Assembly: GCF_016863315.1 (NCBI RefSeq)
Contig: NZ_BOOQ01000051.1
Coordinates: 1-64,000 of the forward strand
DNA: 64,000 nucleotides
DNA from: Planotetraspora silvatica
Lineage (GTDB): Bacteria > Actinomycetota > Actinomycetes > Streptosporangiales > Streptosporangiaceae
Direction of reading: 5' to 3'
Both the position numbers and the translations under genes were made by a program. The notes under the pieces were generated by a model. The model was not told the origin of the DNA and ran no database searches. It saw only the letters and a program-made list of their open reading frames with translations. Each line of letters begins with the position of its first letter. The stretch's first letter is position 1. Below are positions 1-64,000 of the stretch, piece after piece.

Positions 1-152
1 TCACCCGAAACTCAGTAGAGTCCCGAGATCAAGGGCGTTGAACTTCCGCTTGTCCCATCCCCGAGGAGCCTAGTGCAGCTACGGCCTGCCGGCCTCGCTG
101 TACCTCAGCACCCTCCCGAGGAGGACCACCCCGCTTCCGGGGCAACCACTCC

Positions 153-181
153 AACTTACATTGTTACCCGCAACTTGTCAA
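153..181 (-). promoter_or_regulatory. Sigma-70-type promoter, proximal of a tandem pair (rRNA-operon-like)
   Basis: On the minus strand TTGACA (181-176) is followed by exactly 17 nt and then TAAGTT (158-153). This is a near-consensus housekeeping promoter reading toward the left edge. No gene starts between it and the edge, so it must serve something outside the window. A perfect -35 with no adjacent start codon and a second promoter upstream is typical of stable-RNA operons. That it is an rrn promoter is inference. Confidence 0.6.
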
Positions 182-312
182 AACCCGGGGGTTCGAACGC
201 ATCACGATCAACCCGGACTCGGCCTGACGGCCACACCCGGTTGCTTGTCTGAGTGGCTTGCCCTGGGCGTCTGGCCGCCTTGTCGGCGTCCCGCGTCCCC
301 CGGGCGAAGGAA

Positions 313-341
313 ACATTAGGCAACTCCCAGACTTCCGTCAA
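313..341 (-). promoter_or_regulatory. Sigma-70-type promoter, distal of a tandem pair
   Basis: On the minus strand TTGACG (341-336), a 17-nt spacer and TAATGT (318-313) form a second strong promoter, 160 bp upstream of the one at 153-181 and in the same direction. Tandem strong promoters behind a terminator are the usual design upstream of actinobacterial rRNA operons. Bases 1-150 would be the leader transcript; no tRNA or rRNA sequence was recognised there. Confidence 0.55.
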
Positions 342-445
342 ATCACGGCTCGTGACACATAACCGCAGGTCAAGGCCATGATTGCGGCATATGTCACCCG
401 CACGGCTATAAGACTGTTACCCGCGCCACGAGAATTCTTGACCAC

Positions 446-488
446 AAAAGGGTCGCCCCGGGCGTCGATCGACACCCGGGGCGACCCT
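446..488 (-). terminator. Intrinsic terminator of tyrS
   Basis: A perfect 14-bp inverted repeat (449-462 with 475-488) encloses a 12-nt loop. Read on the minus strand it is followed by TTTTGTGG, a short U-tract. It lies 14 bp past the tyrS stop codon and separates tyrS from the promoters at 150-340. Confidence 0.85.
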
Positions 489-501
489 CGTGCAGAGCCT
501 G

Positions 502-1806
502 TCAGGCGACTTCGACGCCGCCGATGGTCCTCTTGCCGCGGCGCAGCACGAGGAACCGACCATGCAGCAGGTCGTCGGCCGACGGCACGTACTCCTCATC
601 CGTGATCTTCACGTTGTTGAGGTACGCACCGCCCTCCTTTACCGCCCGCCGGGCCGCCGACTTGGACTCGACCAGGCCGCTCTCCCCCAGCAACTCGACG
701 AACGGCGCCCCCAGCGAGGCGACGGTCGCCTTCGGCACCTCCTCCAGCGCCGATTCGAGCGTCCTGGCGTCGAGCTCGGACAACGATCCCTGGCCGAACA
801 GGGCCCGCGAGGCCGCGATGACGCGCGCGAGCTCGTCGCCGCCGTGGACGAGCGTCGTCAGGTCCTCCGCCAGCGCACGCTGGGCCTCACGTGCCGCCGG
901 CCGCTCCTTCGCCGACTGCTCGAGCTCCGCGATCTCCTCCCGAGACCGGAAGGTGAACACCTTGAGGAAGCGCACCACATCGCGGTCGTCGGAGTTGAGC
1001 CAGTACTGGTAGAACGCGTACGGCGAGGTGAGGGCCGGATCGAGCCACACGGCCCCGCCCGCCGTCTTGCCGAACTTCGTGCCGTCGGCCTTCGTGATCA
1101 GCTTGCCGGTGAGCGCGTGAACATGAGCTCCCTCGACGCGGCGGATCAGGTCGACCCCCGCCGTGATGTTGCCCCACTGGTCGCTGCCGCCCAGTTGCAG
1201 CGAGCATCCGTGCCGGCGGTACAGCTCGAGGTAGTCGTTGGCCTGGAGTATCTGGTAGCTGAACTCGGTGTAGCTCAGCCCTTCGCCGCCCAGCCGCGCG
1301 GCCACGGATTCCCTGGCCAGCATGCGATTGACCGGGAAGTGCTTGCCGACGTCGCGGAGGAACTCGATCGCCGACAGCTCGCCGGTCCAGTCGAGGTTGC
1401 TCACCAGCGTCGCCGCCGCGGGCCCCTCCTCGAACGAGAGGAACTTCTCGACCTGGACCCGGATCCGGGACAACCACTCCTCGACGATCTCCGTCGAGTT
1501 GAGCGCCCGCTCGGTGCTGCGGCCGCTCGGGTCGCCGATGAGACCCGTCGCCCCGCCGACCAGGCCGATCGGCCGATGGCCCGCCCGCTGGAACCGGGTC
1601 AGGATCAGCAGCGTGGCGAGATTGCCCACATGCAGCGACGGCGCCGTCGGGTCGAAGCCCGCATAGACGGTGATCGGACCCTCGGCCAGCGACGCACGCA
1701 GCGCGTCGGCATCGGTGGTCTGCGCGATGATGTCGCGCCATTCCAGCTCGTCGAGGATGTCGGCGATCTCAGATGTCGGGATGAGATTGCCCGAAGATGC
1801 GGTCAC
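502..1806 (-). CDS. tyrS: Tyrosine--tRNA ligase
   Basis: A 434-residue class Ic aminoacyl-tRNA synthetase that activates tyrosine with ATP and charges tRNA-Tyr in the cytoplasm. The HIGH-type signature is seen as APSLHVGN near residues 55-62, preceded by YAGFDPT. The KMSKS-type loop is KFGKT within [10 protein letters not shown]. The C-terminus has an S4-like RNA-binding domain ([15 protein letters not shown]). Length is normal for the family. The start is the GTG at 1806, which gives the expected N-terminus; its ribosome binding site is weak (GCCAGGACC). It is last in the minus-strand block, with a strong terminator downstream and 128 bp separating it from the upstream glycosylase gene. Confidence 0.97.
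873..902 (-). other. Placeholder correction: internal region of tyrS, no separate element
   Basis: No independent element is claimed here; the interval is internal to tyrS. The hairpin between tyrS and the glycosylase gene lies at 1873-1902 and is listed separately. Confidence 0.05.
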
Positions 1807-1872
1807 GGTCCTGGCTCTCGCTCATCGATGGAGTACGGCGTGGCGCCGCACTGGCTGCCTTTGATGTACGGC

Positions 1873-1902
1873 TTCGCCTCGTACAAGCCTGCACGAGGCG
1901 AA
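1873..1902. terminator. Inverted repeat between the DNA glycosylase gene and tyrS
   Basis: TTCGCCTCGT (1873-1882) pairs perfectly with ACGAGGCGAA (1893-1902) around a 10-nt loop. It lies 32 bp past the glycosylase stop codon and about 70 bp before the tyrS start. There is no clear U-tract in the minus orientation, so it could be a Rho-independent terminator of the weak actinobacterial type or a structure in the tyrS leader. No T-box motif was recognised. Confidence 0.45.
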
Positions 1903-1934
1903 ACCTTATCGCCACTCCAAATGCCGCCCGGCGA

Positions 1935-4156
<2,222 letters not shown>

Positions 4157-4277
4157 TTACCTGCTGATCGTGACGCGTCGTGCGGCATCGTGGCGCGTCA
4201 GGTCACGTCGGCCCATCCGCGACCTTAGCCGACGTATGCCCCGGTACCCCATGAGAACCGGAGCGTGCCCGAAAGTC

Positions 4278-5471
4278 TCAGCCCCGCCGGGCCTCCCGCG
4301 CGGCGGCGATCTTGCTGGGCAGCGACCAGAGCTGGACGAAACCCTTGGCGAGAGACTGGTCGAAGGCGTCACCGGTGTCATAGGTGGCCAACGAGAAGTC
4401 GTAGAGAGAGGCGTCGGACCGCCGCCCGGTGACGACCGCCTTGCCGCCGTGCAGGACCAGCCGGATCTCACCGGACACGTGCCGCTGCGCGTCGGCGATG
4501 AACGCGTCGAGCGACTTCTTCAGCGGCGAGAACCACAGGCCGTCGTAGACGAGCTCGCCCCACCGCTGGTCGACCGACCGCTTGAAGCGGGCCAGGTCGC
4601 GCTCCACGGTGACGTTCTCCAGCTCCATGTGCGCCGCGATCAGCGCGATCGCGCCGGGGGCCTCGTAGACCTCGCGCGACTTGATGCCGACGAGACGGTC
4701 CTCGACCATGTCGATCCGGCCGACGCCCTGCGCGCCCGCGCGCCGGTTGAGCTCGGCGACGATCTCCAACGGCGACAGCGCCCGCCCGTCGAGCGCCACC
4801 GGCACGCCCTGCACGAAGGTGATGACGACCTTGTCGGGCTCACGCGGGACCGACGGATCGGAGGTGTAGGAGTAGACGTCCTCGATGGGGCCGTTCCAGA
4901 TGTCCTCGAGGAAGCCGGTCTCGACCGCCCGCCCCCAGAGGTTCTGGTCGATGGAGTACGGCGACTTCTTGGTGACGTCGATCGGCAGGCCCTTCTCCTC
5001 CGCGAAGGCGATCGCCTTGTCACGGGTCCAGGCGAAGTCGCGGGCCGGGGCGATGACCTCCAGCTCCGGGTCGAGCGCCGCGAGGCCGGCCTCGAACCGC
5101 ACCTGGTCGTTCCCCTTGCCGGTGCAGCCGTGCGAGACGTGTGTTCCGCCGAACTCCTTGGCGGCCGCCACCAGGTGCTTGACGATCAGCGGCCGCGACA
5201 GGGCGCTGACGAGCGGGTAGCGGTCCATGTAGAGCGCGTTTGCCTGGAGCGCCGGAACGCAGAAGTCCCGGGCGAACTCCTCACGGGCGTCCACGACGAC
5301 GGATTCGACGGCGCCGCAGTCGAGCGCCCGCTGCTGGACGGCTTTCATGTCCTCGCCGCCCTGGCCGACGTCGACGGCCACGGCGATGACCTCGGCGCCG
5401 GTCCTGTCCGCGAGGAACGGGATGGCGACGGAGGTGTCCAGGCCGCCGGAATATGCAAGCACGACTTTCAT
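4278..5471 (-). CDS. argG: Argininosuccinate synthase
   Basis: A 397-residue enzyme that condenses citrulline and aspartate with ATP to form argininosuccinate. The PP-loop nucleotide-binding motif SGGLDTS is at residues 8-14. Further family blocks are [14 protein letters not shown] and [13 protein letters not shown]. Length matches the family. The ATG at 5471 is preceded by a very strong GAGGAGGAGG. The leader is unusual: the one-sided 53-bp repeat array ends directly at this ribosome binding site. The gene is separated from argR by 179 bp, whereas the six upstream arg genes are nearly all overlapping, so argG may form a separate transcription or regulation unit. Confidence 0.97.
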
Positions 5472-5490
5472 GGTTCTCGTCCTCCTCCTC

Positions 5491-5609
5491 TTGCATGATC
5501 ACGATTGGTGTTTGTGCTGGTCATCACGGGCAGGCCCGAATCTGTGCATGATCACCAAGCAAGAAGTTCCAGGTCGGCGGCCCTTTTTACGAATGTGTGC
5601 ATGATCACG
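5491..5609 (-). repeat. One-sided 53-bp repeat array (three motif copies) in the argG leader
   Basis: Three copies of the motif GTGATCATGCA read on the minus strand, with motif starts at 5609, 5556 and 5503, exactly 53 bp apart. The first two are followed by RNATTCG and later by CGACCTGG or TGACCAGC, matching the unit of the palindromic arrays elsewhere in the window. The third copy is cut after GATCATGCA and runs straight into the argG ribosome binding site. The array starts 42 bp after the argR stop codon. Unlike the others it has no mirrored arm. Confidence 0.85.
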
Positions 5610-5650
5610 GCCGGTGGAGGCGGAGGGGCCGGAAGGAGAGGGCGTGGAGG

Positions 5651-8304
<2,654 letters not shown>

Positions 8305-8308
<4 letters not shown>

Positions 8309-9258
8309 CGCGAGTCCCTCCCTTCGAGAGCGCCGGACGCTCCCGAACCACCGTCGGAGTCGGGGACGACCATGGTGCCGATGCCCTCGTCCGTGAAGAC
8401 CTCCAGCAGAAGGGCGTGCGGTATGCGGCCGTCGAGCACGTGGGCCTGCGGGACCCCGCCCTCGACGGCCGTCAGGCACGCCTCCATCTTGGGCACCATG
8501 CCGCTCGACAACGCCGGGAGGAGTTCCGCCAGCTCGGATGCCCTGATCCGGCTGATCACCTCCTGCGCGGGAGAGTCGGGCCGCCAGTCCGCGTACAGTC
8601 CCTCGACGTCCGTCAGCACGATCAGCTTGCACGCCTTCAGGGCGACGGCGAGCGCCGCGGCGGCCGTGTCGGCGTTCACGTTGTAGACGCCAGGGCCGTC
8701 AGGGCCGTCGTCGCCACGCGCGATCGACGACACGACCGGGATGCGCCCGTCGTCGAGCAGCGCCTGGACGGCTCCCGCGTCGACGCTGACGATCTCGCCC
8801 ACCTGGCCGATGTCGATCTTCACTCCGTCGACGACGGCGTGCTTGCGCTCGGCCGTGAACAGATGGGCGTCCTCCCCCGACATGCCGACGGCGAAGGGCC
8901 CGTGCCTGTTGATCAGGCCGACCACGTCCCGGTTGACCTGCCCGACGAGGACCATCCTGACGACCTGCATGGCCTCGGGGGTGGTGACCCGCAGGCCTGA
9001 GACGAAGTGGCTGTCGATCCCCTGCAGATCGAGCTGCGCCTGGATCTGGGGGCCGCCGCCGTGCACGATGACGGGCCTCAGCCCGGCATAACGGAGGAAC
9101 ACCACGTCGTCGGCGAACTTCGCGCGCAGGTGCTCCTCGGTCATCGCGTTCCCGCCGTACTTGATGACGACGGTGGCACCGTGGAAGCGCGCCAGCCAGG
9201 GCAGCGCCTCGATCAGCGTGTGCGCCTTGTCCAGGGCTCCGTTGGTCCTGACGTTCAT
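8305..9258 (-). CDS. argB: Acetylglutamate kinase
   Basis: A 317-residue amino acid kinase that phosphorylates N-acetylglutamate, the usual arginine-feedback point. Glycine-rich nucleotide-binding segments are seen at [19 protein letters not shown] and [12 protein letters not shown], the last typical of the kinase core. The ATG at 9258 overlaps the argJ stop as ATGA. The open frame continues upstream without a stop, but that part is antiparallel shadow of argJ. The C-terminus has a short glycine/serine-rich tail after the conserved core ([11 protein letters not shown]). Confidence 0.96.
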
Positions 9259-10409
9259 GACGAGTACGCCGAGTTCTCGTGGACGTACGCCGCCGTGAGG
9301 TCCGTGGTGTGGACGGTCGCGGAGTGCGGCCCGGCGGACAGGTCGATGGTGATCGTCACGTCGCGTGGCCGCAGGTCGACCTTGGACCGATCGTCGCCGG
9401 CCGCGCCGCCGCGGCAGATCCAGATGCCGTTGATCGCCACGTTGAGCCGGTCGGGGTCGAACGCCGCGTCCGTCGTCCCGACCGCACTGACGACCCGGCC
9501 CCAGTTGGGGTCCTCTCCGTGGATCGCGCACTTGAGCAGATTCGACCGGGAGACCGCACGGCCGACCGTCACCGCGTCCGTCTCGGACTCCGCCCCGACC
9601 ACCTCGATCGCGATGGCCTTGCTCGCGCCCTCGGCGTCGACCAGGAGCTGGCGGGCGAGGTCGGCGCAGACCGCGGTGACGACCTTCTCGAAGTCGGCCA
9701 GGTCGGGCCGGACGCCGGAGGCGCCGCTGGCGAGCAGCAGCACGGTGTCGTTGGTCGACATGCATCCGTCGGAGTCCAGGCGGTCGAAGGTCACCGCGGT
9801 GGCGGCCCGCAACACCCTGTCGAGGTCCTCGGAACCGATCTCGGCGTCGGTGGTCAGCACGCAGAGCATGGTCGCCAGGGCGGGGGCGAGCATGCCCGCG
9901 CCCTTGGCCATGCCGCCGACCATGTACCCGCCCGCGCCGCGGCGGAAGGAGATCTTGCTGACGGTGTCGGTCGTCCGGATGGCGTCGGCCGCGGCCAGTC
10001 CTCCGTCACGGGAGAGCTGGGCGGCGACCACGTCGACTCCAGTGATCAGCGCGTCCATCGGCAGCCGCTCGCCGATCAGGCCGGTGGAGCACACGGCCAC
10101 CTCGGCCGCCGAGTCGCCGAGGACCGCGGCGACCTTCTCCGCGGTCGCGTGGGTGTCCTGGAAGCCGAGCGGCCCGGTGCACGCGTTGGCGCCGCCGGAG
10201 TTCAGGACCACGGCCCTGACCTGGCCGCCGCTCACGACCTGTGCCGACCAGAGCACCGGCGCCGCCTTGACGCGGTTGCGGGTGAAGACGCCCGCCGCCG
10301 CCCGCGACGGCCCGTCGTTGACCACCAGGGCCAGGTCACGGTCGTCGCCGCGCTTGATGCCTGCGTCCACTCCCGCGGCGCGGAAGCCGAGAGGCGCGGT
10401 GACGCTCAC
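9255..10409 (-). CDS. argJ: Bifunctional ornithine acetyltransferase / N-acetylglutamate synthase
   Basis: A 384-residue N-terminal nucleophile enzyme that transfers acetyl from acetylornithine to glutamate, recycling the acetyl group. The self-cleavage motif is [14 protein letters not shown], with Thr180 as the predicted new N-terminal nucleophile of the beta chain. Whether it also uses acetyl-CoA cannot be told from sequence. The GTG start at 10409 gives a standard N-terminus. The 82 bp between argC and argJ contain short tandem repeats instead of the overlap seen elsewhere in this operon. Confidence 0.96.
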
Positions 10410-10441
10410 GCGTGCTCTCCCCCTTCGTGGATCGGGCTCAG

Positions 10442-10480
10442 GTGGCTTTTGTGGCTTGTGTGGCTTGTGGGGCTTGTGGG
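10442..10480. repeat. Short tandem repeats in the argC-argJ spacer
   Basis: Four imperfect 9-10 bp units of the type GTGGCTTGTG follow each other on the plus strand, read as ACAAGCCAC on the minus (coding) strand. They lie upstream of argJ and after the argC stop at 10492. No promoter was recognised. They may be simple slippage repeats or may shape the argJ leader. Confidence 0.6.
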
Positions 10481-10491
10481 GTGCATGGCGC

Positions 10492-11667
<1,176 letters not shown>

Positions 11668-11691
11668 CTACACCCCCGGGAGCACGCCAGC

Positions 11692-13344
11692 ATGACAGCG
11701 ATTGAACAGGTCCAGGCACAGCTCACGGCGCCGGGCCAGCTCTTTGAGATGGAAGAGATCCAGGTCGCCGGAACCACGATCCGCGCGTGGAAACACGCAC
11801 CGGCCACCTTCCGCGCGCTGCTGGAGACGAGCCGGTTCCACGGGGAGCAGACCTTCGTCGTCTACGAGGACCAGCGGCTGACCTTCGAGGAGCATTTCCT
11901 GCTGGCCGCGACGCTGGCGAACCGGCTCGTGGACGACTACGGCATCCGCAAGGGCGACCGCGTCGCCATCGCCATGCGCAACTACCCCGAGTGGATCGTC
12001 GCCTTCTCCGCCACGCTCGCGGCGGGCGCCGTCGCCGTCCCGCTGAACGCCTGGTGGACCCGGCAGGAGCTGGAGTACGGCCTCACCGACTCCGGGGCGA
12101 AGCTGCTGATAGCCGATGGTGAGCGCGCCGAGCGCCTCGCCGGCGGCGGAGTGCCCACGATCGTCACCCGCGCCGACGACGCGAACTGGGCGGAGGTGAT
12201 CGGCGAGGTCGTCCCGGACGTCACGCTGCCCGACGTCGAGGTCGGGCCGGACGACCCGGCCACCATCTTCTACACCTCGGGGACCACGGGCCGGTCCAAG
12301 GGCGCCCTCGGCAGTCACCGCAACCTCGGTCAGGCGCCGATGACCGTCGCCTACGCGCTCATGAGCAGCGTGGCGCTCGGGGGCAAGGACCCGGCCGAGG
12401 CCGCCGCGGTGCGCCGCGTCACGCTCCTGACCGTCCCCCTGTTCCACACGACCGGCTGCTTCGCCGTCCTCATGCCGACCTTCCTCACCGGCGGCCAGTT
12501 GGTGCTCATGTACAAGTGGGACCCGAAGCGCGCCCTCGAGCTGATCGAGCGCGAGAAGATCACCACGATGAGCGGCGTGCCGACGAACGCCTGGCAACTG
12601 CTCTCCCACCCCGACTTCGGCGAGCACGACATCTCGTCGCTCACCGCGATCTCGTACGGCGGAGCGCCCGCACCGCCCAAGCTGCTCGAGCGCATCACCG
12701 AGTTGCTCCCCAACCGGACCCCGGGCAACGGGTACGGCATGACCGAGACCACCGCTCTCGCGGTCTACAACAGCGGCCGCAATTACATCGCGAAGCCCGA
12801 GAGCATCGGCCTGCCCGCCGCGGTCATCGACATCAAGGTCTGCGACCCGCAGGGCGTCGAGGTGCCGGTCGGCCAGGTCGGCGAGCTGTGCGTCCGCGGG
12901 CCCATCGTGATCATGGGCTACTGGAACCGGCCGGACGCCACCGCCGAGACGTTCGTGAACGGCTGGCTCCACACAGGTGACCTCGCCCGGGTCGACGAGG
13001 AGGGCTTCGTCTACATCGTCGACCGGGCCAAGGACATGGTCATCCGGGGTGGCGAGAACGTGTACTGCGCCGAGGTCGAGGCCGCCCTGTTCGAGCATGC
13101 CGCCATCGACGACGCCGCCGTGATCGGCATTCCCGACGACGAGATGGGCGAGCAGGTCGGCGCGGTGGTACGGCTCAAGCCGGGCGCCACCGCCACGGTG
13201 GAGGAACTGCAGTCGTTCCTGTCCGAGCGGATCGCGAAGTTCAAGGTGCCCGTCCGGATCTGGTTCCGGGAGACCGAACTGCCGCGCAACCCGGGAGGCA
13301 AGATCCTCAAGACCCACCTCCGCAGGGAGACGCTCGGGCTCTGA
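11692..13344 (+). CDS. Acyl-CoA synthetase / AMP-dependent ligase
   Basis: A 550-residue member of the adenylate-forming ANL superfamily. It activates a carboxylic acid as an acyl-AMP and then probably transfers it to CoA. The P-loop motif is YTSGTTGRSKGALGSH, the A5 motif GYGMTETTA, and the A7/A8 motifs HTGDLARVDEEGFVYIVDR and KDMVIRGGENVYCAEVE. The C-terminal catalytic lysine lies in NPGGKILKTHLRRE. Substrate cannot be assigned; long- or medium-chain fatty acids or an aromatic acid are all possible. GGGAG precedes the ATG. It stands alone, divergent from the arg operon and convergent with the next gene. Confidence 0.9.
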   Translation: MTAIEQVQAQLTAPGQLFEMEEIQVAGTTIRAWKHAPATFRALLETSRFHGEQTFVVYEDQRLTFEEHFLLAATLANRLVDDYGIRKGDRVAIAMRNYPEWIVAFSATLAAGAVAVPLNAWWTRQELEYGLTDSGAKLLIADGERAERLAGGGVPTIVTRADDANWAEVIGEVVPDVTLPDVEVGPDDPATIFYTSGTTGRSKGALGSHRNLGQAPMTVAYALMSSVALGGKDPAEAAAVRRVTLLTVPLFHTTGCFAVLMPTFLTGGQLVLMYKWDPKRALELIEREKITTMSGVPTNAWQLLSHPDFGEHDISSLTAISYGGAPAPPKLLERITELLPNRTPGNGYGMTETTALAVYNSGRNYIAKPESIGLPAAVIDIKVCDPQGVEVPVGQVGELCVRGPIVIMGYWNRPDATAETFVNGWLHTGDLARVDEEGFVYIVDRAKDMVIRGGENVYCAEVEAALFEHAAIDDAAVIGIPDDEMGEQVGAVVRLKPGATATVEELQSFLSERIAKFKVPVRIWFRETELPRNPGGKILKTHLRRETLGL

Positions 13345-13360
13345 CGCCCTGCTCATGGCG

Positions 13361-13389
13361 GCCCCGGTACGGCACCCGCCGGCCGGGGT
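13361..13389. terminator. Possible bidirectional terminator hairpin
   Basis: GCCCCGG (13361-13367) can pair with CCGGGGT (13383-13389), with one G-T pair, in the 54-bp gap between two convergent genes. There is no U-tract, so the call rests on position and pairing only. Confidence 0.35.
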
Positions 13390-13398
13390 CGCTCCCGG

Positions 13399-14499
13399 TC
13401 ACGGGCGGCGGACGGCCTCGGTCACGCGCCGGCTGCGTGTCCTGTGGCACAGGACACCGGTGTTGTCGGCGTACTGATCAACGGCGCCCGTGAGCGGCAG
13501 GTCCCGCACGGCCGGGTCGGCGATGGTGCAGAGAAGGGCTTCGGCGAAACGGTCGGCGCGCAGGACCCGAAACGGCCTGTCGTGGTACGGCCGGGTGCGT
13601 GGGTCGACGGGCTCGGTGAGCCGCAGGCGGTTGTGCAGGAACGCGACCTTCTCGTAGGCCGCGGACAGATGGCGTTCGCGGTCCCGCCAGCCGGTCGCCG
13701 CGAGGGCGGCCGCGAGGACGGGGGTGAGCTCAGGGGCGCACTCCAGCCGGGCGAACGCGCTGCCGATCCACTTCCCGTACGGCGGGTATCGGCGGCCCAT
13801 GAGCAGGGACAGCCGCATCAGGTCGCGTACCAGGCGAGCGCAGACGACGGCCGAGCCGAGTTCGTCGCCGACCTCGCCGCATCGGCCGACGAATGCCTCC
13901 TCCTCTGCCAGGCGCGTCCACTGGCAGGCGAGCAGATGGCGCCAGACGTCGTCGGGATACCAGGCGAGCCGGTCCCGGACCGGCCCCAGCCGGCGGAGTC
14001 CGTCGTGGAACACCTCGCCGGCGACGATCTCCGCGAATGCCTGGGACGAGGTGGCCAGCCAGTCGAACAACGTGACGCCGGCGAGCGGGTCGAAGCCGAG
14101 GTGACCGGTGAGCCAGCCGCGCAGATCGGTGACGACCACCCCATGGTCGACGGGTCCTTCGGTGGCCCGCATGTGGCGGGTGCCCTTGGGGCCGACAGTG
14201 GCGAAGTTCGTGGGGTACCCGAGGAACGTCCCGGGCAGGCGCTCCGCCAGCATCGCGATGATCGCCTCACCGTGGCGATCGGCGTCGTCCGGCCCCAGGA
14301 ACAGCTGCAGGCGTGGCCCCCAGTCGTGGTCGGCGGATCGTTCGGTGTCGAAGCCGAGGACCTCCGATCCTGTTCCGATCAGGGCCGCCGTGTGCGTCAC
14401 GCGGCCGAAGTGACGTCGCAGCAGCGGCTCCACCGCATCGCGGTAGAACAGCCGCGACAACTCCAGCCCGCGAACGTGCTTGTACTCCACGGCGACCAT
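13399..14499 (-). CDS. DUF4037-type nucleotidyltransferase-like protein
   Basis: A 366-residue protein with a nucleotidyltransferase-fold N-terminus: GTGSEVLGFDTERSADHDWGPRLQLF resembles the GS...D.D active-site pattern of the superfamily, as two adjacent pieces. The remainder matches what I recall of DUF4037 proteins (DRLAWYPDDVWRHLLA). Catalytic activity and target are unknown; such proteins are sometimes annotated as putative aminoglycoside-type nucleotidyltransferases. The ATG at 14499 is chosen because the conserved part begins soon after; the open frame extends to 14613. It is convergent with the acyl-CoA ligase gene and divergent from the small NTF2-like gene. Confidence 0.75.
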   Translation of the reverse strand: MVAVEYKHVRGLELSRLFYRDAVEPLLRRHFGRVTHTAALIGTGSEVLGFDTERSADHDWGPRLQLFLGPDDADRHGEAIIAMLAERLPGTFLGYPTNFATVGPKGTRHMRATEGPVDHGVVVTDLRGWLTGHLGFDPLAGVTLFDWLATSSQAFAEIVAGEVFHDGLRRLGPVRDRLAWYPDDVWRHLLACQWTRLAEEEAFVGRCGEVGDELGSAVVCARLVRDLMRLSLLMGRRYPPYGKWIGSAFARLECAPELTPVLAAALAATGWRDRERHLSAAYEKVAFLHNRLRLTEPVDPRTRPYHDRPFRVLRADRFAEALLCTIADPAVRDLPLTGAVDQYADNTGVLCHRTRSRRVTEAVRRP

Positions 14500-14654
14500 G
14501 GTCCGCCCGATCAGGGGCCCGGGTCGACGGGATTTCGATCCACCGTGCGGGCGGAGCAGGCAGGACCCCTTACCTGCGACGTAATCGACCGCCTTCCGGG
14601 GCTCATGCCACATTTCGGGTGTCGCACTAAGACAACGAAATGAAGGAGTCAGAC

Positions 14655-15020
14655 ATGACCGACTTCAATGGCGTGGCCGAGCGGTACATCGCGGCCTGGA
14701 ACGAGACGGACGCCGACGCCCGGGCCAAGGCGGTCGCCGACCTGTGGACCGAGGACGCCGAGCTCACCGACCCGCTGACGTCCGTCACCGGGCACGAGGG
14801 CATCGGCGCCGTCATCGCCGGCGCCCAGCAGATGTTCCCCGGCTTCGTGTTCACGCTCGGCGGTCGCGTGGACGGCCACCACGACATCGCCAGGTTCACC
14901 TGGCACCTCGGCCCGGCGGGCGCCGCCGAGCCGGTCGTGATCGGCTTCGACGTCATCGCGCTCGCCGAGGACGGCCGGATCAAGAGCGTGCACGGCTTCC
15001 TCGACAAGGTCCCCGCCTGA
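14655..15020 (+). CDS. NTF2-like / SnoaL-fold protein
   Basis: A 121-residue protein with the compact alpha+beta NTF2 fold, recognisable from YIAAWNETDADARAKAVADLW at the start in two parts and DVIALAEDGRIKSVHGFLD at the end. Proteins of this kind serve as small isomerases, cyclases or ligand-binding proteins, and the family name gives no substrate. The ATG at 14655 is preferred over the one at 14640 because AAGGAG lies 6 nt upstream. It is a single gene, followed by 24-bp tandem repeats. Confidence 0.8.
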   Translation: MTDFNGVAERYIAAWNETDADARAKAVADLWTEDAELTDPLTSVTGHEGIGAVIAGAQQMFPGFVFTLGGRVDGHHDIARFTWHLGPAGAAEPVVIGFDVIALAEDGRIKSVHGFLDKVPA

Positions 15021-15081
15021 CGGCTCGGCCGCGCGTGGGCGCGGGGATCGCTCCCCGCCCCCACGCGTTCGATCCCTCCGC

Positions 15082-15152
15082 CTCAGCCGGCGATCTGCTC
15101 CTCGACTCAGCCGGCGATCTGCTCCTCGACTCGGCGGGCGGTTTGCTCCTCG
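15082..15152. repeat. 24-bp tandem repeat, three copies
   Basis: CTCAGCCGGCGATCTGCTCC plus CTCGA is repeated exactly at 15082-15105 and 15106-15129, followed by a third diverged copy ending at 15152. It fills the gap between the NTF2-like gene and the transporter gene. The 24-bp unit is divisible by three, but no reading frame across it looks like a gene. Confidence 0.85.
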
Positions 15153-15180
15153 CCCCGCGTGTTCGCCAAAATGGACGATC

Positions 15181-16488
15181 GTGTCGGAAACACCTGCTCG
15201 GTCGCTCAGATCCCTCGCCCGCCGGATGCGCCTGGATCTGAGCCCGCTCCGGGAGTCCAGGGACTTCCGCCTTCTTCTCGGGTCCAACCTGGTCACCCAG
15301 ATCGGCACGCTCATCACGATGGTGGCCGTGCCGTACCAGATGAAGGAGCTCACCGGCTCCTATCTCGCGGTCGGGCTGGTGAGCCTGGCCGAGTTCATCC
15401 CCATGGTGGTCTGCGGCCTGTGGGGCGGGGCCATCGCCGACGCACTCGATCGGCGCAAGATCGTGATCGTCTCGGAGGTCGGGCTCTGCCTGACCTCCGT
15501 TCTTTTGCTGGTCAACGCGCTCGTCCCCGCGCCGCAGGCATGGGTGCTCTACGTGGTCGGCGCGCTCGCGGCCGGATTCGGCAGCGTGCGCGGGCCGAGC
15601 GAGCAGGCGCTCATCAACCGGGTGCTCCGGCTCGACCAGATGACCGCCGGATTCGCGATCCAGGGAGTGATCGGCAACACGGCGATGATCGCGGGTCCCG
15701 CCGCCGGCGGCCTGATCGTCGCCTCGTTCGGGCCCGCCACGTCGTACGGCGTCGACGTGGCGACGTTCCTGATATCCCTGGTCCTGCTCGTCAGGGTGCG
15801 CACGGTCAGCCGCCTGGACGACGCCACCCCGGCCTCGTTCCGGTCGATGGTCGAGGGAGTGCGGTACGCGCTGAAGCGGGCCGACCTGATGGGCACCTAC
15901 CTCGTCGACATCGCCGCCATGGCCTTCGCCAGTTCGAACGCGCTGTACCCCTTCCTGGCCGACGACCTCCGCGCGCCCAAGGCCCTCGGGCTGCTCTACG
16001 CCGCGGGTGGCGTGGGCTCGGTGCTCGCGTCCCTCACCTCGGGCTGGACGAACCACGTCCACCGCCACGGCCGCGCGGTGATCGTGGCCGCGTCGGGCTG
16101 GGGCGCCGCGGTGGTGGTCGCGGCCTTCATGCCGAACGTCTGGCTGGTCTTCCTGTTCCTCGCCATCGCGGGCGGCGCGGACATGGTCAGCGGATTGTTC
16201 CGGCACACGATCTGGAACCAGACCATCCCCGACGAGTACCGAGGCCGGCTGGCCGGCATCGAGTTGCTCTCCTACTCGACGGGCCCGATGCTGGGTGACG
16301 CCCGGGCGGGCTTCATGGCCCAACTGGGCGGGACGCGCTTCTCCCTGGGAGCGGGCGGAGCCCTCTGCGTCGGCGCGGTCGCGCTGATGGCGACCGCGCT
16401 TCCGAAGTTCCGCGCCTACGACGCGCGCACCGACGAGTACGCGCTCGCCGAGCGGGCCCGGCGCGCCGAGGAACCCGCCACCGCCTGA
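15181..16488 (+). CDS. MFS transporter, EntS-like
   Basis: A 435-residue inner-membrane protein of the major facilitator superfamily, probably an exporter. After a basic N-terminus (RSLARRMRLDLSPLRES) come about 12 hydrophobic segments. The loop after the second segment, GGAIADALDRRKIVI, is the MFS motif A. DFRLLLGSNLVTQIGTLIT and the conserved end of the protein resemble the group of enterobactin and macrolide exporters (MFS_3). Substrate is unknown. The GTG at 15181 is the only sensible start. It is convergent with the lipoprotein gene 31 bp downstream. Confidence 0.88.
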   Translation: MSETPARSLRSLARRMRLDLSPLRESRDFRLLLGSNLVTQIGTLITMVAVPYQMKELTGSYLAVGLVSLAEFIPMVVCGLWGGAIADALDRRKIVIVSEVGLCLTSVLLLVNALVPAPQAWVLYVVGALAAGFGSVRGPSEQALINRVLRLDQMTAGFAIQGVIGNTAMIAGPAAGGLIVASFGPATSYGVDVATFLISLVLLVRVRTVSRLDDATPASFRSMVEGVRYALKRADLMGTYLVDIAAMAFASSNALYPFLADDLRAPKALGLLYAAGGVGSVLASLTSGWTNHVHRHGRAVIVAASGWGAAVVVAAFMPNVWLVFLFLAIAGGADMVSGLFRHTIWNQTIPDEYRGRLAGIELLSYSTGPMLGDARAGFMAQLGGTRFSLGAGGALCVGAVALMATALPKFRAYDARTDEYALAERARRAEEPATA

Positions 16489-16519
16489 TCAGGCGCATGA
16501 CCCACTCAGGCCGGTCTGT

Positions 16520-17308
16520 TCACCAGGCGACGACGCCTTGGTTGCTGGGCTGAAGTGTGCCGACCTGGAGCGATTTCACGGTGATGCCGGACTGCTCCGA
16601 GTTCGGGAAGCCCTCCAGGGTCGCAACCACCAGGGGCCCACCCTTCGCGAGCCCGACCTTGATGGTGTTGCCGGTCGGGCAATCAGCGGCCGCCTTGTCG
16701 CAGATCGTCCACTTGATGCCGGCGAACACACCCCTACCCGGGGCCAGGTCGACCGGCACCGGCTTACCCGGCTCGGCGACATTCTTCGACGGCACGGTCA
16801 CCGCTTCGTCGGCCGCGTTCGCGAGTGTGATCACCGGCCAGCCGTCCACGTCGCAGGTGCGGCTGGACGCGTTCGTCAGCTGGACGAACGCCATCCGGCT
16901 GGTGCCCTCGCGTCGTTGCGGCTGCTCGGTGAGAGTCACCTTGAGGTCGGCCGCCATGCAGGCCGGTACGGTCACCGGGGTCCCGGCAGCCGGGGCGGGT
17001 TCCTCGGCGCTCGGTGCGGGCGACGTGGCACTCGCGGCGGGCTCGGGGGCGCTCGGGGTTTCACCGGCGCCCGGCGCGACGCCGGTCGGGGTCGACGTGA
17101 CCGGTGACGTGTCCGACGGAGGGCTCGCCGTCGTCGGGGTAACCGGCGATGAGGTGCCGCAGCCCGAGATCACCACCCCTGGTACGGCGAGCAGGAGAAC
17201 CGCCTTGGCACGGTTGACGGTCCAGCGGGTTGTACGTCGGGACAATGTGTTCTTCCATCTCTTTCGCGTAAGGGCCCCTGTTTCGGCGGGGCCGGGTTGC
17301 TCGGTCAT
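16520..17308 (-). CDS. DUF4232 lipoprotein
   Basis: A secreted lipoprotein with a C-terminal DUF4232-type domain. The signal peptide hydrophobic core AVLLLAVPGVVISGC ends in a lipobox with the lipidated Cys. About 80 residues rich in Ser, Thr, Pro and Ala follow, then the domain (about 130 residues) with cysteines in ACMAADL, RTCDVDGWP and KWTICDKAAADCP that could form disulfides. Two starts are plausible: ATG at 17308, which overlaps the upstream small ORF as ATGA, or TTG at 17245, which has GGAAG upstream and gives a normal-length signal peptide. Function is unknown; the cell-wall-linker layout suggests a surface-exposed domain. Confidence 0.82.
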   Translation of the reverse strand: MTEQPGPAETGALTRKRWKNTLSRRTTRWTVNRAKAVLLLAVPGVVISGCGTSSPVTPTTASPPSDTSPVTSTPTGVAPGAGETPSAPEPAASATSPAPSAEEPAPAAGTPVTVPACMAADLKVTLTEQPQRREGTSRMAFVQLTNASSRTCDVDGWPVITLANAADEAVTVPSKNVAEPGKPVPVDLAPGRGVFAGIKWTICDKAAADCPTGNTIKVGLAKGGPLVVATLEGFPNSEQSGITVKSLQVGTLQPSNQGVVAW

Positions 17309-17430
17309 CTCTCCGGGTGACCGTTCGCGGCGAGGATCTCGATCCACGGCTGCCAGGAGGTGGCATGCGGACAGAGCCCGTGGATGACCTGGGCCGCGGC
17401 TTCGAGGACCACGGGTGAATCACTATGCAT
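17305..17430 (-). CDS. Small 41-residue protein, coupled to the DUF4232 lipoprotein gene
   Basis: A 42-codon frame starts at ATG 17430 after GGAGGAGG with 6-nt spacing, one of the best ribosome binding sites in the window. It encodes MHSDSPVVLEAAAQVIHGLC and a further 21 residues including PHATSWQPWIEILAANGHPE. Its stop overlaps the in-frame ATG of the lipoprotein gene as ATGA. It is hydrophilic, has no signal peptide and two cysteine/histidine positions (LCPHAT). I do not recognise a family. It could be a real small protein or a leader peptide for coupling. Confidence 0.5.
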   Translation of the reverse strand: MHSDSPVVLEAAAQVIHGLCPHATSWQPWIEILAANGHPER

Positions 17431-17795
17431 CGGAATCCTCCTCCATACACCTGGTGCCGGGAGGTTGCGGCTGCTGTATTACAGCTCCGCCCGGTCCCGA
17501 TTTCTCCACGAATCAAGCGACGTCGCGTTCTGCGGCTCACTTCGAGGATTTCGTTTGCTTCCTTGGGCCGCGCGCCAAAAGAAGTGCCTTCTGCGCGGCT
17601 CCTCAATCCGTACTCCATTTGAAATCGGCCGGCAGGCGGCGAATCCGCCTTTGCTCTGGCGCGGAGAAATGCCGGCCGCCGACGAGAAGGCTCCATACGG
17701 CAGAGCCGGCGCCACCCTTAGTGAGCACTTGAGAACGCCCGGCCCCCGCACGGGCGACGGTGAGGATCCACGTCAGGGCAGCCGACCAGCGACTC
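17431..17795. other. Intergenic region without a recognised gene
   Basis: This 365-bp stretch lies between the small ORF (start 17430) and the hemerythrin-like gene (stop 17796), both minus strand. It should hold the promoter for the small ORF and lipoprotein. The GC content drops around 17500-17620. I see GCCGGC-rich partial inverted repeats near 17620-17690 but no clear terminator, RNA gene or ORF. Confidence 0.5.
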
Positions 17796-18419
17796 TCAGC
17801 CGGTCTCCTCCAGCGCCTCGAAGGTCGCCTGAGCCTGCCGCCGCATGGCCGCCAGGACGGGCTCGGGAATCGGGGGCAGCGCGAGCGCGACCTCCTCCGC
17901 AGTGCCCACCCGGTCGAAGAATCCGACCAGCAGGTGCGCTGCCAGGGTCGGTGACGTCTCGATCACCTTCTTGGAGAAATCCGCCCAGGCTTCCGGGGAC
18001 ACTTGATCACGCAAAGCGGGGAAGAGCAGCGGTTCCTCGTCTGCCAAGTGGTGGAGAACCAGGTCACGCACCGCGGTCGCGGCCTCCCGGAGAACAGCCC
18101 GGTCCGCGCCGTCCGCCACCGTTGCCCCGCCCAGGGCGTCAAGGGCGGCATCGAGCCGGTGGTGTTCGACGCTGAGCGCGGCGAGCCCCTCGGCAGTTTG
18201 GGGAGCGACGGCGGTGATCATCGGCCACAGGTCGTCGTCTTCGCTCTCGTGATGGTGGTGCAGGTGCGCGACCAGGAAGTCGCGCAGTTCGGCCAGCGCG
18301 GCGGCGGGCACCGAGGGCCGTCCGGCGGCTTCGACCAGCAAGGCGGTCGCCTGCCGGTGCACGTTGTGCACGAGACGGGTCTCCAGAACGGCCATGGGTT
18401 CAGCAGGTGTGTTCAGCAT
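17796..18419 (-). CDS. Hemerythrin HHE-domain protein
   Basis: A 207-residue protein whose first 150 residues form a hemerythrin-like four-helix bundle with the expected metal ligands: HLHHHHESEDDDLWP, EHHRLD and HHLADEEPLLFP. Such proteins bind a diiron site and sense or carry oxygen or nitric oxide, or respond to iron or redox state; which applies is unknown. The start ATG at 18419 has almost no upstream ribosome binding site, and the divergent regulator region begins 10 bp away, so a leaderless or very short leader mRNA is likely. It is divergent from a TetR-family gene that probably regulates it. Confidence 0.88.
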   Translation of the reverse strand: MLNTPAEPMAVLETRLVHNVHRQATALLVEAAGRPSVPAAALAELRDFLVAHLHHHHESEDDDLWPMITAVAPQTAEGLAALSVEHHRLDAALDALGGATVADGADRAVLREAATAVRDLVLHHLADEEPLLFPALRDQVSPEAWADFSKKVIETSPTLAAHLLVGFFDRVGTAEEVALALPPIPEPVLAAMRRQAQATFEALEETG

Positions 18420-18430
18420 GATTGAGGACG

Positions 18431-18458
18431 CTAGTCAATAGAGACATCTCTAGTCAAT
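18431..18458. promoter_or_regulatory. Likely TetR operator between divergent genes
   Basis: CTAGTCAAT occurs twice (18431-18439 and 18450-18458), 19 bp apart, with the near-palindrome AGAGACATCTCT between (18440-18451). Read on the minus strand the repeats contain TTGACT, a -35-like element for the hemerythrin gene. A plus-strand promoter GAGACA, 17 nt, CATAAC would start the TetR gene. The overlap of repeats and promoters is what an autoregulated divergent operator looks like. Confidence 0.5.
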
Positions 18459-18494
18459 GTGGGCATAACCACAGAAGAATGGGATGATACGGGC

Positions 18495-19115
18495 ATGAGC
18501 AGGTACCACTCCCCCCGTCGCATGGACGCGGCCGCGGAGACCCGGACGGCGATCATGCAGAGCGCGCGGGAGTTGTTCCTCGCCCGCGGCTACCCGGAGG
18601 TGACGGTCGCCCAGATCGCGGCGGCGGCCCGGGTGGCGGTGCAGACGGTCTACAGCAGCACGGGAGGCAAGACGGCGATCTTGGCCGCGCTCCTGGCTTC
18701 CGCCGTGAACGACCCCATCGTGGCGGAGGTCCTCGAAGCGGTGGCGGCGTGCACCGATCCGGGGGCGATCATCGACATCACCGCCGAGGGCACTCGCCGT
18801 ACCCATGAGCGGCACTGGGACGTTCTGTACGGCCTGCTCCACGACGGTCTCGGGGACCCCGGCGCCACGGAGGTCTACAGCGAGGGGATCACCGCGTACC
18901 TCAAGGCCCTGTCCACAGTGGCAGATCGCCTGGTCGACTTGGACGCGCTTCGCTCGGACCTGGACCATGCGCTGGCCGTCGACCTCCTCTGGTTCTTTCT
19001 GGGCCAGCGCGCCTGGTTCCTGCTCGTCGGGGAGCGAGGCTGGAGCTTCGATCGCGCTCAGGAGTGGATGGCGAACTCGGCCCGCCAGGCGCTGCTGCGG
19101 TCACCTGGGCGCTGA
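18495..19115 (+). CDS. TetR/AcrR family transcriptional regulator
   Basis: A 206-residue repressor-type protein. The N-terminal helix-turn-helix is clear: RTAIMQSARELFLARGYPEV as helix 1, then TVAQIAAAARVAVQTVYSS, then TGGKTAILAALLASAV. The C-terminal ligand-binding domain is diverged and gives no ligand. The ATG at 18495 is chosen; a GTG at 18459 would add 12 residues but overlaps the operator. It is divergent from the hemerythrin-like gene, its likely target. Confidence 0.88.
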   Translation: MSRYHSPRRMDAAAETRTAIMQSARELFLARGYPEVTVAQIAAAARVAVQTVYSSTGGKTAILAALLASAVNDPIVAEVLEAVAACTDPGAIIDITAEGTRRTHERHWDVLYGLLHDGLGDPGATEVYSEGITAYLKALSTVADRLVDLDALRSDLDHALAVDLLWFFLGQRAWFLLVGERGWSFDRAQEWMANSARQALLRSPGR

Positions 19116-19600
19116 CGACGAACGGGCGGATCTCGACAGGGATTCGCCGCCGCGGGGCAGGGCACCAGCCGTAAACCGGCCGGGCGGCGGCATTCGGGTG
19201 TCGGTTCCGTGCGATCGTCGCGGACCAGGAATGCACCACGATCACCACGTTCGGCTTCCATCGCCAGCCGACGCGGCCGAGGGCCGTACGAACAGAGAGA
19301 TCATCCTTGAATGACGCGGCAGCGCCCCCTGAATTGCGCTCGACGAACGCCTTCTCAATCCACGAATGAGACGTTAGATGAATGACAAGAAATAGAAGCT
19401 GAAGGCATCACACCGATATGGCGGAATTGTTTCCGCCGGAGGGATTCTCCTCATCGCACAGGACTCGCGTCCAGGAAAGGTGCGACGACTCGACCGTACG
19501 AGGCGACTCCGGCCTCCGCTCCGGCGATCTCCGCATCCACCGCCTCACTGATACTGTTCTGCCGCACAAGTCGTGCTAAATCCGCTATCGGGGAGTCGGT
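19116..19600. other. Intergenic region, 485 bp, no gene recognised
   Basis: This stretch separates the TetR gene from the kinase gene. It is locally richer in A/T between 19300 and 19450 than its surroundings. No ORF with a ribosome binding site, no tRNA and no strong hairpin was recognised. It may contain the kinase promoter. Confidence 0.5.
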
Positions 19601-21319
19601 GTGGCGCAGGAACTCACGGTCGACGACCCGCGCCGCCTCGGCGACTTCGAAATCGTGGCGCGCATCGGAGAAGGCGCACAGGGCGCGGTCTACCTCGGCC
19701 GATCACCATCAGGCGATCAGGTCGCGGTCAAGCTGCTGCACGCCCGGCTCTCCAGCGATCCCGACGCCCGCGCCAGGTTCCTGCGCGAGGTCTCGGTCGC
19801 CCTGCGGGTCGCCCGATTCTGCACCGCCCCCGTCCTGCACGCCGACCTCGAAGGCAACCAGCCCTACATCGTCAGCGAGTACGTCCCGGGGCCATCGCTG
19901 CGCGAACTCGTGCAGCGCGAAGGACCGCGGCGAGGCGCCTCACTCGACCGTCTGGCGATCAGCACCGTAACCGCTCTGGCCGCGATCCACCGGGCGGGTA
20001 TCCTGCACCGCGACTTCAAGCCGGCCAATGTGCTGATGGGCCCGGAAGGTCCCGTCGTCATCGACTTCGGCATCGCCAAGGCGCTGGACACACCCGGCAC
20101 GACGGCCACCGGAGACACCCTCGGCACGCCCTCCTACCTGGCCCCCGAGCAAGTCCACGGTGCGAACGTGACGCCCGCGGCGGACATGTTCGCCTGGGGC
20201 ATCACCATGGTGTTCGCCGCCACCGGCACTCCCGCTTTCGGTTCGGACACCATCCCGGCGGTGATTCAGCGCATCCTCAACGAGCAGCCCGACGTCACCG
20301 CCCTGGACGCACCGCTGCGTGACGTGGTCGCCGCATGCCTGTCCAAGGATCCCGCCCGCCGCCCCTCAGCCGAGGAGGTGGCGGCCTACCTGATGGGTCA
20401 GCAACCGGCCGGAGCGAGCACGGGCGACCAGTGGAGCAGCGAAAGTCACCGAAACGCCCGTGCGCCACGTACCGGTCAACCACTCGACAGCTCAAATAAC
20501 AGGACCGGGGCTGGTGTCCATGCCGGGAACGACGGACACGTGGTCGACCAGACGCACGTGGGCAAAGGCAAGCCGCGCCGCGCCGTCACGCTGACGGTCT
20601 CGGTGGTGGTCGCCTGTACCGCCCTGATCGTCGGCACCCTGGCGCTCACGAGGCCGTCCGGCGGATCCGGCGGATCCGGCGGATCCACCACCGTCATCAC
20701 GCAGCAGGCGCAGGCCGCGGACGCGCCCGGCGGCGTCCAGACCCAGGACGACGGTCAGGCCGCAGATGACCGGCCTTCAGCCGCACAGGCCACTAATGGG
20801 AAGTCGCCGGACAAGACCTCTGTGACCAAGGGCCCGAACGTGGCCGACGCCACTGCTCCCACACCCGCGACGGCGACTTCCCGGTCCCCTTCCGCGAATA
20901 CCTCACCGCGATCGACCAGCCCCGCGCAGCCGCCTTCGTCACCCACCCCGTCGGCACCCCCGCCGAGTTCCGCCCCTCCCGCGACACCCGCCAAACCGAA
21001 CCCGTACACGGCAACCCAGGTATGCGGGTCCGGGTACAAGGTCATCGACTCGCACTCCCTGAACGGTGCCACCATCTACCTGCTTTACAGCAGCGGGTCG
21101 GGCAAGAACTGTGTGGTCACGATGTCGAAGTACGTCGTCACACAGAAGATCAAGATGAGTGCCGTCCTGCAGGTACAGGGCGGCTCCACCGACAGCGACT
21201 CCGGCGACTACACCGCCTACGCGGGCCCGCTTCGGCTGTCGGCCGCGAGCACCTGCGTGAGCTGGGGCGGTGGGTACGGCACGGCCAGCTGGAAGAGCAG
21301 TTGGTCCCACTGCGGTTAG
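19601..21319 (+). CDS. Membrane-anchored Ser/Thr protein kinase
   Basis: A 572-residue PASTA-less kinase of the PknB group. The cytoplasmic catalytic domain (about residues 1-270) shows the glycine loop GEGAQGAVYLG, the ATP-binding lysine in VAVKLL, the catalytic loop HRDFKPANVL, DFGIAKALD and the GTPSYLAPEQ activation segment. One transmembrane helix follows at about residues 327-349 (LTVSVVVACTALIVGTLALT), then a Gly/Ser linker, a long Ser/Thr/Pro-rich stretch, and a C-terminal domain of about 100 residues with three cysteines outside the cell. The ligand is unknown. The GTG start follows GGGAG. The arrangement suggests an envelope sensor. Confidence 0.93.
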   Translation: MAQELTVDDPRRLGDFEIVARIGEGAQGAVYLGRSPSGDQVAVKLLHARLSSDPDARARFLREVSVALRVARFCTAPVLHADLEGNQPYIVSEYVPGPSLRELVQREGPRRGASLDRLAISTVTALAAIHRAGILHRDFKPANVLMGPEGPVVIDFGIAKALDTPGTTATGDTLGTPSYLAPEQVHGANVTPAADMFAWGITMVFAATGTPAFGSDTIPAVIQRILNEQPDVTALDAPLRDVVAACLSKDPARRPSAEEVAAYLMGQQPAGASTGDQWSSESHRNARAPRTGQPLDSSNNRTGAGVHAGNDGHVVDQTHVGKGKPRRAVTLTVSVVVACTALIVGTLALTRPSGGSGGSGGSTTVITQQAQAADAPGGVQTQDDGQAADDRPSAAQATNGKSPDKTSVTKGPNVADATAPTPATATSRSPSANTSPRSTSPAQPPSSPTPSAPPPSSAPPATPAKPNPYTATQVCGSGYKVIDSHSLNGATIYLLYSSGSGKNCVVTMSKYVVTQKIKMSAVLQVQGGSTDSDSGDYTAYAGPLRLSAASTCVSWGGGYGTASWKSSWSHCG

Positions 21320-21481
21320 GCGGTCCCGCCTCAGGGCGTCGGCTTGATCGTTGAGATCCCATACAACTGGGCGGACCCGTGCGAAAAGATTCGGGCGGCG
21401 ATGTCGAGAATCCGTGACCGGCTCCGTCCCCGGCTGTGAACGCGACCAGAATGGGTCGCGTCAGCACCGAGGAGAAACACG

Positions 21482-21901
21482 ATGGCCAAGTATTTGCTGC
21501 TCAAGCACTACCGCGGCGCCCCGGCCGCGGTCAACGACGTGCCCATGGACCAGTGGACGCCGGAGGAGATCTCGGCCCACGTGCAGTACATGAACGACTT
21601 CGCGGCCCGGCTCGAGGAGACCGGCGAGTTCGTCGACAGTCAGGCGCTCGCCCCCGGGGGAATGTTCGTCCGGTACGACGGCGAAGGTCACCCACCGGTC
21701 ACCGACGGCCCGTTCGCCGAGACCAAGGACCTCATCGCCGGCTGGATGGTGATCGACGTCGACAGCTACGAGCGCGCCGTCGAGCTGGCCGGGGAACTGT
21801 CGGCCGCCCCTGGGGCGGGCGGGAAGCCGATCCACGAGTGGCTTGAGCTGCGCCCGTTCCTGGCCCATTCACCCACCACCACGGAGTGCACTCTGAAGTG
21901 A
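21482..21901 (+). CDS. YCII-related DGPF-domain protein
   Basis: A 139-residue protein of the YCII superfamily; the diagnostic TDGPFAETKDLIAGW is present in the middle and a ferredoxin-like fold is expected. Proteins of this group are encoded next to ECF42-type sigma factors, and that is the case here: its stop overlaps the start of the next gene as GTGA. The biochemical role of DGPF proteins is not settled. GAGGAG lies 6-8 nt before the ATG. It may be part of the signalling pathway or a target of the sigma factor. Confidence 0.9.
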   Translation: MAKYLLLKHYRGAPAAVNDVPMDQWTPEEISAHVQYMNDFAARLEETGEFVDSQALAPGGMFVRYDGEGHPPVTDGPFAETKDLIAGWMVIDVDSYERAVELAGELSAAPGAGGKPIHEWLELRPFLAHSPTTTECTLK

Positions 21902-23043
21902 ACGAGGCCCTGCTCCGGAGCCTCACGCCGAGTGTGCTCGGGATCCTCGTCCGCCGCGGAGCCGACTTCGCGGCGGCCGAGGACGCCGTACAGGACGCGC
22001 TGGTCAAGGCGGTCCACGTCTGGCCGGCCGACCCGCCTCGGGACCCGAAGGGCTGGCTGGTCACCGTGGCCTGGCACCAGTTCCTCGACGCGACCCGGGC
22101 GGACACCGCCCGCCGCCGGCGTGAGGACCTCGTCGACGAGGAACCGATGCCCGGGCCCGCGCCCGCGGTGGACGACACGCTCCAGCTCTACTTCCTGTGC
22201 GCCCACCCGTCGCTGACGCCGTCGTCCGCGGTCGCGCTCACGCTACGCGCCGTCGGCGGGCTGACCACCCGCCAGATCGCCCAGGCCTACCTGGTGCCCG
22301 AGGCGACCATGGCGCAGCGCATCAGCCGGGCCAAGCGCACCGTCTCCGGCGTGCGGTTCGACCAGCCCGGCGACGTCGCCACCGTGCTGCGCGTCCTCTA
22401 CCTGGTCTTCAACGAGGGCTACTCCGGCGACGTCGACCTCGCCGCCGAGGCCATCCGGCTCACCCGGAAGCTCGCGGCCGCGATCGACCACCCCGAGGTG
22501 GCGGGGCTGCTCGCCCTCATGCTGCTCCACCACGCCCGGCGCGCCGCCCGGACCGCGCCCGACGGCGGCCTGGTGACGCTCGCCGAGCAGGACCGCGGCC
22601 GGTGGGACACCGAGTCGATCGCCGAGGGCATCGAGATCCTGCAGGCGGCACTCGCCCACGACCGGCTGGGCGAGTTCCAGGCCCAGGCCGCCATCGCCGC
22701 CCTCCACGCTGACGCACCCACCGCCGGGGAGACCGACTGGGTGCAGATCGTCGAGTGGTACGACGAGCTCGCGCGCCTGACCGACAGCCCGGTGGTCCGG
22801 CTCAACCGCGCGGTGGCCGTCGGCGAGGCCGACGGACCGCGCGCCGGCCTTGCGGCGCTCGCGGCGCTGGACGACTCGCTGCCCCGCCATACCGCGGTGG
22901 CGGCGTACCTCCACGAACGCGACGGCGACCTGGCGACGGCGGCACGGCTGTACGCCGAGGCAGCCCACCAGGCACCCAACCTCGCCGAGCGCGACCACCT
23001 GACGCGCCAGGCCGCCCGGCTCAACGCCCGCCGGTTTCGCTGA
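21898..23043 (+). CDS. ECF sigma factor, ECF42-like, with C-terminal extension
   Basis: A 381-residue protein, far longer than a standard ECF sigma factor (about 200 residues). The N-terminal region 2 (DFAAAEDAVQDALVKAVHVW) and region 4 (LTTRQIAQAYLVPEATMAQR) are present. The additional 200 residues are helical, with repeat-like alanine-rich segments and DWVQIVEWYDELARLTDSPV, matching the TPR-like extension known for the ECF42 group. In that group the extension is thought to be needed for activity; no anti-sigma gene is seen here. GTG at 21898 overlaps the stop of the DGPF gene. Confidence 0.9.
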   Translation: MNEALLRSLTPSVLGILVRRGADFAAAEDAVQDALVKAVHVWPADPPRDPKGWLVTVAWHQFLDATRADTARRRREDLVDEEPMPGPAPAVDDTLQLYFLCAHPSLTPSSAVALTLRAVGGLTTRQIAQAYLVPEATMAQRISRAKRTVSGVRFDQPGDVATVLRVLYLVFNEGYSGDVDLAAEAIRLTRKLAAAIDHPEVAGLLALMLLHHARRAARTAPDGGLVTLAEQDRGRWDTESIAEGIEILQAALAHDRLGEFQAQAAIAALHADAPTAGETDWVQIVEWYDELARLTDSPVVRLNRAVAVGEADGPRAGLAALAALDDSLPRHTAVAAYLHERDGDLATAARLYAEAAHQAPNLAERDHLTRQAARLNARRFR

Positions 23044-23148
23044 CGGGTCGCGCTCGGATCTTCCCGCAGCACGTGGAGCGGGTTCAGGCCAGGTTAGGAG
23101 ATGGGGAGCTCGCGCCGGTGCCGTACGGCATCGGGCCGCGTGCCGGGC

Positions 23149-24099
23149 TCAGCGGGGGGCGAGACGCGTGACCTCCTGGTGAAGCCGATCGTCGCCGTCC
23201 GCCTGGAGCAGCCCGTTGTTCACTGAGGGCCTGCAGAACGCCTGGACCATGACGGCCGTCGGGGGCCCGTCGGCGTAGCCGAACACGAGACGGAGGATGA
23301 CGCCGGGATCCGCGTCCTCGGTCTGCCGGCAGTCGTTGTCGCTCTTCCGGGCGTCCAAGGCGTTCAACATGGTGGCCAACGGCCTGGCCACGTCGGTTCC
23401 GTACTCCGCCCGCGACGCCTGCCCGCCCTGCGGGTCGAGCCGGCAGACCACCAGTGATGTGGGCTCGTCGGGGACCATCCGTGCGTTCTGTCCCCGGCGT
23501 GCCATCCACGTGCGGCACGGATCCTTCTCGCGAGCGGACGTCGCCGGCCCCTTCCGGTAGGCGTCGGTGATGCGGTCGCCCACATACGTACTGCTGGTCG
23601 CGGTGCCGTTCGTCGTCAATGCGCAGTGGTTGACCTCCTCGGCGCTGCCCACCCACAGCGACCGCCCGTCGGCGTAGGTGAACCGGACGAGGTAGTTCGT
23701 CATCGGCCCGCCCATGTTGGTGCACGCGAGGTTGTCCCAGCCGACCGGGAGGTAACCGAGGTCGTGGGCCAGTTGGCCCGCGTCCGTGAGCGTGCGCGTC
23801 CCGGCCAGGCGCTCGCCGCCCAGGTCCGTGTTGACGCCGGGATACGCGCAGATCAACGCCGCGAGAGGGCGGCCGGGAACGAGCGAATCCGCGGCACCGG
23901 CGACGTCCGAGGCCGCGGGTACCCAGCCCCCGATCCCTTCGCCGCCCCATTGTTTCGGACACGGCTCAGCGGACGGCGCCGCTGCGGCGGAGGCGCCGGG
24001 TGATTCCACCGCGGAAGGCGGGACCGCACGCGAGGGCGGTTCCACCGTCCCGCACGAAGTCAGGACAAACGCGACGCCGAGGAGCACGAAAAGCCTCAT
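23149..24099 (-). CDS. Hypothetical secreted lipoprotein
   Basis: A 316-residue protein with an N-terminal lipoprotein signal: MRLFVLLGVAFVLTSCG, lipobox LTSC. A Ser/Pro/Ala-rich linker of about 30 residues follows, then a globular part with cysteines at several places (EPCPKQWGG, LICAYPG, ACTNMGG, HCALTTN, DPCRTW, NDCRQTE). I do not recognise a family. The ATG at 24099 is chosen because the signal peptide starts there; the frame is open to 24210. It is convergent with the ECF sigma gene and divergent from the acylase gene. Confidence 0.75.
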   Translation of the reverse strand: MRLFVLLGVAFVLTSCGTVEPPSRAVPPSAVESPGASAAAAPSAEPCPKQWGGEGIGGWVPAASDVAGAADSLVPGRPLAALICAYPGVNTDLGGERLAGTRTLTDAGQLAHDLGYLPVGWDNLACTNMGGPMTNYLVRFTYADGRSLWVGSAEEVNHCALTTNGTATSSTYVGDRITDAYRKGPATSAREKDPCRTWMARRGQNARMVPDEPTSLVVCRLDPQGGQASRAEYGTDVARPLATMLNALDARKSDNDCRQTEDADPGVILRLVFGYADGPPTAVMVQAFCRPSVNNGLLQADGDDRLHQEVTRLAPR

Positions 24100-24348
24100 G
24101 CGACTAACACGACGGGCCTCCCCCGCGGGGTTCAGCCGTACCGGACCTGTGTCCGAACGGAAAGGTCTCCGTGACAGAACGATCTCACCGCAGTGATCGG
24201 GATCAGTCACAGATGCCCTTCACTTCCCCATTGCCCCAACGGTTACCAACGAGTATCGTCCCGAAGTGAGCCCCACTCATGTTCGCGCGCGTGAACAGCA
24301 TCGTCTGCTGTCCCTTCACCCCCCGACCTCGCGAAGGGTAGTTCCCGC

Positions 24349-27300
24349 ATGCACGCGCGCCTTCGACGGGCGATCACGGCCGCCGCCGCGTTCGCCCTGC
24401 TCGCTCTCGGCCTCCCGGCCGTGCCCGCCTCGGCGGCACCCGCCTTCCCTCCGGACGACTACTGCCTCGGCCAGTGTGCCGACGTGCTGCCGCCCGGCCA
24501 GAACGGCAACGCCACCCTCATCGAGATCCTCGGCAACCAGGGCTTCGGCACCTTCCCCACCCACAGCACCGACCAGCTGAGCAAGTACGCCGGTCTGATC
24601 TCCGGCTACACCGGGCTGACCGACGACCAGATCACGAACTTCTTCAACGACAGCGGGTTCGGCGTGCCCGCCGGCCAGGTGGAGAGCACGATCAGCCCCC
24701 GGTCCGACGTGACGATCGTCCGTGACAAGGCGACGGGCGTCCCGCACATCACCGGCACGACCCGTTCGGGCACGATGTTCGGCGCCGGATACGCCGGAGC
24801 GCAGGACCGCCTCTGGCTGATGGACCTGATGCGCCACGTCGGCCGGGGCGAACTGACCCCCTTCGCCGGAGGTGCGATGGGCAACAGGGAGCTGGAGCAG
24901 AGCGTCTGGCGCAACTCCCCCTACACCGAGGCCGACCTCCAGGCGCAGATCGACCGGCTCAGGAACTCCGGGCCGCGCGGCGCGCAGCTCTACTCCGACG
25001 TCCAGAGCTACATCGCCGGGATCAACTCCTACATCGACTACTGCATGGCCAACCGGAACTGCCCGGGTGAGTACGTCGTCACCGGCCACATGGACGCGAT
25101 CACCAACGCTGGCGGGCCCGTCGACTTCCAGATGACCGACCTGGTCGCGATCGCGGGTGTGATCGGCGGCCTCTTCGGCGGTGGCGGCGGAGCCGAGATG
25201 CAGTCGGCCCTGGTCAGGGTCGCGGCCCGGGCCAAGTACGGCACGGCCGTCGGCGACCAGGTGTGGCAGGCCTTCCGCGAGCAGAACGACCCGGAGACCG
25301 TTCTGACCCTGCATGACGGGCAGAGCTTCCCCTCGGGGAACGCCCCGGCCGGAGCGACCGGAGTCGTGCTGCCCGACGCCACGACGACCCCCGTGGACAT
25401 CACCGAGAACGAGCAGGGCACGGCCACCTCCTCCACCACCGCGGCGACCAGCGCCCTCACCGGCCTGACCGTCGACAACAGCAAGCCGAGCATGTCGAAC
25501 GCCATCGTCGTCTCGGCGGACAAGTCCGCGACCGGCCACCCGATCGCCGTGTTCGGCCCGCAGACCGGCTACTTCGCACCGCAACTGCTCATGCTGGAGG
25601 AACTGTCCGGCCCGGGCATCCGGGCACGCGGCGCCGCCTTCTCGGGGCTGAGCCTGTACGTCCTGCTCGGCCGCGGAACCGACTACGCCTGGAGTGCCAC
25701 CTCGAGCCTGCAGGACATCACCGACACGTATTCGATCACGCTCTGCGACCCGAACGGCGGGGCGCCCACGACGTCGTCGAACTACTACCTCTACCAGGGC
25801 ACCTGCACGGCCATGGAGACGTTGAAGAAGACCAACTCCTGGAAGCCGACCACGGCCGACTCCACCGCGGCCGGGTCCTACGACCTTGTGATCAAACGGA
25901 CCAAGTACGGCCTGGTGAGCTGGCGCGGCACAGTGGGCGGTGTCCCCACGGCCTTCACTACGCTGCGCTCGACCTACCAGCACGAGGCCGACTCGGCGAT
26001 CGGCTTCCAGATGTTCAACGACCCCGCCGAGATGGGCTCGGCGGCCGCATTCCAGAACTCCGCCTCCACGATCGGCTTCGCGTTCAACTGGTTCTACGTG
26101 AATTCGGCCGACACCGCGTACTTCATGTCCGGAAGCGACCCGGTGAGGTCGGCCGTGTCCGACCCCAACCTGCCGATGACGGCCGACGCCGCGCATGAGT
26201 GGGCCGGATACGATCCTTCGACGAACACCGCCGACTACGCGGCTCCGAGCACTCATCCTCAGGCGGTCAACCAGGACTACTTCGTCAGCTGGAACAACAA
26301 GCAGGCCAAGGACTACGGCTCGGCGGACGGCAACTTCAGCTTCGGGCCCGTCCACCGCGCGGACCTGCTCGACGCTCCGGTCAAGGCCGCCCTCGCCTCG
26401 GGAACCCTCGACCGCAGCGGCACCGTGAAGATCATGGCGTCCGCCGCGACGACCGACCTGCGCGGCACGAAGGTTCTGCCCAACCTGCTCCGGGTGCTCA
26501 AAAGCTCGGCCGTGACCGACCCGGCCCTCGCGTCGGCGGTGTCGAAGCTGTCGTCGTGGGCGTCGTCCGGGGCCAAGCGGGTCGAGACCTCCCCCGGCAG
26601 CAAGACGTACGCGAACGCCGACGCCATCCGCATCTTCGACGCGTGGTGGCCGAAGCTCGTTCGGGCCCAGTTCAAGCCGGGCCTGGGCGACGGGCTGTAC
26701 CAGTCCCTGGTCAACGCGCTGCAGATCAACGAGTCGCCCTCCGGGCAGCAGCAGGGCGACCTGTCCTCCTTCCCGACCTCCGCGAACGAGGCGCAGACCC
26801 ACAAGGGCTCCTCGTTCCAGTACGGCTGGTGGGGCTACGTCGACAAGGACGTCCGCAATGTGCTCGGTGACCAGGTGGCCTCTCCCCTGCCGGCCAAGTT
26901 CTGCGGTGACACCGTGGCGGCCTGCCGTACGGTCCTGCTGAACAGCCTGTCTTCGGCACTGGCCGAGCCGGCGGCCACCACCTACCCGGGCGACGCGTCG
27001 TGCGCCGCGGGCAACCAGTGGTGTGCCGACGCCATCCAGCAGTCGCCGCTGGGCGGGGTCAAGCACCCGCTGATCTCGTGGCAGAACCGGCCGACCTACC
27101 AGCAGGTGGTCTCGTTCCCCGCCCACCGTGGGGACTCGATCGGCAACCTGGCGGCGGGCGCGACGGCGAGCGCGAACGGCACCCAGAGCCCGAACACCCC
27201 GGCGAAGGCCATCGACGGCGACCCCGCCAGCCGCTGGGCGAGCGACTGGACCGACAACCAGTACATCCAGGTGGATCTCGGCTCGGCCAAGAGCGTGGGA

Positions 27301-27525
27301 CGGGCGATCCTCCGCTGGGAGACGGCCTACGGGTCGTCGTACCGAATCGACACGTCGACCGACGGCGTCACCTGGACCCCGGCGTACTCGACGAGCAGCG
27401 GGAACGGCGGGATCGACAACGTGTCCTTCACCCCGGTCAACGCCCGATACGTCCGAATGCAAGGCGTCAAACGAGGCACTACCTACGGCTACTCCCTCTA
27501 CGAACTAGAGCTCTACAGCAAGTAA
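24349..27525 (+). CDS. Secreted penicillin acylase family protein with F5/8 type C domain
   Basis: A 1058-residue secreted Ntn hydrolase. The signal peptide is about residues 1-31 (RRAITAAAAFALLALGLPAV, cut near ASAAP). The acylase alpha part includes VTIVRDKATGVPHITGTT and GYAGAQDRLWLMDLMR. The beta chain should begin at Ser383 (MSNAIVVSADKSATG), the predicted autocatalytic nucleophile. The C-terminal 130 residues (about 930-1058) form a discoidin / carbohydrate-binding module (NLAAGATASANG, IDGDPASRWASDW, YIQVDLG). Acylases of this family hydrolyse amides such as acyl-homoserine lactones, penicillins or lipopeptide acyl chains; the substrate is unknown. A 53-bp array starts 21 bp past the stop. 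Confidence 0.9.
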   Translation: MHARLRRAITAAAAFALLALGLPAVPASAAPAFPPDDYCLGQCADVLPPGQNGNATLIEILGNQGFGTFPTHSTDQLSKYAGLISGYTGLTDDQITNFFNDSGFGVPAGQVESTISPRSDVTIVRDKATGVPHITGTTRSGTMFGAGYAGAQDRLWLMDLMRHVGRGELTPFAGGAMGNRELEQSVWRNSPYTEADLQAQIDRLRNSGPRGAQLYSDVQSYIAGINSYIDYCMANRNCPGEYVVTGHMDAITNAGGPVDFQMTDLVAIAGVIGGLFGGGGGAEMQSALVRVAARAKYGTAVGDQVWQAFREQNDPETVLTLHDGQSFPSGNAPAGATGVVLPDATTTPVDITENEQGTATSSTTAATSALTGLTVDNSKPSMSNAIVVSADKSATGHPIAVFGPQTGYFAPQLLMLEELSGPGIRARGAAFSGLSLYVLLGRGTDYAWSATSSLQDITDTYSITLCDPNGGAPTTSSNYYLYQGTCTAMETLKKTNSWKPTTADSTAAGSYDLVIKRTKYGLVSWRGTVGGVPTAFTTLRSTYQHEADSAIGFQMFNDPAEMGSAAAFQNSASTIGFAFNWFYVNSADTAYFMSGSDPVRSAVSDPNLPMTADAAHEWAGYDPSTNTADYAAPSTHPQAVNQDYFVSWNNKQAKDYGSADGNFSFGPVHRADLLDAPVKAALASGTLDRSGTVKIMASAATTDLRGTKVLPNLLRVLKSSAVTDPALASAVSKLSSWASSGAKRVETSPGSKTYANADAIRIFDAWWPKLVRAQFKPGLGDGLYQSLVNALQINESPSGQQQGDLSSFPTSANEAQTHKGSSFQYGWWGYVDKDVRNVLGDQVASPLPAKFCGDTVAACRTVLLNSLSSALAEPAATTYPGDASCAAGNQWCADAIQQSPLGGVKHPLISWQNRPTYQQVVSFPAHRGDSIGNLAAGATASANGTQSPNTPAKAIDGDPASRWASDWTDNQYIQVDLGSAKSVGRAILRWETAYGSSYRIDTSTDGVTWTPAYSTSSGNGGIDNVSFTPVNARYVRMQGVKRGTTYGYSLYELELYSK

Positions 27526-27545
27526 CCCCGCCCCCCGAACCTCCG

Positions 27546-27952
27546 CGTGATCATGCGCAGGTTCGGAAATCGCCCGCCCGACCAGCCCACCCATTGAGCG
27601 TGATCATGCACAGGTTCGGAAACAGCCGCCCTGAGCAGCCAGTTTCTCAACCGTGATCATGCACACTTTCGGAGAAACCCGCCGCGACCTGGCACTACAC
27701 GTGTGGTGATCATGCAATCGAACGGATTCGCATGATCACCACACGCATAAGGCCTGGACATCGCACCAATCGCCGAATCCGTGCATGATCACGAAACCCA
27801 TCGGGCCTGACCAGTACGCACACGAGCGAATCTGTGCATGATCACGCGCGGCATCGCCCCTGGCAGGCGCCCCTTCCCCCGAACCCGTGCATGATCACGC
27901 ACAAGGTCGGGGCCGGTCAGCATGCCTGCCACCGAACTTGTGCATGATCACG
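27546..27952. repeat. Palindromic 53-bp repeat array A
   Basis: Motif CGTGATCATGCAC (or a near copy) starts on the plus strand at 27546, 27599, 27652 and 27705, and on the minus strand at 27740, 27793, 27846, 27899 and 27952, always 53 bp apart. The two orientations meet in a central imperfect hairpin: GTGTGGTGATCATGC and GCATGATCACCACAC around about 17 nt. TTCG follows the motif at +17 in nearly all units. The array lies between convergent genes, 21 bp past the acylase stop and 59 bp from the pheT stop. Total length is 407 bp. Confidence 0.92.
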
Positions 27953-27996
27953 CCCCAAGGGTCGCAGCCCAAGGAGTCACACCCCAAGGGGTCACG
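27953..27996. repeat. 14-15 bp tandem repeats next to array A
   Basis: Three imperfect copies of CCCCAAGGGGTCACA-type sequence follow the last 53-bp unit directly: at about 27953, 27967 and 27982. They occupy the space up to the pheT 3' end and, read on the minus strand, lie just after the pheT stop. Confidence 0.7.
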
Positions 27997-28010
27997 CCCC
28001 ACAGAAGCGG

Positions 28011-30580
28011 TCAGGCTCCGCGGAGTTGGGCTCCGGTCCGCTCGGCGGCGAGGGCCACGGCGGCGTCACGAGCCGCCGTCGTCTCCTCGACCGTGAGCGT
28101 ACGGTCGCCGGCCCGGAACCGCAGGCTGTAGGCCAGCGACTTGTTGCCCTCGCCCACCTGCTCCCCCGTGTAGACGTCGAACAGCCTGATCGCCTCGAGC
28201 AGATCCCCGGCCCCCTCACGCAGCGCGGCCTCCACCTTCGCGACCGGCGTGTCCGCCGGCACGATCAGCGCGACGTCCTGCGTGGCCACCGGGTAGGCGG
28301 ACACGACGGGCGTCTGCACCGGGCCGGACAACGGGAGCGCGGACAACTCCAGCTCCATCGCCGCCGTACGCGGAGGCAGGCCATACGCCTCGGCGACGCG
28401 CGGGTGCAGCTCACCCGCGTGACCGACCGTCACCGGCTCGCCGGTGACGGGGTCTGCCACGGTCAGGAGCGCGCAACGCCCGGGATGCCACGGTTCGTGC
28501 TGGTCCGCCGAGATGCCGAGCTCGACTCCGGCCGCACGGGCCAGCGTGCGCGCGGCCTCAACGGCGTCCGCCCAGGACGCCTGGCGCCCCGCACCCCACC
28601 AGCCCGACCGCTCGAACTCCCCGGCGAGCACGACGGCGGCCCGGAGCGGCTGCCGCGGCAGCGCCTTCTCGATCTCCGCGAGCTCCTCGGGAGCCGGCCT
28701 GCGATCGACCGCGAGCACCGGCGCCGACGCCGGAGCGTCCGCTTCCGGCCGGTAGACCAGCCCGATCTCGAACAGCGCGACGTCGCCGAACCCGCGTCCC
28801 GCGTTCCGGACGAGCGTCTTCAGCAGGCCGGGCAGCAACGTGGTCCGCATGAACGGCTCGTCCTCGCTCAGCGGGTTGACCAGCCGGCTCACCCTCCTGC
28901 GCGCGTCACCCTCGGGCAACTGCAGGCCGTCGAGGTCACGCTCGCCGATGAACGGATACGACAACACCTCGACATATCCCGACGCGGCCAGTGCCCGCCC
29001 GGCCCGCCGGCGCAGCCGCTGCGCCTCCGTCAGCCCGGCCCCCGCGGGAGCGGCGGGCAGAACCGACGGCAGGTGCTCGTATCCCTCGAGCCTGATGACC
29101 TCTTCCGCCAGGTCGTTGGGGTCGGTCATGTCCGGACGCCACGTCGGCGGCGTCACCGTGATCAGGTCGTCTCCCTGTACGGCGAGCTTGTCGGCCAGGT
29201 CGCCGCTGGACACCACACCGGTGGCGGCGACGCCCTGCCCGCCGCGCACGCCCGCGACGGCGCCGTCGGCCACCGTGCAGCCGACCTGCTCGAGCCGCCG
29301 GATCACGGTCTCCCGTGTGTACGGCAGGCCGGCGACACGACCGGGGTGACCCGCCGGGATGGTGATCGTGAGGGGCGCCGCCTCGACCTGGGCGTGGGTG
29401 ACGCCCGGCTCAGCCGTGGCACCGCCCAGCTCGACGAGGAGCTGCACGGCACGCCACGACGCGATCAGTGGAAGCTCCCTGTCGACGCCGCGCTCGAACC
29501 GCTTGGACGCCTCACTGACCAGGTTGTGCCTGCGGGACTCCCGCGCGATCCCGGTGGCCGAGAAGTGCGCGGCCTCGATCACGATGTCGCTCGACGTGCC
29601 GGAGATCTCGGTGTGCAGGCCGCCCATCGTGCCCGCCATCGAGATCGGGCCCGAGTCGTCGGTGATCAGGATGTCGTCCTCGTGGAGCTTGCGGACGACG
29701 TGGTCGAGCGTCTCCAGCGTCTCGCCCGCCAGCGCCCGCCGCACCACGATGCCTCCGGACAGCCGGGAGCGGTCGAAGGCGTGGAGCGGCTGCCCGAGCT
29801 CGAGCATGATGTAGTTCGTCACGTCGACGGCCAGTGAGACCGGCCGCATCCCCGCGCGCATCAGCCGCAGCCGCATCCAGAGCGGGCTCTCGGCCGCCGG
29901 ATCGAACCCGGAGACCGAGCGCAGCACGAAGCGGTCGCAGGCCGTGGGGTCGGCGATCGACGCCGGCCACGACTCGCCCGGCACGGCGGGCGGCTCGACG
30001 ACGCCCGGGTCGTGGAACGGCACGCCGAACGCGGTGGCCGCCTCACGGGCGACGCCGCGGATCGACAGCGCGTATCCCCGGTCGGGGGTGATCTCCAGCT
30101 CGAGCACGTCGTCGCGCAGGCCCAGCAGTTCGACGACGTCCGCGCCGATGGGCGTGTCCGGCGGCAGCAGGAGGATGCCCGGGGACGACTCGGCGATGCC
30201 GAGTTCGGCCTCCGAGCAGATCATCCCGTCGGACAGCCTGCCGTACGTCTTGCGGGAAGCGATCTCGAAACCGCCCGGGAGGACGGCGCCCGGCAACGCG
30301 ACCGGGACCACGGCGCCCTCGGCGAAGTTGACGGCGCCGCAGACGATCTCACGCGGCGCGGCCTCCCCCACCTCCACCCGGCAGTGCCGGATCGGCTTCT
30401 TGAAGCCGTCCAGTTCCTCGATCGCGAGGACGCGTCCGACGACCACGTTCTTGATCTCGTGGCCGTGCGCGGTGATCGACTCGAGCTTCAGACCGGCGGC
30501 GGTGAGCTTGTCGGCCACCTCGTGGGCCGTGACGGCGGGGAGATCGACATACTCCCGCAGCCATGAAAGCGGGACCTTCA

Positions 30581-30581
<1 letters not shown>
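28011..30581 (-). CDS. pheT: Phenylalanine--tRNA ligase beta subunit
   Basis: An 856-residue subunit that pairs with PheS as an alpha2-beta2 enzyme and carries tRNA-binding and editing functions. The N-terminus [14 protein letters not shown] is standard, followed by an EMAP-like tRNA-binding region ([14 protein letters not shown]), the B3/B4 editing domain ([23 protein letters not shown]), B5 with [10 protein letters not shown] just before, and a C-terminal ferredoxin-fold anticodon-binding domain ([18 protein letters not shown]). Length is normal. The ATG at 30581 overlaps the pheS stop as TGATG, so the subunits are translationally coupled. Confidence 0.97.
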
Positions 30582-31735
<1,154 letters not shown>

Positions 31736-31797
31736 TTAGTGGGATCAGCCCACCGGGCCGTCATCCGCGCTGCGCGAGCCGCGCGGAACGGCGCAGC

Positions 31798-32892
31798 TCA
31801 GGCGAAGTCAGGAGCCCCGGTGGGCAAGATAAATCGGAACTCCGCACCGCCACCGGGGGCGCGCTGCACGCTGATCGTGCCGCCGTGCGCCTCGACCAGG
31901 CCCTTGACGATGAACAGGCCGAGCCCTGTGCCGCCCCTGCGGCGCCCGTTGCCCCGCCAGAACTGGCGGAAGACACGCCCGACCAGCTCGGGCGCGACGC
32001 CCTCACCCTGGTCACGGACGGACACGGCTACTCCCCACTCGACTGGCTCGACCACTACGGACACCGTACCGCGTCCGTGTCGTACGCCGTTCTCCACCAG
32101 GTTCGCCAGGATCTGGTCGATCTTGTCCTGGTCGAGCCACGTCTCAGGCAGTTCGCCGCCGACCTCAAGGCGGAACCGGTCCTCCGGCTCTCCGGCGGCC
32201 ACCCGGCCCGCGATGATCCTCCGGGCCCGGGCGGGAACGTCGACGACCTGCCGGCGCACCTGCAGCCGGCCCGACTCGATCCGGGACACGTCGAGAAGCT
32301 CGGTGATCAGCCGGGTGACACGGTCGGCGTCGGCGTTGACCGTCTCCAGCATGACCAGTTTCTGGGCGTCGGTGAATCGCTCCCACTTGGCGAGGAGCGT
32401 CGCGGTGAATCCCTTCACGCTGGTCAGGGGGGACCTGAGCTCATGGGCGACGGTGGAGACGAGGTCGGCCCTGCTCCGCTCGACCCGGGCGCGGGCCGAT
32501 GCGTCCCTGATCGTGATCACTACTCGGACGACGGGGCCGCCCCGCTCGGGCGTACGGACGAACCGGGCGGCCACGAGTAACTCCTGGCGGCCGGGGAGGC
32601 TGAGCGGGCGTTCCGGCGCGCGACTGCGGGTCCGCAGGCCGCCGCGCGGGTCGAGCCACTTCCACCAGTCACGGCCTTCGAGATCGCGGAAGGGCAGGAC
32701 GTCGGTGATGTGCCTGCCGACCGCGGTCTGCCGGCCGACGCCGGTCAGCCGCTCGGCGGCCCGGTTGACGACGAGGATCCGGCCCTCGTGGTCGGCCGCG
32801 ACGAGCCCGTCGGGAAGCTCGTCGACGCAGATGTACGCACTCCCATCGGAGACCCCGTGAAGGGAACCGCTGGGGGTGTCGCCACGTCGCAC
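31798..32892 (-). CDS. PAS-containing sensor histidine kinase
   Basis: A 364-residue cytoplasmic histidine kinase. A PAS domain (about residues 15-135, DELPDGLVAADHEGRILVVN) precedes HisKA with the phospho-acceptor His150 in VAHELRSPLTS. The ATPase domain has the N box ILANLVENGVRH, the G1 box VRDQGEGV, and the G2 box RGGTGLGLFIVKGL. No transmembrane segment is seen, so the signal is probably intracellular. No response regulator is encoded nearby. GTG at 32892 follows GGAGGCGG. Its place between pheS and a TrmH-family gene is common in actinomycetes as I recall. Confidence 0.93.
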   Translation of the reverse strand: MRRGDTPSGSLHGVSDGSAYICVDELPDGLVAADHEGRILVVNRAAERLTGVGRQTAVGRHITDVLPFRDLEGRDWWKWLDPRGGLRTRSRAPERPLSLPGRQELLVAARFVRTPERGGPVVRVVITIRDASARARVERSRADLVSTVAHELRSPLTSVKGFTATLLAKWERFTDAQKLVMLETVNADADRVTRLITELLDVSRIESGRLQVRRQVVDVPARARRIIAGRVAAGEPEDRFRLEVGGELPETWLDQDKIDQILANLVENGVRHGRGTVSVVVEPVEWGVAVSVRDQGEGVAPELVGRVFRQFWRGNGRRRGGTGLGLFIVKGLVEAHGGTISVQRAPGGGAEFRFILPTGAPDFA

Positions 32893-33000
32893 GAGACCGC
32901 CTCCTCAGCCCTCGGGAGCCCCGCGGAACGGAACCACGCCGCCTGACTCAGCGCGACTCCACCGCCGACAATAGCGGGTTTCCGGGGGCCGACAGCAGCC

Positions 33001-33834
33001 TCAGCGGGGCGAGGTGGTGGGATCTTCCACAGAATGTAAATTCTGCCGTTGCACGCGTGCGGAAGAGTACAAGCACACGGCTGCGGCGGTGGCGAGGTTG
33101 AGGCTTTCCGCCCGTCCGTAGATCGGCACCCGGACGACCTCGTCGGCCAGTGCGAGAAGCTCGGGCGGCAGTCCCCACGCCTCGTTGCCGAACAGCCAGG
33201 CGGTGGGGCGGGCCAGGTCGACCTCGTCGAGGGTCCGCGTGCCGGCCCCGTCCGCGGCGAGGACCCGCAGCCCCGCGTCCTTCGCCTGCCGTACGGCTTC
33301 CGCGACGGGCGCCCCGGTCGCCACCGGAAGGTGGAAGAGGCTGCCCGCGCTCGCCCGGACGCACTTGCCGTTGTAGGGGTCGACCGACGCGTCGGTGAAC
33401 ACGACCGCGTCGGCGCCCGCCGCGTCGGCGGTACGGAGGACCGTGCCGGCGTTTCCCGGGTCGCGCACATGGGCCAGCAGGGCCACCAGCCGGGCTCCGG
33501 CCGGTACGGCTTCGCCGAGAGGGACGTGGACGAACCGGCAGACGGCCAGGATGCCCTGCGGCGTGATGGTCTGGGTCAGATCGGCCATCACCTCACCACT
33601 GGCGCGGTGGACCGGCACGCCCGCGGCCGTGGCCGCGGCGATGATGTCGGGGTGGCGCGCCTCGGCGTCGGCCGTGGCGAACAACTCGACGGTGACGTCC
33701 TCGATCGTGAGGGCTTCGCGGACCGCTTGAGGCCCTTCTGCCAGGAATGCCCTGTCCCGGTCGCGGAAGGCCCGCTTGGTCAGCCGCCGCGCGGCCTTGA
33801 CCCGCGGCGACCTGATGTTGGTGAGCTCCGCCAT
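33001..33834 (-). CDS. SpoU/TrmH-family RNA 2'-O-methyltransferase
   Basis: A 277-residue SPOUT methyltransferase acting on rRNA or tRNA ribose with S-adenosylmethionine. A substrate-binding domain at the N-terminus (SPRVKAARRLTKRAFRDRDR, FLAEGPQAVREAL) precedes the knotted domain with motif 1 VRDPGNAGTVLRTADAAG, motif 2 LFGNEAWGLPPE and motif 3 VRVPIYGRAESLNLATAAAV. Genes of this type lie next to rplT in many actinobacteria, and the 23S rRNA is a plausible target, but the exact site cannot be assigned. The start ATG is at 33834, and the rplT terminator lies between the genes. Confidence 0.92.
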   Translation of the reverse strand: MAELTNIRSPRVKAARRLTKRAFRDRDRAFLAEGPQAVREALTIEDVTVELFATADAEARHPDIIAAATAAGVPVHRASGEVMADLTQTITPQGILAVCRFVHVPLGEAVPAGARLVALLAHVRDPGNAGTVLRTADAAGADAVVFTDASVDPYNGKCVRASAGSLFHLPVATGAPVAEAVRQAKDAGLRVLAADGAGTRTLDEVDLARPTAWLFGNEAWGLPPELLALADEVVRVPIYGRAESLNLATAAAVCLYSSARVQRQNLHSVEDPTTSPR

Positions 33835-33859
33835 GCCTGACTCGATCCCCCTCGACGTG

Positions 33860-33894
33860 AGTGAGGGCCCGCCGGATCACGGCGGGCCCTCACT
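33860..33894 (-). terminator. Terminator of the infC-rpmI-rplT operon
   Basis: A perfect 14-bp stem, AGTGAGGGCCCGCC (33860-33873) with GGCGGGCCCTCACT (33881-33894), encloses a 7-nt loop 9 bp past the rplT stop. There is no U-tract, which is common for actinobacterial terminators. Confidence 0.8.
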
Positions 33895-33903
33895 TGAGCA
33901 GTA

Positions 33904-34284
33904 CTACGCGACCGGCGCGTTCACATCGGCCGGGAGCGCCTTCTTGGCGGACTCGACCAGCGTGGCGAAGGTCGGGGCGTCGTTCACCGCGAGATCGGCG
34001 AGGATCTTGCGGTCCACCTCGATGCCCGCGAGCCGCAGGCCCTGGATGAACCGGTTGTAGGTCATGCCGTTCGCCCGGACCGCGGCGTTGATGCGCTGGA
34101 TCCACAGGCGGCGGAAGTTGCCCTTCCTGTCCTTGCGGTCCCGGTACGCATAGGTCATGGAGTGGAGCATCTGCTCCTTGGCCTTGCGGTACAGCCGCGA
34201 CCGCTGACCCCGGTAACCGCTCGCCCGCTCGAGGACGACCCTGCGCTTCTTCTTGGCGTTGAGCGCCCGCTTCACGCGTGCCAT
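33904..34284 (-). CDS. rplT: 50S ribosomal protein L20
   Basis: A 126-residue 23S rRNA-binding protein needed early in 50S assembly. The start [15 protein letters not shown] and the conserved stretch [14 protein letters not shown], then [20 protein letters not shown], are typical. It is the last gene of the infC-rpmI-rplT operon, 21 bp after rpmI. In other bacteria L20 represses its own operon by binding the leader; whether that holds here is not shown. Confidence 0.98.
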
Positions 34285-34305
34285 TTGACTATCTCCCCGG
34301 GGTCG

Positions 34306-34500
34306 TTACTTAGCGAGCAGCTTCTTGATCTTCTTCGTGTCGGCGTCGGACATGACGACGACACCCTCGAGACGGCGCGTACGAGTGGACGGCTTGTACT
34401 CGAACAGGTGCTGCCGGTTGGCACGGCGGCGAACGACCTTGCCGGTACCGGTGAGCCGGAACCGCTTCTTCGCACCGCTGTGCGTCTTCATCTTCGGCAT
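34306..34500 (-). CDS. rpmI: 50S ribosomal protein L35
   Basis: A 64-residue basic protein of the large subunit. [20 protein letters not shown] is the canonical N-terminus, followed by [18 protein letters not shown] and a C-terminal KKIKKLLAK. It lies between infC and rplT; the gap to infC is 209 bp and contains tandem repeats. Confidence 0.98.
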
Positions 34501-34628
34501 GTCAGCCGTCTCTCCCTCGTTGTCCGTACCGCCGGCCCAGGGCTGGTGCCCCGGCCGACGGCATGCTCACTCCTCGAGACCGTCTCGGTCTCGGCTTCTC
34601 CGCGCTCCGTCTGATGGTTCAGAAGGGG

Positions 34629-34718
34629 CGCGTCACTCCGCTTGCGTGAGATCGCTCCACCCGCGTGAGGCGCGTCCCGCCCGCATGAGATCGCTCCGCT
34701 CGCGCGGGGTCACTCCAC
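34629..34718. repeat. Degenerate 19-21 bp tandem repeats at the infC 3' end
   Basis: About four imperfect copies of a unit such as GCGTGAGATCGCTCC, alternating with variants CGCGTCACTCCGC and GGCGCGTCCCGC, run from the infC stop into the spacer before rpmI. They end in the last codons of infC (stop 34710-34712). Their role is unknown; they may separate infC and rpmI expression. Confidence 0.6.
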
Positions 34719-35333
34719 AGACGCGGATGCCTCAGCCTGCTCGGTCGCCTCGTCGGCCAGGTCCACCGGCGAGTCTCCGCGCTGTGCCCGCGCCGCGGCG
34801 CGCTCGGCCTTGGCCTCGGCCTTCTTCTTGTGGGGTCCGATCACCATGATCATGTTGCGGCCGTCCTGCTTGGGCTGCGATTCGACGAACCCGAGCTCCG
34901 TGACGTCCTCAGCGAGCCGCTGCAACAGCCGGAAACCCAGCTCGGGCCGGGACTGCTCGCGACCACGGAACATGATCGTGACCTTGACCTTGTCCCCCGC
35001 CTTGAGGAAGCGCACGACGTGACCCTTCTTGGTCTCGTAGTCGTGCGGATCGATCTTCGGCCGGAGCTTGATCTCCTTGATGATCGTGTGTGCCTGGTTG
35101 CGGCGGGCCTCGCGCGCCTTCATGGCCGACTCGTACTTGAACTTGCCGTAGTCCATGAGTTTGCAGACAGGCGGGCGGGCCGTCGCGGCGACCTCGACGA
35201 GGTCAAGATCGCTTTCCTGGGCCAGCTTCAGCGCATCTCCGATGGAAACGATGCCGACCTGCTCGCCGTTCGGGCCGACGAGGCGGACCTCCGGCACACG
35301 AATACGATCGTTGATGCGGGGCTCGGTGCTGAT
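34710..35333 (-). CDS. infC: Translation initiation factor IF-3, AUC start
   Basis: A 207-residue IF-3 that binds the 30S subunit and proofreads initiation codons. The N-domain includes [17 protein letters not shown]; the linker and C-domain show [40 protein letters not shown] and REQSRPELG, then [13 protein letters not shown]. The best start is ATC at 35333, preceded by GGAGG and TCCC; no ATG or GTG matches the conserved N-terminus. Rare AUU/AUC starts are known for infC and let IF-3 repress its own translation. The C-terminal tail is acidic and long. It heads the infC-rpmI-rplT operon. Confidence 0.93.
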
Positions 35334-35373
35334 GGGACCTCCAAAAGGCTTCCGCTTGGTGCTCGACCGTGCA

Positions 35374-35408
35374 GGAAAAACCAAAAACCCCGCACGTCAC
35401 GCATGCGG
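35374..35408 (-). terminator. Attenuator-like hairpin in the infC leader
   Basis: Read on the minus strand, CCCCGCA-TGCGTGACG-TGCGGGG forms a 7-bp GC stem followed by TTTTTGGTTTTT, the best intrinsic-terminator look of the window. It lies about 45 bp upstream of the infC start. A terminator inside the leader suggests attenuation of the ribosomal-protein operon; alternatively it ends an upstream transcript. No sequence-level antiterminator was worked out. Confidence 0.65.
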
Positions 35409-35612
35409 GGTCACTGAGCTCTCCTGCCGAAAACTCCGGTGTGATCCTTGACCCGTCTGCCTTTCGGCGGATCAGGTGGGAGGAGGACCTCCGCTTGCGC
35501 GTCCAGCTGGCATGCCGGACCGATCGATGGCTAACGCTACCACAACCACGCCGGATCACCGAACCATTCCCCGGCGAGACCGGCCTGACCGCGTTGGACG
35601 GATCCTCCGGAA

Positions 35613-36455
35613 TCAGGCCGAGCGCCGGGCGATCTCCGCCTCGCCGGCGGCGCGCATGGCCTCGACGGGCACCTCACCGTGGCCGGTCATGAGCTCGACC
35701 TGCCTGGCCGCCTGATGGAGCAACATCGAAAAGCCGCTCACGACGGTGCCCCCACGTTCCTGTACGGCTCTCGCCAGCACGGTGGGCCAGGGCGAGTAGA
35801 CCACGTCGAGCAGGGCGCCCTTCTCGGGCAGGCCCCTCGCGATCTCGTCGGCGACACCGTCCGCGGCGCCGGAGGGCAGCGTGGAGACGATCAGATCCGC
35901 GTCCACGGAGGATCTGCCGAACGTGTCGAAGGTCCGCACGGCCACCGCGACGCCGAGGCGCTCCGCGACCTCCAGGGTCTCCGCCGCGCGGGCGGCCTCC
36001 CTGACGACGAGGGTCGTCTCGGACAGGCCCATCTCCCGGACGGCCGCGACGGCGGAGGCGGCCGTGGCGCCGCCCCCGAGGATCGTGACGGCCGAGGGGG
36101 CCGACACCCCCGTCTCCGCCAGCGCCTGGACGATCCCGTAGACGTCGGTGTTCTCCCCGTGGCGCACACCGTCCCGGAAGACCACGGTGTTCGCGGACCC
36201 CACCTGGACCGCCAGCTCGGAGACCGTCTCCAGGAGCGGGAGCACGGCGCGCTTGAGCGGCATCGTCAGCGACAGGCCGGCCCATTCCGAGCCCATCGTC
36301 TCCACCAGCGCGGGCAGCCCCTCCTCCGTGCACTCGAACGAGTCGTACCTCCAGTCCCGCAGGCCCAGCGCGGCGTACGCCGTACGGTGCAGGATCGGGG
36401 ACAACGAGTGCCCGATCGGAGAGCCGAGAACCGCGGCCCGGTGTCCGACGGTCAT
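35613..36455 (-). CDS. aroE: Shikimate dehydrogenase
   Basis: A 280-residue enzyme of the common aromatic pathway that reduces 3-dehydroshikimate with NADPH. LGSPIGHSLSPILHRTAYAA holds the substrate-binding serines, SLTMPLKRAV the catalytic-region lysine, GSANTVVF the usual asparagine, and ILGGGATAASAVAAV is the nucleotide-binding motif. Length is normal. It overlaps the mltG stop as ATGA, so it is coupled to it, a frequent actinobacterial order. Confidence 0.95.
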   Translation of the reverse strand: MTVGHRAAVLGSPIGHSLSPILHRTAYAALGLRDWRYDSFECTEEGLPALVETMGSEWAGLSLTMPLKRAVLPLLETVSELAVQVGSANTVVFRDGVRHGENTDVYGIVQALAETGVSAPSAVTILGGGATAASAVAAVREMGLSETTLVVREAARAAETLEVAERLGVAVAVRTFDTFGRSSVDADLIVSTLPSGAADGVADEIARGLPEKGALLDVVYSPWPTVLARAVQERGGTVVSGFSMLLHQAARQVELMTGHGEVPVEAMRAAGEAEIARRSA

Positions 36456-37603
36456 CCGTAGTTCCGGTTGAACTCGTCGCGGAGTTTCCAGAACTCCGAC
36501 TCCTTGTCGGTGAACTTGGTGATCCCCTTCTTGGGATCGGTGGTCACGAACCAGAGCCAGGCGCCGTCCGCCGGGTGGAGCGCGGCCTCGATCGCGTGGT
36601 CACCGGGGTTGGAGATCGGCCCCGGCGGCAGTCCCTGATACCGGTAGGTGTTGTACCGGGACTTGCTCTGGGTCTCGGCCTGCGTCGCGGCGATGCCGTA
36701 CTTGTTGAGGCCGTACATGGTCGTGCTGTCCATCTGGAGCAGCATGGGCGGGTTGCGCTGGAGCCGGTTGTAGATGACCCGGGCCACCTTCGGCATGTCG
36801 TCCACGCTGCCCGACTCGGCCTGCACGATGCTCGCGACGATCATGACGTCGCGCGGGCTGTAACCGATCGCCTCGGACTGCTTCTCCAGGTCGACCTTGT
36901 TGGCCGTCTGGGTGAACCTGTCGACCATCGCGGTGAGGATGTCCGCCGCGCTCATCTTGTCGTTGAACTCGTAGGTGGCCGGGAACGCGAAGCCCTCGAG
37001 TTGCTTGTTGGCGTACTTGGGCAGGCCGATGTCGCCCTTGGCCGCCTTCTTGAAGTCGTTGACGGACTTGCCCGTCGCCTTGGCGAGCTGCTCGTAGATC
37101 TTGCTGAGCCGCAGGCCCTCCTGGAAGGTCAGGTCGTCGCGGATGCGGTTCTTCGGATCGAGCAGTTCGACGGCAGAGGCCGCGGACATCCCCTTGCGCA
37201 ACTTGTACTGGCCGGGCTGCAGCGAATTGCCCTTGCCCGCCGCGGTGATCGCGTTGACGAACGCGCGCGCGCTGGCCACGACGCCCTGCTTCTCCAGGTT
37301 CACGGCGACGTCGGAGGCGTTGGCTCCCTCATCGATCTGAACGACGACCTCACCGGTGCCGGGTCCGGAGAAATCCTTCACGGTGACCACGTCTCGGACC
37401 CAGGTGTAGCCGAAATACCCCACGCCGGCAAGGATCAGAAGGATCACCAGGACGGCGAACACACTGGCGGCCGCGCCCTTGCGGCGCTGCCTCTTCCTCC
37501 GCTTGCGACTGCGGCGCTGCTGACTGCGGCTGCCACGGGACCGGCGCCCGGGACGCTCCTCGTCCTCGTCGCCTAGCAGGAAGTCCATGCCCAGATCGTT
37601 CAT
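36452..37603 (-). CDS. mltG: Endolytic murein transglycosylase MltG
   Basis: A 383-residue membrane-anchored lytic transglycosylase that cuts nascent glycan strands. A basic cytoplasmic segment (RSRKRRKRQRRKG) precedes one transmembrane helix (ASVFAVLVILLILAGVGYFG), then a LysM-like beta region, and the YceG domain with the catalytic glutamate region ASIVQAESGSVDDMPKVARV and YNRL, and LPPGPISNPGDHAIEAALHPAD near the end. The start at ATG 37603 is a choice among several near ones; no strong ribosome binding site decides. A second, diverged copy lies just upstream. Confidence 0.93.
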   Translation of the reverse strand: MNDLGMDFLLGDEDEERPGRRSRGSRSQQRRSRKRRKRQRRKGAAASVFAVLVILLILAGVGYFGYTWVRDVVTVKDFSGPGTGEVVVQIDEGANASDVAVNLEKQGVVASARAFVNAITAAGKGNSLQPGQYKLRKGMSAASAVELLDPKNRIRDDLTFQEGLRLSKIYEQLAKATGKSVNDFKKAAKGDIGLPKYANKQLEGFAFPATYEFNDKMSAADILTAMVDRFTQTANKVDLEKQSEAIGYSPRDVMIVASIVQAESGSVDDMPKVARVIYNRLQRNPPMLLQMDSTTMYGLNKYGIAATQAETQSKSRYNTYRYQGLPPGPISNPGDHAIEAALHPADGAWLWFVTTDPKKGITKFTDKESEFWKLRDEFNRNYG

Positions 37604-37778
37604 AGTTGCGTCGGCCAATCTCTCGGTACGACCGGCTCCGCGTCAAGCGAGTGTGCCAAACCGAGGGGGGTTCCGGCAGGTGGGGTGGGTCGTCGCTCGT
37701 CCCGTGTCGTGCTCGACGTTACACGGGGCAAGGACACCCGATATGTGAAACCTCAGGAGGACGGCTCACCTCGATCGG

Positions 37779-38813
37779 CTAGTTCGTCCCCAGGTTCTTG
37801 TTCAGCTCCTCCCGATATTTCACGAACTCCGCCTCTTTGTCAGTGAATTTGGTGATTCTACGGCCTGGATCGGTGGTCACAAACCAGTACCAATCACCTG
37901 AAGTGGGATGAAGCACCGCTCGGAGCGCCTTCTCTCCGGGGTTGCCGATCGGTCCCGGCGGGAGTCCCCCGTGCGCGTAGGTGTTGTACGGGGACGCGGT
38001 CTTGGTGTCCTGCTCCGACACCTTGAGAGTGTGCCTGCGCAGGGCGTAGTTGACCGTGCTGTCCATCTCGAGCTTCCCGCCGCGGAGGAGTCGGTTGAAC
38101 ATCACTCTAGCGATCTTCGGATAATCCGCGTCCTGGCCGCCTTCGGCCTGGACGATGCTCGCCATCGTGACGGCCTCCAACGGTGTCAGACGCTGCTCGG
38201 CCGCCAGCCTTTCCAGGTCGACGTGCTGTGACGCCGCGCGGAACCGGACGACCATGTTCCGGAGCACGTCCCCTGCAGTGGCCGTCGGCTCGATCTCGTA
38301 GGTGGCCGGGAACAGGAACCCCTCGACCTGTCCCTTGGCGTACGCCGGCAGGCGCAGCCCGTCGGGTTCCGCGACCGCCTTCTTGAAGTCGGCCAGCGGG
38401 ATGCCGGACCCGTTGGCGAGGGTGACGAGCACGTCGGCCAGGCGCATGCCCTCCGGCACGGTGACCCTCTTGATCACGCGGGACGCGGGCGTGAGCAGCA
38501 GATCGAGGGCCGAGGAGGCCGCCATGCGCCGCTTCAGCCGGTACTGGCCGGGATGCAGGCTCGACTCCTTCGAGCGCTGCACCACCTCGTCGACGAACGA
38601 CTGGGCGCTGGCGACGACCCCCGCGTGCTTGAGCGTCTCCGCGATCTCGCCGGCGCTCGCGCCTGGAGTGATCTCCACCATGACCGTCCCGGTCCCGGCG
38701 CCCTCGAAGTCCTCGGCGCCCGGCGCCGTCCGCACGATGGAATGGACACCGAACGCGATGGCGGCCGCGACCAGGGCGGCGCCACCGATCACGACGCCCG
38801 TCGCCCGCCTCAC
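37779..38813 (-). CDS. Second MltG-like endolytic transglycosylase
   Basis: A 344-residue paralogue of the downstream mltG product. It has a short N-terminus with one transmembrane helix ([20 protein letters not shown]), the conserved [20 protein letters not shown] with the catalytic glutamate, and the end [23 protein letters not shown]. The cytoplasmic basic region is missing. GTG at 38813 overlaps the ruvX stop as GTGA. It lies 175 bp from mltG. Two adjacent MltG genes suggest duplication with possible division of labour, for example growth versus sporulation-associated walls; that is inference. Confidence 0.93.
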
Positions 38814-39307
38814 CTGGCGGTCCCGCCACTCGCTTCCTCGCCGGGCTGTTCGCCTGGCGGCTCGAGGGGTCGTCCCGGTGGCCTGCCTGTCGCGCGTTCG
38901 AAGTCGAGTGCCGCCTGCAGGAGCACGACGGCCGCGGCCTGGTCGATGACGTCGCGCTGGTTCTTCGCCTTCACGCCGCTCGACCGCAGGCCCTGCTGCG
39001 CCGTCACGGTCGTCAGCCGCTCGTCGTAGAGCCGGATCGGCGTCGGCGCGAGCCTCACGGCGAGTTCCGCCGCGAACTCCCGCGCGGCCGAGGCGGCGTG
39101 GCTCTCCCGCCCCGACAACGATGTCGGAAGCCCGACGACGATCTCGACCACCTCGTGCTCGGCGGCGATCGAGGCGATCCTGCCGAGGTCGCCCCGGCCT
39201 CGCCGTACGGTCTCGACGGGCGTGGCCAGCAGACCCGATGGGTCACTGCGGGCCACGCCGATCCTGACCGAGCCGACGTCGACGCCGAGCCTGACGCCGC
39301 GCCTCAT
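38810..39307 (-). CDS. ruvX: Holliday junction resolvase RuvX / YqgF nuclease
   Basis: A 165-residue RNase H-fold protein of the YqgF family. [17 protein letters not shown] gives the first catalytic aspartate, [14 protein letters not shown] the middle block, and [13 protein letters not shown] and [16 protein letters not shown] the rest. The ATG at 39307, after GGAGA, starts the fold at the usual distance. Known roles include rRNA processing and putative junction resolution. It sits between alaS and the mltG genes, a conserved neighbourhood. Confidence 0.93.
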
Positions 39308-39335
39308 GAGCAGGTCTCCACGAGAACGGAACCCG

Positions 39336-42008
39336 TCAGGAGACAGAAGAGGAGATGGTCTCCTCGACCGCCCGCAAAGCGTCGTCGATCGCCTCAGGAC
39401 GCGATCCTCCGCCCTGCGCCACATCGTCCTTGCCGCCACCGCCACCCCCAAGCGTCTTGGCGGCGACGCCGACGAGACGACCGGCCTTCAGTCCTCGCTC
39501 GCGTCCCGCCTCGTTCACCACGGCGACGACGACCGGGCGGTCTGAGGGCACCCCGGCAACGACGACGACCGCAGCGCGGTCGCTCGGGAACCGGCCGCGC
39601 ACATCAAGGGCGAGCTTACGCAGATCATCGGCGGAGGTGCCATCAGGCGCGCGGTGGGTCACGACGGACACTCCGCCGAAGTCGCGGGCCTGTGCCGCCA
39701 GATCGCCCGCGATGGCGAGGACCTGGGCGGACCTGACGCGCTCCAACTCCTTCTCCGCGGTGCGCAGCCGGGTGACGATGCCCTCGATGCGCTCGGGCAG
39801 CTCTTCCCGCCGGGCCTTGAGCTGCTCGCTCAGCTGGCTGACCAGCACGCTCTCCCTGGCGAGGAACCGGAACGCGTCGATGCCGACGAGCGCCTCGACC
39901 CGGCGCACGCCCGCGCCGATCGACGCCTCCCCCAGCACCTTGATCAGACCGAGCTGGCCCGAGCTCGCGACGTGCGTGCCGCCGCACAGCTCACGGGAGT
40001 AGTCGCCGACCTCGACGACGCGGACCTCGTTGCCGTACTTCTCGCCGAACAGCGCGAGCGCCCCCATGGCACGCGCCTCCGCCTGCGAGGTGTAGTACGC
40101 GTTGACCTTGAGGTCGTTGATCAGAACGGCGTTGACCTCGTCCTCGACGTCGCGCAGCGCGGTCGGCGAGACCGCTCCGGCCGCGGTGAAGTCGAACCGG
40201 AAGCGTCCCGGGGAGTTCTCCGAGCCCGCCTGCGCCGCGGACTCGCCGAGAGCGTTGCGGAAGCCGCGGTGCACCAGGTGCGTCGCGGTGTGGCTGCGGG
40301 AGATCGCGCGGCGCCGCTCGATGTCGATCTCGGCGTGCGCCTGGTCCCCGACGCGGATCTCGCCGTGCCTGACCTTGCCGCGGTGGACGATGAGCCCGGC
40401 GACCGGCGTCTGGACGTCGACGATCTCGACCTCCGCGCCGTCCGTGCGGATGATGCCCTGGTCGGAGAGCTGGCCGCCGCCCTCGGCGTAGAACGGGGTG
40501 CGGTCGAGGACGACCTCGACCGTGGATCCCGCCCCGACCGCCGGGACGTTGGCGCCCTCGACGAGCAGGCCGACGATCTTCGCCTCCGCCGTCGTGTGGT
40601 CGTACGCCAGGAAGTCGACCTTGCCGGACTTCTCCAGGATGTCACCGAACACCGAGATATCCGCGTTGCCGGTCTTCTTGGCCGCCGCGTCCGCCTTGGC
40701 GCGGTCCCGCTGCTCCTTCATGAGCCGGCGGAAGCCGTCCTCGTCGACCTGGAGACCCTGCTCGGACGCCATCTCCAGCGTGAGGTCGATCGGGAAGCCG
40801 TAGGTGTCGTGCAGCTGGAACGCCTGCGCGCCGCTGAGCGCGGAGGTGCCCTTGCGCTTGCTCTCCTCGACCGCGACGTCGAAGATCGCCGTACCGGTGC
40901 GGAGGGTGCCGAGGAACGACGTCTCCTCCGCGTCGATCACCGCGTGGATGTTCGGCGCGTCCGCCACCAGGTCCGGGTACTGCTGGCCCATCACGGCGAT
41001 GGTCACGTCGGTCAGCTCGTGCATGTACCGCTCCTCGCCCGCGCCGAGCAGGCGGAGGTTGCGGATCGCGCGGCGGAGCATGCGGCGCAGCACGTAGCCG
41101 CGGCCCTCGTTGGACGGCAGCACGCCGTCGCCGACCAGCATCACGCCCGCGCGCATGTGGTCGGCGACCACCCGGAGCGAGACGTCGGCGCGGTGGTTGC
41201 GGCCATAGCGCGTCTTGGTCAGCTCGGCCGCCGTGCTGAGGATCTTGAAGGTGGTGTCGATCTCGTAGATGTTGTCGACGCCCTGCAGGATCGCCGCCAT
41301 GCGCTCCAGGCCCATGCCGGTGTCGACGCTCTTGGCGGGCAGCTCGCCGACGATGTCGAAGTCTTCCTTGCCGCGGACCGCGCCGAGCTGGAACTGCATG
41401 AAGACGTTGTTCCAGACCTCGAGATACCGGGTCTCGTCGGCGACCGGGCCGCCCTCCCTGCCGTAGTCGGGACCGCGGTCGAAGTAGATCTCGGAGCACG
41501 GACCGCCGGGGCCGGGCACGCCCATGTGCCAGTAGTTGTCCGCGAGACCGCGGCGCTGGATGCGCTCCAGCGGGAGACCGGCCTTCTTGTGCCAGATGTC
41601 CAGCGCCTCGTCGTCATCGAGGTAGACGGTCGCCCACAGCCGGTCTTCCGGGAAGCCGAAGCCGCCCTCGGACTCGGGCTTGGTCAGCAGCTCCCACGCG
41701 AACGGGATCGCGTCTTCCTTGAAGTAGTCCCCGAACGAGAAGTTGCCCAGCATCTGGAAGAAGCTCGCGTGCCGGGTGGTCTTGCCGACCTCGTCGATGT
41801 CGTTCGTACGGATGACCTTCTGGGCGCTGGTCGCACGCGGATACGGCGGCTTGCGCTGGCCGAGGAAGTAGGGCTTGAACGGGACCATGCCCGCGTTCAC
41901 GAGAAGCAGCGTCGGATCTTCGGCGACCAGGCTGGCCGAGGGAACGACGGTGTGTCCGCGCTCCTCGAAGAAGCGCAGGAAGCGGCGTACGATCTCTGCC
42001 GACTCCAT
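39336..42008 (-). CDS. alaS: Alanine--tRNA ligase
   Basis: An 890-residue class II synthetase with editing. The catalytic part begins [19 protein letters not shown], with [13 protein letters not shown]; the editing domain contains [16 protein letters not shown] and [16 protein letters not shown], the zinc-site motifs. A C-terminal oligomerisation domain ([15 protein letters not shown]) completes it. The ATG at 42008 is chosen because it gives the family N-terminus [10 protein letters not shown]; an ATG 12 nt upstream would overlap the previous gene and has no room for a ribosome binding site. The upstream stop codon lies one base before it. Confidence 0.96.
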
Positions 42009-42009
42009 T

Positions 42010-42270
42010 TCAGCGGCCATCCTTTACGTCGTCGTATCTGGTGGGTCTTGTTTCAACACTGTCGAGCCGGAAGGCGGCCCGCAACTCGGTTTCCCTGCTC
42101 GCCGCCAGGTGGCGCACGTCGCCGGCGAACTCACCGAGCCGTCCGGCGTAGCCCGCCATCCGGCCGGCCGTGCGCCTGGCCACATGGTCGGGCCGCAGTG
42201 CCTGAAGCTTACGCATAGTCCAGACCGCGAGATACGCGCCCAGGGCCATGTAGAAGAGCCGCCGGATCAT
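42010..42270 (-). CDS. Small DUF6167-like membrane protein
   Basis: An 86-residue protein with one N-terminal hydrophobic segment ([15 protein letters not shown]) and a basic, helical rest. I recall this as a conserved small protein upstream of alaS in actinobacteria (DUF6167), function unknown. Its ATG overlaps the stop of the DUF948 gene as ATGA and its stop is one base from the alaS start, so the three genes are tightly coupled. Confidence 0.8.
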
Positions 42271-42722
42271 CCGCCCCGCCTCCCGGACAGGCCGCGCGCA
42301 CCGGATTCACCCCGTGCCGCCTGACCGTCGAGGGCGCGGCGCGGGCCCGGGACGTGCTCGCCCGTCACCCGGCCGCCGCGTCTGGCCAGCGCGGCCCGGA
42401 TTCCGTGGCCCAGGGCCGAGATCTTGATCACAGGTCCGGCGAGCAGCGTGGACGCGACCCCGGTGATCTTCACCATGTTGCCGCTGACGTCCTTGACGTT
42501 GTCGGTGATGGCCTCGACCGCGATGAGCTGGCGGTTGGTCTCGGCGACCGTGCGGCTCACGTCCTCGAGGAGCGGCACCACGCGGTCGCTCAGCTCCGAC
42601 ACCATCTTGGTCGTCTCGACCAGCAGCCGGGCCAGCTTGACCAGCACTACGGCCATGAAGCAGACCAGAATCGCCCAGAAGGTGGCGACGATCAGGCCCG
42701 CGAGCTCTCCCGCGGTAAGCAT
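42267..42722 (-). CDS. DUF948 membrane protein
   Basis: A 151-residue protein with an N-terminal transmembrane helix (GLIVATFWAILVCFMAVVLV) followed by a helical region rich in V, S and T with ETTKMVSELSDRVVPLLEDV, typical of DUF948. Similar proteins are seen near alaS; some are described as general stress or envelope proteins, but no function is known. GGGAG lies before the ATG at 42722. A stretch of R/G-rich sequence forms the C-terminus. The frame is open further upstream but without conservation. Confidence 0.82.
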   Translation of the reverse strand: MLTAGELAGLIVATFWAILVCFMAVVLVKLARLLVETTKMVSELSDRVVPLLEDVSRTVAETNRQLIAVEAITDNVKDVSGNMVKITGVASTLLAGPVIKISALGHGIRAALARRGGRVTGEHVPGPRRALDGQAARGESGARGLSGRRGG

Positions 42723-42816
42723 TGCCGATCTCCCTAGATCACCGGAGCTGGAATGGCAAGACCCTATCGCGAACGCCCTGCCCGTCGGCGCGCACCACAC
42801 GCCTGCCCGGCCGGGC

Positions 42817-44142
42817 TCACGCGCCCGTCGGGTCGCCCTCGCCCCGGAGGAAACCGCGGATCTTCGACCATCTCTCGCCGAAACGGGCCTCGGCCCCGTG
42901 GCTCGTCGGCTCGTAGTAGCGGCGGTCCCTGAGCTCCTGCGGCACGTAGTCCTGCCTGACCAGGCCGTGCTCGAAGTCGTGCGGATACTGGTATCCCTTG
43001 CCGTGGCCGAGCTTCGCGGCGCCCGGATAGTGGGCGTCGCGCAGGTGGCCGGGGACCTGTCCGATCAGGCCGCGCCGTACGTCGTCGGAGGCGGCGCCGA
43101 TGGCCTTGACGACGGCGTTGGACTTGGGCGCCAGAGCGCAGTGGATCACCGCCTGGGTCAGGTTGATGCGCCCTTCGGGCAGACCGATGAACTCCACCGC
43201 CTGGGCGGCCGCCACCGCGACCTGGAGGCAACTGGGGTCGGCCATGCCCACGTCCTCCGACGCGAAGATCACGATCCGGCGGGCGATGAAGCGGGGGTCC
43301 TCCCCCGCCTCGACCATCCGGGCCAGATAGTGCACGGCCGCGTCGGCGTCCGAGCCGCGCATGCTCTTGATGAAGGCGCTGATCACGTCGTAGTGCTGGT
43401 CGCCCTGGCGGTCGTAGCGGACGGCGGCCTTGTCGGCCGCCTTCTCCACCACCTCGACCGTGACGTCGTCCGCGAGCAGCGCGGCGGCCTCCAGGTAGGT
43501 CAGCGACCGGCGGGCGTCGCCCCCTGCCAGCCGTACGAGCTGGTCGAGGGCGTCGGCCCGCAGGGTGACACGGCCGCCGAGGCCGCGCGGGTCGGTGACG
43601 GCACGCTCCAGGACGGCCCGGATGTCGTCCTCCGACAACGGCTCGAGGGTCAGCAGCAACGACCGGGACAGCAGCGGGGAGATGACCGAGAAGAAGGGAT
43701 TCTCCGTGGTCGCCCCGATGAACGTGACCCAGCGGTTCTCCACGGCCGGGAGCAACGCGTCCTGCTGCGCCTTGTTGAACCGGTGCACCTCGTCGACGAA
43801 CAGCACGGTCTGGCGGCCCGTCATGCCCAGATCCCGGCGGGCCTGGTCGATGGCCGCGCGGACGTCCTTGACGCCGGCCGACACGGCGGACACCTCGACG
43901 AACCGCCGCTTGGTGGCGTTGGAGACGACGTAGGCGAGCGTGGTCTTGCCCGTTCCCGGCGGCCCCCACAGGAACAGCGACATCGGGGCCTCGCTCTCGA
44001 CCAGGCGCCGCAGCGGCGTGCCCGATCCGAGGAGATGCCGCTGGCCGATCACCTCGTCGAGACCTCGTGGCCGCATGCGGACGGCCAGCGGCTCCTGGCT
44101 CTTGTGGGCCTCCTCGGCCGCCGAATCGAACAGACTGTCCAC
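42817..44142 (-). CDS. rarA: Replication-associated recombination protein RarA (MgsA)
   Basis: A 441-residue AAA+ ATPase related to clamp loaders, acting at stalled replication forks. Walker A is GPPGTGKTT, Walker B with the following signature is [18 protein letters not shown], sensor 1 is GATTENPFF, and the C-terminal domain has [15 protein letters not shown] with [10 protein letters not shown]. Length and N-terminus ([18 protein letters not shown]) are normal. It is upstream of the DUF948-DUF6167-alaS group. Confidence 0.95.
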
Positions 44143-44158
44143 AACCCAGAGGGTACCG

Positions 44159-44635
44159 TCAGTAGGCCCAGACGGCCCTCGCGCCGCTGTCGCCGGCCCG
44201 GAATACGTAGTAGGCCACGACGAGCGCCAGGACGACCGTCACGACGGACAGCACGAGGCTGACGGCCCGGGCCGAGCCGGCGGGCGCCGTCCCCGGCTCG
44301 CGGTGGGGACGCGTCAGGTAGACGAGCACCAGCGCCACGACGCCCAGCCCGAGGGTGGTGTAGAGCAGGGGGTTGGCGAAGCTCGAATGCTCCACGACGG
44401 GCGGGGGGATCTGCCCCTTGAACAGGCGCGCCTCGAGCGCCTCACCGCTCTCCTTGGCGGCGAAGACGGCGGCGGGAGCGGCGATCGCGGCCACGACGAG
44501 TGCCCAGTCGAGCCGGCGGCGGAACGCGGGGAGGACTACGTAGGCGATGCTCAGCAGCACGAGCAGGGGGGTGAAGACCACCGCCGCGTGGATGATCAGA
44601 GGGTGGGCGGGGAGATCGAGGATCTGGTCGAACAT
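44159..44635 (-). CDS. DUF2231 membrane protein
   Basis: A 158-residue integral membrane protein with about four hydrophobic segments ([55 protein letters not shown] and [18 protein letters not shown]). HPLIIHAAV near the N-terminus is characteristic of DUF2231; some such proteins bind haem or redox partners, which is not shown here. The ATG at 44635 has AGGAG with 8-nt spacing; ATG 44641 is too close to it. It ends 16 bp before rarA. A 53-bp array lies 123 bp upstream. Confidence 0.82.
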
Positions 44636-44757
44636 GTGCATCGCTCCTGAGCTGGATCCAGGCGTGGTTTCACTCTCGCTGCACTCTCATACGGATTCCA
44701 GCGGCAAGAGGTTCTCCCAAACCCCAAGTCATCCAGAAATTTCCCCCCACCCCTGGG

Positions 44758-45164
44758 CGTGATCATGCACGGGTTCGGAGAATGCGGCCTCTAGCTGCCC
44801 AAACACGGATCGTGATCATGCACGGGTTCGTGAATATGGCCGCCGACCAGCCAACTCCTCGGCCGTGATCATGCACACATTCGCGGAGATGAGCCGCGAC
44901 CTGCCCGTTCACCGTTCGTGATCATGCGCAGGTTCGGAGAAATGGCCTCTCAACTGCGGCCATGCCGTACGTGATCTGGCAACCAGAGCGTCATTGCCAG
45001 ATCACGAACGGCATCATCCCAGGCAGACCGGCGTACTCCCGAACCTGTGCATGATCACGCCAGGCATCGCCGGAGGTCGGCGCGCACATCCACGAATCCG
45101 TGCATGATCACGCTCGGCGTTTCCGCAGGCCGACGCGAGATCCCCGAACCTGTGCATGATCACG
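44758..45164. repeat. Palindromic 53-bp repeat array B
   Basis: Motif starts on the plus strand at 44758, 44811, 44864, 44917 and 44970, and on the minus strand at 45164, 45112, 45059 and 45006; spacing is 53 bp (one 52). The centre is a perfect hairpin: GTGATCTGGCAA (44971-44982) with TTGCCAGATCAC (44994-45005). Here GATCATGC has been replaced by GATCTGGC on both sides, keeping the palindrome. Right end lies 16 bp past the aspS stop. Total length equals array A (407 bp). Confidence 0.92.
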
Positions 45165-45179
45165 AGCAAGGTGGGCGGG

Positions 45180-46922
45180 TCAGGCGGTCGGCTTGGGGTC
45201 CTTCTGCTTGGCGTCCACGCCGGCCTCCTTGCGCTGCGCGCCCGTGATGGGCGTGGGAGCTCCCGTCAGCGGGTCGTAGCCGGACGCGGTCTTCGGGAAG
45301 GCGATCACGTCCCGGATCGACTCGCCGCCCGCCAGCAGCATGCAGATCCGGTCCCAGCCGTAGGCGATGCCTCCGTGCGGAGGCGGGCCGTACTTGAACG
45401 CCTCCAGCAGGAAGCCGAACTTGTTCTCCGCCTCCTCCTTGGAGATGCCCAGCACGTCGAAGACCCGCTGCTGCATCTCGGCCCGGTGGATACGGATCGA
45501 GCCGCCGCCGATCTCCATGCCGTTGCAGACCATGTCGTACGCGTAGGCGAGCGCCTCGCCGGGGTGGTCCTGGAAGTTGTCGGCCCATTCGGGCTTCGGC
45601 CCGGTGAAGGGGTGGTGGACCGCGGTCCAGCCGCCCTCACCGTCCTCTTCGAACATGGGGGCGTCGACGATCCACAGGAACGACCACTGGGACTCGTCGA
45701 TCAGGCGGCACCGGCGGCCGATCTCCAGTCGCGCCGCGCCGAGCAGGTCGCGCGAGGCGGAGGCGGCGCCGGCGGCGAAGAAGACCGCGTCGCCCGGCTT
45801 CGCGCCGGTCGCCGCGGCGAGGCCGGCGATCTCCGTCTCCGAGAGGTTCTTGGCGACGGGGCCGCCCAGACCGTCCTCCTGGACCAGCACGTACGCCAGG
45901 CCGCGGGCGCCGCGCGCCTTGGCCCAGTCCTGCCAGCCGTCGAGCTCCTTGCGGGTCTGCGACGCGCCGCCCGGCATGACGACCGCCCCGACGTACGGCG
46001 CCTGGAACACCCGGAACGGGGTGCCGGAGAAGTACTCCGTGAGGTCGACGAGCTCGACGCCGAAACGGAGGTCCGGTTTGTCCGAGCCGTACCGGGCCAT
46101 GGCGTCGGCGTACGTCATCCGCAGGAGCGGGGACGGCAGCTCGTAGCCGATGGTGTCCTTCCAGATCCGCCCGATCAGAGCCTCGCCGAGCTCGATGATG
46201 TCGTCCTGGTCCACGAAGGACATCTCGATGTCGATCTGGGTGAACTCGGGCTGCCGGTCGGCGCGCAGGTCCTCGTCGCGGAAACAACGGGCGAGCTGGT
46301 AGTAGCGCTCCAGGCCGGAGACCATGAGTAGCTGCTTGAACAGCTGCGGCGACTGCGGCAGGGCGTACCAGTTGCCCGGCTGTAGCCGTACGGGCACGAG
46401 GAAGTCGCGAGCGCCCTCAGGCGTGGAGCGGGTGAGGTCCGGAGTCTCCACGTAGACGAAGCCGCGCTCGTTCATGACGTCGTTGGCCAGGTAGGTCGCC
46501 TTGGACCGGATCCGCAGCGCCTGGGCGACCTGCTGCCGCCTGATGTCGAGGTAGCGGTACTTCAGCCGCGCCTCCTCGGAGACGCCGGTGTTGCCCTCGA
46601 TGGGGAACGGCAGAGGCGCTGACTCGCTGAGCACCTCGACCTCGGAGGCGACGACCTCGATCCCGCCTGTCGGAAGGTCGGGGTTCTCGTTCCCCTCCGG
46701 CCGCACGCGGACCTCGCCCGTGACCTTGACGCAGTACTCGGAGCGCAGGTCGTGGGCGTGATCCTCCTCGCGGAAGACCACCTGGGCGGAGCCCGACGCG
46801 TCACGCACGTCGATGAACACCACCCCGCCGTGGTCGCGCCGGCGCGCCACCCAGCCCGCCAGCGTCACCTGCTGGCCTGCATGCTCCTTACGAAGCGTTC
46901 CTGCTTCGTGAGTGCGGATCAC
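45180..46922 (-). CDS. aspS: Aspartate--tRNA ligase
   Basis: A 580-residue class IIb synthetase. The N-terminal OB anticodon-binding domain ([20 protein letters not shown]) is followed by the catalytic core with [20 protein letters not shown], the motif-2 segment [20 protein letters not shown], a GAD insertion, and motif 3 near [13 protein letters not shown]. Without structure the Asn-discrimination cannot be judged, so it may be discriminating or not. GTG at 46922 overlaps the hisS stop as GTGA. Array B starts 16 bp after its stop. Confidence 0.96.
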
Positions 46923-48175
46923 GAGAGTTTCCCCTTCAAAACGTCGACGACCCCGGCCAACGGCACCGCGGTCTGCTCACCTGTTGTCAGGTCTTTCACT
47001 TGTACGGCTCCCGCCTCGATGTCCCGCTCACCCAGGATCAGGGCGAAACGAGCACCACTGCGGTCGGCGGCCTTCATGGCGCCCTTGACGCCCCGGCCGC
47101 CGAAGGCCATGTCCACCGCTATGCCGTCCCGGCGCAGCTCGGCGACGAGCGAGAAGATCCGGCGCCTGGCCTCCTCGCCCAGCGGGACGGCGAACACCTC
47201 GACCTGCCCGGGACGCTCGGTGAGCAGCCCTTCCGCCTCCATCGCGAGGACCGTGCGATCGACGCCGAGGGCCCAGCCGACGCTGGGCAGCGCGGGGCCG
47301 CCGATCATCTCACTCAGGCCGTCGTAGCGCCCGCCGCCGCCGACCGCGGACTGCGCGCCCAGACCGTCGTGGATGAACTCGAAGGTCGTCCGCGTGTAGT
47401 AGTCGAGCCCGCGGACCAGTCGCGGATCGTCCGAGTAGGTGAGGCCGGCTCCCGTGAGCAGGCTGCGGACCTCCTCGTGGTAGGCCTTGCAGGCCCCGCA
47501 GAGGTGGTCGGTCACGAGCGGCGCGTCCACCAGCTGCGCCTGGACCTCGGGGCGCTTGTCGTCGAGGATCCGCAACGGGTTGATCTCGATGCGCTGCCGC
47601 GTGGCCTCGTCGAGGTCGAGCCCGCGCAGGAAGTCCTGGAGCGCGGCCCGGTAGGCGGGACGGCACTCCTTGCAGCCGAGCGAGTTGATCAGCAGCCGCA
47701 CGTTCTTCAGGCCGAGCGAGGCGTAGCCGTCGGAGGCCAGCACGATCAGCTCCGCGTCGAGCGCCGGGTCCTCCGCGCCGAGCGCCTCGGCGCCCACCTG
47801 CGAGAAGTGCCGGTACCTGCCGGCCTGCGCCTTCTCATAGCGGAAGTAGCTGCCGGAGTACCAGAGCTTGATCGGGAGGGCTCCGCCGTACAGGCCGTGC
47901 TCGAGGACGGCGCGCACGACGCTGGCCGTTCCCTCGGGGCGCAGCGTCAGGGACTGGCCGCCCTTGCTCTGGAAGGTGTACATCTCCTTGGTCACGATGT
48001 CGGTCGACTCGCCGACCCCCCGCGCGAACAGGCCGGTGTCCTCGAAGGCCGGGGTCTCGATGTACCCGTAGCCCGCGCGGCGGGCGGGTGCGGACAGCGC
48101 GTCGCGCACGATGAGTGCCCACTCCGAGCGCGGCGGCATCCAGTCGAAGGTGCCCTTGGGCGCCTGAAAGCTCAT
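46919..48175 (-). CDS. hisS: Histidine--tRNA ligase
   Basis: A 418-residue class II synthetase. Motif 1 and the N-terminus read [15 protein letters not shown] and [20 protein letters not shown]; motif 2 is [20 protein letters not shown]; the histidine-specific [15 protein letters not shown] is present, as is motif 3 near [11 protein letters not shown]. The C-terminal anticodon domain ends the protein. ATG at 48175 overlaps the stop of the preceding gene by one base (TAATG). Confidence 0.96.
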
Positions 48176-48876
48176 TACAGTCCCCTGCTAGGGCCGCTGT
48201 GCGGCACCACTTCCCTGAGAAAGGGGTTGGTGGCCCGCTCGCGGCCGATCGTCGTCTGTGGTCCGTGACCGGGCAGGACCAGCGTCTCGTCCGGCAGCGT
48301 CAGCGTTCTCGCGAGGCTGCCCAGGATCGTCGCGTAGTCGCCGCCCGGGAGATCGGTGCGGCCGATGGAGCCGGCGAACAGCAGGTCGCCCGAGAACAGG
48401 ACCTCCGCGTCCTGCGCGGGATCCGTGTCCCCCAAGGGCGTCCTGAACGTCACCGACCCCCTGGTATGGCCGGGGGCATGGTCGACCGTGATGTCCAGAC
48501 CGGCGAGCCGCAGGGTGGCCCCGTCGGACAGCTCCTTGACGTCGTCGGGCTCGCTCAACTCCAGCCCGCCGAACAGCTGACCCGCCTGAGCCGAGAATCC
48601 CTTGCCCGGGTCCGACAGCAGCTCGCGGTCCTCCGGATGGATCCACGCGGGAATGTCACGCGCGCCGCAGACCGGCGCCACCGACCACACATGGTCGAGG
48701 TGACCGTGGGTCAGGAGCACGGCCACGGGCTTCAGCCGGTGCTCCCGCAGCAACTCGTCGAGGTCGTCCACCGCGTCCTGACCAGGATCCACGACGACGC
48801 ACTCCTCGCCTGGGGCGGGAGCGACGACATAGCAGTTGGCCTGGAAGGACCCTGCGGGAAACCCGGCGACGAGCAC
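48175..48876 (-). CDS. MBL-fold metallo-hydrolase (glyoxalase II-like)
   Basis: A 233-residue metallo-beta-lactamase fold hydrolase with the zinc-binding THGHLDH motif, a further ligand His in [10 protein letters not shown], Asp in [15 protein letters not shown] and GHGPQTTIG at the end. The family includes hydroxyacylglutathione hydrolases and other thioesterases; the substrate is not clear, and actinobacteria lack glutathione, so a mycothiol-linked substrate is possible. GTG at 48876. It is translationally coupled with hisS, a common actinobacterial pair. Confidence 0.88.
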
Positions 48877-49149
48877 GGAAGCGCCTCTACGTCTCGTGAC
48901 GATGTATCAAGGATTACGCGAGCGAATGTAACCGAAGGGTACCGGTGCGGGTCGGCGGGCTGCGAACCAATACCCGTGTGCCGATACGATTCGCCCACCT
49001 CAATAGTCATTCTTGGAGCAGTCGAGCCGGATGCCATACAGCGGCGTGCCGTTCACGGGAGGATCTTCCGTCCTCTCCTGCGGCGGCGCACCGTGGCCGA
49101 CCGGCCTCCGGCGGCACGACCAATGAAACCAGGCAGTCTGGAGGACGCA

Positions 49150-50013
49150 GTGGTCACCGGCAAGGATCGTCAGAAGCAGCTGGCGCGCGAGCACTATCAG
49201 CGGCAGATGCAGGCGCGGACCGACCGTCAACTACGGGCACGGCGTGTCGCGATCTTGGGGACCTCCACGGCCGTGGTGGTCGTGATCGGTGGCATCGTGG
49301 CCGCGATCGCACTCCTGGGTGGGACCGACGGCAACGTGGCGACCGCGTCCGCGGCGCCGTCGGCGAGCGCTCCCGCCACCGACGCCCCCGCCGCCGCGGA
49401 GCCAAAGGCGTACGACCCCGCGACCGGAACCTGCGGCTACGTCGCCGACCCCGGCAGCGGCCAGATCAAGGATGTCGGCCTGCCGCCCGCCAAGGTCAGC
49501 ACCGACGCGGGCACGATGACCATCAAGACCAACCTCGGCGACATCGTCGCCAAGCTGGACGCGGCCAAGGCGCCGTGCACCGTGGGCTCGTTCCGGTACC
49601 TGGCCTCCAAGAACTACTTCAAGGACACCAAGTGCCACCGGCTGGGGACGGACTTCCCGATCCTGCAGTGCGGCGACCCGCTCGCCAAGGCCGACGGCAA
49701 GAACCCCACGGACGGCCAGGGCGGCCCCGGCTACCGGTTCGTCGACGAGAACCTCGAGGGTGCGAAGTACACGCGTGGTGTGCTGGCCATGGCCAACAGC
49801 GGCCCCAACACGAACGGAAGCCAGTTCTTCATCGTGTTCGGCGACACGGGGCTCAACGCCGCCTACACACCCTTCGGTACCGTAACAAAAGGACTTGAAA
49901 TCCTCGATAAGGTCGCCAAGCAGGGCATACTTCCCGGCGGTACGGGTGACGGCACGGGCGCTCCCAAGCAGACCGTGGAAATCAAAGACGTGACAATCAC
50001 GGGCAAGAGCTGA
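49150..50013 (+). CDS. Membrane-anchored cyclophilin-type peptidyl-prolyl isomerase
   Basis: A 287-residue protein. A basic cytoplasmic start (KDRQKQLAREHYQRQMQART) leads to one transmembrane helix (RVAILGTSTAVVVVIGGIVA), an Ala/Pro linker and a cyclophilin domain (about residues 115-287) with TMTIKTNLGDIVAKLD, GGPGYRFVDENL, GVLAMANSGPNTNGSQFFIV and FGTVTKGLEILDKV. It should catalyse proline isomerisation outside the membrane. GTG at 49150 after GGAGG is chosen over in-frame upstream codons. It is divergent from the MBL gene across 273 bp and 60 bp upstream of the DUF349 gene. Confidence 0.93.
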   Translation: MVTGKDRQKQLAREHYQRQMQARTDRQLRARRVAILGTSTAVVVVIGGIVAAIALLGGTDGNVATASAAPSASAPATDAPAAAEPKAYDPATGTCGYVADPGSGQIKDVGLPPAKVSTDAGTMTIKTNLGDIVAKLDAAKAPCTVGSFRYLASKNYFKDTKCHRLGTDFPILQCGDPLAKADGKNPTDGQGGPGYRFVDENLEGAKYTRGVLAMANSGPNTNGSQFFIVFGDTGLNAAYTPFGTVTKGLEILDKVAKQGILPGGTGDGTGAPKQTVEIKDVTITGKS

Positions 50014-50073
50014 CGTAATACAACCAAGGGCATTTCGGGCCCTGGAGGGCTGATTCAAGTGCGGGAGGACGCG

Positions 50074-51303
50074 GTGACCACCGACCCGTGGGGCCGGGTA
50101 GACGCTGACGGCACCGTCTACGTGCGTACGGCTGAGGGAGAACGGGCCGTCGGGTCCTGGCAGGCCGGCGAGCCTGAAGAGGCCCTGGCCTACTACCGCC
50201 GCAAGTTCGACGAGCTGGCCGGGCAGGTCCAGCTCCTGGAACAGCGGGTGAAGGGCACCGATCTGGCGCCCGCTCAGGCCGAGTCGAACATCGCGAAGCT
50301 GCGGGAGGCGGTCGCGGAGGCGCACGCCATCGGCGACCTCGCGTCCCTCCAGGACCGCCTCGCGGCGCTCACCGATCTCGTCGGCAAGCGCCGGGAGGAG
50401 GTCAAGGCCGCCCGCGACCAGGCTCGCGTCCAGGCCCGGGAGACCAAGGAGCGGATCGTCGCCGAGGCCGAGCGCATCGCCGAGGACGCCACTCACTGGA
50501 AGTCGGGCGGCGAGCGCCTGCGGCAGCTCATCGACGAGTGGAAGGCCGCCGAGCGCATCGACCGGGCGACCGAGGCCACCCTGTGGAAGCGCCTGTCCGC
50601 CGCTCGTACGGCTTTCGCGAAGCGGCGCAAGGCCTACTTCTCGTCCCTCGACGAGCAGCGCGACGCCATAAGGAGCTCCAAGGAGCGGATCGTCACGGAG
50701 GCCGAGGCGCTGTCGTCCTCGACCGACTGGAACGCCACGGCGGCGGCCTACCGCGAGCTGATGCGGCAGTGGAAGAACGCCGGGCGCGCCTCCCGCGAGG
50801 CCGAAGACGAGCTGTGGGGCCGGTTCAAGGGCGCCCAGGACCAGTTCTTCCAGGCGAGGTCCGCGGTCTTCGCCGAGCGCGACGCCTCGTTCGCGGCCAA
50901 CGCGGAGGCCAAGGAGGCCCTGCTCGTCGAGGCGGAGCGGCTCCTGCCCGTCACCGACGCCCGTACGGCCCGCAGCGCCTTCCGGAATCTTCTAGAGCGC
51001 TGGGAGGCCGCCGGACCGGTGCCCAGGGAGGTGCGGGACAAGCTCGAGGGCGGCCTGCGCCGCGTCGAGGACGCCGTCCGCAAGGCCGAGGAGAACGAGT
51101 GGAAGCGCTCGAACCCCGAGGCCCGCGCTCGCGCCCAGGACACGGTCAACCAGCTCCGCCGCTCGATCGAGCAGCTCGAGACGCGCCTGGCCAAGGCGCG
51201 GGCCGGCGGAAGGGACAAGGACGTCAAGGAGGCCGAGGAAGGTCTGGTCGCCCGTCGTTCCTGGCTCGAAGAAGCCGAGCGGACCCTGGCCGAGTTCTCC
51301 TGA
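50074..51303 (+). CDS. DUF349 coiled-coil protein
   Basis: A 409-residue cytoplasmic protein that is almost entirely helical and highly charged, with repeated modules (about residues 150-215, 230-290 and 305-370) such as WKAAERIDRATEATLWKRL and WKNAGRASREAEDELWGRFK, diagnostic of DUF349. Function unknown; in proteobacteria and actinobacteria such proteins are linked to nucleoid or translation. The GTG at 50074 has GGGAGG five nt upstream and is preferred over GTG 50059. Array C starts 7 bp after its stop. Confidence 0.85.
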   Translation: MTTDPWGRVDADGTVYVRTAEGERAVGSWQAGEPEEALAYYRRKFDELAGQVQLLEQRVKGTDLAPAQAESNIAKLREAVAEAHAIGDLASLQDRLAALTDLVGKRREEVKAARDQARVQARETKERIVAEAERIAEDATHWKSGGERLRQLIDEWKAAERIDRATEATLWKRLSAARTAFAKRRKAYFSSLDEQRDAIRSSKERIVTEAEALSSSTDWNATAAAYRELMRQWKNAGRASREAEDELWGRFKGAQDQFFQARSAVFAERDASFAANAEAKEALLVEAERLLPVTDARTARSAFRNLLERWEAAGPVPREVRDKLEGGLRRVEDAVRKAEENEWKRSNPEARARAQDTVNQLRRSIEQLETRLAKARAGGRDKDVKEAEEGLVARRSWLEEAERTLAEFS

Positions 51304-51309
51304 GCCGCG

Positions 51310-51917
51310 CGTGATCATGCACAAGTTCGAGGAATGTGCCGTTGACCTGCCTCGACCTTGGGCGTGATCATGCACGGGTTCGTGGAGGGGGCTGTTGACG
51401 TGCCCAGACTCGGGTCGTGATCATGCACACTTTCGGCGACACCGACGGTGACCAGCGATTACGCCTTTCGTGATCATGCACGCGTTCGGGGAATGTGTCT
51501 CTGAGCAGGTCCGGCGCGGTTCGTGATCATGCACGTCGCGAAACCAGCGCGGGAGCGCTCCTACGGGAGACCACCGACCGGCGATTCCAGCACCTCGAAG
51601 CACATAGCGCGGAGGATGCCCGCCAGGCACCGCGGTAGACCATGACCGCTCCAGCTCGCGGGCCATACACAACCGCGTCTGCCGGCGTCCGTATCATCCT
51701 TCGGCAACCTCCCGCCCAGGACGCCGCACGGCCGATCACTGCGTTGTGCATGATCACGAACGACGTCGAGCCTGCTCGGAGGCGCATTCCCCGAACGTGT
51801 GCATGATCACGAGAGACGTAACCGCTGGTCACCATCGGTTTCACCGAAGGTGTGCATGATCACGAGCCGAGTCTGGGCACGTCAGCAGCCCTCTCCACGA
51901 ACCCATGCATGATCACG
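51310..51917. repeat. Palindromic 53-bp repeat array C with long central spacer
   Basis: Motif starts on the plus strand at 51310, 51363, 51416, 51469 and 51522 and on the minus strand at 51917, 51864, 51811 and 51758, all 53 bp apart. The arms 51363-51521 and 51759-51917 are near-perfect inverted repeats: 139 of 159 positions identical by my count, including the sequence between motifs, so it folds as one giant hairpin. About 209 bp without units (51536-51744) sit in the centre. It lies between convergent genes, 7 bp from the DUF349 stop and 25 bp from the relA stop. Confidence 0.92.
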
Positions 51918-51941
51918 CACAAGGGAAGGAGGCGGGGTGGG

Positions 51942-54305
51942 TCAGTTGGTGACGCGGTAGACGTCGTAGACGCCTTGGATGGTCCGGACGGCCTTGAGGA
52001 CGTGGCCGAGATGCTTGGGGTCGCCCATCTCGAAGGTGAACTTGCTGACGGCCACCCGATCCCGTGAGGTCGCCACCGACGCCGACAGGATGTTCACGTG
52101 GTGGTCCGACAACGTCCGCGTCACGTCGGACAACAGACGAGGCCTGTCGAGGGCCTCCACCTGGATCGCGACCAGGAAGAGCGAATCGTCCTGCGGCGAC
52201 CACGACACCTGGACCAGGCGGTCCGCCTGCGCACTCAACTGCTCCACGTTCGGACAACTCGTCCTATGTACGGAAACTCCGTGACCTCGCGTGACAAATC
52301 CGACGATGTCGTCGCCAGGTACCGGCATGCAACATCGGGACAGCCGCACCCACACGTCCGGGTCGCCCGCCACCATGACGCCGGCGTTCGAATTGGCCCT
52401 GGAGCGCCCCTTGAGCCTCGTAGGGACCGCGGCCTCCGCCAGGTCCTCCTCGGCCCCCTCGACCCCTCCCAGCGCCTGTACGAGCTTCTGAACGACGGAC
52501 TGGGCCGCGACGTGGCCCTCCCCCACCGCCGCGTACAGCGCGGACACGTCCGGATAGCGCAGGTCGCGAGCCAGTGCCAGAAGAGCTTCACCGGACATGA
52601 GGCGCTGGAGCGGGAGGCCCTGCTTTCGCATCGCCCGCCCGATGGCCTCCTTGCCGGCCTCGATCGCGGTCTCCCTGCGCTCCTTGGAGAACCACTGACG
52701 GATCTTGTTCCGGGCTCGGCCGCTCTTGACGAACTTCAGCCAGTCACGCGACGGCCCGGCGTCCGGCGACTTCGAGGTGAAGATCTCAACCGTGTCCCCG
52801 TTGCCGAGCCGGGACTCCAGCGGAACCAGCCGCCCGTTCACGCGGGCGCCGATGCAGCGGTGTCCCACCTCCGTGTGCACGGCGTACGCGAAGTCCACGG
52901 GCGTGGCGCCCTCAGGAAGGGCGATCACCTGCCCACGCGGCGTGAAGACGAACACCTCGGACACCGACAGGTCGAACCGCAGCGACTCCAGGAACTCGCC
53001 CGGGTCGGAGGTCTCCTTCTGCCAGTCGAGCAACTGCCGCAACCAGGCCATGTCGTTGACCTGCTTGGCCTTGGCGGGCCCCGAGCCGTTCGTCTCCTCC
53101 TTGTACTTCCAGTGCGCGGCCACGCCGTACTCCGCGCGGTTGTGCATCGCCCGCGTGCGGATCTGCAGTTCGATCGTCTTGCCCTCGGGCCCCATGACCG
53201 TCGTGTGCAACGACTGGTACATGTTGAACTTGGGCATGGCGATGTAGTCCTTGAACCGCCCGGGCACCGGCCTCCACTGTGCGTGGATCGTCCCGAGCGC
53301 CGCGTAACAGTCGCGGACCGTGTCGACGAGCACCCTGATGCCCACCAGGTCGTAGATGTCGTCGAAGGCCACGTCCTTGGCGATCATCTTCTGGTAGATC
53401 GAGTAGTAATGCTTCGGCCGCCCGCGCACGGTCGCCTTGATCTTGGCCTCACGCAGCTCGGCGGAGACCTTCTCGATGACCTCCTGCAGGAACAGGTCAC
53501 GTCTGGGTGCGCGCTCCGACACCATCCGGGCGATCTCGTCGTACCGCTTCGGATAGAGCATGGCGAACGCGAGGTCCTCCAGCTCCCACTTGATGGTGTT
53601 CATGCCGAGCCGATGGGCCAGGGGCGCGAAGATCTCGAGCGTCTCCCGGGACTTCTGCTGCCGCTTGTGCTCGGGCATGTAGCGCATCGTGCGCATGTTG
53701 TGGAGCCGGTCGGCGAGCTTGATGACCAGGACCCGGATGTCGCGGGACATCGCGACGACCATCTTCCTGACGGTCTCGGCCTGCGCGGCGTCGCCGAACT
53801 TGACCTTGTCCAGCTTGGTCACGCCGTCGACGAGCAGGGCGATGTTGTCGCCGAAGTCACCCCGTAACTCGTCGAGGCTGTAGGCGGTGTCCTCGACGGT
53901 GTCGTGCAGCAGGGCGGCGCACAGGGTCTCATCGTCGGTCCCCAGCTCGGCCAGGATGCTCGCCACGGCCAGCGGGTGGGTGATGTACGGGTCGCCGCTC
54001 TTCCGCTTCTGGTCGCGGTGATGGTAGGCGGCCATGTCGTAGGCGCGCTCGATCAGGCGCATGTCGGACTTGGGATGGGTCGCCCGGACCGTCTTGAACA
54101 GCGGCTCCAGCACCGGATTCATAGCACCCCATTGCCCCCCGAACCGGGTCAGCCGTCGTCGCGCGGCCGGCGCCGGTCTCTCTTCCGCGCCCCCCGATGC
54201 GTCGGGCACCGCGTCAGCGGGCACATCGGCCGGCTCGGGGGCCTCGCGCGGGTCGGTCCCGCGTCCAGCCCGCGTGCTGTCAGGCACGACCACATCACGG
54301 GGCAC
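51942..54305 (-). CDS. relA: Bifunctional (p)ppGpp synthetase/hydrolase Rel
   Basis: A 787-residue RSH protein that makes and breaks (p)ppGpp in the stringent response. The HD hydrolase part contains [20 protein letters not shown] and LLHDTVEDT; the synthetase part contains [12 protein letters not shown] and [19 protein letters not shown], with the RxKD motif typical of bifunctional enzymes. TGS ([20 protein letters not shown]) and C-terminal ACT ([20 protein letters not shown]) domains follow. GTG 54305 after GGAG is chosen; the N-terminal 55 residues are low-complexity. It lies downstream of apt with a 104-bp gap. Confidence 0.96.
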
Positions 54306-54409
54306 ACAGACTCCTCACGTCGAGTCCAGATCCCTCAGTGTATCCGTGCCGCCACAGCACTCTCCGCCGACTGTTCGCGCCCATGATCGGGCGTCCACCA
54401 CGCCCGGGC

Positions 54410-54916
54410 TCACACGCTCAGCAGCGCGCGGACCTCCAGACCGGGGAGCCGGTCCCGTCCGGACAGGAACGACAGCTCCATCAGGAACGACACGGCGGTC
54501 ACCTCGGCGCCCGCCCTCCTGACCAGTTCCACGGTCGCCTCGGCCGTCCCGCCCGTGGCCAGCACGTCGTCGACGATCAGAACCCGCTCGCCGGGCGCGA
54601 AGGCGTCCGCGTGCACCTCGATGGTCGCCGAGCCGTACTCGAGGTCGTAGGAGGCCTCGAGCGTCGCAGCCGGGAGTTTCCCCGCCTTCCGGACGGGGAC
54701 GAACCCGGCGCCGCTCCGGTAGGCCACCGGCGCAGCCAGGATGAACCCCCTCGCCTCGATGCCGACCACCTTGTCGAAGACGAGGCCGTCCGCCAGCTCA
54801 TCCACGACCTGCGTGAACGCCGCATGGTCGGCCAGGAGCGGGGTGATGTCCTTGAACAAGATCCCCGGCTTCGGGTAGTCAGGAATGTCCCTAATCAGGG
54901 CGCTCCAGTCAGTCAC
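54410..54916 (-). CDS. apt: Adenine phosphoribosyltransferase
   Basis: A 168-residue purine salvage enzyme making AMP from adenine and PRPP. The PRPP-binding motif is VLIVDDVLATGGTA; DYPKPGILFKDITPLL at the N-terminus and GIEARGFILAAPVA are typical. The GTG at 54916 starts the usual N-terminus TDWSALIRDIPDYP; the frame is open further upstream. The order secD-secF-apt-rel is conserved in actinobacteria. Confidence 0.95.
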   Translation of the reverse strand: MTDWSALIRDIPDYPKPGILFKDITPLLADHAAFTQVVDELADGLVFDKVVGIEARGFILAAPVAYRSGAGFVPVRKAGKLPAATLEASYDLEYGSATIEVHADAFAPGERVLIVDDVLATGGTAEATVELVRRAGAEVTAVSFLMELSFLSGRDRLPGLEVRALLSV

Positions 54917-55106
54917 GACGCCCACCCTAGAGCACATCCGGCGGACCCTCCGCGTACGGCAGGCCGGCCGCCGCGACGCCACGGGCCCGCTGTCCCGTAC
55001 GACGTCGCGGGCCCGCCGGCCCCTCGAACACCGGCCCCTCGAATACCGGCCCCTTGGACGCCCGCCCCCTCGACACGGACCGCTGCGGACACCACCCGAA
55101 ACAGCG

Positions 55107-55141
55107 GCGCCCCCGCTGCCCGTTGCGGGCGGCGGGGGCGC
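55107..55141 (-). terminator. Terminator of the yajC-secD-secF operon
   Basis: GCGCCCCCGCTGCCCG (55107-55122) pairs with CGGGCGGCGGGGGCGC (55126-55141) through 16 bp with one G-T pair and a 3-nt loop. It lies 25 bp after the secF stop (55166). Read on the minus strand it is followed by a short pyrimidine run (GCTGTTTC), not a strict U-tract. Confidence 0.75.
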
Positions 55142-55165
55142 TCGAGTATCCGAGTGTCCGGACGG

Positions 55166-56260
55166 CTAGCGCTTCTTGCGCTGCTTCCCACCGGGCACGG
55201 TGCCGTTCTGGGAACCCGCGGCGCCGTTCTGGGATCCCGCCGCGACGGGCTCCTTGCCGGTACGGCTCCCGCCCGCGGTCGCCGCGGCGGCCTTGGCGGC
55301 GGAGACCTGCCGGGCCGCGACCCGCCTGGCCAGCGCCTGCCACTGCGGCTCCCGCTCCTTGAGCGTCACCAGGATCGGCGTGGCGACGCACAGCGAGGAG
55401 TAGGTGCCGACGAGCATTCCGACGAACAGGGCCAGCGACAGGTCCTTCAGCGTGCCGGCGCCGAGCAGCGTGGTCCCGATGAACAGGATCGCCGCGACGG
55501 GCAGGATCGCGACGAGCGAGGTGTTCAGCGACCGGATCAGGGTGTGACTGAGGGCGTTGTTCGCCGCCTGGGTGTAGGTCATCTTGGCCGACGTCCCGAT
55601 CTTGCCCGTCACCTCCTTGATCATGTCGAAGACCACGACCGCGTCGTACAGCGAATAGCCGAGGATCGTCAGGAAGCCCAGCATCGTCGCCGGAGTGACC
55701 TCGAAGCCGGACCACGCGTAGATGCCCGCCGTGATCACGAGGTCGTGCACGAGGGCCACGACGGCGGCCAGCGCCATCCGCCACTCGAAGGCGATCGAGA
55801 GATACAGCATGATCAGGCCCATGAAGACCACGAGGCCGATCCACGCCTTCTGGGAGACCTCACCACCCCAGGTCGCTCCGATGACCTGCGAACTGACCTG
55901 GTCCTCCGGCACGCCGAACTGCTTGGCCACCGCCTGCTGGACCTTCGTCACCTCGGCGCCGTCAAGGCTCTCCGTGGTGACCCGCCAGTTCTTGTCGCCG
56001 GCCTGCTGCACGATCACCTGGTGCGGACCGGCGCCCTCGACGCTGTCCCGGACCTGCTCCACGCTCGACCCCGGCGTCCGGGCGAAGTCGAAGACCGACC
56101 CGCCCTTGAACTCGACGCCGAGATTGAGGCCGTGGATGATGAGCCCGACGATCGAGAAGATCAGAAGGAAGGCCGACAGCCCGTACCAGATCCTGCGCTT
56201 GCCGACGAAGTCGATGTTGATGTCGCCTCGGTAGAGGCGACTGATAACACCCGGCATCAC
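55166..56260 (-). CDS. secF: Protein translocase subunit SecF
   Basis: A 364-residue inner-membrane protein that with SecD uses the proton gradient to help export. One transmembrane helix near the N-terminus (WYGLSAFLLIFSIVGLIIHG) is followed by the periplasmic domain with LGVEFKGGSVFDF and then five transmembrane segments including GFLTILGYSLYDAVVVFDMI and TLIRSLNTSLVAILPVAAIL. The tail is basic and Gln/Gly-rich. ATG at 56260 overlaps the secD stop as ATGA. Confidence 0.96.
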   Translation of the reverse strand: MMPGVISRLYRGDINIDFVGKRRIWYGLSAFLLIFSIVGLIIHGLNLGVEFKGGSVFDFARTPGSSVEQVRDSVEGAGPHQVIVQQAGDKNWRVTTESLDGAEVTKVQQAVAKQFGVPEDQVSSQVIGATWGGEVSQKAWIGLVVFMGLIMLYLSIAFEWRMALAAVVALVHDLVITAGIYAWSGFEVTPATMLGFLTILGYSLYDAVVVFDMIKEVTGKIGTSAKMTYTQAANNALSHTLIRSLNTSLVAILPVAAILFIGTTLLGAGTLKDLSLALFVGMLVGTYSSLCVATPILVTLKEREPQWQALARRVAARQVSAAKAAAATAGGSRTGKEPVAAGSQNGAAGSQNGTVPGGKQRKKR

Positions 56261-58014
56261 GCCTCCTGCAGGGTCTGCTCGGCAGGGCTCGTACGGCCCA
56301 TACGCTCCGCGTCGAGTCCGGACAGTTTGTGGCCCTTGGCGAAGAACCGCATCCGGGCTACCAGCGACATCAGCGGTTTCGTGAAGAGGAAGACGACCAC
56401 GATGTCGATCAACGTGGTCAGCCCCATCGCGAACGCGAATCCGGCGACGTCGCCGACCGCGAGGGCGAAGAGCACGATCGCGGCGATGAACATGACCGCG
56501 TCCGCCACCAGGATGGTGCGCCGGGCGCGCCGCCAGGCGACCTCGACGGCTGAGCGCAGAGTGCGGTGACCCTCCTTGATCTCGTCACGTATTCGTTCGA
56601 AGTAGACGATGAACGAGTCCGCCGTGATACCGATCGAGACCACCAAGCCGATGATGTGCGGCAGCGACAGGCGGAATCCCGCATTGTGACTCAGCAGCAC
56701 CACCGTGGAGTAGGTGACCGCCGTGGCCACCCCGAGGCTGGCCACACCGATCAGGCCGAGGCCGCGGTAGTAGAGCAGCAGGTAGAGCACGACCACGAGC
56801 AGTCCGATGCCGCCCGAGATCAGGCCGCCACGCAGCTGGTCCTGTCCCAGCGTCGAGGAGACCGACACGACCTGGCTCTGCTTGAACTTCAGCGGCAGCG
56901 CGCCGTACTTGAGCTGGTCAGCGAGAGCGGTGGAGCTCACCTGGGTGAAGTTGCCGGAGATCCGGGCGCTTCCACCGGGGATCGCCTCTTCGATCGTCGG
57001 GGCCACGATCACGACACCGTCGAGCACGTTCGCCAGCTGGTTGCGCGGCGGCGTGAGAGTGGTGATCCGCCGGGTGATGTCGGCGAACTGCGACGCACCC
57101 TTGGACTTGAACGTGATGTTGACGATCCACTCGCCGGTCGTGGGGTCGGTGCCGGCCTGCGCGCCGCTGACCTCGGTGCCCTGCACGGCCGCCTTGTCCA
57201 GGATGTAGCGCGCCGAGCCGTCGTCGCTGCAGGCGACGATCTGCTTGTTCGGGTCGTCCTGAACGCCCTGGCCCTTGTTCTTGGCGGTGCAGTCGATGTC
57301 GCGGAACTGCGTCAACAGCGCCGGATCGATGCCGCTGGTGTCCTGCCCGGCGAGCGGGTCCTCCGTGGCTCCCGGAGTCGGCACGGGCGGCGTCGGCGTG
57401 GCTTCGGCCTTCGCGCCCGCGTCGCCCTTCGCCTTGCCGTCGCCCTTCGCTCCGCCCTTGGCGTCCGCGGGGGCGGATGGCGAGGGCGCGGCGAGCGCCG
57501 AGGACAGTGCCCGGCCCGCCGGCGTCCCGCTCGCGTTGGGAGTGGGCGTCGATCCGCCGCTCGGCGTGGCGCTCGGAGCGCCCGAGCCGCTGGGCGTCGC
57601 AGCCGCCGTCGGCATCTGAACCGGCTGGTTCGTCGACGGCCCGTACGCGAGCACCTGGCGCATCCGCAGCTCGGCGGTCGTGGACACGAGCCCGAGCGCC
57701 TCTCGCTGGCCGACTCCCGGGATCTGGATCACGATGTTGTCGTTCGCCCTCGCGACCTGGGCATCGGCGATGCCGTTGCCGTTCACGCGCGCCCGGATGA
57801 TGTTGACGGCCTGGTCGATGCTCTCCGATGGTGGCGGCTTCCCGTCGAGGGTCACCGGTGAAAGCGTCACCGTGGTCCCACCGGCCAGGTCGAGGCCGAA
57901 TTTGGGGACGAACGCCTTCTGTAGGGCGATCGTCGCGCCCATGGCGAGAATGATCGCCAGAAGTACCAGGAGCGTGCGTCCCGGCTTGATCTGGCTACTG
58001 GTCGGTGGGGCCAC
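56257..58014 (-). CDS. secD: Protein translocase subunit SecD
   Basis: A 585-residue partner of SecF. The first transmembrane helix (TLLVLLAIILAMGATIALQK) is followed by FGLDLAGGTTVTLSPVTLDG, the periplasmic P1 head, and five C-terminal transmembrane segments with GLVVSIGITADSFIVYFERI. About 90 residues in the P1 region (roughly 120-215) are low-complexity Ala/Pro/Ser/Thr/Lys/Gly, absent from classical SecD and making it longer than usual. yajC lies upstream 42 bp away. Confidence 0.96.
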   Translation of the reverse strand: MAPPTSSQIKPGRTLLVLLAIILAMGATIALQKAFVPKFGLDLAGGTTVTLSPVTLDGKPPPSESIDQAVNIIRARVNGNGIADAQVARANDNIVIQIPGVGQREALGLVSTTAELRMRQVLAYGPSTNQPVQMPTAAATPSGSGAPSATPSGGSTPTPNASGTPAGRALSSALAAPSPSAPADAKGGAKGDGKAKGDAGAKAEATPTPPVPTPGATEDPLAGQDTSGIDPALLTQFRDIDCTAKNKGQGVQDDPNKQIVACSDDGSARYILDKAAVQGTEVSGAQAGTDPTTGEWIVNITFKSKGASQFADITRRITTLTPPRNQLANVLDGVVIVAPTIEEAIPGGSARISGNFTQVSSTALADQLKYGALPLKFKQSQVVSVSSTLGQDQLRGGLISGGIGLLVVVLYLLLYYRGLGLIGVASLGVATAVTYSTVVLLSHNAGFRLSLPHIIGLVVSIGITADSFIVYFERIRDEIKEGHRTLRSAVEVAWRRARRTILVADAVMFIAAIVLFALAVGDVAGFAFAMGLTTLIDIVVVFLFTKPLMSLVARMRFFAKGHKLSGLDAERMGRTSPAEQTLQEA

Positions 58015-58056
58015 TGGTGGTCAGTTCTTTCGTCAAAGGGTGTGCGATCAGCCTAC

Positions 58057-58416
58057 TCAGGACTGCTTGCTACTCGAGTCATCGCCGTCCGTCGTCGTGT
58101 CGGGGGTGTCGACGACGGTCGAGTCGGCCTCCTCATCAGAGGTTCCCTCCGCGGGCGTGACCACACGGCCGATCGCCGCCTTGACCCACCGGGTCTCGAT
58201 TCCGGGTGCGACCTCCAGGATGACGTCGTCGTCATCAATCGCCGACACGGTGCCGAACAGCCCGGTCGTCGTCATGACTCGGGCGCCGGGAGCCAGGTTG
58301 TTCTGCATCTGTACCTGCTCCTGCTGCCGCTTTCGCTGCGGACGGATCAAGAGGAAGTAGAAGACCACTACCAGCAAGATCAGCGGCAGGAACGTCCCAA
58401 GCGGGTTGCTACCCAC
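58057..58416 (-). CDS. yajC: YajC, SecDF-associated membrane protein
   Basis: A 119-residue protein with one transmembrane helix (FLPLILLVVVFYFLLIRPQR), the basic RPQRKRQQEQVQMQNNLAPG family signature, and VMTTTGLFGTVSAIDDDDVI. The acidic, Ser/Thr/Asp-rich C-terminal tail is longer than in proteobacteria. GTG start at 58416. It heads the yajC-secD-secF operon. Confidence 0.95.
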   Translation of the reverse strand: MGSNPLGTFLPLILLVVVFYFLLIRPQRKRQQEQVQMQNNLAPGARVMTTTGLFGTVSAIDDDDVILEVAPGIETRWVKAAIGRVVTPAEGTSDEEADSTVVDTPDTTTDGDDSSSKQS

Positions 58417-58722
58417 GGGGCCACCCTTCCTTACGTGATTAACCGGCTGACGCCGGAGGTTTGATGCGCATTGCCACGTGGCCGCCGCGACGCTACACGG
58501 GTCGGCGTAAGCGGCCAGTCAAGCCACGCAGTGTATGCGAGCCGTTCTTGACCCGGCAACGAGCACACGTTCTGGCACGCGGGAAAGTTCCTGTTTCATA
58601 GCCTTCGAAACCGATTTGTGATCCCACAAGGCTCATGCATCACAGATGTGCGACTTTTCCTGGGACTTTTCCCTTTCATTTCCTTCCCTGTACGGCACGC
58701 GTCACCCCGCCCGCATGATCGT
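58417..58722. other. Intergenic region, 306 bp, with a possible yajC promoter
   Basis: It lies between ruvB (stop 58723) and yajC (start 58416), both minus strand. A minus-strand promoter TTGCCG, 18 nt, TACACT is possible around 58533-58562. Bases 58560-58690 are unusually A/T-rich for this genome, with CTTTTCCCTTTCATTTCC-type pyrimidine runs. No RNA gene or ORF was recognised. Confidence 0.35.
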
Positions 58723-59772
58723 CTACGCCTCGTCGAACAGACCTGGCAGAACGGAGGCGCCGAATGCGTCAGGAGGAGGAGTCAGACCGAGATGAGCCCA
58801 GGCTGACGCCGTCGCGACCCGGCCGCGCGGAGTGCGGGCGATGAGGCCCTGCCGTACGAGGAACGGCTCGGCCACGACCTCCACGGTCTCCGGCTCCTCC
58901 CCCACCGCCACGGCGAGGGTGGACAGGCCCACCGGGCCGCCCCCGAACTTTCTGAGCAGGACGCCGAGAACCGCCCGGTCGAGCCGGTCCAGCCCTTCGG
59001 CATCGACCTCGTAAAGATTCAGCGCGGCCGAGGCGATCTCTCTGGTGATCACGCCCTCGGCACGGACCTCCGAGAAGTCTCTGACCCTCCTGAGCAGCCG
59101 GTTCGCGATTCGCGGCGTGCCGCGAGAACGCCGGGCGATCTCATGGGCGCCCTCGTCCGGGAGGTCCACGGAGAGCAGGCGTGCGGAGCGGTTCAGGACC
59201 TGCTCCAGCTCGCTCGCGTGGTAGAAGTCCATGTGCGCGGTGAACCCGAACCTGTCGCGCAGCGGGGCGGGCAACAGGCCCGCGCGGGTCGTCGCCCCCA
59301 CGAGCGTGAACGGCGCGATGTCCAGCGGGATCGACGTCGCCCCCGGACCCTTGCCGACGATGATGTCGACCCGGAAGTCCTCCATGGCGAGGTAGAGCAT
59401 CTCCTCCGCCGGTCGGGCCATCCGGTGGATCTCGTCGATGAACAGCACCTCGCCCTCCGACAGGGTCGAGAGGATCGCGGCGAGATCGCCCGCCCGCTCG
59501 AGCGCGGGACCGGAGGTCACCCGGAGCGGCGCGCCGAGTTCCGCCGCGATGATCATCGCGAGCGTGGTCTTCCCGAGGCCGGGGCCGCCGCTCATCAGCA
59601 CGTGGTCGGGCGGCCGGTTCCGGCGAAGGGCGCTTTCCAGCACGAGCGACAGCTGCTCGCGGACCCGTGCCTGGCCGATGAACTCGTCGAGACGTTTCGG
59701 CCGTAGCGCGGCCTCTATCGTCTGCTCGTCGTTCTCCGGCTCGGGCGACACGAGATCACGTTCGAGGCTCAT
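58723..59772 (-). CDS. ruvB: Holliday junction helicase RuvB
   Basis: A 349-residue AAA+ motor that drives branch migration with RuvA. Walker A is [12 protein letters not shown], Walker B is LFIDEIHRM, and [14 protein letters not shown] is at the N-terminus. [20 protein letters not shown] and [16 protein letters not shown] are family blocks; the winged-helix C-terminus follows. Length is normal. Only 33 bp separate it from ruvA upstream. Confidence 0.97.
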
Positions 59773-59805
59773 GCACGCTCCCGGTCCGTGTCCGCATGGT
59801 GGGCC

Positions 59806-60426
59806 TCATCGAACGCTCAGCGCGCGGAGTGCCGCCTTGAGCAGGGCCGCGACCTGGGGCGAGCGGCCCGCCGCGACCTCCGCGTCCGCTTCCGCGCCGA
59901 CGACGGCGACCGCCTCGTCGGCGTCCTTCGCGGAGTAGCCGAGCCCGACCAGGCCGGAGTGGACCTGCTCGCGCCAGGCAGGGGGCTTGGCCTTGCCGTT
60001 CAGAGCTGCGTTGACGGCCTCCTCGGGGGTGCCGAGCTTGTCCTTCAACTCGAGCACGATGCGCTGGGCGCCCTTCTGCCCGATGCCGGGGACCATCGTG
60101 AGCGCCTTGAGGTCGGCGCCGGCCACGGCGACGCGCAGCGCGTTCGGCGTGTGGACCGCCAGCATCGCGAGGGCGATGCGCGGCCCCACGCCGCTGGCCG
60201 TCTGCAGCAGCTCGAACACGACCCGCTCGTCCTCCGCGGCGAAGCCGTACAGCGTGAGCGACTCCTCCCGCACGACGAGCGCGGTCGCGAGCCGGGCGGG
60301 CTCGCCCACGCGCAACGAGGCGAGCGTGCCGGGCGTGCAGTGCACCAGGATGCCCACCCCGCCGACCTCGATCACGGCGGCGTCCGGCGCGATGGCGGTC
60401 ACCTCACCCGCCACGGATGCGATCAT
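59806..60426 (-). CDS. ruvA: Holliday junction DNA-binding protein RuvA
   Basis: A 206-residue protein that binds four-way junctions and loads RuvB. It starts MIASVAGEVTAI with the OB domain (VEVGGVGILVHC as VIEVGGVGILVH), then helix-hairpin-helix segments (LQTASGVGPRIALAML and LTMVPGIGQKGAQRIVLELK), and a C-terminal three-helix domain. It lies 196 bp downstream of ruvC and upstream of ruvB. Confidence 0.96.
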   Translation of the reverse strand: MIASVAGEVTAIAPDAAVIEVGGVGILVHCTPGTLASLRVGEPARLATALVVREESLTLYGFAAEDERVVFELLQTASGVGPRIALAMLAVHTPNALRVAVAGADLKALTMVPGIGQKGAQRIVLELKDKLGTPEEAVNAALNGKAKPPAWREQVHSGLVGLGYSAKDADEAVAVVGAEADAEVAAGRSPQVAALLKAALRALSVR

Positions 60427-60622
60427 TGGCCCGTCCCTTTCCCACCCCGGGCGGAACGGCCGTGACGCCGTCCCGCGGGCCCGCCGGCGTGAGCGTCATG
60501 GCCGGTCCTGAGACCCTGCCACGATCCCCGTCGCGGGACTTTCGGCCGCCCGCGCCCGCGTGCCGAGCCCAGTCCTATCAGAGCCCGCAGACAGAGTGCC
60601 GCCCCCATCGCGGATCGGACGG

Positions 60623-61228
60623 TCACCGGCCCGTCCGGTCGTCCGTACGGCCGGCCGCGGGCGAATGCCGATACCCCGCGGCCATCGCGGCCGAGGCGCC
60701 GCCACGCGACCGGGCGAGAGCCTCGGCCAGCCGGTTCTGGACGCCTCCCCGCCACACGTGGCAGATGGCCAGCGCGAGGGCGTCGGCGGCGTCGGCGGGC
60801 TTCGGCATCGCGTCGAGCCGCAGAAGCCGGGTCACCATCGTGCCCACCTGCTTCTTGTCGGCGTTGCCGTTCCCCGTGATGGAGGCCTTGACCTCGCTGG
60901 GGGTGTGCAGGGCGACCGGCAGTCCCCTGCGGGCGGCGCACACGATGGCGACGGCGGAGGCCTGAGCGGTTCCCATGACGGTGCGGACGTTGTGCTGGGC
61001 GAACACCCTCTCGACGGCCACCGCGTCGGGCTTGACCTCGTCGAGCCATCGCTCGATCTCGGCCTCGATCACCACGAGGCGGGAGCCGATGTCGTCCTCG
61101 GGCGGAGTGCGCACGACTCCCACCGCGACGAGATTGAGAGGCGCTCCGGGGCGGCCCTCGACGGCGCCGATGCCGCATCGCGTCAGCCCGGGGTCGACCC
61201 CCAGCACTCGCAACTCGGGCATCCGCAC
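60623..61228 (-). CDS. ruvC: Crossover junction endodeoxyribonuclease RuvC
   Basis: A 201-residue resolvase that cuts Holliday junctions. The first catalytic aspartate is in [13 protein letters not shown], the glutamate in [16 protein letters not shown] and the C-terminal aspartates in [17 protein letters not shown] at 61228 is favoured by GGGAGG with 7-nt spacing over ATG 61222. The tail after the conserved core ([15 protein letters not shown]) is longer than usual. Confidence 0.96.
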
Positions 61229-61327
61229 CGGCAGGCCTCCCTGGTCCGCTCGCCCAGCGGCATCCGGGAACCGCCGAACATCTGTTCGGCCCCGAACTCT
61301 ACCGTGATCGGCTCTTCTTCGCTCGCG

Positions 61328-62503
61328 TCAGAAGTAATCGATCATGTACGCGGCGCAGTTGAAGGCGGCGTCCAGCAGGTCGTCGGCCTCGGGAGATCCG
61401 CCGGCGAGCCGTCCCGTACGCCGGAGAGTGGACGTGGGGACTCCGGCGAACAGTGCCGACAGGCCGCCGATCGCGAATCGGGGCGACCGCCCCGGCTCGG
61501 TGGCGGCCCCGGCGGAAGCCGTACCGGATCCGGAGGCGACCTCCAGGCGCCAGGTGCCCGAGTTGGCGGCCCGCTGCGGGTCGTCGACCTCGATCACCAT
61601 GTCGAGGGACACCCCGGCGGGGAAGCCGCGCTGTCCGACGGCGGCGGGCAGATCGATCAGGCGGTACATCCAGCGCGTCTGCCTGACCTCGTCCGACTGC
61701 CGCTCGCGGAGCATCCACAGAACCGGGTCGTGGGGCTCGACGCTGGCCTTGACCGACGTGGCGATCGACGAGGCGGTGCCGACGAGCGACCACAGCGCGC
61801 GTGCCGTGGCCTCGGAGCCGGCGACGAGGTTGTCGACCTCGATGTCCCCGGAGTCCCAGCGGTAGATCACGTAGCCGTCGTCGGCCAGGTAGCAGAAGTC
61901 GTCATCGTCGTCGAGCCACAGGCGCCATGTGGGCTCATCCCAGCCGAGCGGGCCGCTGGCGCGGGTGGAGGCGTAGACGCGCTCCAGCACCGCCATCAGC
62001 TCCGGCGCGTCGTCCGGGCCCATACGGCGCAGCTTCACGGCTCTGGAAGCGCCGTCGCCCATGCCCCGCAGCGCCTCAGTGGGCAGGACGGCCGTCAACT
62101 GCGCCCCCGCGTGCTCCCAGCCCAGGCTCCGGTAGAGCGGCGTGGTGGCCGGATAGAGCGCGGACGTGACGTGCCCGAGTTCGCCGCACCGGTCGATCAC
62201 AGCCGACATGAGCATGTGGCCCACGCCGCGTCCGCGGTCCTCCGGCGCGACGGTCACCCCGGCGATGCCCCCCATGGACAGCGCCCGCCCGTGCCACCAC
62301 TGGGTGAAGCGGTTGATCCGTGCCGTGCCGGTCAGCCGGGAGCCTTCGAAGGAGCCCAGGTAGGACCCTTCGGGCAGGATCTCGAAGCGTTTGCGCCACG
62401 TCTCCACGTCTCCCGGGGAGAGCGGGCCGAAAGCACGCTTGCGGTTGTCGAGCACGGCGTCGAGATCATCGGCCGTCAGGTCGCGAATGTCCACAAACGA
62501 CAA
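61328..62503 (-). CDS. Eis-like GNAT acetyltransferase
   Basis: A 391-residue protein of the enhanced intracellular survival (Eis) type. The first GNAT domain has the acetyl-CoA loop GVTVAPEDRGRGVGHMLM, a second diverged GNAT domain follows, and the C-terminal sterol-carrier-like domain ends MIDYF. In Eis the C-terminal carboxylate acts as the catalytic base, and a terminal Phe as here is the typical end. Known enzymes acetylate aminoglycosides or proteins; substrate here is unknown. The upstream context (ruvC, yebC, pdxT) is conserved housekeeping, so this gene is an addition. Confidence 0.88.
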   Translation of the reverse strand: MSFVDIRDLTADDLDAVLDNRKRAFGPLSPGDVETWRKRFEILPEGSYLGSFEGSRLTGTARINRFTQWWHGRALSMGGIAGVTVAPEDRGRGVGHMLMSAVIDRCGELGHVTSALYPATTPLYRSLGWEHAGAQLTAVLPTEALRGMGDGASRAVKLRRMGPDDAPELMAVLERVYASTRASGPLGWDEPTWRLWLDDDDDFCYLADDGYVIYRWDSGDIEVDNLVAGSEATARALWSLVGTASSIATSVKASVEPHDPVLWMLRERQSDEVRQTRWMYRLIDLPAAVGQRGFPAGVSLDMVIEVDDPQRAANSGTWRLEVASGSGTASAGAATEPGRSPRFAIGGLSALFAGVPTSTLRRTGRLAGGSPEADDLLDAAFNCAAYMIDYF

Positions 62504-62549
62504 AGCTAAGCCGCCCGCAGTCGCAGACGCGACCCTTTTTCGCCCGGCG

Positions 62550-63305
62550 CTAGTCCTCTTCGAGCTTCTCCATGACCTCGTCGCTGACGTCGAAGTTGCC
62601 CCAGACGTTCTGGACGTCGTCGCTGTCCTCGAGCGCGTCGATGAGGCGGAAGACCTTGCGGGCGCCCTCCTCGTCGAGCGGGACGTTCATCGTGGCCATG
62701 AAGCTCGCCTCGGCCGACTCGTAGTCGATCCCGGCCTCCTGCAGGGCCTTGCGGACCGGGATGAGGTCGGTCGCCTCGGAGACGACCTCGAAGTTCTCGC
62801 CGAGGTCGTTGACCTCCTCCGCCCCCGCGTCCAGGACGGCCATGAGCACGTCGTCCTCGGTGAGCGAGGCTCGCGGGACGATCACGACGCCCTTGCGGTT
62901 GAACATGTACGAGACCGAGCCGGGGTCGGCGAGAGAGCCGCCGTTGCGGGTCAGAGCGACCCTGACCTCTGACGCCGCGCGGTTGCGGTTGTCGGTCAGG
63001 CACTCGATCAGGATGGCGACGCCGCCGGGGGCGTAGCCCTCGTACATGATGGTCTGCCAGTCGGCGCCGCCCGCCTCGAGACCGCCGCCGCGCTTACGCG
63101 CGCGTTCGATGTTGTCGATGGGGACGGAGTTCTTCCGCGCCTTGGTGATCGCGTCGTACAGCGTCGGGTTGCCGTCCGGATCGGGACCGCCGGTCCTGGC
63201 CGCGACCTCGATGTTCTTGATGAGCTTGGCGAAAAGCTTGCCGCGCTTGGAGTCGAGCGCCGCCTTCTTGTGCTTCGTCGTCGCCCATTTGGAGTGGCCG
63301 GACAT
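62550..63305 (-). CDS. YebC/PmpR family DNA-binding regulator
   Basis: A 251-residue protein with the diagnostic start [20 protein letters not shown] and the block [17 protein letters not shown], then [20 protein letters not shown] and [12 protein letters not shown]. YebC proteins act as regulators and, in recent work, help ribosomes at proline stretches (TACO1). The order ruvC-yebC-pdxT is standard. Confidence 0.95.
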
Positions 63306-63308
63306 CGC

Positions 63309-63920
63309 CTAGAACTCCCTCACCATTTCGACAAAATACGAATGAACCCGCGCATCTCCGGTCAGCTCCGGATGGAAGGATGTCGCGAGCAGAGGCCCCT
63401 GTCGGACCGCGACGATCCTATCCCCAGGATCGCTCACCGTATCCTCTCGTCGAGCGCGACCCAGCACGTCGACCTCCGGGCCGACGGACTCGACCCAGGG
63501 CGCGCGGATGAACACGGCCCTCATCAGCCCCCGCGAGGCGAAGTCGAGATCGGCCTCGAAGGAGTCGATCTGACGGCCGAACGCGTTGCGGCGGACGACC
63601 ATGTCGATGCCGCCGAGCGTCTGCTGTCCCTCGATCCCGCCCTCGATGCGGTCGGCCAGCATGATCATGCCGGCGCAGGAGCCGTAGGCGGGCATGCCCT
63701 CCTTGATCCGCATCCGGAGCGGCTCGAGCAGCTCGAACGCGGTCGCGAGCTTCCACATCGTGGTGGACTCTCCACCTGGGATGACCAGCGCGTCCACCGC
63801 GTCGAGCTCTTCCTGGCGGCGAACGGGCATCGCGCCGGCGCCCGACGATTCCAGGGCGCGAACGTGCTCGCGCACGTCGCCCTGGAGGGCGAGCACACCG
63901 ATCTTCGGCGCAGAGGTCAC
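63309..63920 (-). CDS. pdxT: Pyridoxal 5'-phosphate synthase glutaminase subunit PdxT
   Basis: A 203-residue glutaminase that supplies ammonia to PdxS for PLP synthesis. [20 protein letters not shown], the PGGESTTM block and the catalytic Cys82 in YGSCAGM are present, with His in [10 protein letters not shown] at 63920 follows AAGGGAA. It is 3 bp from yebC. The synthase partner pdxS is not in the remaining 80 bp. Confidence 0.95.
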
Positions 63921-64000
63921 GGCATTCCCTTCATCTGGTGGCCGATTCAGCGTATGACCATGCGGGGCGACGGCCCAAACCGGCGGCGGGCGCGGATGGT
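63921..64000. other. Right edge, 80 bp, no gene recognised
   Basis: This contains the pdxT upstream region. No end of pdxS or other gene was recognised, though a pdxT promoter may lie here (TTGGGC with CATACG on the minus strand is the best candidate and weak). Confidence 0.35.

Follow-up and report, generated by a model that had tools for sequence, protein, structure and literature searches.

The genome of Planotetraspora silvatica contains a large dispersed family of arrays in which a short motif recurs with a 53-bp period in inward-facing arms. Within one of these arrays lies the gene of a probable DNA-cutting protein, possibly able to recognize the repeats, suggesting a so far undescribed partnership of enzyme and repeat. 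A literature search among open-licence PMC papers retrieved no description of these arrays or of a link between them and the gene.

Repeat arrays in the 64-kb window

Within the window, i.e., the whole 64-kb stretch of P. silvatica DNA that was analyzed, GTGATCATGCA is found at 30 sites when up to one mismatch is allowed, compared with a mean of 0.60 and a largest value of 3 in 100 shuffles, and its recurrence is thus beyond chance as a preliminary description of this DNA had claimed. Array A is built as reported there, with 4 rightward and 5 leftward motifs at 27546-27952. Its rightward arm (27546-27716, plus strand) has motifs at 27547, 27600, 27653, and 27706, the first of them 22 nt past the stop codon of a gene ending at 27525, while the leftward arm (27729-27952, minus strand) lies 60 nt from the stop codon of a minus-strand gene at 28011. 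The two innermost motifs pair with each other in a central hairpin (27698-27747; -33.7 kcal/mol, z -8.8).

Arrays B and C had been described as following the same plan, and each does have 5 rightward and 4 leftward motifs if the altered innermost pair GTGATCTGGCA/TGCCAGATCAC of array B is counted, but a short central hairpin is missing from array C. The rightward arm of array B (44758-44981, plus strand; innermost motif in the altered form GTGATCTGGCA) points with its outer end toward a minus-strand gene whose 5' end is 118 bp away, its central hairpin (44963-45013) retains pairing between the two altered motifs, and its leftward arm (44995-45164, minus strand) ends 17 nt from the stop codon of a minus-strand gene at 45180. 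Array C begins 8 nt past the stop codon of a DUF349-like gene (50059-51303) with its rightward arm (51310-51533, plus strand), continues through a center (51534-51746) that leaves the arms 234 bp apart, and closes with a leftward arm (51747-51917, minus strand) 26 nt from the stop codon of a RelA-like gene (51942-54122). A half version had been recognized at 5491-5609, and this minus-strand array indeed consists of 3 leftward motifs only, with period 53 and 43 nt away from the stop codon of the minus-strand gene 5651-6205; this and all other gene contexts were obtained with a simple in-house gene caller in place of annotation. The period described as exact holds within each arm of the window apart from one spacing of 52 in array B, and the proximity to stop codons ascribed to all arrays holds at distances of 8-60 nt for every arm other than the left arm of array B with its neighboring gene 5' end.

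The unit of P. silvatica arrays reads 5'-cGTGATCATGCACaggTTCG...tGACCTGc...-3', and its better-kept positions are approximately 0-18, 32-39, 44-45, and 52 of 53. By eye, conserved positions peak about 10.6 bp apart, and helical phasing was dropped as an explanation after a permutation test (p = 0.22). Pairing of the two arms unit by unit into one long hairpin can be drawn by eye for some arrays (array C and one near 244 kb of contig C2) and is not a general rule because array A does not pair in this way and one-strand arrays have no partner arm. No Rfam family reached its gathering score against the window. Next to array A, at 27948-28001, there are 3.7 tandem copies of a TCACACCCCAAGGG-like 15-bp unit, different short GTGACAAACAACC-like repeats precede the counterpart of array A in P. 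kaengkrachanensis, and 2 further short tandem repeats of the window (15082-15152, 24 bp x3; 55016-55073, 15 bp x3.8) stand outside the array family.

A genome-wide family at the 3' ends of genes

The search of the whole genome that had been proposed as a check retrieved 998 copies of GTGATCATGC from 8.66 Mb (498 + 500 by strand), and 698 pairs of GATCATGC lie 52-54 bp apart, so that the notion of a dispersed element is supported by approximately 1000 copies. The reversed pattern is a weak control for GTGATCATGC because it contains CTAG, which is rare in such genomes, and genomes of other genera serve as the better one. Period 53 is also kept in a larger sample of 564 kb (400 kb of contig C2, the window with the 20 kb that follow it, and four stretches of 20 kb each that were picked for their arrays, 80 kb together), where 134 of 148 same-strand spacings equal 53 and 7 equal 52. 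This sample contains 27 arrays, either inward-facing full arrays or half arrays apart from one irregular case. Among 16 full arrays of P. silvatica, 12 have centers short enough to fold, with a mean z of -5.3 against shuffles that preserve base composition only (11 of them at -2.7 or lower and one at 0.4), and the remaining 4 centers exceed 90 bp.

Position and orientation were followed in P. silvatica and in at least 76 named Planotetraspora loci, which are a selected sample picked by array pattern. One-strand arrays are mostly co-oriented with the gene at their outer end, by 8:2 in the P. silvatica sample, 27:3 in the named loci among the matches listed, and 8:0 in syntenic stretches. Where an arm has a sense stop codon nearby (-60 to 200 nt), it begins no more than 40 nt past that stop in 26/30 cases in P. 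silvatica and 76/91 in the named loci (among the matches listed), and the TGA of the motif itself is the stop codon of the gene in 5/30 and 20/91 of these arms, respectively. Across Planotetraspora, the median distance from a stop codon to the arm behind it is 15-30 nt. Together with the co-orientation, this placement supports the earlier suggestion of a 3'-end structure.

Full arrays lie between convergent genes in 7 cases, between genes of the same direction in 8, and between divergent genes in one in P. silvatica, with corresponding numbers of 16, 19, and 2 for the named loci among the matches listed; named arrays at the edges of their loci (15 full, 8 one-strand) and the irregular P. silvatica array were excluded from the tallies. 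Taken together, 3 of 53 full arrays with called context (P. silvatica and named loci, matches listed) occupy gaps between divergent genes compared with 81 of 310 gaps longer than 150 bp, and 27 of the 53 occupy gaps between same-direction genes where one arm faces a 5' end. A role of the arrays as bidirectional terminators, as had been surmised, is plausible given their predicted central hairpins and the plain hairpins that array-less relatives have at one shared site (see below). The idea that arrays substitute for Rho was rejected since Rho is present in 27/27 genomes irrespective of arrays. Separately, P. silvatica has a second Rho-like gene that scores below the family cut-off and is separated from an array hairpin by about 550 bp (G000:C81:199-233 and 786-1835), and a Rho-like gene that is likewise below this cut-off lies between arms in P. 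mira (L125 5965-7152).

Conservation, dialects, and decay across Planotetraspora

All 5 Planotetraspora genomes carry 402-1158 copies of GTGATCATGC compared with 6-76 in 55 other relatives, apart from one (G028) with 173, and the family thus extends to related genomes. The array sites of the window are also occupied in the 4 other species (G001; P. phitsanulokensis, G002; P. kaengkrachanensis, G003; P. mira, G004) with differing unit numbers, except that the half array is absent from G001, where the neighborhood is different. Motifs are retained in 36 of 36 orthologous comparisons, some of whose targets were chosen because they bear arrays, and none of these comparisons revealed movement of an array within the genus.

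Motifs change less than spacers. Between P. silvatica and P. mira, substitutions affect 5/346 motif positions, 6/108 of TTCG, 11/141 of GACC, and 115/743 of the rest, and the comparison with G001 gives 27/192 for the motif and 211/425 for the rest. The motif dialects are concerted, with GTGATCATGCAGAAGTTCG-like units at many sites in G001. The altered center GTGATCTGGCA/TGCCAGATCAC of array B is identical in P. kaengkrachanensis and P. mira, has one broken pair in P. phitsanulokensis, and is replaced by the standard motif in G001. The arrays of P. phitsanulokensis have decayed: It has 402 copies of GTGATCATGC versus 946-1158 in the other Planotetraspora genomes, 62 GTGATC triplets versus 381-460 in the other 4 species, and 15/168 motif substitutions relative to P. 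silvatica arrays versus 7/204 in P. kaengkrachanensis (p = 0.028).

At the site of array C, which is gene-free in P. silvatica, P. kaengkrachanensis has 2 genes between the arms (joined stretch 46165-48544) that read as regulator-like and dehydrogenase-like, and a small excisionase-like gene occupies another site that is gene-free in P. silvatica in P. mira (site E, L113 2333-4135).

Arrays in the wider family and class

Beyond Planotetraspora, arrays were found in 3 more genera, partly at the same loci and with lineage-specific motif dialects. Among 341 genomes of the family Streptosporangiaceae, 13 genomes from 4 genera have 4-460 GTGATC triplets with 52-54-bp spacing, with none for the reversed control, and the 1-2 triplets of 14 other family genomes look unrelated where listed. 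The unit heads are GTGATCATGCACAGGTTCG in Planotetraspora, GTGATCATGCACAGGTTCCCG in G105, GTGATCTTGTAGTTTGTCGCA in genus g69, and GTGATCTTGCGAATTCTCGCA in genus g80. The site between relA and DUF349, which is that of array C, was inspected as 30 loci out of 50 genomes, of which 29 could be parsed; these 2 names as well as P450, gmd, Rieske, valS, and clpX were given by reading proteins and not by profile search. Arrays occupy this site in G105, G111, G120, G121, G242, and G243, also in G115, and by coordinates in G117, with a one-unit form in G130 and hairpin remnants in G113 and G116. The remaining loci have no array, and several of them have a plain hairpin by eye.

Pairs of GTGATCWTGYA with 27-57-bp spacing occur in 7 of 394 genomes of the class (P. 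silvatica, G111, G371, G373, G432, G491, and G579), with none for the reversed control. The GTGATCATGCA core is spread more widely than the 53-bp period, as across the class it takes other suffixes and periods of 22 and around 29-59, and looser arrays of this core are present in other actinomycete families. In 400 kb each, 56 of 57 exact motifs in G373 and 41 of 43 in G432 are intergenic. The 3'-end placement is weaker in both genomes because one-strand clusters are co-oriented with the gene by 12:6 and 8:6, respectively, and 7 of 24 G432 clusters are flanked by divergent genes. From the class-wide periods and this weak orientation it follows that the 53-bp period and strict orientation are features of Streptosporangiaceae, with the core reaching further and often occurring as single sites in other families. 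Spacings of 2-5 helical turns were considered for the other families and rejected, as G373 and G432 gave 32-59 (few longer) with no clear phasing.

Some related sequences were noted on the side. G028 has dispersed pairs of GTGATCATGC...GCATGATCAC about 39 bp apart (e.g., C5:158201-158249) that form no arrays, one of which adjoins its homolog of the nuclease gene described below. Unrelated tandem repeats that start with GTGATC occur at G007:C437:74954-75121 (period 54) and G448:C2:256786-257088 (period 27).

A candidate nuclease gene between repeat arms

The genes between two facing arms in G371, G491, and G579 encode one protein family. Its P. silvatica member is found outside the window (match G000:C26:7774-8721; P0003, 322 aa), again between two inward-facing arms, here of the 53-bp array type. 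Pfam models PF18741 (MTES_1575, 43 bits) and PF09407 (AbiEi_1, 25 bits) both match P0003 past their cut-offs. PF18741 is also past its cut-off in the proteins of G001 and G111 and below it in 4 others scanned alongside; the G371 protein is above the cut-off for AbiEi_1 and below that for MTES_1575, and the G491 and G579 proteins are below the latter as well. Residues E195, D228, and E239-Y-D-G are invariant in 4 sequences and are predicted PD-(D/E)XK residues. On these domain matches, the candidate is most likely composed of an AbiEi-like region and a Vsr/MTES_1575-type PD-(D/E)XK nuclease domain. MTES_1575 is described as having a Vsr-type REase fold (PMC3710099), and AbiEi is reported to bind inverted repeats cooperatively (PMC7319586). 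The embedded protein did not match the Y1 transposase model of Pfam, a PDB sequence search found nothing up to an E-value of 1, NCBIfam gave nothing near its cut-offs, and no relative was confirmed in viral contigs. An AlphaFold2 model of the L107 protein from P. kaengkrachanensis alone, with its N-terminus missing, reached a pLDDT of 37.8. By eye, no AbiEii-like gene was recognized within 1.5 kb of the candidate gene.

A whole-genome profile search of 30 chosen genomes revealed homologs at E<1e-80 in 13 of them, 4 of which had supplied the query (G371, G491, G579, and L107 of G003); tblastn against sequence stretches had found L107 only, and the others came from the whole-genome search. These strong homologs are flanked by inward-facing motif copies in 13/13 genomes, with at least 2 GTGATC-type motifs per side in 12 of them and single CTGATCATGCA copies per side in G419. 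Under a stricter rule (in both 350-bp flanks, at least 2 copies of GTGATCATGCA with no more than one mismatch), 11/13 pass, with G111 and G419 failing, compared with 1/932 genes of at least 500 nt as background (0/278, 0/57, 1/298, and 0/299); this placement test was devised once the pattern had already been seen. About 5 of the placements are independent, given the 4 query genomes among the 13 and the single locus common to the Streptosporangiaceae copies. This P450-gmd locus holds the gene in G000, G001, G003, G004, G111, G115, and G120 as well as a remnant in G243, and the G028 homolog has gmd on one side. The DUF349-relA locus, which has gene-free arrays in Streptosporangiaceae, holds the gene in G371, G432, and G419, while the G491 gene lies beside another P450 (approximately 41% identical) and those of G579 and G373 near clpX. 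From these differing neighbors, we conclude that the gene has occupied different array sites in different families. At the G371 locus (L335), the arms that flank the nuclease gene (1408-1474, 2569-2657) carry different motifs, GCGATCATGCA in one and GTGATCATGCA in the opposite one.

The link from gene to motif is good and that from array to gene is incomplete. A strong homolog is present in 7 of 13 array-bearing Streptosporangiaceae (G000, G001, G003, G004, G111, G115, and G120), G243 has a remnant without nuclease domain between arms, G105 (248 triplets) and G242 have a more distant paralog only, and G002, G117, and G121 gave no or spurious matches; since no more than 72 candidates were scored per genome out of as many as 149, absence of the homolog could be a miss. 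Loss of the gene preceding decay of the arrays would explain array-bearing genomes that lack it. Of the 9 family members that lack such arrays, 3 gave no match (G110, G112, and G113) and 4 spurious ones (G116, G119, G123, and G009), G007 has a partial match (3.7e-60), and G028 has one at 2.1e-80 with the motif on one side only. Outside Streptosporangiaceae, 5/5 array-bearing genomes have a homolog, and 3 chosen f30 genomes that were negative in the class scan have matches in G388 (1.3e-33), G405 (partial, 1.4e-54), and G419 (5.7e-87, with a CTGATC dialect).

Weaker paralogs also have repeats of their own on both sides at 5 of 7 loci (G105, G242, G388, G491b, and G579b), where the longest inverted match of the flanks is 12-33 nt, or 30 nt direct in G105, compared with 10-13 nt in shuffles. 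No flanking match above shuffles was found at the paralog loci G371b and G388b or, by the same test, at the gene loci of G373 and G120, and six spurious-match loci have no flanking repeats. The flanking motif of the G105 paralog was not found in 100 kb of its genome.

A probable two-part system and its rivals

For the observed anatomy of the arrays, their genome-wide family, their orientation to stop codons in Planotetraspora, their shared positions across genera, their dialects, and the gene between motif copies in several lineages, we favor as the probable explanation a system in which arrays are the cis part and the AbiEi-nuclease gene is the trans part, working similarly to REP repeats and RAYTs with an unrelated enzyme and with arrays that double as 3'-end structures. 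The protein quite likely binds the motif, presumably by means of its AbiEi-like part, and its binding along the 53-bp arrays may be cooperative; by analogy, the cooperative binding of inverted repeats by AbiEi fits this mechanism. The protein platform that had been suggested is supported indirectly. There is an even chance that the protein nicks or cuts at the motif or central hairpin, after which repair would keep the motif copies alike and slowly, on rare occasions, shift the gene from array to array. Judging from position and predicted hairpins, the arrays would serve as 3'-end structures, and it is about as likely as not that they persist there because at these places they do no harm or are of use, be it as hairpin terminators or as roadblocks formed by protein. 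The lack of a strong homolog in P. phitsanulokensis, whose arrays are decaying, counts for the two-part system. Against it count the 5 array-bearing genomes, notably G105, in which no intact homolog was found, a sixth with a remnant only, and the lack of array movement in the comparisons. More tentatively, and somewhat doubtful in this breadth, AbiEi-PD-(D/E)XK "array nucleases" with paralog-specific motifs might seed and homogenize arrays at gene ends in scattered actinomycetes, with the host using bound arrays as 3'-end boundaries and array centers also being favored places for new genes.

We regard it as unlikely that the arrays are devices of host termination or insulation that are kept by host selection and not by copying, with a bound protein (AbiEi-nuclease or another) as polar roadblock and intrinsic termination added by the hairpin. 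Such devices would well explain why Planotetraspora arms follow stop codons in the orientation of the gene, why full arrays are scarce between divergent genes (3/53 versus 81/310 gaps, matches listed), and why the relA/DUF349 site is common to arrays across genera and has a plain hairpin by eye in several array-less relatives. However, they do not predict a gene inside an array, about half of the full arrays among the matches listed (27/53) lie between same-direction genes with one arm facing a 5' end, the spread over 7/394 class genomes is patchy, and orientation is weaker in G373 and G432.

The palindromic, extragenic, and clustered copies and the 2 other inserts between arms (G003 site C and P. 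mira site E) would also agree with REP/BIME-like repeats that are spread by an ordinary transposase, with the AbiEi-nuclease gene as a passenger inserting between palindromes, but this is quite improbable given that one gene family is found between motif copies across several families that differ in dialect and that 5/7 weaker paralogs have their own repeats. Biased transformation could in principle maintain a short dispersed motif that has lineage dialects and often forms inverted pairs where genes end, as a signal of the DNA-uptake type; the nearly exclusive intergenic location of exact motifs in G373 and G432, the 53-bp arrays, and the embedded nuclease gene make this very improbable. Hardly any more credible are neutral minisatellites formed by simple tandem duplication, which would account for unit numbers that differ between species but not for motifs that stay conserved while spacers diverge and keep a near-constant length, for arms that face inward and are oriented to genes, or for loci common to several genera.

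Comparison with known systems

If the two-part system is real, about 1000 motif copies and an AbiEi-nuclease family of unassigned role would account for each other, this orphan nuclease family would gain a likely target sequence, and natural dialects and losses (G001 and G002) would lend themselves to testing how a DNA-binding protein and hundreds of sites change together. Several known systems resemble it in part. TTF-I with its Sal boxes and Tus/Ter are polar roadblock terminators with oriented repeated sites at ends, and the sites described here are likewise oriented at ends; the proteins are different, and a roadblock role here is predicted. The uptake sequences of Neisseria and Haemophilus are short motifs with dialects and inverted pairs at gene ends, and the arrays differ from them by having almost no coding copies (2 genomes counted), an array structure, and an embedded nuclease gene. 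Homing endonuclease genes reside within copies of their presumed target as the nuclease gene does here, but the same genome contains hundreds of gene-free arrays and no movement was seen within the genus. Antitoxins of the AbiEi kind (type IV toxin-antitoxin systems) resemble the candidate in its AbiEi-like region and are reported to bind inverted repeats; they differ from it in the fused nuclease domain, the hundreds of repeats, and, by eye, no AbiEii-like gene being nearby.

The closest likeness is to REP/BIME/REPIN repeats and their RAYTs, which share dispersed extragenic palindromes in many copies, an associated cognate nuclease gene, and lineage-specific families. Dispersed extragenic palindromes are found here, with half arrays that lack the second arm, and so is a nuclease gene associated with repeats. 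RAYTs (TnpA-REP) belong to the tyrosine (HUH/Y1) enzymes of IS200/IS605 type, whereas the candidate combines AbiEi and PD-(D/E)XK, and REP repeats bear GTAG or CGTC tags, neither of which is seen by eye in the Planotetraspora unit consensus. The head motif of genus g69 does contain GTAG. The arrays are also ordered and inward-facing with a 53-bp period, unlike REP repeats. We do not class them as REP/RAYT because both enzyme class and tag fail; if our reading is correct, they would represent a partnership of repeat and enzyme that is independent of REP/RAYT.
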